From: a virus
Strand: one strand, 5' to 3'
IMG/VR virus record: IMGVR_UViG_3300031785_000012
Location: 1 to 43,314 of that record
DNA length: 43,314 nt
Shown: one piece after another, positions 1 through 43,314 of the stretch
Layout of the letters: each line of letters starts with the position of its first letter
Position numbering within the stretch: position 1 is the first letter of the stretch
Program-made: the position numbers and the translations under genes
Notes under the pieces: generated by a model
The model's database searches: none
What the model was told of the DNA's origin: nothing
Seen by the model: only the letters and a program-made list of their open reading frames with translations

Positions 1-64
1 TAAGTTCAATGACGACCCATCAACAATGCAACGCTCACTCAACTGGCTCCAATCACATGGCTGA
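1..64 (+). CDS. C-terminal end of endonuclease VII-like protein (partial)
   Basis: The last 20 codons and the stop of the gene that is complete at 42552-42932. Position 1 is the third base of a glycine codon. It is truncated only by where the window was opened and is not a separate gene. Confidence 0.85.
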   Translation, partial: KFNDDPSTMQRSLNWLQSHG

Positions 65-317
65 CATCATCAACCTCAAACCAACAGACGAACAGCAGTA
101 CATCAAAACCTTTGACTGCTGTGACGACCCGATTGTCTTTACAATCACACGCCAATCCATGTATTCAGACACTGGCACAATATGTGGAGTGTTTGATTCC
201 ATTGACACCACAATGGTTAGACTCAGACGTGTTATGCAAAGTCCCAGAGATGGCGACAAGTTCGTTGTTGAAACACACAACCTACGTAACATCCAACAAG
301 AGGAGGATTTGAATTGA
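57..317 (+). CDS. Small early protein, 86 aa, function unknown
   Basis: The chosen ATG overlaps the stop of the upstream endonuclease gene (ATGGCTGA), a coupling pattern seen throughout this genome; an upstream in-frame start would extend into that gene. The product is mixed alpha/beta-like, acidic at its end, with no transmembrane segment and no motif I recognise. The next gene starts with TTG inside its stop codon region (TTGA). A full second copy lies at 42925-43185 because of the terminal repeat. Its position between early accessory genes and the RNA polymerase gene suggests a small host-takeover protein, which is inference only. Confidence 0.7.
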   Translation: MADIINLKPTDEQQYIKTFDCCDDPIVFTITRQSMYSDTGTICGVFDSIDTTMVRLRRVMQSPRDGDKFVVETHNLRNIQQEEDLN

Positions 318-442
318 GTACACCACACGCACAAGAACGCCTGGAATCTATCTTCGAGGAGGTCAAGGCTGCTTTCCCTTACTACGATGAGGAGAAGCAA
401 GCTGAGATTGCCATGAAGAGATTTGAGGACGAGCTTGTATGA
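314..442 (+). CDS. Small acidic protein, 42 aa, TTG start
   Basis: The reading frame starts with TTG overlapping the previous stop (TTGA). An AGGAGG sequence at 301-306, about 8 bases upstream, is one of the clearest Shine-Dalgarno sequences in the window and supports this unusual start. The product is a short, charged, probably helical protein rich in Glu, Lys and Ala. No family is recognised. It is duplicated at 43182-43310 by the terminal repeat. Confidence 0.6.
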   Translation: MSTPHAQERLESIFEEVKAAFPYYDEEKQAEIAMKRFEDELV

Positions 443-552
443 GAGAATTTATCATTATGATAGCTATTGCTCTCGGTATACAGGGCTGCCAGTACACTGT
501 GTTCCTACATAACAAGGACAACCCACCAACTAAATCAATACGAATCTGGTAA
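439..552 (+). CDS. Small membrane or lipoprotein-like peptide, 37 aa
   Basis: The ATG overlaps the previous stop (ATGA). The first 17 residues are hydrophobic (FIIMIAIALG), followed by I-Q-G-C, which resembles a lipobox with Cys17 as the lipid site. The remaining 20 residues are polar. Tiny one-helix membrane proteins of this kind are common early phage genes that may act on the host envelope. The function is unknown, and the reading frame rests mainly on the tight coupling to its neighbour. Confidence 0.5.
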   Translation: MREFIIMIAIALGIQGCQYTVFLHNKDNPPTKSIRIW

Positions 553-553
553 C

Positions 554-847
554 ATGAGAAAAGACCCATTTGAAAACCGAATACGAGAGCTAAACAAGTG
601 GAAAGCCACAGATGAACTCACTCAAGTCACGTTTGATATGGGTCACGAGGCAGCTCTCAGCTGGGATCTACCAGCAGCTTATGTATGTGTCGTCCGAGCT
701 GTAAAGCAAGATGGCACAATACAAGAAAAGGCATACCGCCAATCAAACGCTGCAAAGCGTTTTATGAAAGGCTTGCTAATGAATGATGATGACTACATTG
801 TCATGACTAGCAACGCTGTAATGGACACCCAAACCGAAATCCCATGA
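554..847 (+). CDS. Small early protein, 97 aa, function unknown
   Basis: I chose the ATG just after the previous stop rather than an upstream in-frame start that would overlap that gene. The product has a charged N-terminus, a central hydrophobic segment (AAYVCVVRAV, around residues 41-50) and a polar end. It resembles a small globular protein and has no transmembrane segment. No family is recognised. The next gene starts at its stop (ATGA). Confidence 0.65.
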   Translation: MRKDPFENRIRELNKWKATDELTQVTFDMGHEAALSWDLPAAYVCVVRAVKQDGTIQEKAYRQSNAAKRFMKGLLMNDDDYIVMTSNAVMDTQTEIP

Positions 848-1116
848 ACCCATGTGACCTATCCGAGATCCTTGACAGGCTCGGCTACTACATCAATGAT
901 GACACGGGCGAGGTGATGCTAGAAATAGATCCCTGTGGCCCTCCTATCATTGACAACCTACTGGTAATACTAGCCTCCCAGGGCAAGCTCATTACCAAAC
1001 GCAACCCAGAGTATGAGATAGGTTTCTATCTACCAAACTGGACTTGCTACAACAGTATGGAGGAGTATTGCAAAGTATTCCCCTATGAACAACAGTGTAG
1101 AACATACGATGTCTAA
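844..1116 (+). CDS. Small early protein, 90 aa, function unknown
   Basis: Starts with ATGA overlapping the preceding stop. The protein is acidic, with several Cys residues (positions 4, 31, 63, 71 and 79), aromatic-rich in its second half and without a hydrophobic helix. The Cys spacing does not form a clear zinc ribbon. It is the last small gene before the RNA polymerase region. No function can be assigned. Confidence 0.65.
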   Translation: MNPCDLSEILDRLGYYINDDTGEVMLEIDPCGPPIIDNLLVILASQGKLITKRNPEYEIGFYLPNWTCYNSMEEYCKVFPYEQQCRTYDV

Positions 1117-1354
1117 TCTCACACAACGCCAAATCGACCACCTCGATGACTACGAATATTCCCTCTTCCTCGCCTATGGAGACGCATACAAACCTACACC
1201 GACAGTTCCTTCTAGAACAGGAAGCGATCAGCTGTGGGAGACAAAGGCTACACGACTCCATGAAGAAATTAGAGGAGAAATCCTACGCTTCCGCAAGCGT
1301 CTATGGGGTGTCATCAATCAGAGAAGCACTGCCCTATCTGATTACCAAGGTTGA
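1109..1354 (+). CDS. Possible small ORF overlapping the RNA polymerase start, 81 aa
   Basis: Its ATG sits in ATGTCTAA across the previous stop, the same coupling seen for other real genes here. Its first 25 residues look protein-like. It then runs for about 200 bases in a different frame from the RNA polymerase gene. It could be a real overlapping gene, or the true N-terminal start of the polymerase joined to it by a +1 shift, or a chance ORF. Low confidence. Confidence 0.3.
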   Translation: MSNLTQRQIDHLDDYEYSLFLAYGDAYKPTPTVPSRTGSDQLWETKATRLHEEIRGEILRFRKRLWGVINQRSTALSDYQG

Positions 1355-3524
1355 AGACACTAAGTTTAAACTTAAAACAGGTCAAGCTGGTAAGTTTTAC
1401 AAAGACATAGCTCTTTACCTTGATGACCTCGAACCTCTAGCCATCGCAACTATCATGCTCAAGGTTACATTTGACAGGGTATTTAGCACACAGAGAGGGG
1501 CTAACCTAGTTACTCCTATGCTGGTTGCTCTTGGCTCTGCACTTGAATCAGAGTGTAAGTTCAGATGGTACAAGAAAGAACATCCTGCGTTGATGCACTA
1601 CATCAGTGAGAAATACTTTCACAACTCATGTGGTACACGACAAAAGGAAATCATAGCTAGTCAGAAGTTTGGACAACGTGACATCAGATGGCAGCCCTGG
1701 AATATCAAGGCAAAGACCTCCATCGGTAGATGGGGACTGATGATTGTCATGGAAACTACTCAGTGGTTCACTGTCAACAAACGTAAGACACATCGCAAAC
1801 GCTATGAGTACAGAGTAATACCTACCGATTTGTTTAATCAAAGACGGGCAGAACTCATCAAATCAGCTGAATTATTTGCTGGTATACCTTGGCCAATGCT
1901 AGTCATACCAGACGATTGGGGTTACGATGAGACAGGTGCTATCATATATGGTGGCTACCTAACAAACAGCATGATGAAGGGTCATGATCTTACTCGAAAG
2001 GGAAACCCCTTCATAATACACGGAGAAGCACCGATGAACTTTTTAAACAAGTTACAGCGGGTCAAGTACTGTGTTAATCAGCACGTGCTGCACATAGCAG
2101 ATAAGATGAGGTTGAGAGGTAGAATTATAGGTAAGTTTATACCTATTAGTCCTACCACGAAGTTACCACGTCCTGTAGATGCAGACGAAAATCAGGAGAG
2201 CAACCTAGCTTGGAGACGAGCTATGGCAGAAGCTCACAATGCTGATCGAATAAACTTCAAACGATCAGTGCGAACACGCACACAGTTAGAAGCTGCTGAG
2301 AAGTTTAAGGATGATGTCTTTTATTTATGTTGGTCTTTTGACTACAGAGGTAGAGCATATCCTATACCAGCCTTCCTAACACCACAAGACACAGACTTTG
2401 GTAAAGCATTATTGCGATTTGCTGATGAGTCTAGTGTGACAGATGAGGCAGAACTCTGGTTATCTTTCCAAGTAGCTACAACCTACGGACTGGACAAAGA
2501 AACGCTAGAGGACAGACATCAATGGGTGTCTAATAATACTGACCTTATAACCAAGGTCGCTACCGACCCAGAGGGTTACTTACACCTGTGGGAAGAAGTT
2601 GACGAGCCTTGGCAATTTATGGCTGCTTGTCATGAATACTACCACTGCTGTATAGCTAAAGACAAGAAAACAACTGGTCTTATGGTTGCAGTTGATGCAA
2701 CATGCTCTGGTCTACAGATCCTTGCTGGTCTAGCTAGAGACAAAAGCACAGCAGAGCTTGTAAATGTCGTACCTAGTAGTAAACCTAGTGACGCTTACAA
2801 AGCGGTGGCTGAGAAAGCAAAAGAGTTCTTACCTCCATACATGCACCGTTGGATGAACAGATCCGTGTGCAAACGCACGGTAATGACCATACCATACAAT
2901 GCTACTAAGGATAGTAGTCGTAAGTACATACGTGAAGCATTACTTGAAGAGGGTATCGACCCCACAAAGGACGAACTCACACAGGTCGTAAACGCTGTAT
3001 ACAGCAGCATGGACGCTATAGTTCCAGGGCCAATGCAAGTGATGCGATGGATAAAGAAACATGTCGGACTTTACATCAGAAATGGTGCTAAAGAAGTTGA
3101 ATGGGTCACACCATCTGGGTTTATTGTCAATCAAAGAAGAGACGACATCGAAACAGAACAGATGGAGCTGCAGTTACTTGGTAGAACTAGAGTGAGATTA
3201 CCTACTGGTAAAACTTCACCCAGTCCTACTAAACATAAGTCAAGCACTGCCCCAAATTACATTCATTCATTCGATGCTTCGATCCTTCACAGATCATTTA
3301 CTCAATTCGATGAACCATTCACAGTCATACATGACTCTGTTCTTTGCAGAGCAGGAGACATGGGAACACTCAATCGCCTTGTGCGAGAAACCTACACCAA
3401 TATCTTTTCCGAAGAATGTTGGCTCTCCAAATTTGCAGAGACAATCAATGCCTCAGAACCACCACCAATCGTTGGGACACTAGACCCAAAGGTTGTATCT
3501 AATTCCACCTATTTTTTCTGTTAA
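1146..3524 (+). CDS. Single-subunit T7-type RNA polymerase
   Basis: This is the phage DNA-directed RNA polymerase that transcribes the replication and virion genes from phage promoters. At 792 aa it is slightly shorter than T7 gp1 (883). Family motifs are visible: the first catalytic Asp in VDATCSG (D517), the Lys/Tyr helix in CKRTVMTIPYN (K576, Y584, matching T7 K631/Y639) and the second catalytic Asp in IHDSV (D730). Residues 11-45 match the T7 N-terminal start region, so ATG 1176 is an equally good start; neither has a clear Shine-Dalgarno. The gene contains one copy of a 24-base sequence (2005-2028) repeated after the terminase gene. Confidence 0.96.
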   Translation: MTTNIPSSSPMETHTNLHRQFLLEQEAISCGRQRLHDSMKKLEEKSYASASVYGVSSIREALPYLITKVEDTKFKLKTGQAGKFYKDIALYLDDLEPLAIATIMLKVTFDRVFSTQRGANLVTPMLVALGSALESECKFRWYKKEHPALMHYISEKYFHNSCGTRQKEIIASQKFGQRDIRWQPWNIKAKTSIGRWGLMIVMETTQWFTVNKRKTHRKRYEYRVIPTDLFNQRRAELIKSAELFAGIPWPMLVIPDDWGYDETGAIIYGGYLTNSMMKGHDLTRKGNPFIIHGEAPMNFLNKLQRVKYCVNQHVLHIADKMRLRGRIIGKFIPISPTTKLPRPVDADENQESNLAWRRAMAEAHNADRINFKRSVRTRTQLEAAEKFKDDVFYLCWSFDYRGRAYPIPAFLTPQDTDFGKALLRFADESSVTDEAELWLSFQVATTYGLDKETLEDRHQWVSNNTDLITKVATDPEGYLHLWEEVDEPWQFMAACHEYYHCCIAKDKKTTGLMVAVDATCSGLQILAGLARDKSTAELVNVVPSSKPSDAYKAVAEKAKEFLPPYMHRWMNRSVCKRTVMTIPYNATKDSSRKYIREALLEEGIDPTKDELTQVVNAVYSSMDAIVPGPMQVMRWIKKHVGLYIRNGAKEVEWVTPSGFIVNQRRDDIETEQMELQLLGRTRVRLPTGKTSPSPTKHKSSTAPNYIHSFDASILHRSFTQFDEPFTVIHDSVLCRAGDMGTLNRLVRETYTNIFSEECWLSKFAETINASEPPPIVGTLDPKVVSNSTYFFC
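2005..2028 (+). repeat. 24-base repeat, copy inside RNA polymerase gene
   Basis: ACCCCTTCATAATACACGG is identical to 38825-38843, and the next five bases differ only at the first (AGAAG here, GGAAG there), giving 23 of 24 matches. Here it encodes residues around N-P-F-I-I-H-G-E of the polymerase. The other copy is non-coding. Confidence 0.85.
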
Positions 3525-3526
3525 TT

Positions 3527-4102
3527 ATGAACACCCACGTAACTCAAGAACCCGTGACACTTGATGGCTTTCAAGCCGTACTCAAACCTGGGGAATGGGG
3601 CTACAAGCTATCCGCACTTGTTCAAGAAGACTTAATCAGTACACTTGAAGAAGAGCGTGAGTCAGCTCTAGAATGGGCTAGAAGCAAGGCTAAGAACCCT
3701 AAGAGGGTTACAGTCAAGCCAGAGCCTTGGGAAGAGCTAGACAATCAGAAAGGTACATACCACCTTCGTTTCAGCTGGAGAGATGGCGACAAGATTATAC
3801 CAGTCGTTGTTGATACAGAAGGAACACAAATCAAAGACACAGACACACCAGTCTACAGCGGTAGTAAAGTTAAGTTAGCTTTCTTCCAAAAGCCATATGT
3901 ACTACCAAGCGGTGACATCGGTACATCATTAAAACTAAAAGCAGTACAAGTTGTTAGTCTTAACAGCGGAGCTGGTGTAGTTGACAATGGTGACATGACA
4001 GCCGAGGACGCATCAGAACTATTTGGTAAGTCAAGTGGATTTAAGGTCGAAGATCCTAACGTAGACGCAGCTCCATGCTCCGTTGAAGAGGATGACTTCT
4101 AA
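3527..4102 (+). CDS. Single-stranded DNA-binding protein, gp2.5-like
   Basis: A 191-aa protein at the T7 gp2.5 position, between RNA polymerase and endonuclease I. The middle of the protein looks like a beta-rich OB fold (alternating hydrophobic strands, residues about 65-150), and the C-terminus is strongly acidic and ends in EEDDF. An acidic tail with a terminal Phe is the hallmark of gp2.5, which uses it to contact the polymerase and helicase. It starts two bases after the polymerase stop, and its stop overlaps the next ATG (TAATG), so the replication genes are probably translated as a coupled block. Confidence 0.88.
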   Translation: MNTHVTQEPVTLDGFQAVLKPGEWGYKLSALVQEDLISTLEEERESALEWARSKAKNPKRVTVKPEPWEELDNQKGTYHLRFSWRDGDKIIPVVVDTEGTQIKDTDTPVYSGSKVKLAFFQKPYVLPSGDIGTSLKLKAVQVVSLNSGAGVVDNGDMTAEDASELFGKSSGFKVEDPNVDAAPCSVEEDDF

Positions 4103-4446
4103 TGCGTAGTCATTTAGAAGAGCAAATTGCCGATCTATTGGAAGAACTTGAGGTTGACTATGAGTATGAATCTGAAAAGTTATCATACGTTATAGAGGCT
4201 AAGTACATCCCTGATTTTAAAGTTGGGGATGTCTACCTAGAAGCTAAAGGTTACTTTCCAGCAGATCAAAGACGAAAGATGAAAGCTGTTAAGAAGGCTA
4301 ATCCAGATCTTGACATCCGTATCATCTTTCAAAACCCTCTTAAAAAAATATCCAAAACCTCCAAAACATCCTATGCGATGTGGGCTGAGAAAAATGGTTT
4401 CCCTTGGTGTGTTTACTATGCAATCCCAGTTGACTGGCTCAGATGA
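4102..4446 (+). CDS. Endonuclease I, T7 gp3-like Holliday junction resolvase
   Basis: A 114-aa protein (T7 gp3 is 149 aa). It carries the family active site: an upstream Glu in the first helix, Asp in IPDF (about residue 37) and the E-x-K pair in YLEAKGYF (E48, K50). These enzymes cut branched DNA and, in T7, help degrade host DNA and process replication intermediates. The gene starts at the SSB stop (TAATG) and overlaps the primase-helicase start by about 29 bases. A second, unrelated junction nuclease of the endonuclease VII type is encoded at 42552. Confidence 0.9.
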   Translation: MRSHLEEQIADLLEELEVDYEYESEKLSYVIEAKYIPDFKVGDVYLEAKGYFPADQRRKMKAVKKANPDLDIRIIFQNPLKKISKTSKTSYAMWAEKNGFPWCVYYAIPVDWLR

Positions 4447-6013
4447 ATCAACATTCCTATATCACTCCAGCTGTCCTAGCTGTGGTTCGTCAGACGGTAA
4501 TTCCGTATATTCTGATGGACACACTTATTGCTTTGTATGCAATGCTTATAGTTCTGGAGGAGATGACGATAGTGGCAAACAAAAACGAACCGCAATGCTC
4601 AAAGGTAATCCTGTTAAATTAGGAAAAAGAGGCTTGTCAGAAGAGACATGCCGTAAATATCGCATCCACAAGGACGGAGAGACACTCCGTATGCATTATT
4701 TTGACAAAAATGGTCAAGTTTGTGCAGCAAAAGTCAAAACAAAAGACAAAGACTTTTGGATGGAGGGTAATAACACCGACTCTCAACTTTTTGGGCAAAA
4801 TTTATTCCCAGATAAAGGTTCAAGGCTTACCATATACGAGGGTGAGCTTGATGCAGCCTCTGGATGGGAGGCAATGCCTAAATGGCCTCATGTATCCATA
4901 CCAAATGGTGCAAAGGCAGCAAAGAAAGCATTACAAAGGGTTCTAGACCTACTTCAAAACTATGAAGAGGTAGTTTTATTCTTTGATAATGATGAGGCTG
5001 GTAGACAGGCAGCACAAGAATGTGCAGAGCTACTACCACCTGGAAAAGCAAAGATAGCAAGGCTTGAGAAGTATAAAGATGCTTCTGATGCACTACAAGC
5101 TGGCGATTTCGAGGCTGTAAGACGAGCTATCTGGGATGCTAAAACATACAGACCAGACGGTATTGTTGATGCCAAGTCTTTGCTTGAACTAATTACTACA
5201 CCCACACCCCCCGCTGACCATGACTACCCATTTCAAGGACTACAGCGAAAGCTGCACGGTATACGGTACGGAGAACTTGTCACCATTACTGCAGGATCTG
5301 GTACTGGAAAATCCTCATTCTGTAGGAGTCTTGCAAGTCATCTTCTGCACCGAAAAGAACGGGTCGGTTACTTGGCACTTGAAGAATCTAACCGTAGGAC
5401 GGCATTAGGTTTAATGTCTGCCTCGCTAGGAAGATCTTATCATTTAGGAGAATATGAACGAACAGAACTCGAATACGCCTATAACAGTACTATTGCTAAT
5501 TGGAATCTTTTTCTGTTCGATGGCTTTGGTAGCTATGACCCTGACACAATTTACAGTAGGATCGAATACCTTGCCTGTGGATTGGAATGTCGTGTTATAT
5601 TCCTCGATCACCTCAGTATTTTATTGAGTGGATTGGAGGGAGATGAGAGACGTATGATAGACGTGACAATGACCAAATTACGCTCACTTGTTGAACGCAC
5701 TGGCATAGTCTTGTTTCTAGTATCGCACCTCAGACGTACACAATCAGATCAAAACCATGAGGAAGGAGCCCGTATTACTCTTGGACAACTGCGAGGATCT
5801 GCTGCGATTGCACAGTTATCTGACACAGTTATTGCCCTTGAACGGGATCAACAAAATCCAAGCAAACGAGATACTACGACTGTTAGAGTCCTCAAGAATC
5901 GTCATTCTGGGGAAGTTGGTATCGCCAACGAATTAACTTACCACCTCGACACATGCACCTTTGAAGAAAATGAAGTTACGCCCGACTTCGACCCAAGCAC
6001 AGACTTCGGTTAA
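4418..6013 (+). CDS. Primase-helicase, T7 gp4-like
   Basis: A bifunctional protein of 531 aa (T7 gp4A is 566). The N-terminus has a four-Cys zinc ribbon (CPSCG and CFVC, residues about 19-40) that reads primase sites. A TOPRIM domain follows (YEGELDA, FFDNDEAGR). The RecA-like helicase has Walker A GSGTGKSS, Walker B VIFLDH and a later SHLRR segment. I chose ATG 4418 because the next residues match the T7 N-terminus (DESTFLYHSSC); upstream starts lie wholly inside the endonuclease gene. The acidic, Phe-containing tail (DFDPSTDFG) resembles the T7 tail that docks the polymerase. It overlaps the next gene by about 50 bases. Confidence 0.95.
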   Translation: MQSQLTGSDESTFLYHSSCPSCGSSDGNSVYSDGHTYCFVCNAYSSGGDDDSGKQKRTAMLKGNPVKLGKRGLSEETCRKYRIHKDGETLRMHYFDKNGQVCAAKVKTKDKDFWMEGNNTDSQLFGQNLFPDKGSRLTIYEGELDAASGWEAMPKWPHVSIPNGAKAAKKALQRVLDLLQNYEEVVLFFDNDEAGRQAAQECAELLPPGKAKIARLEKYKDASDALQAGDFEAVRRAIWDAKTYRPDGIVDAKSLLELITTPTPPADHDYPFQGLQRKLHGIRYGELVTITAGSGTGKSSFCRSLASHLLHRKERVGYLALEESNRRTALGLMSASLGRSYHLGEYERTELEYAYNSTIANWNLFLFDGFGSYDPDTIYSRIEYLACGLECRVIFLDHLSILLSGLEGDERRMIDVTMTKLRSLVERTGIVLFLVSHLRRTQSDQNHEEGARITLGQLRGSAAIAQLSDTVIALERDQQNPSKRDTTTVRVLKNRHSGEVGIANELTYHLDTCTFEENEVTPDFDPSTDFG

Positions 6014-6524
6014 CCTAGCTTTTGATATTGAAACAGATGGTATTGACTCAAGTTGTATCCACTGTGTTGTCACTCAAGACATAGATACAGGTCAAGTCAT
6101 GGAGTACAACGATCAAGCTAGTAAAAATTACAGTGTAGTCAATGCAGTATGCGATCTCGAAAATGCTGACAATATCATTTCCCATAATGGTATTATGTTT
6201 GACGTACCAGAAATTAAAAAGCACTTTCCTTTTTGGGAAGGCAAAGCCAAACACTGGGACACTTTGATACTCAGTAGGTTCTTTCACCCAGATCTATTGG
6301 ACATCGACCTCAGACGTAAGTGGGCTATGATGCCAGCTCGTCTGTATGGGTCACACAGTCTTGAAGCCTATGGCTACAGATTGAGATGTTTCAAAGATGG
6401 GTTTGGAAAGACGACTGACTGGAAAGAGTGGTCGCCAGAGATGCAGGAGTACTGCAAAAAAGACGTTGTTATCCTCGCTAAACTATGGACACATTTCCAA
6501 AAATCGCTGAAAGCGTTGTCCTAG
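5961..6524 (+). CDS. DNA polymerase 3'-5' exonuclease part (split gp5, N-terminal)
   Basis: A 187-aa protein matching the proofreading domain of T7 gp5. It has ExoI FDIETDG (Asp/Glu metal ligands), ExoII HNGIMFDVP and ExoIII YCKKDVVIL (Tyr-xxx-Asp). In T7 this domain is fused to the polymerase. Here a stop follows about 15 residues after the expected domain end, and the rest of gp5 continues in the -1 frame from 6485. The reading may start later than 5961, because the first 18 residues overlap gp4 and the conserved part starts at NLAFDIE. The split could be genuine, bypassed by a frameshift at A5 (6499-6503), or a one-base sequence error. Confidence 0.88.
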   Translation: MKKMKLRPTSTQAQTSVNLAFDIETDGIDSSCIHCVVTQDIDTGQVMEYNDQASKNYSVVNAVCDLENADNIISHNGIMFDVPEIKKHFPFWEGKAKHWDTLILSRFFHPDLLDIDLRRKWAMMPARLYGSHSLEAYGYRLRCFKDGFGKTTDWKEWSPEMQEYCKKDVVILAKLWTHFQKSLKALS

Positions 6525-7753
6525 AGCACCAGATAGCACAGCTGATGGCTGAACAAAAGATCATAGGCTGGCCATTTGACGTGCGAAAGGCACAGGAACT
6601 AGAGAATCAACTCCTAACACAGCTGGAGAAACTCAAGAAAAAGGCTGAGACAATCTGCCACTACGTTCCACACAACTTGTTTACTCCAAAGAGAGATAAC
6701 AAGAAACAAGGCTACTTTGCTGGAGCAGAAATGCAAAGGTTAAAGGAGTTTAATCCTAGCAGTAGAGAACACATAGCATGGTGGTTCAAAACCTTTCAAG
6801 GTTGGAAGCCTACCAAACTCACACCGACTGGTAAGGCAGTCATTGATGAGACAGTTCTCAAAGAGATAGGAACAGAAGAGGCATTAGTATTTCTAAATAT
6901 TCTGGTCATTCAGAAGAAGTTAGGAATGTTATCCCAAGGAACTAATGCTTGGTTAAAGTTGGTCAAGGATGGCAGACTTCACCACTCTTGCTTTATCGGT
7001 GCGGTGACACACCGAATGGCACATTCACACCCGAATCTTGCACAGGTAAGTTCGGATAAGGATTGCCGTGAACTATTTATCACCAACCCAACTTGGAAGC
7101 TAGTTGATAGCGACCTTGCTGGGATAGAGTTAAGATTGTTTGCTCACTACCTAGCACGTTACGATGGCGGTAGGTATGCAAAGATCTTACTAGAACAAGA
7201 CATTCACCAAGTCAATGCAGAAAAAATTGGAATCTCTCGCAGACAAGTCAAGACAATTACTTATTGTTTCTTGTATGGAGGGGGCGACCAGAAACTTGGA
7301 TTATCTTTTGACAATATGCTCCCCCTCGACAAAGCGAAGAAGAAGGGGGCAGAAATTCGTAGAGCTTATATGGATGCTATTCCAGGCTTGGAAGATCTTG
7401 TTAAAGATACTCGCAGAGTTGCTGAGAGAGGTAGTATTCGTGCTATCGACAAACGCCAAATCATTGTGGACAAAGAACACAAGGCGTTAAACTGTCTCTT
7501 ACAGGGGTCGGCAGCCGTTGTCGCAAAACGGTGGCTCCTACTAACAGACCAGAATCTACGGATAAGCATGTTCAATCATGAACGGTATGCGTTTGTCCAT
7601 GATGAACAAGTACTGGGTGCTCCACACCTCATCGCCCATGACGTAGCTGAGGTATGTAAAGTATCTGCATTACAGGCTGGTGAGTATTACAATATACGAC
7701 TGCCTATAGAAGCTGACGCACAAGTCGGTGACAACTGGGCTGAGGTACACTAA
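6485..7753 (+). CDS. DNA polymerase family A, polymerase part (split gp5, C-terminal)
   Basis: A 422-aa protein that starts where T7 gp5 passes from exonuclease to polymerase. Motif A is DSDLAGIELRLFAH, motif B is K256-TIT-Y260-CFLYGG and motif C is VHDEQV. Y260 matches T7 Tyr526 (E. coli Pol I 762), the residue used to type marine phage polymerases; Tyr is usually associated with a lytic lifestyle. The T7 thioredoxin-binding insertion looks short or absent, fitting the lack of a thioredoxin gene here. The start overlaps the exonuclease ORF by 40 bases and has no Shine-Dalgarno. Its stop overlaps the next ATG (TAATG). Confidence 0.92.
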   Translation: MDTFPKIAESVVLEHQIAQLMAEQKIIGWPFDVRKAQELENQLLTQLEKLKKKAETICHYVPHNLFTPKRDNKKQGYFAGAEMQRLKEFNPSSREHIAWWFKTFQGWKPTKLTPTGKAVIDETVLKEIGTEEALVFLNILVIQKKLGMLSQGTNAWLKLVKDGRLHHSCFIGAVTHRMAHSHPNLAQVSSDKDCRELFITNPTWKLVDSDLAGIELRLFAHYLARYDGGRYAKILLEQDIHQVNAEKIGISRRQVKTITYCFLYGGGDQKLGLSFDNMLPLDKAKKKGAEIRRAYMDAIPGLEDLVKDTRRVAERGSIRAIDKRQIIVDKEHKALNCLLQGSAAVVAKRWLLLTDQNLRISMFNHERYAFVHDEQVLGAPHLIAHDVAEVCKVSALQAGEYYNIRLPIEADAQVGDNWAEVH

Positions 7754-8478
7754 TGTTATTAATTGACTCTGATTTCCTAGCTTACAAAGCTGCACAAGCC
7801 TGTGAGATTGGTATAGATTTTGGAGAGGATGTCATCATTGCTCAGTCACAGTTCAGTGAAGTATTAAAAGTATTTCATAATGAACTAAATAAAGTGACCA
7901 AGGCTATGATGGATGACGACTTCATACTATATTTCTCAAGCACTCAAAATTTTAGAAAGAAAATTTATCCCGACTACAAGGGACATAGAATGAAACGCAA
8001 GCCCCTTGGCTATAAGCGTTTAGTAAATTACTGTAGAGACAATCACAACTTCAAACTAATCGAAGGACTAGAGGCAGATGACACCATTGGCATCGAGGCT
8101 ACACGCCACCCAGATCCTAACAACATCATCGTAAGTCCAGACAAAGACATGAGGCAAATACCTTGTGTGTTATGGAATATGACTGATGATGTAGTGGAGA
8201 TTACTGAACAGGAAGGAGACAAATGGCATCTGATACAGGCACTCAGCGGAGACCCTACAGATGGCTACTCTGGTTGCCCTGGAATAGGAGTTAAGAGAGC
8301 TACAGAGTTACTAAACAAAAATGAAAACCAGTGGGAGGCAGTGTGTAAAGCCTACAGAGATAGAGGGTTATCGGACGATGACGCTTTGCTCAATGCACGT
8401 TTAGCTAAGATCTTGCGTGACGAAAACTATGACCATGACCGTAATCAACCTATTCTTTGGAATCCTAAAACATGTTAA
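7753..8478 (+). CDS. 5'-3' exonuclease, T7 gp6-like
   Basis: A 241-aa protein of the 5'-nuclease/flap family. It shows the Asp-rich metal sites: LLIDSDFLAYK at the N-terminus, the YKGHRMKRKP arch region (around residues 76-85), EADDTIG and SPDKDM, then a helix-hairpin-helix type GCPGIGVKRA. In T7 this enzyme removes RNA primers and degrades host DNA to supply nucleotides. That fits the ribonucleotide reductase genes directly downstream, which it overlaps by 7 bases. Confidence 0.93.
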   Translation: MLLIDSDFLAYKAAQACEIGIDFGEDVIIAQSQFSEVLKVFHNELNKVTKAMMDDDFILYFSSTQNFRKKIYPDYKGHRMKRKPLGYKRLVNYCRDNHNFKLIEGLEADDTIGIEATRHPDPNNIIVSPDKDMRQIPCVLWNMTDDVVEITEQEGDKWHLIQALSGDPTDGYSGCPGIGVKRATELLNKNENQWEAVCKAYRDRGLSDDDALLNARLAKILRDENYDHDRNQPILWNPKTC

Positions 8479-9875
8479 ACGATTTGTTTCCACACCCTTT
8501 GGTAGCTAGAACTGGCAGAATAGACAACTGGATAAAAAGTCCAGAAGGTCGTTTGCCTGTTAGCTGCACAGTATTTGTTGTAGAAGATAGCATCGAGGGT
8601 GATAATGGAATTGAAGCAAGCTGGCGTTTTGTCAGCCATGCTCTACGCTTTGGAGCAGGTGTTGCTGTTCACCTATCCAAGATAAGACCTGCGGGTCACA
8701 CCAATGACAAGGGACTAGTTGCTAGTGGCCCTGTCTCTTTTGGTAAAATTTACTCAGCTCTTAATGAAACTATTAGGAGGGGTGGTGTCTATAAGAATGG
8801 GGCCTGTGTGCTGCATCTTGATCTTGACCATCCCGACATCCTTGAGTTTATCACCACTCCTCGCTCTGAATTACCTTGGGTCAAACGATGCGTTGACCTT
8901 ACCGAGGGGATGTGGAAGGATACGCCCCATAAAGAAGCCTTGCTTGAGGGCATACGCTCTGGAGACATATGGCTTAATAAAATAAAACACCAAAACAATG
9001 AAAGAATCTACTCCAACGTCTGTCTTGAGGTTTACCTGCCCTCACGAGGCACATGCTTGTTACAGCATGTCAATCTCGCTGCCTGTACTATCAGCAACTT
9101 ACAAGAGGGTTTCACTACGGCTATGTCCGAGTTGTGTAATCTCCATGCACGGACAGGTGTTGGAGAATCTGGAGAATACCTTACCCCAAACAATGACAAA
9201 CAAGTGGGGCTCGGAGTGCTCGGTCTTGCCAACCTCCTCAGACGTTACAAAGTAACTTATGCAGAGTTTGGTGAAGCACTAGACAGAGTAAACTATGGTG
9301 TGGAAACTTCAGAAAATGACAGTTCCCTACCAGAAAATGCTCTTAAGATAGCATTTGCAATGAAGCGTGGTATACTAGCAGCCTGTGATATTGCATGGTT
9401 ACATGGTATGCAAAGAGCTTTTGCAATAGCTCCTACCGCATCATGTAGCTACAGCTCTAAAGATCTCGATGGGTACACTGCCTGTCCTGAGATCGCACCA
9501 CCTATAGCTCGAAGCGTAGACCGTGACAGCGGTACGTTTGGAGTAACATCATACGACTATGGCGATGTGGAGATCGCCTCAGAGGTTGGCTGGGACGCAT
9601 ATAAGCGTGTAGCAGACGGCATTATGACAATGCTCCATAAGACTGGACTACTACACGGATACTCATTCAACTCATGGTCAGATGTTGTGACCTATGATGA
9701 AGCGTTTATTCAAGAGTGGTTAGATAGTCCTCAAACATCTTTATACTACAGCTTACAAGTGATGGGAGACACACAGGATAAGTCTAGTGCCTTTGCTGCA
9801 TTGGATGAAACTGAGGTTGACGATTACTTAAGCGGAATACTTGAACCCATTAAATGCATAGGTTGTGAAGAATGA
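8472..9875 (+). CDS. nrdA: Ribonucleotide reductase alpha subunit, cyanopodovirus type
   Basis: The catalytic subunit that converts ribonucleotides to deoxyribonucleotides for phage DNA synthesis. At 467 aa it is much shorter than E. coli NrdA (761). Catalytic positions are visible: C32 (PVSC) and C205 (AAC) form the active-site redox pair, N-x-C184-x-E186 is the radical Cys with its Asn/Glu partners, and C462/C465 (CIGC) is the tail pair that re-reduces the site. No N-terminal ATP-cone is present. Reductases of P-SSP7-type phages were once called class II; the adjacent beta gene shows this is class I. It overlaps that gene by 4 bases. Confidence 0.92.
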   Translation: MLNDLFPHPLVARTGRIDNWIKSPEGRLPVSCTVFVVEDSIEGDNGIEASWRFVSHALRFGAGVAVHLSKIRPAGHTNDKGLVASGPVSFGKIYSALNETIRRGGVYKNGACVLHLDLDHPDILEFITTPRSELPWVKRCVDLTEGMWKDTPHKEALLEGIRSGDIWLNKIKHQNNERIYSNVCLEVYLPSRGTCLLQHVNLAACTISNLQEGFTTAMSELCNLHARTGVGESGEYLTPNNDKQVGLGVLGLANLLRRYKVTYAEFGEALDRVNYGVETSENDSSLPENALKIAFAMKRGILAACDIAWLHGMQRAFAIAPTASCSYSSKDLDGYTACPEIAPPIARSVDRDSGTFGVTSYDYGDVEIASEVGWDAYKRVADGIMTMLHKTGLLHGYSFNSWSDVVTYDEAFIQEWLDSPQTSLYYSLQVMGDTQDKSSAFAALDETEVDDYLSGILEPIKCIGCEE

Positions 9876-10588
9876 ACCCTTATGATAAGTTATTACACAG
9901 GAAAAGAAAGTGGACTCCCGTTAAGCCCACGAAAGGAAAACTCATGGAAGGAAGTGAGGAAGCCATCTACCGTGCTCTTGCAATACGGCATATGGAGCTT
10001 CCTGTGGGTTCCTTTATTACGGAAACCCTTAGCAAAGAGGTTCCCGATATTGCTAGAGTACTGCTCGAATCAAACGTAAAGGATGAGGAAAGACATGACC
10101 TAGCTCTTGGCTACGTTGCTGATGTCCACGGACTAGATGCTAAAGCTGAGAAAGAGGCAAAGCTACTACGTGATGCGTGGATAGCTCACCCCGACCATAC
10201 TATATTAAAAGCCTTGGTAGCTGAACGTGCTGTATTCTTTGTTATTTTACCTTTCAATCGCTTTTGTGGCGATGCTGCTCTTAGGACAGTATCGGCTGAT
10301 ATTTCCAGAGATGAGCAAATTCATGTCGCTTGCAACAGTTTGGTTTGTGCTGATATGGGTCTACGCCCTAGCTCTTCTTTGGACAAACTTAGGAAAGCTA
10401 CAATTAATTGGATCTTTGAACCACTAGCTGACATATCACCTAACAAATATTTAAGCAGAAAATTTTGGACTGATTCAAGTGATCGTCTAATGTACGAAGG
10501 CAAAGCTCCACAGCTTGCCGACACTAAGCGAGCCCGCATGCCCGCATTTTTTGAACATGCAAACACCAACCTACCCAAGTACGCTTGA
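9872..10588 (+). CDS. nrdB: Ribonucleotide reductase beta subunit, ferritin-like
   Basis: A short (238 aa) radical-generating subunit coupled to nrdA by ATGA. Di-metal ligands are recognisable: an early Glu (E42 is the best candidate), E72-x-x-H75 in KDEERHD, a later Glu in VAERAVFF, and E-x-x-H in DEQIH. In E. coli NrdB the radical Tyr lies four residues after the first His; here that position is L79. The subunit therefore seems to lack the usual Tyr radical and may use an alternative metal or radical cofactor, as proposed for related cyanophage proteins. The ligands are seen; the cofactor is inference. Confidence 0.88.
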   Translation: MNPYDKLLHRKRKWTPVKPTKGKLMEGSEEAIYRALAIRHMELPVGSFITETLSKEVPDIARVLLESNVKDEERHDLALGYVADVHGLDAKAEKEAKLLRDAWIAHPDHTILKALVAERAVFFVILPFNRFCGDAALRTVSADISRDEQIHVACNSLVCADMGLRPSSSLDKLRKATINWIFEPLADISPNKYLSRKFWTDSSDRLMYEGKAPQLADTKRARMPAFFEHANTNLPKYA

Positions 10589-10739
10589 TTGGGGACGCAT
10601 CGAGAAGATCATTGATGAACTCGATCAACAGTTTCCAGACAAGTTTCCAGACCACACACTATCAGAGAAAGAAATATCTTTTAGGGCTGGTCAATTATCA
10701 ATTATACGTATACTAAAAGAAAAATTTAAAGGAGAATAA
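10557..10739 (+). CDS. Small protein downstream of nrdB, 60 aa
   Basis: ATG 10557 was preferred because it reduces the overlap with nrdB to 32 bases; an upstream in-frame start at 10515 is possible. The product is charged and probably helical (IEKIIDELDQQF, then ISFRAGQLSIIRILKEKFKGE). No family recognised. It lies between nucleotide metabolism and virion genes, two bases before the next gene. Confidence 0.55.
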   Translation: MQTPTYPSTLDWGRIEKIIDELDQQFPDKFPDHTLSEKEISFRAGQLSIIRILKEKFKGE

Positions 10740-10741
10740 TT

Positions 10742-11065
10742 ATGTGTATCGGAGGATTATTTGGGGGCAGAAGAACCCCTGAGCCACCCCCAACACCTGC
10801 CCCACCAACTCCACCACCCGCACCCGCACCTGTGCAAACAGCCCCAACACCTATGCCAGAGGCTCCTACTCCTCCTCCTGTAACAGAGGATCAAACTAAG
10901 AAGAAGGCAAAAGTAAAAGCTAAGAAAGTATCTACTAAGAAGAAAACTGCAGGTACTACTCAGTTATCTACTAAGAAACCAGCAACAGGTGGACTAAAAG
11001 GTATTAATACTGGACAAGGTGTTAACACTGGTACTGCTGGACAAGGTGGAGGCACTTACAGCTAA
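10742..11065 (+). CDS. Proline- and lysine-rich protein, gp7.3-like position
   Basis: A 107-aa low-complexity protein. Residues 1-12 carry Cys and Gly (MCIGGLFGGRR), residues 13-50 are almost all Pro, Ala and Thr, residues 55-85 are Lys-rich, and the end is Gly-rich (QGGGTYS). T7 gp7.3, a tail assembly protein encoded just before the portal gene, also has a Lys-rich centre and a Gly-rich end. The match is in layout and composition rather than aligned sequence, so the assignment is tentative. A GGAG sequence at 10731-10734 is a plausible ribosome site. The stop overlaps the portal ATG (TAATG). Confidence 0.6.
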   Translation: MCIGGLFGGRRTPEPPPTPAPPTPPPAPAPVQTAPTPMPEAPTPPPVTEDQTKKKAKVKAKKVSTKKKTAGTTQLSTKKPATGGLKGINTGQGVNTGTAGQGGGTYS

Positions 11066-12642
11066 TGAAAAACGCACGGCAACGATACAATGAGTTATCA
11101 AGTCACCGTGAACAATTTTTGAATGTTGCTTATGAGTGTGCGGAGCTAACACTTCCCACACTCCTGATGCGTAATGAAGGCGATGCTTTATACCAAAGTT
11201 TTGTCACACCTTGGCAATCAGTCGGAGCCAAAGGAGTAACTACCTTGAGTTCAAAGCTCATGCTAGGTCTCCTACCTCCCAGCACTTCATTCTTTAAACT
11301 ACAAGTAGACGATTCTAAATTAGGTGAGGAAGTACCTGCCGAAGCAAAAAGCGAGTTAGATCTTAGCTTTGCAAAAGTAGAACGTATGATTATGGATAGC
11401 ATAGCAGGTTCTACTGACAGAGTTCAGATTTTTGCAGCCTTGAAACATCTTGTTGTTACTGGTAACGCTCTAGTATTTATGAGTAAACAAGGTATGAAAG
11501 TCTACCCTCTCAATCGCTATGTAGTAGAAAGAGATGGTAACGGTGAAGTAATTGAGATAGTCACAAAAGAAAGAGTAAGTAAAAAATTATTAGGCATCCC
11601 AGAACTGGACGATGGCCCTAATGATGATGCTAAGGGTGACTATAAAGGAAGTAAAGATGTAGATGTATATACATGTGTAAAACTATCTGATAATGGTTGG
11701 CGTTGGCATCAAGAAGCTAACGATACAATACTACCAGATAGTGTAGGTAAAGCTCCAAAGGATAAGACTCCTTGGCTCCCCCTCAGGTTTGTAACTGTGG
11801 ACGGAGAAGATTATGGTCGTTCTAGAGTTGAAGAGTTCCTTGGGGACTTGAAATCTTTAGAGGCATTGATGCAAGCTATAGTAGAAGGTAGTGCAGCTGC
11901 AGCAAAAGTTGTGTTTACTGTATCACCCTCAAGTACAACTAAGCCAGCATCATTAGCTAACGCAGGTAATGGAGCTATTATACAAGGTAGACCAGATGAT
12001 ATAGGTGTAGTACAAGTGGGTAAAACTGCTGACTTTCAAACAGCATATCAAATGATAAACATGCTAGAGAAAAGATTGTCAGAAGCATTTTTAATTTTAA
12101 ATCCACGTCAGTCTGAACGTACTACAGCAGAAGAGGTTAGGATGACACAGATGGAACTAGAAAGACAGCTCGGCGGTTTGTTCAGCTTGTTAACTACAGA
12201 GTTCCTAATACCCTACCTCAATAGAAAAATGCACACTCTCACACAGTCTAAAGAAATACCAGAACTACCTAAGTCATTGGTAAGACCAACTATCGTTGCA
12301 GGTATAAATGCACTTGGTAGGGGTCAAGACAGAGAGGCTCTGATGCAGTTTATAACAACCATAGCACAGACTATGGGGCCAGAGGCTTTAGCTCAGTTCT
12401 TAAATGCTGATGAAGCTATCAAACGTCTTGCTGCAGCTCAAGGAATTGACATGCTTAACTTAGTTAAAACTAATGAAGAGCGTCAAGCTGAACAAGAGCA
12501 AGCAATGCAAGCACAACAAATGCAGTCATTAACAGATCAAGCAGGAAAAATAGCGGGAACTCCATTAATGGATCCTTCTAAAAATCCAGAAATACTTGAT
12601 GCAATAAATGAAGTTGCACCCGCACTACAACAACCACAGTAA
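11065..12642 (+). CDS. Portal (head-tail connector) protein, gp8-like
   Basis: A 525-aa protein (T7 gp8 is 536) at the portal position before the scaffold. The N-terminal start (NARQRYNELSSHREQFLNVAYECAEL...) resembles T7-type portals, as do MLGLLPPSTSFFKL and SERTTAEEVRMTQMELERQLGG. The C-terminus is Gln-rich and helical, as expected for the barrel region. Twelve copies form the channel through which terminase packages DNA, and it seeds capsid assembly with the scaffold encoded next. Confidence 0.94.
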   Translation: MKNARQRYNELSSHREQFLNVAYECAELTLPTLLMRNEGDALYQSFVTPWQSVGAKGVTTLSSKLMLGLLPPSTSFFKLQVDDSKLGEEVPAEAKSELDLSFAKVERMIMDSIAGSTDRVQIFAALKHLVVTGNALVFMSKQGMKVYPLNRYVVERDGNGEVIEIVTKERVSKKLLGIPELDDGPNDDAKGDYKGSKDVDVYTCVKLSDNGWRWHQEANDTILPDSVGKAPKDKTPWLPLRFVTVDGEDYGRSRVEEFLGDLKSLEALMQAIVEGSAAAAKVVFTVSPSSTTKPASLANAGNGAIIQGRPDDIGVVQVGKTADFQTAYQMINMLEKRLSEAFLILNPRQSERTTAEEVRMTQMELERQLGGLFSLLTTEFLIPYLNRKMHTLTQSKEIPELPKSLVRPTIVAGINALGRGQDREALMQFITTIAQTMGPEALAQFLNADEAIKRLAAAQGIDMLNLVKTNEERQAEQEQAMQAQQMQSLTDQAGKIAGTPLMDPSKNPEILDAINEVAPALQQPQ

Positions 12643-12644
12643 TT

Positions 12645-13490
12645 ATGGCAGAAACAATCCGCTACGACACCTCAGATGATCCTGTAGTAGCACAATCAAT
12701 AGCAGAAAAAGAAGCTGAATCTCTAAGAATCGGTGAAGAGCTTATGGCAAAGCAAGATAAAATGCTTGCTGGTAAGTATAAAAGTGCTGAAGATTTAGAG
12801 GCAGCATACCTAGAGTTACAAAAAAAATTAGGTGACACACCCGAAACAGAACAAGCAGAGCCAGAAACAGAATATGAATTATATACTGATGATGGTAGTG
12901 TTAACTATGATACAGCTAACGAACTATATGGAGAACAGCTAGGTAACTTATTCAAATCAAATGACATAGACCCATTTGCAATGTCTAAACATTTTGAAGA
13001 AAATAATGGAACTTTAGCAGATGATATGTATGACAAGTTAGCTACTGCTGGTTTGTCAAAAGAAGTAGTTGATAATTACTTATCGGGAGTAAGAGGTGAG
13101 TTAGGTATAGAACCAAAACAAGCATCTCCTGTATTATCTGATGCTGAAGTTAAAGATTTAAAAAATATAGCTGGCGGTGAAAGAGGTTATGATAACCTTA
13201 TGGATTGGGCTTCAAATAATTTAACAGAACAAGACGCTAAAAGCTATGATGACGTTTTAGCTACTGGAAATGCATCAGCTATTAAATTTGCTATAAAAGC
13301 ACTTATGGGACAATACGAGGACGCTAACGGACGTGATTCAAAAATAGTTACTGGTAAAGAGTCATCTACTGAAAACTACAGAAGCATGGCTGAAGTTGTT
13401 AGAGATATGAATAAACCAGAATATCAGAACGATGAAGCGTTCAGAGATGATGTTCTAAGAAAACTATCCGCGTCAAACTTAAAAGTATAG
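12645..13490 (+). CDS. Scaffolding (capsid assembly) protein, gp9-like
   Basis: A 281-aa acidic protein between portal and capsid genes, as in T7 (gp9 is 307 aa). It has a Glu/Thr-rich N-terminal half (KYKSAEDLEAAYLELQKKLG) and a basic C-terminal end (DDVLRKLSASNLKV). Scaffolds of this type line the procapsid interior and are released before DNA packaging. The assignment rests on position, size and composition. Confidence 0.88.
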   Translation: MAETIRYDTSDDPVVAQSIAEKEAESLRIGEELMAKQDKMLAGKYKSAEDLEAAYLELQKKLGDTPETEQAEPETEYELYTDDGSVNYDTANELYGEQLGNLFKSNDIDPFAMSKHFEENNGTLADDMYDKLATAGLSKEVVDNYLSGVRGELGIEPKQASPVLSDAEVKDLKNIAGGERGYDNLMDWASNNLTEQDAKSYDDVLATGNASAIKFAIKALMGQYEDANGRDSKIVTGKESSTENYRSMAEVVRDMNKPEYQNDEAFRDDVLRKLSASNLKV

Positions 13491-13500
13491 GAGACACACA

Positions 13501-13620
13501 ATGCCTGGACATTACGGGAAAGGAATGAAAAAGAATGGCACAAAGAAAAAAGCCATGAACAAAGGTATGTCAAAATTACCAAAAGCAGTACAAAAGAAAA
13601 TACTAGGTAAGAAAAAGTAG
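13501..13620 (+). CDS. Tiny Lys/Gly/Met-rich protein, 39 aa
   Basis: A short ORF preceded by AGGAGACACACA, which contains a reasonable Shine-Dalgarno (GGAG, 13489-13492). The product is almost half Lys and Gly and carries no acidic residue. It could bind nucleic acid or a capsid surface. It is the first of a run of 13 overlapping tiny genes, and its stop overlaps the next start (TAGTG). Confidence 0.6.
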   Translation: MPGHYGKGMKKNGTKKKAMNKGMSKLPKAVQKKILGKKK

Positions 13621-13865
13621 TGGCTAAAAAAAGCGTAAGCCTGTCTATTGGAAGAGGTGAAAAGTCCAAAAAAGGTGGGCTTACCGCTAAGGGCAGAGCT
13701 AAATATAACCGTGCAACTGGCTCCAACCTTAAGGCTCCACAGCCTGGGGGTGGTGCACGTAAGCGTTCCTTTTGTGCTCGCATGAAAGGCAATAAAGGGC
13801 CAATGAAAGATAAGAAGGGTAGACCAACACGCAAAGCGTTGGCACTTAGGAGATGGAAATGTTGA
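13620..13865 (+). CDS. Small basic conserved phage protein, 81 aa, GTG start
   Basis: GTG overlaps the previous stop (TAGTG). The product is highly basic, with the pattern KGGLTAKGRAKYNRATGSNL, a Pro/Gly linker, RKRSFCARMKGNKGPM and PTRKALALRRWKC. I recognise this as a widespread phage family of unknown function (I believe DUF6321; the accession is from memory). The regular Cys/Arg/Lys motifs suggest nucleic acid or virion binding. It overlaps the next ORF by 7 bases. Confidence 0.78.
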   Translation: MAKKSVSLSIGRGEKSKKGGLTAKGRAKYNRATGSNLKAPQPGGGARKRSFCARMKGNKGPMKDKKGRPTRKALALRRWKC

Positions 13866-14017
13866 AAAAAACTAACTCAGTTAATAAACAAGAAAAACAT
13901 CTAGCTGGTAATTATTCTATTGAAGATAAAAAGAATGTAATTAATTTTCATAAGTCTGGTAGAAAAACACCTAAACCATACGAGCTAGAATCTTTACAAA
14001 GACAGTACAAAGCATAA
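13859..14017 (+). CDS. Tiny protein, 52 aa
   Basis: ATG lies 7 bases inside the previous gene, and the stop overlaps the next ATG (TAATG). The product is hydrophilic and Lys-rich with aromatic residues (HLAGNYSIEDKKNVINFHKSG). No family recognised. Evidence for coding is its exact fit into the coupled string of genes. Confidence 0.5.
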   Translation: MLKKTNSVNKQEKHLAGNYSIEDKKNVINFHKSGRKTPKPYELESLQRQYKA

Positions 14018-14148
14018 TGGCTGGTAAATCAAAATTCTCTACACCGTATTATGACGATCAAGATAAACTTAAAAAGTTTTCTAAAAATGCGGACAAAGTT
14101 TTTAAAAGAAACATAAAAAAAGTTAATAGTGTAAATGAGCAACCATAA
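14017..14148 (+). CDS. Tiny Lys-rich protein, 43 aa
   Basis: Joined to both neighbours by TAATG overlaps. Product begins MAGKSKFSTPYYDDQDKLKK and is basic, with a short aromatic/acidic patch YYDD. No family recognised. Confidence 0.5.
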   Translation: MAGKSKFSTPYYDDQDKLKKFSKNADKVFKRNIKKVNSVNEQP

Positions 14149-14204
14149 TGGCACACAAAAAAGGATCTAAGTGTGGCTGTAAACACGGAGGTAAAAAGAA
14201 GTAA
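14148..14204 (+). CDS. Micro-ORF, 18-aa Cys/His/Lys peptide
   Basis: MAHKKGSKCGCKHGGKKK is flanked by TAATG overlaps on both sides. The C-x-C and His residues could bind a metal. It is extremely short, and coding status rests on the precise coupling alone. It may act mainly to relay ribosomes along the cassette. Confidence 0.4.
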   Translation: MAHKKGSKCGCKHGGKKK

Positions 14205-14365
14205 TGGCTAAATTATGTGCTCGTGGAAAGGCAGCTGCAAAAAGAAAGTTCAAGGTATACCCTTCAGCATATGCTAATGCGTATGGTGTGAAGGTATGTA
14301 AAGGACAAGTAAAATCTGGTGGAAAAAGAAAGACCGCTAAGGGATATACTAGAGGAAAGAGATGA
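14204..14365 (+). CDS. Small basic protein with PSAYANAYG motif, 53 aa
   Basis: Starts at the preceding stop (TAATG). It has a Cys-containing basic start (LCARGKAAAKRKFKVYPSAYANAYG), then V-C-K-G and a Lys/Arg/Gly tail. The PSAYANAY motif with a following Cys is one I recognise from short proteins of many environmental phages; in other phages similar modules are fused to the KTGKPCGR-type module encoded next. Function unknown, nucleic acid or virion binding inferred. Overlaps the next gene by ATGA. Confidence 0.7.
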   Translation: MAKLCARGKAAAKRKFKVYPSAYANAYGVKVCKGQVKSGGKRKTAKGYTRGKR

Positions 14366-14598
14366 GTTTAAAAAGATGGTTTAAAGAGAAGTGGGTGGAC
14401 GTAAAGACTGGTAAGCCATGTGGCAGACAGAAAGGCGAAAAGCGTAAAGGCTACCCCGCTTGTCGTCCATCTCGAAGAGTCTCTTCCAAAACACCTAAGA
14501 CTACTAAAGAGATGTCTAGCGGTGAAAAAACAAGATTTAGAAAATCCAAAACAAGTTCACGTAGAATTAACTACAACCACAAACGAAGAAAAAAATGA
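14362..14598 (+). CDS. Small basic protein with KTGKPCGR module, 78 aa
   Basis: Begins MSLKRWFKEKWVDVKTGKPC, followed by GRQKGEKRKGYPACRPS and a SSKTPKTTKEM segment. This tryptophan/Cys pattern belongs to a widespread phage small-protein family (I believe DUF5872; from memory). In other phages it is often fused to PSAYA-type modules; here the two are separate neighbouring genes. Strongly basic. Function unknown. Coupled to the next ORF by ATGA. Confidence 0.72.
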   Translation: MSLKRWFKEKWVDVKTGKPCGRQKGEKRKGYPACRPSRRVSSKTPKTTKEMSSGEKTRFRKSKTSSRRINYNHKRRKK

Positions 14599-14741
14599 AA
14601 CTACTTATTTTAACACTTTTGTGTGCAAGTCCAGTATTTGCACACCCACATGTAGTTGAGACAACTCATCAACATGAAGATATAGAGGAAGTAGTACAAG
14701 AAGTACAAACTGCTCGATCTGAAAATAATCTCACTCACTGA
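14595..14741 (+). CDS. Small secreted protein with signal peptide, 48 aa
   Basis: Residues 1-16 form a classical signal peptide (MKLLILTLLCASPVFA, predicted cut after A16). The mature part is His/Glu/Val-rich (HPHVVETTHQHEDIEEVV), which could bind metal. It is probably exported to the periplasm. Coupled to the previous gene by ATGA and four bases before hli. No family recognised. Confidence 0.55.
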   Translation: MKLLILTLLCASPVFAHPHVVETTHQHEDIEEVVQEVQTARSENNLTH

Positions 14742-14745
14742 AACT

Positions 14746-14886
14746 ATGACACACCACAACCACAACCATGAAAACGATAAATGGCATGTTGCAGAAGAGC
14801 TTAATGGTCGCCTTGCCATGCTTGGCTTTATTGCTCTTATTGGTGCTTACGCCACAACAGGTCAAATCATCCCAGGACTTTTCTAG
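14746..14886 (+). CDS. hli: High-light-inducible protein (Hli)
   Basis: A 46-aa one-helix protein of the chlorophyll a/b-binding superfamily. The diagnostic motif is E-E-L-N-G-R-L-A-M-L-G-F (residues 17-28), followed by a membrane helix and TGQIIPG. The N-terminus is His-rich (THHNHNHEN). Such proteins bind pigment and protect photosystem II; phage copies are thought to keep host photosynthesis running during infection. Its place between scaffold and capsid is where cyanopodoviruses carry hli and usually psbA; here psbA is absent. This gene is the main evidence for a cyanobacterial host. Confidence 0.93.
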   Translation: MTHHNHNHENDKWHVAEELNGRLAMLGFIALIGAYATTGQIIPGLF

Positions 14887-14902
14887 TCCTTATGATTGGA
14901 AG

Positions 14903-15037
14903 ATGACATGTGACGATTTCATGTTATCTAAATATACTGTAATGCAAGACCCACATCTTGACGTACAGGCAAAACGTAACATCATAGCTTATCTGGGACA
15001 GAAAGTTATTGGTGAATGTACACAACCTTTATCGTAA
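14903..15037 (+). CDS. Small protein downstream of hli, 44 aa (may extend to 14768)
   Basis: The sequence MTCDDFMLSKYTVMQDPHLD..AKRNIIAYLGQKVIGEC looks like a small folded protein with a Cys pair. The same frame is open back to ATG 14768, giving 89 aa with a signal-peptide-like stretch (LPCLALLLLLVLTP) that would overlap most of hli in another frame. I list the short form; the long form is plausible because the short one begins abruptly in a conserved-looking segment. Confidence 0.55.
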   Translation: MTCDDFMLSKYTVMQDPHLDVQAKRNIIAYLGQKVIGECTQPLS

Positions 15038-15219
15038 CGTCACGGGCACGTAAATTGTTTAAAAAATTTTGCACAGTTTTAACACTAACAACAAATTTAT
15101 TTATCATTGCTGGTGTTACTAGACACTGGCATAACAACAATCCACGTCCGTTCATCCCGCAAGGGACGCATGAATCCAAAGCATGGAACGGGGCTTTGGT
15201 ATATGGGAGTTTACCATGA
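15016..15219 (+). CDS. Small membrane protein, 67 aa
   Basis: Overlaps the previous ORF by 22 bases. Basic N-terminus (SRARKLFKKF), then one hydrophobic helix (CTVLTLTTNLFIIAGV, residues about 19-34) and a polar, His/Asn/Pro-rich end. It is probably an inner or thylakoid membrane peptide. Ends coupled to the next ORF (ATGA). No family recognised. Confidence 0.5.
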   Translation: MYTTFIVTSRARKLFKKFCTVLTLTTNLFIIAGVTRHWHNNNPRPFIPQGTHESKAWNGALVYGSLP

Positions 15220-15269
15220 CAGTAACTTACGTATATCGTGGCGTTGCTTACACCAAAATTATCAAATGA
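15216..15269 (+). CDS. Micro-ORF, 17 aa, resembles DUF4278 core
   Basis: MTVTYVYRGVAYTKIIK, joined to both neighbours by ATGA overlaps. The T-Y-x-Y-R-G-V-x-Y pattern resembles the core of the cyanobacterial DUF4278 family (typically about 50 aa). If real it is a minimal version that could have come from the host. Confidence 0.4.
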   Translation: MTVTYVYRGVAYTKIIK

Positions 15270-15397
15270 ATGACAGAGCAATTTGGTTCGGTATAATCGG
15301 TCTAGCTATTGTAATGGGGGCTTTAGAATTAAGTCACATTCAAACGCATATGACAGAGAAACGACCACATTATCATTTACATAAAGTAGCTCGTTAA
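15266..15397 (+). CDS. Small membrane peptide, 43 aa
   Basis: Starts at the previous stop (ATGA). One hydrophobic helix (AIWFGIIGLAIVMGALEL, residues 5-22) is followed by a basic His-rich tail (HIQTHMTEKRPHYHLHKVAR). Last of the tiny-gene cassette. No family recognised. Confidence 0.5.
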   Translation: MNDRAIWFGIIGLAIVMGALELSHIQTHMTEKRPHYHLHKVAR

Positions 15398-15569
15398 GCG
15401 ACATGGGAGGTGCAATGCCTCCCTCTACATTTGGTATTAGCCCTCTACGGAGGACACCTGATGCCGTCATGACGGTGGGACAGACCACAATCAGTTTGAG
15501 TCTTAGCTGATACAATTAAGATTCCGATAAAACTAGATCTAGAAACGATACATATAACCTTACAAAATA
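15398..15569. other. Intergenic leader upstream of capsid gene
   Basis: This 172-base gap precedes the most highly expressed virion gene. It contains a GGGAGG/CCTCCC stem with a 7-base loop (15405-15423), a repeated CCCTCTAC (15421 and 15441), a perfect 12-base palindrome CCGTCATGACGG (15464-15475) and a palindrome CTAGATCTAG (15533-15542). I find no CACTATA promoter core here. It could hold a phage promoter of unrecognised sequence or an RNA-processing structure. The capsid ATG itself has no Shine-Dalgarno. Confidence 0.5.
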
Positions 15570-16739
15570 ATGGCACAACAGTCAACAAATAATCCTGCTT
15601 CACAAACCTTTCTGGGTAGGATTAATACAGCGACAAACGCTACAAATAACAGAGACCTTTACTTAAAATTGTTCTCAGGGGAGATGTTTACTGGCTTCCA
15701 GAGAGAAACAATAGCTAGAGATCTCGTAATGAAGAGAACCCTTACCAACGGTAAGAGTCTACAGTTTATCTATACTGGACGTACAACTGCGGAATACCAC
15801 ACCCCAGGAAACAGTATATTAGGAAACTCTGACAAAACTCCTCCAATAGCAGAGAAGACAATTACAGTTGATGACTTACTCATCAGTTCTGCATTTGTTT
15901 ACGAGCTGGATGAAACATTGGCTCATTACGAAATGAGGGGAGAAATTTCCAAGAAGATTGGATATGCTCTTGCTCAAAAGTATGACAGACTTATTTTCAG
16001 AGCTATTGCTAAAGGAGCTAGACAGGCTTCTCCAGTATCCTTAAGTGGATTCGTAGAACCAGGTGGTACACAAATTCAAGTCGGTGGCGGTTCTAACGCT
16101 GACGATGCTCTCAGTGATACTCACTTAATAACAGCCTTCTATGATGCTGCAGCAGCTCTAGACGAAAAAGGTGTTAGTGATGAGGGTCGGGTTGCCGTAC
16201 TTAACCCAAGACAATATTACAATTTAATTAAAGGTATTGAATCAAATGCTTTAATTAACCGTAATGAGAGAGGAGATGCTCTTCAGTCTGGTAACGGCAT
16301 CATTGAAATTGCAGGTATCACAATCTACAAATCAATGAACACACCATTCTTCTCTAAGTATGGTACAAAGTATGCACCTTCAAGTGGTGCTTCAGCTGCA
16401 ACTGACCTAGACACAGTAGATCCTGGAAATACAGGTTCATTCGTATCTGAGTCAATCGAAACAGCTACAACAGTTACAGGTAACAACTATGGCCCACGCC
16501 AGAACTACGGTGCTGCCTCTAACTTTGCAAACACATGTGGACTTATCTTCCAAAGAGAAGCAGCAGGTGTTGTTGAAACAATAGGGCCACAGGTTCAAGT
16601 AACTTCTGGTGACGTTTCAGTTGTTTACCAAGGCGATGTCATCCTAGGACGCATGGCTATGGGAGCGGATTACGTTAACCCTGCAGCTTGTGTAGAATTG
16701 TTCGCAGGAACAAGCACAAAGCCAGCAGCTTTCTCATAA
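15570..16739 (+). CDS. Major capsid protein, gp10-like
   Basis: A 389-aa HK97-fold capsid protein (T7 gp10A is 345 aa). Position after scaffold and hli, and sequence features such as REL...FSGEMFTGFQRETIARDLVMKRTLTNGKS near the N-terminus and VSVVYQGDVILGRMAMGADYVNPAACVEL at the C-terminus, match T7-type capsids. It is followed within 16 bases by a strong terminator, as in T7 where terminator T-phi follows gene 10. I see no slippery sequence or second product. Confidence 0.95.
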   Translation: MAQQSTNNPASQTFLGRINTATNATNNRDLYLKLFSGEMFTGFQRETIARDLVMKRTLTNGKSLQFIYTGRTTAEYHTPGNSILGNSDKTPPIAEKTITVDDLLISSAFVYELDETLAHYEMRGEISKKIGYALAQKYDRLIFRAIAKGARQASPVSLSGFVEPGGTQIQVGGGSNADDALSDTHLITAFYDAAAALDEKGVSDEGRVAVLNPRQYYNLIKGIESNALINRNERGDALQSGNGIIEIAGITIYKSMNTPFFSKYGTKYAPSSGASAATDLDTVDPGNTGSFVSESIETATTVTGNNYGPRQNYGAASNFANTCGLIFQREAAGVVETIGPQVQVTSGDVSVVYQGDVILGRMAMGADYVNPAACVELFAGTSTKPAAFS

Positions 16740-16754
16740 TATTTACATTTATAC

Positions 16755-16778
16755 GGGGGCACTCGCCCCCCTTTTTTT
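16755..16778 (+). terminator. Intrinsic terminator after capsid gene
   Basis: GGGGGC-ACTC-GCCCCC forms a 6-bp GC stem with a 4-base loop, followed by C and seven T residues. The next gene's ATG starts immediately after the T run. It occupies the position of T7 T-phi, where partial termination sets capsid expression above tail expression. Confidence 0.93.
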
Positions 16779-17417
16779 ATGGCACAAATATCTTACGGAG
16801 TGTCTACCGAACTAGATGCTGTCAACTCAATCCTGATGAGCGTTGGAGAGATCCCAGTTAATACATTAGCTGTGCAAAGCCCCGAAGTGGTTATAGCACA
16901 AAAGACTCTAAGGCAAGTCTGCCGTGAGATACAAGCTGAGGGCTGGTCGTACAACACAGAGAACGAGTACCCTATAAATCTTGATACAAATAATCAGTGT
17001 ATCATTCCAAATAATGTCTTACAATTAGACCTCAATATCTTTCAACACGGTAAAGATTATGATGTAGTTAGGCGTACTGATAATGGAATTATGAAAGTAT
17101 ATGATAAAAAAGGGCATACTTTCACTTTTGAAAATTGTAGTAAATTATATTTTGATATTATATGGATGATGGATTTTGAAGATCTACCTCAAGTTTTTAA
17201 AGATTATATTACTGTTAGAGCTACTAGGATAGCCTCTAATCGTATGGTAAACAATCCACAATCTGCTAAATTACTTGAATCAGATGAAGCACTTGCGAGG
17301 GCTTCTGCTTTAGAATATGAAAGCAAACAAGGAGACCATAATATATTTAATGATTACCAGTATCAACACGATGCTAACACCGTGTACAAACCATTTAAAG
17401 TATTAAGAAGAATGTAA
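16779..17417 (+). CDS. Tail tubular protein A, gp11-like
   Basis: A 212-aa protein (T7 gp11 is 196). Its N-terminus (STELDAVNSILMSVGEIPVNTLAVQSPEV) and the RQVCREIQAEGWSYNTE segment are characteristic of the T7 tail tube A / gp11 family, which forms the upper ring beneath the portal. It begins right at the terminator T run, and its stop overlaps the gp12-like ATG (TAATG). Confidence 0.93.
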   Translation: MAQISYGVSTELDAVNSILMSVGEIPVNTLAVQSPEVVIAQKTLRQVCREIQAEGWSYNTENEYPINLDTNNQCIIPNNVLQLDLNIFQHGKDYDVVRRTDNGIMKVYDKKGHTFTFENCSKLYFDIIWMMDFEDLPQVFKDYITVRATRIASNRMVNNPQSAKLLESDEALARASALEYESKQGDHNIFNDYQYQHDANTVYKPFKVLRRM

Positions 17418-20400
17418 TGGCATCAGTAAATCAACGTATCCCAAACTTTCTTGGGGGTGTATCTCAACAACCAGATAAAATAAAATTTCCAGGACAATTA
17501 AGAGCGTGTGATAATGCTGTTCCAGATATAACATTTGGTCTTGTAAAACGTCCTCCTGCAGAATATATAGCAACTTTAGCAAATGCTAATCCTACAGGTT
17601 ATTGGTATGAAATACTAAGAGATGGAGACCAAAAATATTTAGTTCAAATAACACCTACTAATAGTAGTCCTATTAGAGTATGGGACTTGTCAAATGGTGT
17701 TGAAAAAACAGTAAGTCTTGCTAGTGGATCTAGCTATGATTATCTAACTCAAAGTAATCCTACACAACCATATGGAATTACTACAATTCAAGACTATACT
17801 CTTATTACTAATCCACAAAAAACTGTAACTGTAGGGTCTGCTAATACAGACACAGCTTTAAATGATGGTGATTATGCATTTGTAAGATTAGATACTATTG
17901 CTTATAATACTGAATATGTTTTATATAATACTGAAGATCCAAACCATACAAACCCACCTACTCCTAATACATATTATAGAGTCACTTCTCTAGCAGTAGA
18001 CTTTATTGGGCCACCTGACAGTGCGGGTAACATTAATCTTGCTGGTTCAACATGGGGAAACCCCGAAGCAGACACAAGATTTGCTGCCTCTAAACCATTC
18101 TCATTCTCTGGTGGTGACGATGTACAGCTTAATGGTACTATAAATAATTCAGCAGCTAGTAACATTCAAGTTAATGGTATTAATATGACAGAAGGCATTG
18201 AAGGTAGTATCCAAGTAAATGGTGTTGCTTACATTGCAAGTAATACAGCAAATTTTAATGGTAATACTGGACAAAGTGCTGACTTTTTAGGATATACTCA
18301 AGACTATGATAACCGTTACACTGCTACAATTACACTTTCAAACGGTGGTTTAATTAGAGGTTCTGAGTCTTTTGCAAAAGCTGCTTACATAACAGTACTT
18401 ACAGGTAGTGCTTCAGCTGGTACTCAACAAAAATATCGTGTTTCAGTAGAAGCTGTAGAACCTGTAACAACATATCGAGATGTAACTGGCATAGGGTATT
18501 TTAAAACTCCTAAGAATCCTGACGAAGGTGTTTTATCTATGTCAACTATTTTAAAAGGATTAGCAGATTCTGTTAATAATTCAAGTACTGGAATAACTGG
18601 CGTAACTGCTGAAGTTGTAGGTAGTGGTTTATATCTTCATGGTGCAAACGCAAACAAGATAAACTTTCTTGGTGGTGCTGTAAACGAAAACATGAGTGTT
18701 ATATCTACAAAAGCACAAGATATTAGTAGATTACCAGCTATGAATAAACATGGTTATATAGCTGAAGTATCAAATGATGCTGATACAGAGACTGATAATT
18801 ATTATGTAAAATTTATTGCTGACAACGGTACTGGTGGTACTGGTAGTTATGAAGAAACTATAAGACCTCATAACTTTCATAGCACGGCTGCAAGCGAAAC
18901 AATGAAAAAGGGTTTAGATCCTAGCACGATGCCACATGCTTTAATAAATAATAACAACGGTACATTTACTTTTACAGCATTAAATCAACAAACAGCTACT
19001 GCTCAGAATAATGATAATTATTGGAAAGATAGAGAAGTTGGTGATAATACATCAAACCCTTTCCCATCAATAGTTGATAAACAAATAAGTAATTTATTTT
19101 TTCACAGAAATAGATTAGGTTTAGTGGCTGATGAACAGATAGTAATGAGTCAGCCAGGGTCATATTTTAATCTTTTTATTGTTTCAGCAATCGCAGGTAG
19201 TGATGATAACCCAATAGATATTAGTGTATCAGATGTAAAACCAGCATTTATAAAACATACATTACCTATAAACAAAGGTATAATGATGTTTAGTGATAAT
19301 GCTCAGTTTTTACTATTTACAGAATCTGATATATTTAGTCCTAAAACTGTTAGATTAAAAAAAATAGCAAGTTATGAATGTGATACATCTTTAAAACCTT
19401 TAGATCTTGGTACATCGGTATTGTTTACATCAAGTGTTTCGGCTTTTGCTAGAGCATTTGAAGCTATTGTAGTAGATGATGATAGTCCTGCTCAAATCAT
19501 AGAACAGACTAGAGTAGTGCCAGAATTGTTGCCAAAAGATATGGATATATCAACTAATTCAAAAGCTCTAGGTATTACTAGCTATGCTAAGAAAGTTGCT
19601 ACTAATAATCTTGAAGCAAACTATATATATCATTATAAATACTATAATGCTGATAATAAAAGAGAACAATCTGCGTGGTACACTTGGTTAATAACTGGTA
19701 ATCTACAGCATATGTTTTATACAAGTAGTAACTTTTTTACAGTTGCTTTTCATGAAGGTGTTTATAAATTAGCAAGATATGAGTATATGACTGATACAAC
19801 AGCTAATCGTAGTTACACAATAGATGATGGTACTAATCAAAGTCTTCCTAATGGAATTACTACTGCAAGGTCTTTTGAAGCACATTTAGACTATATGATG
19901 TTACCAAGTAGTATATCTGGTACTGAAAATCCAGATAAAACTGTAATAACTGTACCATACGTAATTAGTAATTCTAATATTCCATTTAGTTTTTTCATGG
20001 TTGGTCTATCTGGTACAGATTCTAGTGGCGAGTCTATTGCTGGTGTTGTAAAACAAGCTGATTCAGTATCGGCTAATACAGCTACTTTTAATAATATAGT
20101 TTTACATAGTTCAAATTCCAAAATTGCTGTAGGTTATAATTATTCAAGTCAAATTGAATTACCTACATATTATGTAAACTTAGGTCAAAATGCTTACGAT
20201 ACAAATGCTGATTTACGTATATCTGCTATGAATTTTGAATTAGGTCAAGGTGGCCCTGTACAGTTTACGTTAAAATCACCATTTGAATATGTTGATGCTA
20301 ATGGTCAAGTAATTAAAGATGTAGATGACTATACACAATTTGGAAATAGTATGACAGCTAATGCTAGTCAACTTAATACACACCCTACTAAATTAAGTAG

Positions 20401-20536
20401 CTCTTTACGATTACCAATACAACGTAAGAACGATAAATATATTTTACAAATATTTTTTAAAGAACCCTTTTCTACCGCTTTAATCTCAGCAAGCTGGGAT
20501 GGCATTTACAACCCAAGACGACATGTACGTAGGTAA
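17417..20536 (+). CDS. Tail tubular protein B (nozzle), gp12-like
   Basis: A 1039-aa protein (T7 gp12 is 794) forming the tail nozzle. The N-terminus NQRIPNFLGGVSQQPDKIKFPGQ is diagnostic of this family. Other typical segments are FFHRNRLGLVADEQIVMSQPGSYFNLF, LLFTESDIFSPKTVRLKKI and the C-terminal QIFFKEPFSTALISASWDG. The extra length lies mainly in residues about 100-480, which look like inserted beta-rich domains. It overlaps the next gene by 38 bases. Confidence 0.94.
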   Translation: MASVNQRIPNFLGGVSQQPDKIKFPGQLRACDNAVPDITFGLVKRPPAEYIATLANANPTGYWYEILRDGDQKYLVQITPTNSSPIRVWDLSNGVEKTVSLASGSSYDYLTQSNPTQPYGITTIQDYTLITNPQKTVTVGSANTDTALNDGDYAFVRLDTIAYNTEYVLYNTEDPNHTNPPTPNTYYRVTSLAVDFIGPPDSAGNINLAGSTWGNPEADTRFAASKPFSFSGGDDVQLNGTINNSAASNIQVNGINMTEGIEGSIQVNGVAYIASNTANFNGNTGQSADFLGYTQDYDNRYTATITLSNGGLIRGSESFAKAAYITVLTGSASAGTQQKYRVSVEAVEPVTTYRDVTGIGYFKTPKNPDEGVLSMSTILKGLADSVNNSSTGITGVTAEVVGSGLYLHGANANKINFLGGAVNENMSVISTKAQDISRLPAMNKHGYIAEVSNDADTETDNYYVKFIADNGTGGTGSYEETIRPHNFHSTAASETMKKGLDPSTMPHALINNNNGTFTFTALNQQTATAQNNDNYWKDREVGDNTSNPFPSIVDKQISNLFFHRNRLGLVADEQIVMSQPGSYFNLFIVSAIAGSDDNPIDISVSDVKPAFIKHTLPINKGIMMFSDNAQFLLFTESDIFSPKTVRLKKIASYECDTSLKPLDLGTSVLFTSSVSAFARAFEAIVVDDDSPAQIIEQTRVVPELLPKDMDISTNSKALGITSYAKKVATNNLEANYIYHYKYYNADNKREQSAWYTWLITGNLQHMFYTSSNFFTVAFHEGVYKLARYEYMTDTTANRSYTIDDGTNQSLPNGITTARSFEAHLDYMMLPSSISGTENPDKTVITVPYVISNSNIPFSFFMVGLSGTDSSGESIAGVVKQADSVSANTATFNNIVLHSSNSKIAVGYNYSSQIELPTYYVNLGQNAYDTNADLRISAMNFELGQGGPVQFTLKSPFEYVDANGQVIKDVDDYTQFGNSMTANASQLNTHPTKLSSSLRLPIQRKNDKYILQIFFKEPFSTALISASWDGIYNPRRHVRR

Positions 20537-20972
20537 GTATATTCAGCCTTGTACTCCAGAGTTAGCTTTGGAGGTAGGGCTGAACTTACGTTTTGAAGAT
20601 AAACGTGAGGCAGAACAAACAACAGGATTACACGCACCCGCAGCTGTGTTACAAGCACATCTCAATTCTACATATTCTGTGTTTTTTAAGGTTCCCAACG
20701 GCAAGACTGCTGGAGTGGCAGGAGTAACCTCTTCACATGCAATATGGATGTTATGTACTGATGCTAGTACAGAGTATCCACATACATTTGTAAAAGAGGC
20801 TAAACGCTGGATAGCCAGCCTATCTAATCCTTATTTACACAATTATGCAGACATGCGTAATGAGCAACACATTAAATTGCTCAAACTGCTAAAGTTTAAC
20901 TTTTTAAATTACACAGTATACAACAATGTACCATTAATAGAATTTTATAAATTATGTGTACCCCAGCATTAG
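20499..20972 (+). CDS. Internal virion protein, gp13-like
   Basis: A 157-aa protein in the T7 gp13 position (T7 138 aa). It has the layout of a small acyltransferase-like fold described for this family: FFKVPNGKTAGVAGVTS, then IWMLCTDAS and a C-terminal FLNYTVYNNVPLIEFYKL. In T7 it is needed for virion morphogenesis. Both ends overlap neighbours (38 bases with gp12-like, 19 with gp14-like). Confidence 0.82.
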   Translation: MAFTTQDDMYVGKYIQPCTPELALEVGLNLRFEDKREAEQTTGLHAPAAVLQAHLNSTYSVFFKVPNGKTAGVAGVTSSHAIWMLCTDASTEYPHTFVKEAKRWIASLSNPYLHNYADMRNEQHIKLLKLLKFNFLNYTVYNNVPLIEFYKLCVPQH

Positions 20973-21688
20973 CTTTCGCTGGTATAAGTGGTGTCGGCAC
21001 TGCGATAGCAGATCGCCAAGCAAAGATGGCACAATACCGAGCACAGAAAGCAGCGGTAGATAGATCAAACTACATGGCAAGGCAGGACTATCTTAACAAG
21101 ATACAAATATCTGCCTTCAAAGATCAACGAAAAGCTGATCTATTTAAATCACAATTAGAAGCCCAAGCTGCATCAGTAACAGCGATGCACAGGCAGAAAG
21201 ATATTAACCAATTAGAACAAGCAAGAGCTTCAACAGCTAACCAGTTAAAACTACAAGAGAAAGTTGCTGAAGCTATGTTTGAAGGTCAAGAAAAACTAGC
21301 AGAATCTATAAGAGCACAAGGGACTATACTAGCAAGTGGTATGTCGGCAGGACAATCTACAATGCTAACCCTTACTGATGAAGAACGTAAACTAGGTCAA
21401 CGCCAAGCTGCGGTAGATGCAAGTTTATACAATGCAAGACAGTCTTATGGTTTACAAGAATATAATACACTTCTAAGTCAGTATGCTGCAGATTCACAAG
21501 CATATAATAATGTTATGGCTGCACCTATAACTCCAGAGGCTTCCTTTAAAACTGTAAGACCAATTAAAATGGCAGCACCTGAAAAACCAAGTCTGTTAGG
21601 GTCGATTATGACAGGCTTTAGTGCAGGAGTAAAAACTGGATCTAGTATCGGTCATGCCGATGGCGAATCATCGTGGTGGAAAACTTAA
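20954..21688 (+). CDS. Internal virion protein B, gp14-like
   Basis: A 244-aa protein (T7 gp14 is 196). An N-terminal small-residue hydrophobic stretch (ALAFAGISGVGTAIAD) precedes a long Gln/Ala/Lys-rich helical region (residues 20-180), the typical pattern of gp14, which is ejected first and forms a pore in the outer membrane. Position and composition support the call; no enzymatic motif. Confidence 0.87.
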   Translation: MCTPALAFAGISGVGTAIADRQAKMAQYRAQKAAVDRSNYMARQDYLNKIQISAFKDQRKADLFKSQLEAQAASVTAMHRQKDINQLEQARASTANQLKLQEKVAEAMFEGQEKLAESIRAQGTILASGMSAGQSTMLTLTDEERKLGQRQAAVDASLYNARQSYGLQEYNTLLSQYAADSQAYNNVMAAPITPEASFKTVRPIKMAAPEKPSLLGSIMTGFSAGVKTGSSIGHADGESSWWKT

Positions 21689-21702
21689 TAAATTAATTAA
21701 TT

Positions 21703-24700
21703 ATGGCACAAGGATTTCGTAGGCAAGGTGAGTGGCAAGTTGGATATACTCCAAGAAGAATTGCCTCTGACGTTAAGAAAAAAGTTGAAGAAACTAAACA
21801 ATTAGAAAAACAAGCAAAAGAAGAAGTCAATAAACGAATACAATCAGCAAATGAATTAAAACAAGAAGAACAAAGAATTACAAATAATTTTTTACGTGTT
21901 ACTCAATATGAAGCTAATTTAGCTGCACAAATGAGTAGCACTGTACAAAATCTTCTTACTAATACAATACCTAGTATAGCTAAAACTGCACAAGATCAAG
22001 CTAGAGCTGAAGGTAGTGCTGATAGATTATTAGAAGAGTTAGAAGCAGAGTTAGCTCCAGATGATGAAAATGAACTAGATCCTGATGATCCAGCTGCTGG
22101 TAACTTTGGTATAACAGAGGGTAGAGGATTTGATGCAGTTGGAGCTGCTTCAGATCAACAATTAGATGTTACAAATACAGCTAATAATTTAGCAACAAAA
22201 ATAGAAAATAGTAATGATCCTTTTGCTAAAGAAAAAGCTAGAAAGGTAAGAGGTATATTTTCTGGTGCATATACATACGGATATGAAGCTAGAGATAAAG
22301 CATTAAAGGCAGAGAATTTTGGGTCTTACCTTGATAATGAACTTCAAACTAATACTACAGAATTATTAGATGGAGATGCACCTTTTAGAATTAATGATGC
22401 TAACCTTACTAAAAGACAACTTGCTATTGCATCTAATTATATTTTAAGTAAATTTACTGAAGATAATAGAGGTGATTTAAGTGATACTCAGACAGTAGCG
22501 TTGTTAGTACAGCCAGCTCAAAAATTAATGAAAGCAAATCTTAAAAAAAGGTTTGAAGATATTGATTTAGAGTTTAAAGCTAGACAGCTAAATGGGTTAG
22601 ATCTTATTTTAGATAATGCTTTAGATAATATAAAAGGAGCTCCAAATCTATCTAATGTTTTAAATAATTATGTTAATTTAGCTAGACCACATCTTAAACC
22701 AACTGCAACATCATCTATTGGTAATCAAGCAATATTAAGATTAGAAAAAAGAATAGAAGATGCTTTTACTAGGTCAGATAATCCTGATTTATTAGAACAA
22801 AGATTAAATCTAGCTTTACAGGTTAAGAGTGCAACTCCTGTAGGATTTAGAAGTTTGTCTGAAATACATCCTAATAAGTTTGGTGTTATACCTATAACAA
22901 TGTTAAAACAAAGAACTGTTGTAGCTAAACATCAAGCAAACAAATCATATCAAAATGCAAGGGTAGAGTCTTCCGTAAGTGATTATCTTCAAACTCAACG
23001 TGAGTTACCAAAAGAAGAAAGAGCGTCAGAGTTTGAACAATTAGAATATGTTAGAGGTTTAATAGAACAAAACCCATTAGTTACTGGAGATGTAGTTGCA
23101 AAGGTTAGCAAACTATTTCTAGATCCTATGGATGAATACGATAGTATTGTAGATATTAAAAGTAAGATTACAAGAAATGGTGGTGTATTAACAAAAGCTG
23201 ATATTGTAGATCCTTCCTTAGATGGTGATGCGGTAGATGCTTACTTAGAAGCTAATCCAAAAGTAAAAGTATTAGATCAATTATACCCAGAGTCTGAGAA
23301 AAAAGATGTAGAAGATGTTACAAAATCATTTAAAACATATTTAGGTGGTTTAAGTTCATCATTCTCAATAGACCAATACGGTAATGTAAAAGATGCCACT
23401 GGTACTTTTAACATTGCTTATGATGCTTTCTTATCAGAAATTAAGTTTAACGCATATCAAAAAATGGATGCAGCTGAAGCTCAAGGTGTTCCTATGACCT
23501 TTGGAGAAGCAATACGTGAAGCTGATAAGGACATGAGAGGTATGATAAATGAAGCTCAAGATCCTAGATTTAAAGATAGTAGATATTATATAGACCCATC
23601 TGAAAATGGTGGTTTTATGAATCTAAGTAAAGAACAAAATGTATACCCATACTTAGAACAAACTAACGTAAAAAATATTATAGAAACTATTAGAGCTGAA
23701 GAAAAAGAAGTTGGAGATCAAATATTTAAAGATGTCACGCTAGATACGGATGGACTGTTTGACAATCCTATTGCTGACAAACTAGCTCAAGTATTTAAAG
23801 TACCTCCATATGAATTTTCTAAAGCACAGAGCGAAGCCTACAACATACCGTTTGATGGTGAAAAGCCTAAAGATTACGAGATAAATAGGAATAAATCAAG
23901 GTATTCAGAGGGTATAAACTCTTTAATAGATCTACAATCTAAAAACAATACAAGCTATAAAGCTATAAATCGTGCATTTAATGAGTTCTTTCCTATGAAT
24001 GAACGTACTTTAACTGAGGCTTGGAAGGGTAAAGATTTTACTAGCGTTATACGTAATGAAATAGCAGCCCCCGCATTAGAATTAGATGCAGGTCAGATAC
24101 AAATTATTGACGGAAAAAAGTATGTAGGTCATAGATTAATAGGTATATCTGATCTAGGTCAATTTGGTGCACAGAGAAAACCAGGAAAAGATGGTACTCC
24201 AGAAGGAGCTAGTGAATATCATGAGGGTATAGATATAGGTACAACATACACTGAAGGTTTCCATACAGCTTTTAACATTAAAAATGGTACTGTAGTTGCT
24301 AATGCTAGTGATGCTAAGTATGGTGTGTATCTTGATATTCAAACTCCAGATGGTGTAATTTACAGGTTTGCACACCTCAAAAGTTATAACCCTGATTTAG
24401 TTATTGGTGCTAAATACAATGGTGAAAGAATTGGTGAAATAGGTACTACAGGAGTAAGTGATGGAGAGCATTTACACTTTGAAAAAATTGTAGATGGTAA
24501 GAGAGTAAATCCAGAAAGTGATTTAAGATTATTAACTATTGGTAGACGACTTGAACCTACCATTGGTAAGTATCCTATAACAAGAAGGATGCTAACAGCA
24601 TTATCAAAAGCACAAGATGAAGATAACCCACTTAAGGGTTTTTCAGCTGCTAAGGCACTGCATCGTTACAGGCAAAATGAAGAGTTACAAAGAGAAACAT

Positions 24701-24888
24701 GGTCTTACCTAAACAGAATATCATGGAAAGGTGCGTTTCAAAAAGCAAACGGCGATCCATATATGGCTGCAAGGTATCACATTGCTTACATCCTACGGGG
24801 TAACATGGACTTATACAATTTGCCTACAATCAACGCTTTTGCTAATAAATATATACACAAACTTAGAACTCAAGGAGTCTTAGAGTAA
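21703..24888 (+). CDS. Internal core protein, gp15-like, with M23 peptidase domain
   Basis: A 1061-aa internal core protein (T7 gp15 is 747). Residues 1-120 are helical and Gln/Glu/Lys-rich. A lysostaphin/M23-type zinc peptidase domain lies at residues about 835-930: H840-x3-D844 (HEGID), H891 (FAHLK) and H923-L-H925 (HLHFE). The spacing is close to LytM (210, 214, 260, 291, 293). The domain would cut peptidoglycan cross-links during genome entry. T7 instead has a transglycosylase at the N-terminus of gp16, which I do not find in the gp16 homologue here. The last 130 residues resemble a core-protein C-terminal domain. Confidence 0.92.
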   Translation: MAQGFRRQGEWQVGYTPRRIASDVKKKVEETKQLEKQAKEEVNKRIQSANELKQEEQRITNNFLRVTQYEANLAAQMSSTVQNLLTNTIPSIAKTAQDQARAEGSADRLLEELEAELAPDDENELDPDDPAAGNFGITEGRGFDAVGAASDQQLDVTNTANNLATKIENSNDPFAKEKARKVRGIFSGAYTYGYEARDKALKAENFGSYLDNELQTNTTELLDGDAPFRINDANLTKRQLAIASNYILSKFTEDNRGDLSDTQTVALLVQPAQKLMKANLKKRFEDIDLEFKARQLNGLDLILDNALDNIKGAPNLSNVLNNYVNLARPHLKPTATSSIGNQAILRLEKRIEDAFTRSDNPDLLEQRLNLALQVKSATPVGFRSLSEIHPNKFGVIPITMLKQRTVVAKHQANKSYQNARVESSVSDYLQTQRELPKEERASEFEQLEYVRGLIEQNPLVTGDVVAKVSKLFLDPMDEYDSIVDIKSKITRNGGVLTKADIVDPSLDGDAVDAYLEANPKVKVLDQLYPESEKKDVEDVTKSFKTYLGGLSSSFSIDQYGNVKDATGTFNIAYDAFLSEIKFNAYQKMDAAEAQGVPMTFGEAIREADKDMRGMINEAQDPRFKDSRYYIDPSENGGFMNLSKEQNVYPYLEQTNVKNIIETIRAEEKEVGDQIFKDVTLDTDGLFDNPIADKLAQVFKVPPYEFSKAQSEAYNIPFDGEKPKDYEINRNKSRYSEGINSLIDLQSKNNTSYKAINRAFNEFFPMNERTLTEAWKGKDFTSVIRNEIAAPALELDAGQIQIIDGKKYVGHRLIGISDLGQFGAQRKPGKDGTPEGASEYHEGIDIGTTYTEGFHTAFNIKNGTVVANASDAKYGVYLDIQTPDGVIYRFAHLKSYNPDLVIGAKYNGERIGEIGTTGVSDGEHLHFEKIVDGKRVNPESDLRLLTIGRRLEPTIGKYPITRRMLTALSKAQDEDNPLKGFSAAKALHRYRQNEELQRETWSYLNRISWKGAFQKANGDPYMAARYHIAYILRGNMDLYNLPTINAFANKYIHKLRTQGVLE

Positions 24889-27800
24889 TGTCAAATGAAC
24901 TAGATAATCAACTACCCCAAGGGGCAGAAGAGGAGATAGTGGACAATGAAGAAGTAAATCTACCCGATCTTTCTGATGTGGGTAGTTTACAACAAGAATT
25001 TATGAAAAATGCCCCTGCTGCTAGTAATCCTTTGATGAAAGTTGCAGAGAATGTCAGTGGTGCTATGGAAGATGCTGCTGTCAATGTACGTGATTTTATT
25101 GATAACAACTTACAAGGAGATCAAAGATCCAAAGAAGAAATAAGGGCAGACCGTGAAGCTATACGTCAATCAGCTAGTGACGATCTGGCTGCAGGTAAAG
25201 AAGTAATAGACCAATCTAAAGATCCTGTCTCAGAAACTATTAGAGCTGGTGTAGGTGGTTTAACAGATGCTTATGAAAGTTTAGGAGAGTTTGCTGGTTT
25301 AAGTAAACAAACTCTTGAAACAGCTGTAAAAAGTATAGCTGGTGTACCAGTAGAAAATGAAGATAATCCATTTCATAAAGATTATAAAAAAAGAACTTAT
25401 TTAGAAGTACCAGATGTTTTTGAGCCAGAAAACCAAACAGCTCTAGGTAATTTTGGTAGAGCTTTGGTAGAGTTTGGTTTGTTAACTAAATGGACAGGTA
25501 ACTATCTTGGCGGTGCAAACAAAGCCTTACTAGCTCCTACAGGCACTAAACTTATACCTAAAGCTCCACAGATTATTAGGTCTGGTAAAGCAATGGTAGC
25601 TGGTAATAAAATACTTAATTTTCTTGTACCCAAGACTGTTGGTGCTGCAAAAACATTTGGTACAGGTAGTTTAGCAGAACTCATCTCATCATCATCTGAA
25701 CAGGCAAACTTGGCTAATGCTGCACAAGAATATGTACCTTGGTTATTTCCAGGTCTTATACAAAGATTAGCAATAGATGAAGATGACACAGCATGGGTAG
25801 CAAGAATGAAAACAACTACCATAGGTGGTGGTGCTAACTATGTTGGTGACTTCTTAGGTGCTTTTGTAAAAGGCAGTAAATTTGCACTAAAAAAATTTAA
25901 AGAACTTACTAAAAAAGGCGACCCTGCTGAAATAGCAGCAAAAATAGCAAACAAAGAAGCTACTAAAGAGTATCAAAGAGAGGTACTTAAGAGTCTAATG
26001 AGACGAGAAGAAGCTGCAGAAAAACTAACTGAGGTTAAGTTAAGTCAAGGCACTGGTATAGATCCTAGCGATCCATTAGATAAATATGTACGCAGACACT
26101 TAGATGAAGAAGATGCTCTTCAATATGATAATGTTTTACAACAACTAGATGATACTAATGTTGAAAACAGAATTGATGCAAGAGCTACTATTGAAGAACT
26201 AACTGCAAAAGCTAAGAGTCGTGGTGCAGCTCAAGGTGATGTCTGGGATGATGTTAAATATTCTAGCACAAAATTAGATTCAGAAAATGCTGGTAGACAA
26301 CCAGATCCTATTGTAAACCCAGATCAGTTTGATGACTTTGAAAAGGGTACATATGCAAGAAATGTTGACGCTATAGAAGATGTTGTCAAAGAGGCTAAAA
26401 AAGACAATGATATAGAACAGGTATTGTTTGATGAAGCTGATATACTAAAAGCTGCAAGGCAACCAGTACAGACTTCAGAAAATGTTTTTAAAGGCATGGT
26501 CAAAAGATCTGCAGGTGGTGATAAAAACCTAGAAGAGATTATGACTGAGGTTGTTGATGATATTAAGGAACAAATGCTTAGAACTTATAAGGCAGAGGAT
26601 TATGAAGATCTAGCTATACAAGCAGCAAAAAGAGCAGAACCTATACTTAATATGATAGCAAACTTTACTAAAGGTGATGTAAAGAATATTGCTAAAGAAT
26701 ACACTAAGTCAATAAACGCATTATTTAAAGGTAAACAAGGTACTAAACCATATAGAATATTCTCGTATGGTACTGATGAGGTAGGTAGAGGTAAAATTAT
26801 TAAAACGATTGATCCTATACAAAAAGATGCTAATATGATTGTTTTAAAATCATTAGCAAAAACTATGTCTAATTTAGCTACAGGTGCGTTAGAAGTAAAA
26901 AATAATTTAACAATAACTCAAAATTTTGAAAGAATGGCTGATTTAATGAAGGTCATAACTATCAAAACAAAAGAGTATATGTATGCTTGGGGTATTGATG
27001 GACAGTTACAACAGTCAAACGTAAGAGTACTTGATAAATTAGAAGCAAGAAAAAGAGGTGCATATCTAGCTGAGGCTGCAGAAGATGCAGAAAAATTACA
27101 TGAAAATTTAATTAAATTAGTTAAAAAAGGGTATGAAACAGGTGATATGAAACCTGTAGAAGATCTTATAACTATTTTTCATTTAACAGATGGTGATGTA
27201 CTAACTCTAAATGATATTGGTGAATATTTGAGAGCTAGGGTATTTGGTGGTAGTTTTTTTGGATTTACTGGTAAAGATGGTCAAAGATTTAAAGCTGTAC
27301 CATCTAAACTTATACAAGAGCTTATAGGTATAACATTTAATGGTCTACTAGCTAGAATTAAAACTCCAGTAAAAGCTGTTATTAGTACAGGTTACTTAGC
27401 AGGTTCTAGACCTTTTATGAGGTTTATTGGATTAATGAATCCATTTAGTATATCAAGATCAAATATAGATATAGGTTTTTTAAATTCTAAAGGATATAAA
27501 GAGCTTTTTCCAGAGTTTAAAAGTCAAGAGTTATCTGAAAGAGAAATAGCTAGTGCGTTGTTTCAAATGGATGCTACTGTAAAAACTATAAGTGATAGTT
27601 TAGCTATCTTTGGTAGAAACTATAAGTTAGGTTTGAAAGGTAAGGATATGGATTATGCTGGTAAGTATGCTATTCAAAGACGTACTAACCAGTGGAAAGC
27701 TCTAAGGAGTTTTTCCAAACGAGCGGACGTTGCTAAGGACGTACAAATAGGTTATGAAATATCTGACTTTTTACACAACTTCAATACCAACCCTCTAGCA

Positions 27801-29483
27801 CGTCATTCAACAATATCTATGGGAGCTGGTGATGCTTCAGCTAGATATGTGATTGGTGTGCAAAGATTAGTTGAAGAGGCTTTCCATGAAGCTATGGATG
27901 CAGGTGCAAGTATTAAAGACTTTAAAAAATTTCAACCTAAATTTGAAGAATTAGTTGAGAAAAAGATTTTTAGAATAAAAGAAATAGACAATGGTGATGG
28001 TACATTTACAAAAGTAAAGGTAGTATCTGATAAATTGGCTAGATTAGCTGGAGATGAAGCTACATTAACTAAGAATTTAGATGGTTTAGGTCAAGCATAT
28101 AATGCTATGTTAAAGGCACTTCCAGGTTCTGAGCTTTTATTTAAGTTTATTACACCATCTATCAACGGTTTAAAATTAGTATTCGACTATTCTCCAGCTG
28201 CTGCTATATTTAACAAAAAATATCATGCTCTTCTTAGAGGTGATCTAGTAGAATTACAGAAACTTGGTATAAATCAACGTAATATTCCAGGCGAAATAGC
28301 TCAACTTGAAGGTCAAATGGTGTTTGGTACAGGTGTTACATTATTCTTTGCTATGTTAGCAGCTACAGGTAAGTACACTGGAGATTTACCAAGAGATCCA
28401 GGGGAAAGAGAAGCATGGATTCAAGCTGGTATCAAGCCTAATTCTGTTAGATTTGGTATACCATTTACAGATGAACAGGTTTACTTTAACATACAGGGTA
28501 TTGAAATATTTAGTACACTAGCTAGAGTTATAGCTAACATTGTAGGTAATGCTGAAGTCATAGGAGAAACAGCAACTAGCCAAGCATTTGCTAAAATATC
28601 TAACATTACAGCAAGTTTACTTGTTGATAATGGGCCATTAGGTGGTATTACTGAGTTTTCTAACATATTTACAGCTGAAAACAAAGAAGCATTGTTTGGA
28701 CAGAGTGCAGCCAACGTATTAGGTAGTTTTATGCCAATGAGTGGTAGTTTTAGTGACTTTTCTGAGCTTGTAGATGGTAGTATGAAAGAACTAGAGTCTA
28801 TAAATGAAAGAATTATGTACAGATCCTCCGTTCTTAAAGGTGTATTACCACAAAAATACGACATCTACAACGAAAAAAGAGAAGAAAAGAAACTACGTAT
28901 GAGACCAGATAACTTCTTTTTAAGAATGTTTAGTATGATTTCTCCAGTAGGTATTGACTTTGAAAAAAATGACCCAGTAACTGATGCTCTTATTGATATT
29001 AGATATGATGTAAATGCAAATCTAACGTCAATAAATGGTGAGCAACTCACAGGGCCAGAGCAATCTGAGATACAAAGATTACTAGCTACAGACCCTATAT
29101 TTAGAAGAGAACTAGAAAATAAAATAAATGAACCTGCTTGGAAAGCATCTCTTGAAAAATATAAAAGAGAGGGTAGAAAAGTTAAATCAGGGCCATTTAG
29201 TAAGACTGGTACATTCGGTATAGTGGGTAAAGATGCAGGTGGTTTGGATTATAAAGCAGAAATTTTCTATACAGAAATAGATAGAATACATAGAGAAGCT
29301 AAAGAAAGAGCTAAAGAACAAATGTTACTTCCAGGAACTAAGTTTACTGATTTAAGTGATAGTAAGTCTCTACAAAGTAGAATAAATAGACGCAAAGGAA
29401 TAACAACACTACAGACTAAGAAAGGATATACTTTAGAAGATATTAACAACGTAATCGAGGATATAAATACTCCTCCTTATTAA
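24888..29483 (+). CDS. Internal core protein, gp16-like
   Basis: A 1531-aa protein (T7 gp16 is 1318), the largest core protein, ejected into the cell to form the transmembrane channel for DNA. It starts at the stop of gp15 (TAATG). The N-terminus is acidic and lacks a visible lytic transglycosylase motif. Hydrophobic or amphipathic segments lie around residues 185-330 and 1145-1300 (e.g. VFGTGVTLFFAMLAATG). The C-terminus is highly charged. Position, size and layout support the call. Confidence 0.9.
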   Translation: MSNELDNQLPQGAEEEIVDNEEVNLPDLSDVGSLQQEFMKNAPAASNPLMKVAENVSGAMEDAAVNVRDFIDNNLQGDQRSKEEIRADREAIRQSASDDLAAGKEVIDQSKDPVSETIRAGVGGLTDAYESLGEFAGLSKQTLETAVKSIAGVPVENEDNPFHKDYKKRTYLEVPDVFEPENQTALGNFGRALVEFGLLTKWTGNYLGGANKALLAPTGTKLIPKAPQIIRSGKAMVAGNKILNFLVPKTVGAAKTFGTGSLAELISSSSEQANLANAAQEYVPWLFPGLIQRLAIDEDDTAWVARMKTTTIGGGANYVGDFLGAFVKGSKFALKKFKELTKKGDPAEIAAKIANKEATKEYQREVLKSLMRREEAAEKLTEVKLSQGTGIDPSDPLDKYVRRHLDEEDALQYDNVLQQLDDTNVENRIDARATIEELTAKAKSRGAAQGDVWDDVKYSSTKLDSENAGRQPDPIVNPDQFDDFEKGTYARNVDAIEDVVKEAKKDNDIEQVLFDEADILKAARQPVQTSENVFKGMVKRSAGGDKNLEEIMTEVVDDIKEQMLRTYKAEDYEDLAIQAAKRAEPILNMIANFTKGDVKNIAKEYTKSINALFKGKQGTKPYRIFSYGTDEVGRGKIIKTIDPIQKDANMIVLKSLAKTMSNLATGALEVKNNLTITQNFERMADLMKVITIKTKEYMYAWGIDGQLQQSNVRVLDKLEARKRGAYLAEAAEDAEKLHENLIKLVKKGYETGDMKPVEDLITIFHLTDGDVLTLNDIGEYLRARVFGGSFFGFTGKDGQRFKAVPSKLIQELIGITFNGLLARIKTPVKAVISTGYLAGSRPFMRFIGLMNPFSISRSNIDIGFLNSKGYKELFPEFKSQELSEREIASALFQMDATVKTISDSLAIFGRNYKLGLKGKDMDYAGKYAIQRRTNQWKALRSFSKRADVAKDVQIGYEISDFLHNFNTNPLARHSTISMGAGDASARYVIGVQRLVEEAFHEAMDAGASIKDFKKFQPKFEELVEKKIFRIKEIDNGDGTFTKVKVVSDKLARLAGDEATLTKNLDGLGQAYNAMLKALPGSELLFKFITPSINGLKLVFDYSPAAAIFNKKYHALLRGDLVELQKLGINQRNIPGEIAQLEGQMVFGTGVTLFFAMLAATGKYTGDLPRDPGEREAWIQAGIKPNSVRFGIPFTDEQVYFNIQGIEIFSTLARVIANIVGNAEVIGETATSQAFAKISNITASLLVDNGPLGGITEFSNIFTAENKEALFGQSAANVLGSFMPMSGSFSDFSELVDGSMKELESINERIMYRSSVLKGVLPQKYDIYNEKREEKKLRMRPDNFFLRMFSMISPVGIDFEKNDPVTDALIDIRYDVNANLTSINGEQLTGPEQSEIQRLLATDPIFRRELENKINEPAWKASLEKYKREGRKVKSGPFSKTGTFGIVGKDAGGLDYKAEIFYTEIDRIHREAKERAKEQMLLPGTKFTDLSDSKSLQSRINRRKGITTLQTKKGYTLEDINNVIEDINTPPY

Positions 29484-29501
29484 ATTTAACATTGATTATC
29501 A

Positions 29502-32500
29502 ATGGCAGTTACAACTAAAAAAACTTTTAACGCTGTAGGGGCATCAGGGCAGTCTTCATCGACTGTCTTCACTCCTGTCAGTATACAACTGAATAACCAA
29601 GATGATCTAGATGTTTATGTTACATTGTCGGGTGGAACTAGAGTATTGCAAAATCGTAATACTCTTACTAACGAGACAGCACAAGCGTCTCACCCACAAG
29701 TAAATGATACAACTGGATTATACTTCCCTGCAGTTTCTGTAGGAACACAATTATATAACTATCAACTTTCCAGCGATGACAACACCATTACGTTCAACTC
29801 TGCACTACCTAATGGTGCTGTAGTATTTTGTGAACGTAGAACAAGAGATGAAAGTGGCACATATACAAATTTTACTGCTGGTGGTACTATAAGAGCTAAA
29901 GATCTTAACAACTCAGCACAAGAATCAAACTTTACTGCACAAGATGGTAGAAACAAAGCATTAGAAATAGAAGGAGCAATATTTAATGGAGATGCAATAT
30001 CTTCTAATTATATTACTTCAGATAATATAGTTGACGGTTCAATACAAACAGCTGATATAGCAAATGATGCTATAACTAATGCTAAAATAGCAGATGACCA
30101 AATAGATTCAGAACACTATGTTGACGGTAGTATAGATTCACAACATATTGGTACTGGACAAGTTCAACATGGTAATTTAGCAAACAACTGTATAGACGGT
30201 GATAACATACAAGATGATGTTATTAATTCTGAACACTATGCAGCTGGTTCTATAGATACTGAGCATATTGCAGATGGTCAAGTGACTACTGCTAAAATTG
30301 CAGCAGATGCAATTAATGGCACAAAAATAGCTGACAACAGTATAAATTCAGAACATTATGTAGATGGATCTATAGATCATGAACATTTAGCTAATGATGT
30401 AGTAGATGGAGATAATATAGCAGATGACTCTATTAACTCAGAGCACTATGTTGATGGGTCTATAGATACAGCTCATATAGCTGACTCACAAGTTACAACA
30501 GCAAAAATTGCTGATGATGCAGTTACTTCAGCTAAAATTCTTGATAATGCTGTAACTTCTACTAAATTTGGTAACGGTAGTATAACTACAGCCAAGATTG
30601 CAGATGCAAATGTTACTACAGCAAAAATAGCTGACGGTAATGTAACTCATGCTAAAATACAAGATAATGCAGTAATAACTGCAAAGATAGCTGACGGTAA
30701 TGTAACTCATGTCAAATTAGCAGCTGATGCAGTAGAAGCTGACAATATAAAAGACTCAGAAGTTACAACTGCAAAAATAGCTGACTCTAACATAACTACA
30801 GCAAAAATTGCTGATGATGCGGTAACTGCAGCTAAAATTGCAGACTCAGCTATTGTAACCAATGCTGAACATTCAAGTGCAACTGCAAACGATACATCTT
30901 TCTTTACAACTGCTGCTTCAGACGCTAGATACTTTAACATATCCTCTGGTGAAACCATAAAAGATGGTGATACATTTCCAGATAATGATACAACTATAGC
31001 TACAACTGCAGCTATCAACGACAGAATTATTGACATTGTAAATGATGTTGGTGGTTTTGATATTATAGATAGTGAGCAACATTTTCCTAATACTAACCCA
31101 CAGGGGGCAGCAGGGTCAGCAGCTGTATTAAGTGTTAAAGAAGCATCTGGTAACTTAGCTCCTAGTGGAACAACTCTTACTATAGTAAATGGTAACTTAG
31201 CAAATAATGCTAACATTACTATAACTGGCGTAACGTCTACTATACCTCAAGGCTTTGGATTCTTGGTAGAATCTACAAGTACACTACATACATATACTTT
31301 CCATAGATTAGTACCGAAGGCAACGGAAGTTACAACCGTAGCTGGTAATATAACTAACATAAATGCAGTTGCAAATAATGCGTCTAACATTAACTCAGCT
31401 GTAAGTAATGAGTCTAATATTAATGCTGCTGTAAGTAATGCATCTAACATTAACTCAGCTGTTAGCAACCAATCAAATATTAATGCTGCTGTTAGTAACG
31501 CTTCAAATATTAATGCTGCTGTAGCTAACGCTAGTAATATTAACTCTGCTGTAAGTAATGCTACTAATATTAATACTGTTGCTACAAATATATCAAACGT
31601 AACCAGTGTAGCAAATGCTTTAGACGCTACACAAACATTAACAGTAACTGTACAAAATGTCAGTGGTAGTAATGTCTACTTTATTGACGGTGTACAGACT
31701 CCTGTTTTATTCTTAGCTAGAGGATCAACATATATATTTGACCAATCTGCAAGTAGTAACTCTAGTCATCCTTTACTATTTAGAACTGCTGCCGATGCTG
31801 CATATACTTCAGGTGTAACAACAAGTGGTACAGCTGGTAGTTCAGGTGCTACCGTAACTTTTGTTGTACCAGATAACGCTCCTAACTCATTAAAGTATTA
31901 CTGTTCAGTACATGGTAATTCTATGGGTGCTAATATTACTGTTGTTGATGATCGTGTTGATGTAGTTGCTACAAACATTACAAATGTTACTAACACTGGA
32001 AATTCAATAGCAAATGTTAATACTGTTGCTAGTAATATTACTGATGTTAATAGTGTTGCAACTAATATTAGTGATGTAAGTAATTTTGCTGATGTATACC
32101 AAATTGCTACTAGCAACCCATCAACTAGAGCTGATGGTTCAGCTTTACAAGAAGGTGATTTATATTTTAACAGCACTGCTGACGAACTTAAAGTTTATAG
32201 TGGTAGTGCATGGCAAGGTGGTGTAACAGCTACAGGTAACTTTGCAGTTACAACTGGTAATACATTTACTGGCGATAATGTCTATCAAGATAATGCTAAA
32301 TTAAAACTTGGTACAGGTTCAGACTTAGAAATATTCCATAATGCTAGTGATTCAGTAATTAATGATGTTGGTACAGGTAACTTAAAAATACAATCTGGTG
32401 GTAACACAAAACTAGAGGTTACTGGTACAGGAGCTGCTCTTACAGGTAATTTAGATGTTTCCTCTGGAGTTGATGTAACAGGTGATATAACTCTTACTTC

Positions 32501-34292
32501 AGCTGATGCTGGTGCAACAGCTAATCCAATATTAAAACTTGATAGAAATTCTGCTTCTCCTGCTGATAATGATGTACTAGGAGATGTTCATTTTGTTGGT
32601 AGAAATAGTGCTGGTGAAGAAGTAACCTATGGGTCTTTCATGACTAAAATTGATGACGCTTCTGATGGTACGGAAGATGGTAGATTAATTTATAAGACAA
32701 TGAAAGCTGGTACATTGACTACAGTATTAGATATAAAACCAGACGAATTAAAAGTTAATAATGTAAGTGAAATTCACTTTGGCGATCCAATAGATAGTAT
32801 AAAATTTGAAGGTGCAACGGGTGATGCTTATGAGACAACTATTCAAGTAACAGATCCTACTGCTGATAGAACCATTACAGTTCCAAATGTCACAGGTACA
32901 TTAATAACAACAGGTGATACTGCAAGTGTTTCTACTAATATGATTGCAACTGATGCAGTTACACAAGCTAAGATTGCAGATGATGCAGTTGGTGCGGATC
33001 AATTAGCTAGTAGTGCAGTCGTAACAGCTTCTATCGTAGATGCAAACGTAACAACAGCTAAGATAGCTGACTCTAATGTCACTACAGCTAAGATAGCAGC
33101 TGACGCAGTGACTAATGCTAAGATTGCTGATGATAGTATAGATTCTGAACACTACGTAGATGGTAGTATTGATACTGCACATATAGGAGATGACCAAGTT
33201 ACTACAGCCAAAGTTGCAGATGATGCAATAACTGCTGCAAAACTTGCTGATACGACTGTTACTGCTGGTAGTTATGGATCATCTACAGCTATACCTGCTC
33301 TTACAGTTGATGCTCAAGGTCGTATTACAAGTGCAAGTACAAACTCAGTTAATACTACAACTAACTTAGGAACTTCTACTACTACAACTGCTGTTACAGT
33401 AACTAGCAGTAGTGGAAATGACGCAGTTATAGGTGAAGCAACAGGTAGTGCTGCTGGAGTTATGTCTGTAGCAGATCATAATAAACTTGCGAATATTGAA
33501 GATAATGCAACCCAAGACCAAACTGCTTCTGAAATACTTACACTTGTTAAAACTGTTGATGGTGCAAGTAGTGGATTAGATGCAGACACCCTAGACGGTC
33601 AACATGGTTCTTACTATGCTACTGCTCATAGTCATCCATATGCTGGATCAAGTCATACCCACAGTTATGCTGCAACTAGCCATACTCACTCTGGTTATGC
33701 TTCAGCTCATAGTCATCCGTATGCTGCAACTAGCCATACCCATAGCTACTCTGCAACTGGTCATACTCACTCATACGCAGCTACCAGTCATACTCACTCA
33801 TACGCAGCTACCAGTCATACTCATACTGATAACGATGCTAACGTATTTACTGGCAGTAATATGAGACTTGTATACTCATCTAATAACAGTTTATATGATG
33901 CTGTACAGTATAGTACTTATTTACACCTCGGTGGTACACAAGGTTCTAAGGGTATTTACTACACTGCTTCAGATGAAACATTAAAGAAAAATATAGTTAA
34001 TACTACTTATGATGCAGGGGCACTAATTAAACAGATTAGATTTGTAGATTTTGATTGGAAAGAAACACTACCAGAGGGTGGTCAACATGTTAAATGTGGT
34101 ATTATTGCAAACGAAGTAGAACTATTAGAAGATGAATTAGTATTTCAACCTAAAGATCCTACAACAGGAGACTTAGGAGTTAGACATCTTAATGGTATGC
34201 ATTTTTCAACTATATCTGCTAAAGCTATACAAGAGTTAATTACAAAAGTAGAAACTTTAGAAGCAAAAGTAGCTGCATTAGAGGCTGGATAA
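29502..34292 (+). CDS. Tail fibre, gp17-like, with cupredoxin-like site and S74 chaperone
   Basis: A 1596-aa fibre (T7 gp17 is 553). Residues 1-160 match the T7 fibre N-terminal domain that docks on the tail. Next come TAKIADxxVT-type repeats (about 170-450), S-N-I-N-A-A-V repeats (about 620-700) and a beta domain with H756, C801, H804 and M808 arranged like a type 1 copper site. A second KIAD block (about 1145-1250) precedes a His-rich repeat (HTHSYAATS, about 1372-1445). The C-terminus is a Peptidase_S74 intramolecular chaperone (S1490-DETL-K1495) with a coiled-coil end (VETLEAKVAALEAG). S74 domains trimerise fibres and then cut themselves off. Confidence 0.95.
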   Translation: MAVTTKKTFNAVGASGQSSSTVFTPVSIQLNNQDDLDVYVTLSGGTRVLQNRNTLTNETAQASHPQVNDTTGLYFPAVSVGTQLYNYQLSSDDNTITFNSALPNGAVVFCERRTRDESGTYTNFTAGGTIRAKDLNNSAQESNFTAQDGRNKALEIEGAIFNGDAISSNYITSDNIVDGSIQTADIANDAITNAKIADDQIDSEHYVDGSIDSQHIGTGQVQHGNLANNCIDGDNIQDDVINSEHYAAGSIDTEHIADGQVTTAKIAADAINGTKIADNSINSEHYVDGSIDHEHLANDVVDGDNIADDSINSEHYVDGSIDTAHIADSQVTTAKIADDAVTSAKILDNAVTSTKFGNGSITTAKIADANVTTAKIADGNVTHAKIQDNAVITAKIADGNVTHVKLAADAVEADNIKDSEVTTAKIADSNITTAKIADDAVTAAKIADSAIVTNAEHSSATANDTSFFTTAASDARYFNISSGETIKDGDTFPDNDTTIATTAAINDRIIDIVNDVGGFDIIDSEQHFPNTNPQGAAGSAAVLSVKEASGNLAPSGTTLTIVNGNLANNANITITGVTSTIPQGFGFLVESTSTLHTYTFHRLVPKATEVTTVAGNITNINAVANNASNINSAVSNESNINAAVSNASNINSAVSNQSNINAAVSNASNINAAVANASNINSAVSNATNINTVATNISNVTSVANALDATQTLTVTVQNVSGSNVYFIDGVQTPVLFLARGSTYIFDQSASSNSSHPLLFRTAADAAYTSGVTTSGTAGSSGATVTFVVPDNAPNSLKYYCSVHGNSMGANITVVDDRVDVVATNITNVTNTGNSIANVNTVASNITDVNSVATNISDVSNFADVYQIATSNPSTRADGSALQEGDLYFNSTADELKVYSGSAWQGGVTATGNFAVTTGNTFTGDNVYQDNAKLKLGTGSDLEIFHNASDSVINDVGTGNLKIQSGGNTKLEVTGTGAALTGNLDVSSGVDVTGDITLTSADAGATANPILKLDRNSASPADNDVLGDVHFVGRNSAGEEVTYGSFMTKIDDASDGTEDGRLIYKTMKAGTLTTVLDIKPDELKVNNVSEIHFGDPIDSIKFEGATGDAYETTIQVTDPTADRTITVPNVTGTLITTGDTASVSTNMIATDAVTQAKIADDAVGADQLASSAVVTASIVDANVTTAKIADSNVTTAKIAADAVTNAKIADDSIDSEHYVDGSIDTAHIGDDQVTTAKVADDAITAAKLADTTVTAGSYGSSTAIPALTVDAQGRITSASTNSVNTTTNLGTSTTTTAVTVTSSSGNDAVIGEATGSAAGVMSVADHNKLANIEDNATQDQTASEILTLVKTVDGASSGLDADTLDGQHGSYYATAHSHPYAGSSHTHSYAATSHTHSGYASAHSHPYAATSHTHSYSATGHTHSYAATSHTHSYAATSHTHTDNDANVFTGSNMRLVYSSNNSLYDAVQYSTYLHLGGTQGSKGIYYTASDETLKKNIVNTTYDAGALIKQIRFVDFDWKETLPEGGQHVKCGIIANEVELLEDELVFQPKDPTTGDLGVRHLNGMHFSTISAKAIQELITKVETLEAKVAALEAG
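30020..30870 (+). repeat. Coding repeat array in fibre (TAKIAD / INSEHYVDGSID type)
   Basis: Degenerate repeats of about 10-14 codons encode TTAKIADxx and NSEHYVDGSIDxxHIAD motifs, alternating over about 280 residues. They are likely beta-helical or triple-spiral shaft elements. A shorter block recurs at 32940-33240. DNA copies are diverged in third positions, so the array is old rather than a recent slippage expansion. Confidence 0.85.
33616..33835 (+). repeat. His-rich HTHSYAATS coding repeats in fibre
   Basis: About eight tandem units of 8-10 codons encode [A/S]-H-[T/S]-H-[S/P]-Y-A-A-T-S. HxH repeats of this kind in T4-type fibres coordinate iron along a needle-like trimer. The copies near the end of the array are almost identical at the DNA level (ACTCACTCATACGCAGCTACCAGTCAT repeated), so copy number may vary by recombination. 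Confidence 0.88.
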
Positions 34293-34741
34293 TGCCTATA
34301 AAAGCACCTATTGAAATACCAGTTATACAGATTCCACCTATTGAAGAAATAGAAACAATATCTATACCCCTTCCCACAGCTGAAGTACCTTTCTATACTC
34401 CGTTGGTTATACCTCCTAGTGATTTACGAGCAACGGATCAAATAGAAATACAGACAGATACATCTATTGATAACTATGAGATAGATGCTGAAGCAACTGA
34501 AGGTACTTCTACTAAACCAAGCACCCAACCTGGAATGAGAACAGTTAATTTGTTTTCTACAAATGTAGAGATACCACTTCCAGAAACTGAAATTTTAATT
34601 ACAGCAACAACAACAGCAGTTGCTTCGGTAGCTGCTGCACTTACTGCTACTGCTGTATTTAACTGGGTTGTAAAAATTATGAAACCAGTTATTAAAACAA
34701 CTTGGAAAAAGATACGTGGAAAAAAACGAACAAAAACCTGA
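34292..34741 (+). CDS. Proline-rich single-pass membrane protein, 149 aa
   Basis: Starts at the fibre stop (TAATG). Residues 1-50 are Pro/Ile-rich (IEIPVIQIPPIEEIETISIPLP), residues 60-95 are polar, and one hydrophobic Ala/Val/Thr helix (about 103-125) is followed by a Lys/Arg-rich end. That suggests a membrane anchor with a basic tail and an extended outer segment, a layout that could suit a spanin-like lysis role. No family is assigned. It overlaps the next ORF by 26 bases. Confidence 0.65.
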   Translation: MPIKAPIEIPVIQIPPIEEIETISIPLPTAEVPFYTPLVIPPSDLRATDQIEIQTDTSIDNYEIDAEATEGTSTKPSTQPGMRTVNLFSTNVEIPLPETEILITATTTAVASVAAALTATAVFNWVVKIMKPVIKTTWKKIRGKKRTKT

Positions 34742-35030
34742 TATAGAAAAGAAAGGTTTATTAAAAAAATTAAAAGAGAATGTAGATGACCACGATGAAC
34801 AAATGGCAATACTTGGTGCAGCAGTGCGTCTTGGAGTTGTTGTTTGGTCTGGATTTATTATTACTTTAAATTATGTCGAGTTACCTATGGTTAAAAAACC
34901 TTTAGGAGCATCCTCTGATATAACTTTTGTGGCCTCGATTTTTACGGGAGCCCTAGCAACTTTCGGGCTCTCTACTGGTAACAGTAAAAAGAACGGAAAC
35001 ACAACAACCAACACAAACCCAAAAGCATGA
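34716..35030 (+). CDS. Holin-like membrane protein, 104 aa, GTG start
   Basis: Two hydrophobic helices (AAVRLGVVVWSGFIITLNYV, residues about 35-54, and TFVASIFTGALATFGLS, about 71-87) with charged termini. Size, topology and the position between fibre and small terminase match T7 gp17.5, the class II holin. The call is by topology and synteny, not sequence identity. A hairpin-like sequence inside the gene (34948-34970) has no T run. Confidence 0.68.
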   Translation: MEKNEQKPDIEKKGLLKKLKENVDDHDEQMAILGAAVRLGVVVWSGFIITLNYVELPMVKKPLGASSDITFVASIFTGALATFGLSTGNSKKNGNTTTNTNPKA

Positions 35031-35383
35031 AAAAACTAATCTTGCTTTTAGCTCTGTTAGCACCAAGCATAGCTAGAGCCAATACAGTAACCCCTCAGTT
35101 TACTACAGGGAATATGACCTCAACCACAGTTTCAACCCAAACAGTAAAGGAGGTTACAAAGAAAGAAATCTTTGGATCTGCTGTAAAAACATGGTCTGGT
35201 ACTAACGTAACTGCATCCGCAGACATAGCTGGAGCTGCTACAAAATTTTCAATTAAAGATGACACAAAAGCATGGCAGTTAGAAACAACTACTAGAGCTG
35301 CTGGTCTTATAGAAAAATGGGACATCACAACAGACTATACAATAAACTCCACCACAAACTCCTTCTCTGTCTTCTCACAATAG
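35027..35383 (+). CDS. Secreted small protein, 118 aa
   Basis: Clear signal peptide (MKKLILLLALLAPSIARA, cut after A18). The mature part is Thr/Ser-rich and probably beta-stranded (TVTPQFTTGNMTSTTVST...). It follows the holin-like gene by an ATGA overlap and overlaps the next secreted-protein gene by 67 bases. No family recognised. Export to the periplasm would fit lysis or late envelope modification. Confidence 0.68.
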   Translation: MKKLILLLALLAPSIARANTVTPQFTTGNMTSTTVSTQTVKEVTKKEIFGSAVKTWSGTNVTASADIAGAATKFSIKDDTKAWQLETTTRAAGLIEKWDITTDYTINSTTNSFSVFSQ

Positions 35384-35853
35384 GCAGTCCAGTCTTTGCG
35401 GAAGGAGATACACATAATAATGCCACACCCGTTGCTGCCGCTACAGGAAATGTGACCAACAGTGCGGTGCAATTCCAGAACAATGGAGCACCGTCCAGAC
35501 AGCAGTTCAGCACTGGGAACTCGTGCAATGGAAGTACTATGACACTTAGCCCATTTTATATGGGTAATGATGTTCAACCTGAAACTGAAGACGGATATGT
35601 CATAAACGAAAACTGGGGAGTTCAACTCGCATTTATGGTTCCCCTTAATCGTGATCTGACTAAGCAATGCGAACGCATCGCTGCACTTCATGAACGGAAT
35701 ATGAAACTTTCACAAGAAATGACAAGAGCACTCAAATGTAGTGAGCTTCATCGCAAGGGCTTTACCTTTCGACCTGATACTGACTCATACAAATTGTGCT
35801 CTGATGTCGTACCTATCCAATTAGTAAAAAAAGACAATGTTAGCAATCCTTAA
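35317..35853 (+). CDS. Secreted protein, 178 aa
   Basis: The signal peptide-like start has an extended basic n-region (MGHHNRLYNKLHHK), a hydrophobic core LLLCLLTIG and a cut near FA-EGD. The mature part has an Asn/Thr/Gln-rich stretch and a C-terminal helical half with several Cys residues (CNGS, KQCERIAAL, LKCSEL, KLCSDV), suggesting disulphides outside the cytoplasm. The exact start is uncertain because of the 67-base overlap with the preceding gene. No family recognised. Confidence 0.65.
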   Translation: MGHHNRLYNKLHHKLLLCLLTIGSPVFAEGDTHNNATPVAAATGNVTNSAVQFQNNGAPSRQQFSTGNSCNGSTMTLSPFYMGNDVQPETEDGYVINENWGVQLAFMVPLNRDLTKQCERIAALHERNMKLSQEMTRALKCSELHRKGFTFRPDTDSYKLCSDVVPIQLVKKDNVSNP

Positions 35854-35995
35854 ACCAATCGTTTTAACTTTTTTAAAAAGTGACAAATTTAAACAGTTTG
35901 TTGTAGATTTACTAGAAAAGTTATCCAAAGAAAGCGATAATGACCTTGATGACAAGGCAGTAGAATTTATTAAAAGAGGACTAAAAGTTGAGTAA
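35837..35995 (+). CDS. Small protein before terminase small subunit, 52 aa
   Basis: ATG lies 17 bases inside the previous gene. The product has an amphipathic N-terminal helix (ILKPIVLTFLKSDKFKQFVVDLLEKL) and an acidic end, and finishes IKRGLKVE. It overlaps the terminase small-subunit TTG start. No family recognised, though its place in the operon makes translation likely. Confidence 0.55.
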   Translation: MLAILKPIVLTFLKSDKFKQFVVDLLEKLSKESDNDLDDKAVEFIKRGLKVE

Positions 35996-36224
35996 AAGAG
36001 CAGGAGAAGAACAGTTTAACGAACTACATAAGTTAGTTACAACTGAGCTTATAGACAGAATACGTAGCGGTGAAGCTACTACCGCTGACCTAAAAGCTGC
36101 TGCTGACTGGCTCTATAAAAATGATATAACAGGTGTAGCGTTTGATACGTCACCTTTATCTCAACTAGCAGACATTATGCCAAGTGTCGATTTTGAAACA
36201 GTACAAAGATCGGTAATTAAATAA
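35988..36224 (+). CDS. Terminase small subunit, gp18-like, TTG start
   Basis: A 78-aa DNA-packaging protein (T7 gp18 is 89). The TTG start gives MSKRAGEEQFNELHKLVTTELIDRIRSGEATTADLKAAADWLYKNDITGV, typical of the T7-type small terminase, with predicted helices for ring formation. It recognises concatemer DNA and stimulates the ATPase encoded at 37093. Unlike in T7, three other genes separate the two subunits. Coupled to the next gene by TAATG. Confidence 0.85.
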   Translation: MSKRAGEEQFNELHKLVTTELIDRIRSGEATTADLKAAADWLYKNDITGVAFDTSPLSQLADIMPSVDFETVQRSVIK

Positions 36225-36493
36225 TGGCTCCTAGACGACTACCACGTAAACAACTTAAACGAAGTGCAAGAAACTACAGGGATAACCCCGCATCCAGAGA
36301 AAAGAAAAACGCTTACAACAGAAAGCGTAATAAATCCAAAGAAGCCATTACCTATAGAGTGGAACTTAAAAAAGCCCGTAGAAAAGCGGGGGCTGAAGGT
36401 AAGGGCGGAAAGGATTTTTCACACACTAAATCAGGAAGATTAGTACGTGAAAGTGTTTCAGCAAACAGAGCAAGAAATCGTGGTAAAAAATGA
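36224..36493 (+). CDS. Highly basic protein in terminase operon, 89 aa
   Basis: Rich in Arg/Lys throughout (MAPRRLPRKQLKRSARNYRDNPASREKKNAYNRKRN...), ending SVSANRARNRGKK, with no hydrophobic core. The pattern suggests a nucleic-acid-binding protein. It lies directly before the HNH gene, which it overlaps (ATGA), and may act with it in cutting or packaging. No family function known to me. Confidence 0.68.
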   Translation: MAPRRLPRKQLKRSARNYRDNPASREKKNAYNRKRNKSKEAITYRVELKKARRKAGAEGKGGKDFSHTKSGRLVRESVSANRARNRGKK

Positions 36494-36819
36494 CACCAAT
36501 ACTTCCTACTTATAAACATTACACACAAAACTTAATAGTCATGACATCAGGAGACGCTAAACGCCTATGGAGAAAAGCTATTAAGGAGGCAAACAATTAT
36601 GAATGTATTTATTGCGGACAAAAACATTATGAATATGATCTTACCATTGACCATGTACATCCCAGATGTTTGGGAGGTACTACCAATACTTGCAACTGTG
36701 TTCCCGCCTGTAGACGATGTAATCAAGAAAAAGGAAGTATGAACTGGTTAGTGTGGTTTAGGAACAACTTTCCACCAAACCCACTACGAGAAAACCTAAT
36801 ACTAAATTGGATTAAATGA
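36490..36819 (+). CDS. HNH endonuclease
   Basis: A 109-aa protein with a complete HNH finger: C-x2-C (ECIYCGQ), D-H-x2-P-x3-GG (IDHVHPRCLGG) and N-x3-AC-x2-CN (NCVPACRRCNQEKG). ATG 36490 overlaps the previous stop; ATG 36541 is an alternative in-frame start. HNH proteins encoded next to terminases often help cut packaged DNA, while free-standing ones can be homing endonucleases. Its placement between terminase subunits suits either role. Confidence 0.87.
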   Translation: MTPILPTYKHYTQNLIVMTSGDAKRLWRKAIKEANNYECIYCGQKHYEYDLTIDHVHPRCLGGTTNTCNCVPACRRCNQEKGSMNWLVWFRNNFPPNPLRENLILNWIK

Positions 36820-37103
36820 ACAAACTATTTAACCCTAAAAAACTACTATTACAAGAGCTTAAAGACATTGCTTATGCTACACCTAGTCCAGTTCGATGGG
36901 CTATGGTGTGGTTTTTGTTATGGTTTGAGCCACATTATGTAGATTACAAAGCTAAAAAAGCCGTAGATGATGCTATAGAAGACTATCATAAACGTAATAA
37001 TCTATGTGATTTTTGTGAAGAATGGCGTAATGAACCTGGAGTCAAGGTTATACCATCTGAAGTTGAAGGCTTAGATGACATGAGTATAAACTATGAAGAT
37101 TGA
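36816..37103 (+). CDS. Small protein before terminase large subunit, 95 aa
   Basis: Overlaps the HNH gene (ATGA) and the terminase start by 11 bases. It has an amphipathic/aromatic segment (VRWAMVWFLLWFEPHYVDYKAKKAV, about 26-50), a C-x2-C (CDFC) and an acidic tail. The Trp-rich stretch may be membrane-associated. T7 encodes a spanin (18.5) at this place, but the sequence does not show a clear spanin signature. Confidence 0.65.
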   Translation: MNKLFNPKKLLLQELKDIAYATPSPVRWAMVWFLLWFEPHYVDYKAKKAVDDAIEDYHKRNNLCDFCEEWRNEPGVKVIPSEVEGLDDMSINYED

Positions 37104-38820
37104 AGAACAACTCCAAAAGGATTTTAGGTATTTTCTTACCGCTGTTTGGACACATTTAAACCTACCCGCTCCTACCAGAGCACAATTATGTATCGCTGAG
37201 TATTTACAACATGGCCCCAAAAGATTACAAATCCAAGCGTTTCGCGGTGTTGGTAAGTCTTGGATTACTGCTGCATTTGTCCTTTGGACTTTATTCAATA
37301 ACCCAGATAAAAAGATTATGGTCGTCTCTGCTTCAAAAGATAGAGCAGACTCATTCTCCATCTTCTGTCAAAGACTAATACTAGAAGTACCTTGGTTATC
37401 ACAACTAAAACCTAAAAACGATGACCAGCGTTGGTCACGTATATCATTTGATGTGGGGCCAGCAGCACCACACCAAGCACCCTCAGTTAAGTCTGTGGGT
37501 ATTACAGGACAGCTAACAGGATCTAGAGCTGACCTTATGGTACTAGATGATGTCGAAGTACCAAACAACAGTATGACTGAACTACAACGTGAAAAACTTT
37601 TACAGTTGGTTACTGAATGTGAGTCTATCCTTACTCCTAAGCGTGATTCTAGGATTATGTTCTTGGGAACTCCTCAAACCACTTTTACTGTCTACAATAA
37701 ACTACGAGAACGTAGCTATAGACCTTTTGTATGGCCAGCTAGATACCCTCGCAAGGTAGCTATGTATGATGGGTTGCTTGCACCACAGCTGGCAGAGGAC
37801 TTAGAAAAAAAAGACTTGGCTTGGCAACCTACAGATACACGTTTTAAAGAAGAAGACTTACTAGATAGAGAAGCATCTATGGGACGTAGCAACTTTATGT
37901 TGCAGTTTATGCTAGACACCACAATGTCTGACGCAGAAAAGTTCCCATTAAAGTTTGCAGACCTAATAATTACACCTGTAAACCCTACACATGCACCCGA
38001 AAACATTATTTGGTGCTCTAGTCCAGACAATATAGTCAAAGATTTACCTTGTGCGGGGCTCCCAGGGGATTATTGGTACAGCCCTATGCAGGTACAAGGT
38101 GAATGGGTTGAGTATCAAGAAACCATATGCAGCGTAGACCCCTCTGGAAGGGGCTCAGACGAGACTGTAGCATGCTTTCTATCGCAGTTAAATGGTTTTA
38201 TATACCTACATGAGGTTTACGCCTCTAAAGACGGTTACAGTGACCGTACACTATTAGACATATTAAGGAGATGTAGAAAGTATGGTGCGAGTACATTGCT
38301 CATCGAGAGTAACTTTGGCGATGGTATTGTATCAGAGCTATTTAGAAAACATTGCCAAACGACAAAAACAAACATAGACATAGAGGAAACTAGAGCAAAT
38401 GTTAGGAAAGAAGATCGTATTATTAGTAGTCTTGAGCCTGTCTTTAATCAGCATAGGTTGGTTATTGACCCCAAGGTTATTCAATGGGATTATGCGTCAA
38501 ATGCTGATGAAGCAACTGAAAATAGATTCCAATATATGCTTGCCTACCAAATCAGCAGAATGTGCAGGGAGCGAGGGGCTGTTAGACACGATGACAGAAT
38601 CGACTCTCTCGCCCAAGGCGTTAAATGGTTTACAGATGCCCTCGCCATCTCTGCTCAACAACAGATAAGAGACAGACGAAAAGAAGAATGGTTAGACCAT
38701 CTAGAGGCTTGGATGGATGATCCTCAAGCTGAAGCTAACCATATGGTGTTGGGATTGGATTTAGACCAACGTAAAGAGGCTAGAGGATTAGCTAGAAGTG
38801 ATGATATGACTTGGATGTAG
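37093..38820 (+). CDS. Terminase large subunit, gp19-like
   Basis: A 575-aa DNA-packaging ATPase-nuclease (T7 gp19 is 586). Walker A is FRGVGKSW (about residues 50-57), Walker B is LMVLDDVE (about 149-156), and the RNase H-like nuclease has its first Asp in SVDPSGRGSDE (D349) and a late Asp cluster in HDDRIDSLAQG. T7-type enzymes cut concatemers to leave direct terminal repeats. It is the last gene of the late operon and is followed by structured non-coding DNA. Confidence 0.96.
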   Translation: MKIEEQLQKDFRYFLTAVWTHLNLPAPTRAQLCIAEYLQHGPKRLQIQAFRGVGKSWITAAFVLWTLFNNPDKKIMVVSASKDRADSFSIFCQRLILEVPWLSQLKPKNDDQRWSRISFDVGPAAPHQAPSVKSVGITGQLTGSRADLMVLDDVEVPNNSMTELQREKLLQLVTECESILTPKRDSRIMFLGTPQTTFTVYNKLRERSYRPFVWPARYPRKVAMYDGLLAPQLAEDLEKKDLAWQPTDTRFKEEDLLDREASMGRSNFMLQFMLDTTMSDAEKFPLKFADLIITPVNPTHAPENIIWCSSPDNIVKDLPCAGLPGDYWYSPMQVQGEWVEYQETICSVDPSGRGSDETVACFLSQLNGFIYLHEVYASKDGYSDRTLLDILRRCRKYGASTLLIESNFGDGIVSELFRKHCQTTKTNIDIEETRANVRKEDRIISSLEPVFNQHRLVIDPKVIQWDYASNADEATENRFQYMLAYQISRMCRERGAVRHDDRIDSLAQGVKWFTDALAISAQQQIRDRRKEEWLDHLEAWMDDPQAEANHMVLGLDLDQRKEARGLARSDDMTWM

Positions 38821-38824
38821 AGAT

Positions 38825-38848
38825 ACCCCTTCATAATACACGGGGAAG
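38825..38848 (+). repeat. 24-base repeat, copy after terminase gene
   Basis: Matches 2005-2028 within the RNA polymerase gene at 23 of 24 positions. It begins five bases after the terminase stop codon and is non-coding. Confidence 0.85.
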
Positions 38849-38880
38849 TGGTGCTCCTCGTGGGTGGAAACAGCGGTCAA

Positions 38881-38910
38881 GAGGGGAAGATGATTTCATC
38901 ACTCCCCCTC
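38881..38910 (+). other. Stem-loop downstream of terminase
   Basis: The outer stem GAGGGG (38881-38886) pairs with CCCCTC (38905-38910), and the inner stem GATGA (38889-38893) pairs with TCATC (38896-38900). A second stem, CACGAG/CTCGTG (38916-38921 with 38929-38934), follows six bases later. No T run follows. Possibilities are a transcription pause or termination signal, RNA 3'-end protection, or a packaging/pausing site. Confidence 0.6.
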
Positions 38911-38948
38911 TTCTACACGAGTTACCCGCTCGTGCTACTATTAACCAC

Positions 38949-38971
38949 CTCATACTAACACTATAGCACCT
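38949..38971 (+). promoter_or_regulatory. Phage-type promoter candidate (CACTATAG)
   Basis: CATACTAACACTATAGCACC resembles the T7 promoter core (AATACGACTCACTATAG): ATAC, a short spacer, then ACTATAG with G at the expected start site. It shares CACTATA with two sites at 39412 and 39437. It would drive the small ORF at 38987 and, in a circular or concatemeric genome, the early region. Confidence 0.5.
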
Positions 38972-38986
38972 ACGTACAGTACGACC

Positions 38987-39154
38987 ATGACAAAAGAATC
39001 GTTGTGGGGAAGGATAAAGAAGAGTAGATGGTATAAAAGATTTAGATTAGCACTAAAACTTCAACGCTGGCCACTTCTAACCTTAGCCCAAATGAAAGTA
39101 GAGTTGCAAAGACAGCATCTCAACAGAATATTTAACAAAAAAGATGGGTCTTAA
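38987..39154 (+). CDS. Small basic ORF, 55 aa
   Basis: MTKESLWGRIKKSRWYKRFR begins a Trp/Arg/Lys-rich product that ends in a helix-like segment (LAQMKVELQRQHLNRIF). It is the only convincing short ORF in the otherwise non-coding region and lies about 20 bases after a promoter-like CACTATAG. No family recognised; T7 has a similarly placed small gene (19.5), but I see no sequence relationship. Confidence 0.45.
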   Translation: MTKESLWGRIKKSRWYKRFRLALKLQRWPLLTLAQMKVELQRQHLNRIFNKKDGS

Positions 39155-39157
39155 ATT

Positions 39158-39185
39158 TTGACAAAATTGTTTGTGGGGATATATT
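39158..39185 (+). promoter_or_regulatory. Sigma70-type promoter candidate
   Basis: TTGACA (39158-39163), 16-base spacer, TATATT (39180-39185). The -35 is perfect and the -10 matches at five of six positions. It could let host polymerase transcribe the early block. Confidence 0.5.
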
Positions 39186-39225
39186 ACGCACGTTGCTTGG
39201 CTTTACCCCCGCGACACCCCAGGTC

Positions 39226-39254
39226 TTGATATACTGACAATAGGTATTTATACT
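39226..39254 (+). promoter_or_regulatory. Sigma70-type promoter candidate, near-consensus
   Basis: TTGATA (39226-39231), 17-base spacer, TATACT (39249-39254): five of six at each box with ideal spacing. The 14 bases around its -10 (GTATTTATACTCTT) recur at 40172-40185, just before the accessory genes, where the matching -35 is weak. This is the best host-type promoter in the window. Confidence 0.6.
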
Positions 39255-39316
39255 CTTGACAGCTAACATTTTTTATGGTAGCCCGCGGGGTACGGTTATC
39301 AACACTTGATTGCGAT

Positions 39317-39331
39317 TGAGAATCATTCTCA
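39317..39331 (+). promoter_or_regulatory. Fur-box-like inverted repeat 1
   Basis: TGAGAAT-C-ATTCTCA is a perfect 7-1-7 inverted repeat. It differs from the classical Fur 7-1-7 motif (TGATAATCATTATCA) at two symmetrical positions (13 of 15 match). It overlaps the -35 (TTCTCA, 39326-39331) of a promoter candidate whose -10 is TATAAA at 39349-39354. Confidence 0.5.
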
Positions 39332-39354
39332 TTAACCAGGAATAGGGGTATAAA
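39326..39354 (+). promoter_or_regulatory. Promoter candidate between the Fur-like boxes
   Basis: TTCTCA (four of six), 17-base spacer, TATAAA (five of six). Box 1 covers its -35 and box 2 begins two bases after its -10, the usual placement for repressor sites. A regulated early transcript is inferred. Confidence 0.4.
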
Positions 39355-39355
39355 T

Positions 39356-39374
39356 GAAAATGATTATCATTATC
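39356..39374 (+). promoter_or_regulatory. Fur-box-like sequence 2
   Basis: GAAAATGATTATCATTATC matches the 19-base Fur consensus GATAATGATAATCATTATC at 17 of 19 positions. It would cover the predicted start site of the promoter above. If it functions, host Fur-type repressor would control an early phage transcript in response to iron. Confidence 0.55.
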
Positions 39375-39403
39375 AAAGGGAATCGCGGGGACTTGGCGGC
39401 ATC

Positions 39404-39424
39404 TGTAACAGCACTATACAAATG
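39404..39424 (+). promoter_or_regulatory. Phage-type promoter candidate 2
   Basis: TGTAACAGCACTATACAAATG carries the CACTATA core (39412-39418) seen at 38959 and 39437. It is tandem with the next site, core to core 25 bases apart. Confidence 0.4.
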
Positions 39425-39428
39425 TACG

Positions 39429-39451
39429 GTTAACCACACTATACAGAATTG
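39429..39451 (+). promoter_or_regulatory. Phage-type promoter candidate 3
   Basis: GTTAACCACACTATACAGAA shares TAAC-x2-2/3-CACTATACA with the site just upstream. The shared core resembles the T7 ACTATAG initiation region, although A/C replaces G at the start. Confidence 0.4.
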
Positions 39452-39660
39452 TTACGATCCCCACAATTCCCAAATGAGTCTTATTTAGTGTGTCATCAAG
39501 TCAATACATATATATGGACGCTACATATAAGGGGGGTTTATGTGGGATATAAGGCTTTTTAATAGTGATTAAGAATAATCCACAATTAATAAAAAATAAA
39601 GCTAATAAATGCCCCTCGATTAAGTTTCACCTGGGCCACAGTTTCGCAATAAGAGAGGGT

Positions 39661-39717
39661 TTATTGAGAATCAATAAGGGTGTAATTATTGAGAATGAAA
39701 ACGGTTATCATTTTCAA
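39661..39717. repeat. Cluster of AT-rich inverted repeats
   Basis: TTATTGA-GAA-TCAATAA (39661-39677) is a perfect 7-3-7 repeat. TTGAGAATGA (39689-39698) and TCATTTTCAA (39708-39717) form an imperfect 10-bp repeat (9 of 10). The half-sites resemble those of the Fur-like boxes at 39317-39374, with different spacing. Confidence 0.5.
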
Positions 39718-40225
39718 ATGGTCATTTTGTCTCATCATTCTCAGCTTTTTCTCACGATAAGAACCCAGTCAACCACTATCCCCATATTTGCTAGGCTCAA
39801 CCTTCTCTATATATATAAAAAAGGGAAATGTGTTGAATCGCTGACAGTTACCAGGAAGCACGTTGACAGGTCGGAATAGATTTGCCATAGTAGGTACATC
39901 AATCAATTTCGAGCAAGCCTATTGAACATTTTTATTTCTAGTCAATCCGAGGGGGGAGGAAATTTACACTGATACGCAAAGCGAGGTGTAACGGGTGGGC
40001 TGGATAGACCGTTAAAAGCAGAAAAGGATTTAGCAAATCAATTTTATTTAATAGAGTTATTGACTGCCAACAGTCCACCTTTTACGGGTGATAAAATACT
40101 TTGATAACTCTTTCATGCGGTAGGTCGTCCAGCTATCACTCAAACCGATTACTAACGATTGTTGACGCTGAGTATTTATACTCTTATCCGTCCCTATACC
40201 TAACCAGTACAACATGCATATAGTC

Positions 40226-40253
40226 GCAAGTTCAATTCTTGCATACCGCACCA
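40226..40253 (+). other. tRNA 3'-half fragment (T arm, acceptor strand, CCA); attP candidate
   Basis: GCAAG-TTCAATT-CTTGC is a canonical T arm (TTCRANY loop, G53-C61 pair). ATACCGC, discriminator A and CCA follow. Upstream, TAGTC (40221-40225) fits a variable loop ending GTC and GCATA (40216-40220) an anticodon stem strand. The similarity stops at the anticodon loop: there is no T33 and no D arm within a tRNA length. The fragment therefore corresponds to about positions 37-76 of a class I tRNA, as in tRNA-derived attP cores. Confidence 0.65.
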
Positions 40254-40270
40254 CACCACTAACTAAAATT

Positions 40271-40894
40271 GTGACCTATTCCCAACTATCACACAATGCA
40301 CGTGAGATTGTCGCCAAGTTCACGCTCGCCACCTCTCAAGAAGTGCAACTAGGTTGTGACTGGTATCCCTCAGCTCTCAAGATCGCCTCCCGTATTGCTA
40401 ACAAATACGGACTGCGTACAGAAGTTGTTGCGGGTGTCATCGCTGCCCTATCTCCCAACAACCGCTGGGAACGTAACATTGTAGACGCTGAAGCCATCAT
40501 TAAATGCTGGGCTGCTGGCGGTACACGTACCGACATACTCAATGTCAAGGTCTGCACCTATGGTAAGATGAAAGCCAAAGCTGTAGACATACTGACTCGT
40601 GACATTCCCATTGTCGAAATTCTCAACGGCAAGAAGATCATCGAGTTCTTCAACTGCATAACCAACCCAGCACTCAATGACGTGTGCATTGACGGGCATG
40701 CTTACTCCGTATGGTTCGGGCAACGCTTGACCATGAAAGAAGTACCAGCCATTGGTAAGAAGCTACGCCACCAAATCAAGACTGATTATTGTGACGCTAC
40801 TGCTTTCATCAATGAGGAGCTGGACACAGCCTACACACCTGCCGACATCCAAGCCATCACTTGGGTTACTCACAAACGTATCTACAATGTCTAA
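40271..40894 (+). CDS. Conserved phage protein, possible helix-hairpin-helix fold (DUF7178-like)
   Basis: A 207-aa protein if translated from GTG 40271; the in-frame ATG at 40214 would run across the tRNA fragment. Conserved-looking blocks are VVAGVIAALSPNNRWERNIVDA (about residues 55-76), CTYGKMKAKAVDIL, DVCIDGHAYSVWFG and PADIQAITWVTHKR. I recognise this pattern from a phage family of unknown function. The ordered helices with an AALSP/G-K-M-K-A-K-A and a D-G-H-A element recall helix-hairpin-helix DNA glycosylase folds, but no catalytic role is shown. Confidence 0.78.
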   Translation: MTYSQLSHNAREIVAKFTLATSQEVQLGCDWYPSALKIASRIANKYGLRTEVVAGVIAALSPNNRWERNIVDAEAIIKCWAAGGTRTDILNVKVCTYGKMKAKAVDILTRDIPIVEILNGKKIIEFFNCITNPALNDVCIDGHAYSVWFGQRLTMKEVPAIGKKLRHQIKTDYCDATAFINEELDTAYTPADIQAITWVTHKRIYNV

Positions 40895-41084
40895 ACAACT
40901 CACACTCATGCCAATACTTGACGGGTCTGTATTCGTCAACTCGCAGGTCGTCAACGACCCAGTTCTCCTATCCGTACTTACTGACATCCATGACAGAAAC
41001 TACCAATTCCCAACCCAAGAAGTCGAACGCTGGTACTTCGATACCGTCAAAGGACTCTCACGCACTCCCAGAAGACATAGCTAA
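40887..41084 (+). CDS. Small early protein, 65 aa
   Basis: ATG sits in ATGTCTAA across the previous stop, a coupling used elsewhere here. The product (MSKQLTLMPILDGSVFVNSQ...) looks like a small folded protein with a Trp/Tyr-rich end. It overlaps the next small ORF by 95 bases in another frame, so one of the two could be spurious; this one has the better start context. Confidence 0.5.
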   Translation: MSKQLTLMPILDGSVFVNSQVVNDPVLLSVLTDIHDRNYQFPTQEVERWYFDTVKGLSRTPRRHS

Positions 41085-41139
41085 GGCTATTGCTTACCTA
41101 GAGTACCGCAGACTACGCCACAAACACCCACACGTATGA
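40990..41139 (+). CDS. Small early protein, 49 aa, overlapping frame
   Basis: Shares 95 bases with the previous ORF. The C-terminal half (LPEDIAKAIAYLEYRRLRHKH) is a credible helix, and its stop overlaps the methyltransferase ATG (ATGA), which supports translation through this frame. The N-terminal half is low-complexity Ser/Thr/Lys. Confidence 0.45.
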   Translation: MTETTNSQPKKSNAGTSIPSKDSHALPEDIAKAIAYLEYRRLRHKHPHV

Positions 41140-42026
41140 GAGTTCTAGACCTATTCTCTGGCATAGGTGGCTTTGCCTATGCTGGACACCTCCTCGGCGG
41201 TTTCACTACCCTCGACTTCGTAGAGATTGACCCATACTGTCAGCAGATTCTACGCAAAAACTTCCCTAACGTACCTATCCATGACGACATCACAACCTTC
41301 GATACCTCCTTCAGATTTGGTGAGTACGACCTCATCACCGCAGGATTTCCCTGTCAAGATCTCAGCTCGGCGGGCAAACAAGCTGGACTGGGAGCTGGCA
41401 CTCGCAGTGGCTTGTTCTACAGGGTCATGCAGATTGCTCGGCAAGTTCGACCTAAGTTCATCTTGCTCGAAAATGTTGCAAATACCATCAGTCACAACAA
41501 AGGGCAGACCTTCCAACAAATACTCCACGAAATTGCCCAAAGCGGGTATAATGCTGAGTGGGGCATTGTATCAGCACGAGACGTGGGCGGGTGTCACCTC
41601 CGCAAACGCATCTGGATTATTGCCTACGCCAACGACCCAAGATACTATCGCACATCCAAATGCCAAACTGACACCAAATGGACGGAGACTATCGCCGAAA
41701 GGTACAAGTCACAGCCTCAATCTACAGGACAAGCTCACACTGTTGCCAACACCACGAGCCTCAGAGTGGAAGGGGATAGGAGTCAAGGGCAGCAAGAGCA
41801 GCTTGCGTTGGCAGAAACAGGGCTACTTGACTGGAGTGATACAGGAATCCGACTCGGTTCCGACTGGCGAACCTATGCATCTCAACCCATGCTTCGTAGA
41901 GGAGATGATGGGCTATCCCGTAGGGTGGACAGACTTAAATGCCTAGGCAACACCATATGTCCGCAAACCGCAACAATTCCACTCAATCGTGTCAAACAAC
42001 TTGACGCTCTCTTCCAGCATAGCTAA
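41136..42026 (+). CDS. C5 cytosine-specific DNA methyltransferase
   Basis: A 296-aa enzyme that transfers methyl from S-adenosylmethionine to cytosine C5. Motif I is DLFSGIGGF (residues 4-12), motif IV AGFPCQDLS with the catalytic Cys (about C73), motif VI LLENV, motif VIII LRKRIWI, and motifs IX-X are RVDRLKCLGNTICPQ. No restriction partner lies nearby, so protection from host restriction is more likely than an R-M system. The target-recognition segment (about residues 165-255) also encodes a conserved-looking protein in the +1 frame. C+G content is visibly higher than in virion genes. Confidence 0.92.
   Translation: MRVLDLFSGIGGFAYAGHLLGGFTTLDFVEIDPYCQQILRKNFPNVPIHDDITTFDTSFRFGEYDLITAGFPCQDLSSAGKQAGLGAGTRSGLFYRVMQIARQVRPKFILLENVANTISHNKGQTFQQILHEIAQSGYNAEWGIVSARDVGGCHLRKRIWIIAYANDPRYYRTSKCQTDTKWTETIAERYKSQPQSTGQAHTVANTTSLRVEGDRSQGQQEQLALAETGLLDWSDTGIRLGSDWRTYASQPMLRRGDDGLSRRVDRLKCLGNTICPQTATIPLNRVKQLDALFQHS
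41590..41946 (+). other. Alternative-frame ORF with methyltransferase-associated motifs
   Basis: In the +1 frame relative to the methyltransferase, an open frame (from ATG 41227, stop 41946) encodes LLPTPTTQD (41617-41643), LLPTPRASEWKG (about 41739-41774) and LNPCFVEEMMGYPVGWTDL (about 41884-41940). These are motifs I recognise from C-terminal parts of proteins annotated as DNA cytosine methyltransferases in other phages. The start used, if any, is unknown. It may be a real overlapping gene, a frameshift extension, or a historical shadow. Confidence 0.45.
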
Positions 42027-42074
42027 TATGTTGGATGAGGGTCTCACCCTCTGTTGTTCACCACTTTCATCATC

Positions 42075-42365
42075 ATGAAACCAAAGTCACGTACTTCCAC
42101 ATGCGTCAAAACTATTGACGTATCTCCACTCACTGGCACAGCCATAGTTGAGTTTTTGACTGGTACACGCTACGAGTACAACAATGTATCTCGCAAAGCT
42201 ATTGCCAATCTACTTGCACAACCTAACATGAGCCTTGGCTTCTGGGTCAACGCTAACTGTAAGGCTAAAGGTGTCAAGTGCAGAGAGATCACACCAGCAT
42301 CTTTCTACAAACACAAACTTGCCAAGGTCAGACTTGTGCAAGAACCTGTACTTCCTCAAATCTAA
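42075..42365 (+). CDS. KTSC-domain-like protein, 96 aa
   Basis: ATG 42075 chosen; an in-frame ATG at 42054 would add seven residues. The core (VKTIDVSPLTGTAIVEFLTGTRYEYNNVSRKAIANLL..) fits the KTSC fold, in which a short beta sheet (ID--TGTAIVEFLTGTRYEYNNV) is followed by a helix. KTSC domains occur in phage and bacterial proteins, often next to nucleases or lysyl-tRNA synthetase; their function is unclear. The last 30 residues are basic. Its stop overlaps the next ATG (TAATG). A gap of about 48 bases separates it from the methyltransferase. Confidence 0.72.
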   Translation: MKPKSRTSTCVKTIDVSPLTGTAIVEFLTGTRYEYNNVSRKAIANLLAQPNMSLGFWVNANCKAKGVKCREITPASFYKHKLAKVRLVQEPVLPQI

Positions 42366-42565
42366 TGCCAACAATGCAAGTCACTTTTGATCGCAGTGTA
42401 GCCTCCTCTATCATGGAGGCTGGCTACAACTACACACCATCTGGAAACTCCACTATCGCTGTGGATTTTGATTCAAACAAAGACATCTATGATGCACTAG
42501 CTGATGCTGGACTCGAACACATCGCAGATTCCGTGATCTACACCAATTACTATGAAATTAATTGA
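42365..42565 (+). CDS. Small early protein, 66 aa
   Basis: ATG 42365 overlaps the previous stop; a longer in-frame start at 42278 would lie inside the KTSC-like gene. The product (MPTMQVTFDRSVASSIMEAG...) has a compact beta/alpha look and an acidic end (DSVIYTNYYEIN). No family recognised. Overlaps the next gene by 14 bases. Confidence 0.6.
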   Translation: MPTMQVTFDRSVASSIMEAGYNYTPSGNSTIAVDFDSNKDIYDALADAGLEHIADSVIYTNYYEIN

Positions 42566-42932
42566 CAATGAGATTCAGGAAGCCTACAAATCAGGACAGG
42601 CTAAACAATGCAAAGAGTGTGGAGAAATCAAACTCCTCCAAGACTTTCCACTCTTTAGCACTAAGGGAGCAGGTCGCAAGAATACTTGCAAACATTGCTC
42701 CAACAAACAAGCGACAGTCAGACGAAGACTGAGACGCACCCACCCTGTACCTCCAGCTGGCGACTGTCCAGCATGTGGTAGGCATACCACTAAATGGGTT
42801 CTCGATCATGACCACAAAACTGACAGGTTCAGAGGTTATATTTGCGACTCATGCAATGTAGCTTTTGGTAAGTTCAATGACGACCCATCAACAATGCAAC
42901 GCTCACTCAACTGGCTCCAATCACATGGCTGA
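42552..42932 (+). CDS. Endonuclease VII-like recombination nuclease
   Basis: A 126-aa protein with an N-terminal zinc ribbon (CKECG and CKHC, residues 20-23 and 46-49) and a C-terminal His-Me core: CPACG, LDHDHKTDRFRGYICDSCN. The D-H-D-H-x-T-x2-F-R-G pattern followed by CxxCN and GKFNDD is typical of the phage T4 endonuclease VII family, which resolves branched DNA. The active-site His/Asp and four zinc-binding Cys are present. The genome also encodes an unrelated resolvase (T7 gp3 type). The window boundary cuts this gene at its second copy (positions 1-64). Confidence 0.88.
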   Translation: MKLIDNEIQEAYKSGQAKQCKECGEIKLLQDFPLFSTKGAGRKNTCKHCSNKQATVRRRLRRTHPVPPAGDCPACGRHTTKWVLDHDHKTDRFRGYICDSCNVAFGKFNDDPSTMQRSLNWLQSHG

Positions 42933-43185
42933 CATCATCAACCTCAAACCAACAGACGAACAGCAGTACATCAAAACCTTTGACTGCTGTGACGACCCGA
43001 TTGTCTTTACAATCACACGCCAATCCATGTATTCAGACACTGGCACAATATGTGGAGTGTTTGATTCCATTGACACCACAATGGTTAGACTCAGACGTGT
43101 TATGCAAAGTCCCAGAGATGGCGACAAGTTCGTTGTTGAAACACACAACCTACGTAACATCCAACAAGAGGAGGATTTGAATTGA
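42925..43185 (+). CDS. Small early protein, 86 aa (second copy of 57-317)
   Basis: Identical copy of the gene at 57-317, present because of the terminal overlap. In the circular or unit genome there is one copy. ATG overlaps the endonuclease VII-like stop. Confidence 0.65.
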   Translation: MADIINLKPTDEQQYIKTFDCCDDPIVFTITRQSMYSDTGTICGVFDSIDTTMVRLRRVMQSPRDGDKFVVETHNLRNIQQEEDLN

Positions 43186-43310
43186 GTACACCACACGCAC
43201 AAGAACGCCTGGAATCTATCTTCGAGGAGGTCAAGGCTGCTTTCCCTTACTACGATGAGGAGAAGCAAGCTGAGATTGCCATGAAGAGATTTGAGGACGA
43301 GCTTGTATGA
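43182..43310 (+). CDS. Small acidic protein, 42 aa, TTG start (second copy of 314-442)
   Basis: Identical copy of the gene at 314-442, caused by the terminal overlap. The upstream AGGAGG (43169-43174) is retained. Confidence 0.55.
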   Translation: MSTPHAQERLESIFEEVKAAFPYYDEEKQAEIAMKRFEDELV

Positions 43311-43314
43311 GAGA

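Follow-up and report, generated by a model that had tools for sequence, protein, structure and literature searches.

A conserved cupredoxin domain with a predicted type 1 copper site in the tail fiber shaft of a T7-like podovirus

RESULTS

The tail fiber gene and its features

The window analyzed here (i.e., the whole 43,314-nucleotide stretch, spanning the 43.3-kb virus record IMGVR_UViG_3300031785_000012 of IMG/VR) carries a T7-like podovirus gene set, including genes for an RNA polymerase, a primase/helicase, a DNA polymerase, an exonuclease, a head-tail adaptor, internal virion proteins, and a terminase. Because the terminase is 83% identical to those of the Prochlorococcus podoviruses P-SSP6, 9515-10a, and P-SSP10, the host is likely to be Prochlorococcus-like. 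The tail fiber gene product matched phrog_21412 (1.4e-139) and phrog_892, both tail fiber families in PHROG, and its N-terminal 198 aa show 64% identity to the fiber of Cyanophage 9515-10a. The features of the gene are listed below, with their basis in parentheses.

29502..34292, + strand: tail fiber gene, 1596 aa (ORF; PHROG matches)
31320..31607, + strand: shaft repeats ahead of the domain, SNINxAVSNA type (sequence; aligned to the P-SSP10 fiber shaft)
31608..31946, + strand: predicted cupredoxin domain, fiber residues 703-815, 113 aa (AlphaFold2, Foldseek, VIA-align, profile match of related phage domains)
31767..31769, + strand: His756, predicted first type 1 copper ligand, in His-Pro-Leu (conservation; register with the His of plastocyanin/amicyanin/pseudoazurin)
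31902..31904, + strand: Cys801, predicted copper thiolate ligand (invariant in ligand-bearing copies)
31911..31913, + strand: His804, predicted second His ligand (conservation; alignment)
31923..31925, + strand: Met808, predicted axial ligand, x3 after His (conservation; alignment)
31947..32100, + strand: shaft repeats past the domain (pairwise alignments with P-SSP10, P-SCSP-R27W, and 9515-10a fibers)
33627..33824, + strand: HxH array, residues 1376-1441 (motif scan)
33969..34124, + strand: Peptidase_S74 intramolecular chaperone at the fiber C-terminus, residues 1490-1541 (Pfam PF13884, E 2.2e-8, above cutoff)

An earlier note on this DNA had described a type 1 copper-like ligand set (His756, Cys801, His804, and Met808) in a beta-rich domain of the fiber at positions 31630-31953. 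The four residues lie where it placed them in the open reading frame at 29502-34292; the domain itself is best delimited at 31608-31946 (residues 703-815), a slight shift of its span. Cys801 is one of four cysteines in the whole fiber and the sole cysteine of the domain, for which reason a disulfide role was rejected. The second His and the Met are separated by three residues in the window fiber and by two in the cyanomyophage copies. Only 21 of 20,000 composition shuffles of the fiber (about 0.1%) contained a His followed 35 to 60 residues later by Cys-x2-His-x2-4-Met, so the bare motif is unlikely to have arisen by chance.

Near the C-terminus of the same fiber, the HxH array comprises eight His-x-His motifs, one per nine residues. 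This array is a possible second metal-binding region, and metal sites of two types (type 1 copper-like and HxH) may be present in one fiber. The HxH motifs of T4 gp37 bind iron, as cited in PMC11705849, and iron-binding HxH motifs are also reported for alterophage fibers (R22Y).

Predicted fold and structural matches

The AlphaFold2 model of residues 703 to 815, built from an alignment of 12 copies, is a beta-sandwich with a mean pLDDT of 91.7 and a pTM of 0.83. When compared with the PDB using Foldseek, it matched copper nitrite reductases, two-domain laccases, and multicopper oxidases. The top VIA-align match was the N-terminal type 1 copper domain of the Hyphomicrobium denitrificans nitrite reductase HdNiR (2dv6; Z 10.3, 2.2 Å over 97 residues, 24% identity), followed by copper laccases (Z 9.4 to 10), and the best 50 matches listed were all copper cupredoxin enzymes (Z 9.4 to 10.3). 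Judging from the model and these matches, residues 703 to 815 almost certainly adopt a cupredoxin fold. Structure prediction and comparison with cupredoxins, the check proposed in the earlier note, accordingly returned the fold that it had supposed for its beta-rich domain rather than another. In the VIA-align superposition with 6tfo, model residues 5 to 113 correspond to chain residues 26 to 134, and His804 (model residue 102) falls at most one residue from His122 of 6tfo, the register being defined at the level of these ranges. His122 of the Hyphomicrobium nitrite reductase is a T1CuN ligand (PMC7201279). Short single-domain beta-sandwich proteins from Pithovirus/Marseillevirus (BFVD A0A481Z7Q7, A0A481Z6J5, and A0A481YVH3) matched the same fold.

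Sequence comparison with known cupredoxins

A MAFFT alignment of domain copies with plastocyanin, pseudoazurin, and amicyanin (the last checked against 1aac) contained five invariant columns, four of which are the ligands, and the ligand register obtained with hhalign agreed with it (P 0.0012 and 0.00025). A profile that included cellular copies matched CuNiR, plastocyanin, and amicyanin in the PDB with Cys, His, and Met in register, at weak E values (0.04 to 1); in the plastocyanin match, the first His was also in register. The remark in the earlier note that plastocyanins have four residues before Met was right; amicyanin has two, and the phage domain family has two or three. The first ligand occurs in a His-Pro context, as opposed to His-Asn in small blue copper proteins. 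His-Pro is found at the first ligand of the laccase type 1 site, and a partial profile match to the copper oxidase 6vox likewise reads HPI.

Searches of PDB sequences with single sequences and narrow profiles gave weak matches only, mixed with antibody light chains. The latter were discounted as chance matches on account of the weak alignments and the common YYC motif; no Ig family in Pfam matched the window, and the structural matches listed were cupredoxins. No Pfam or NCBIfam model reached its cutoff for the domain. PF00127 (Copper-bind) did not match the window, and one cellular copy reached 13.6 bits against a cutoff of 21.2. With PF25489 (At5g54830-like), the window domain had a subthreshold score of 21.9 bits (cutoff, 27; E 0.00019 to 0.002) and one cellular copy scored up to 26.9 bits, all copies tested staying below the curated cutoff. 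NCBIfam yielded no match for the window; a single weak amicyanin match (E 0.009) came from another family member.

Conservation and all-or-none loss of the ligands

Relatives of the domain were gathered from IMG/VR and annotated phages. The peptide patterns that defined the initial locus set included the ligands, which makes its 100% conservation partly circular; the searches were repeated blind to the ligands, with one query ending ahead of the first His and another lying between His and Cys. All four ligands were present in 217 of 217 distinct full-length domains, with two or three residues between the second His and Met. They were likewise present in 80 of 80 copies found with the query ending before the first ligand (a subset of the 217) and in 75 of 75 found by the search seeded solely between His and Cys. 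Among 15 representatives with less than 60% identity (26 to 60% pairwise; mean, 42%), the His, Cys, and His were kept at 100%. The ligand set proposed in the earlier note, His ... Cys-x2-His-x3-Met in the window fiber, is thus a complete and conserved type 1 set, and this conservation is the decisive evidence for the observation. The four residues can be regarded as the signature of a domain family, and the putative metal site is very probably under selection. The Ka/Ks ratios of close copies (0.16 to 0.54) reflect ordinary purifying selection and are uninformative with regard to metal. A single copy shows Cys-x4-His-x2-Met, a spacing near that of azurin, in place of Cys-x2-His.

Cyanophage genomes also carry paralogues of the domain with other residues at the ligand positions. 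Such ligand-free paralogues were seen in virion proteins of S-ShM2 (23800-24700, near 24094, and 69700-70700, near 70000) and S-B68 (127600-128500). The His, Cys, His, and Met are all replaced in the S-ShM2 and S-B68 paralogues. The model of a ligand-free paralogue had a pLDDT of 61, too poor to indicate its fold. A search with one of these paralogues retrieved a family of ligand-free copies. The 348 unique copies, which share kinship and whose counts are not those of independent events, comprised 284 with all four ligands, 60 with none, 3 with the first His alone, and 1 with a gap; a partial Cys/His/Met set was found in none of the 348. All-or-none loss is the pattern predicted by one single metal site. 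Because ligand-free paralogues exist, some members of the family presumably do without metal.

An optional insert in the shaft and its distribution

The fiber of P-SSP10 is 55% identical to the window fiber over residues 1 to 707. In pairwise alignments, the cupredoxin domain was absent at the same shaft position from the fibers of P-SSP10, P-SCSP-R27W, and 9515-10a, whose shaft repeats resemble those of the window fiber and lead without interruption into the same downstream segment. Because these three close Prochlorococcus phage fibers run on without it, the domain is optional, an insertion into a structural protein that is exposed. The domain is located about midway along the shaft, away from the C-terminal tip.

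The domain was matched by 189 annotated phage records, named as cyanophages, Pelagibacter or Methylophilales phages, and marine viruses, with one named just "phage." It forms the C-terminus of gp9 (connector) in S-ShM2, where another copy lies inside a baseplate wedge protein. In S-TIM66, a virion protein encoded downstream of the portal gene contains the domain, as do fibers of SAR11 and Methylophilales (OM43 host) phages. The search of other marine fibers for the motif, which the earlier note had proposed, was fruitful, the same four residues recurring across many marine phages in fibers, baseplate, and other virion proteins.

Cells also have copies with the ligands, in a protein of a planctomycete and in secreted-type proteins from the Neomarinimicrobiota phylum (only 3 of 100 genomes drawn); the scan of cellular contigs used a ligand-containing pattern and gives no measure of ligand loss in cells. 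A 335-kb contig of a Neomarinimicrobiota MAG encodes virion- or adhesin-like proteins with degenerate domain copies; it may belong to a jumbo phage that was binned together with the MAG.

DISCUSSION

Proposed role of the domain

The best explanation, which we consider reasonably probable, is that the fiber contains a type 1 cupredoxin domain forming an optional, copper-stapled module of the shaft, copper binding being what we infer. Copper is probably the natural metal of the site. The role of a stapled decoration module, suggested by position and distribution, is put forward tentatively. His756, Cys801, His804, and Met808 would bind one copper ion, and a fiber trimer would display three cupredoxin domains. 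Because the fiber is synthesized in the cytoplasm, which holds little free copper, the metal would be acquired after lysis or from seawater. Once buried, it would lock the beta-sandwich, and the surface of the domain would stiffen the shaft or contact the host surface weakly, a role of the sort supposed for Ig-like decoration domains. Type 1 sites normally carry electrons; since the fiber has no recognizable second redox center, a role in electron transfer is unlikely.

The placement of the domain in midshaft, its optional nature, and its recurrence in baseplate and other virion proteins make a general shaft module that holds copper more likely than a role specific to a receptor or in mimicry of plastocyanin. 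The earlier note had suggested that the site might bind metal for stability, or might mimic or recognize a host copper protein or a metal-loaded receptor. With regard to mimicry, no likeness to plastocyanin was found beyond the ligands (His-Pro rather than His-Asn; no Copper-bind match), and plastocyanin mimicry as the primary role was rejected on the grounds of low identity, His-Pro, and the presence of the domain in phages of nonphotosynthetic hosts.

Recognition can be framed more broadly as an action of the copper-loaded domain in adsorption, where a host copper-uptake or copper protein would recognize it or be docked by it, in the manner of a copper Trojan horse. Prochlorococcus hosts use copper in plastocyanin, and the window phage resembles Prochlorococcus podoviruses in its terminase (83%). 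Both the location of the domain in a fiber and the precedent of HxH iron sites (PMC11705849), together with the marine setting of these phages, are in keeping with this idea. However, the domain lies in midshaft, distant from the C-terminal tip, and is missing from the three close Prochlorococcus phage fibers. The same domain is common to virion proteins across different hosts, including baseplate proteins and proteins of SAR11 and OM43 phages, and receptor contacts are not easily made by a type 1 site, whose coordination is closed. The link to receptor recognition was not supported by these observations, and we regard a role in adsorption as unlikely.

An alternative of similarly low probability is a site with no blue copper center that holds a different metal (Zn(II), or only Cu(I), passively sequestered) or shields the virion against copper or oxidants. 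His2-Cys-Met cupredoxin sites also accept Zn, Co, or Cu(I), but the fold and ligand order specifically match type 1 copper sites, and keeping the Met is characteristic of copper sites. Least probable is a metal-free beta-sandwich spacer whose residues are conserved through shared ancestry or packing: ligand-free relatives in the same phages and the name of the nearest Pfam family (PF25489), which makes no metal claim, would suit it, but no ligand is missing from representatives that are 26 to 60% identical in pairs (mean, 42%), Met is always kept while the His-Met loop varies in length, and no intermediate Cys-His-Met losses occur.

Implications of the proposed copper-holding shaft module

A copper-holding shaft module would provide a functional name for domains now annotated just as tail fiber, baseplate connector, or hypothetical protein. 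The metal sites so far proposed for phage fibers in the literature searched are iron HxH sites, and copper would be a second metal. It is a rather doubtful prospect that marine phage tails bear many working type 1 copper centers and that their copper state affects infection (through adsorption, stability, or host-copper dependence); if so, phages would represent a protein-bound copper pool in the ocean. A widespread and strictly conserved site of the blue-copper type on the tails of abundant marine phages would offer a direct handle (absorbance, EPR, and ICP-MS on virions) on the proposal that phages use trace metals in infection.

Comparison with known systems

The fold and the site are already known in kind. 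A literature search, with subscription journals and preprints outside its coverage, found no cupredoxin, type 1 copper, or plastocyanin-like domain in a phage tail; the location in a tail, the variant with His-Pro and an x2-x3 loop, and the wide occurrence in marine phage tails appear to be undescribed in the literature searched. Ig-like decoration domains are likewise beta-sandwich modules that are optional and mobile, carried by exposed structural proteins of tailed phages, although to our knowledge they have no type 1 metal site. The HxH iron sites of T4 gp37 and alterophage R22Y are proposed metal sites in phage fibers, and the window fiber also has HxH motifs; however, those sites hold octahedral iron between paired His residues of a trimer, whereas the predicted cupredoxin site is a His2CysMet site within one chain. 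Among Pfam families, only the plant At5g54830-like family (PF25489) gave a repeated subthreshold match over most of the domain. Amicyanin, plastocyanin, and pseudoazurin share the His ... Cys-x2-His-xn-Met order, and their ligand columns align with those of the phage domain, but identity is less than 25%, their first ligand is in His-Asn rather than His-Pro, the phage loop is x3 or x2, and they are soluble electron carriers, whereas the phage domain is part of a fiber. The best structural match (Z 10.3), the N-terminal domain of HdNiR (2dv6 and 6tfo), is likewise a tethered single cupredoxin with a type 1 site; it is part of a copper enzyme, whereas the phage domain belongs to a fiber in which neither an enzyme nor a second copper center is recognizable.
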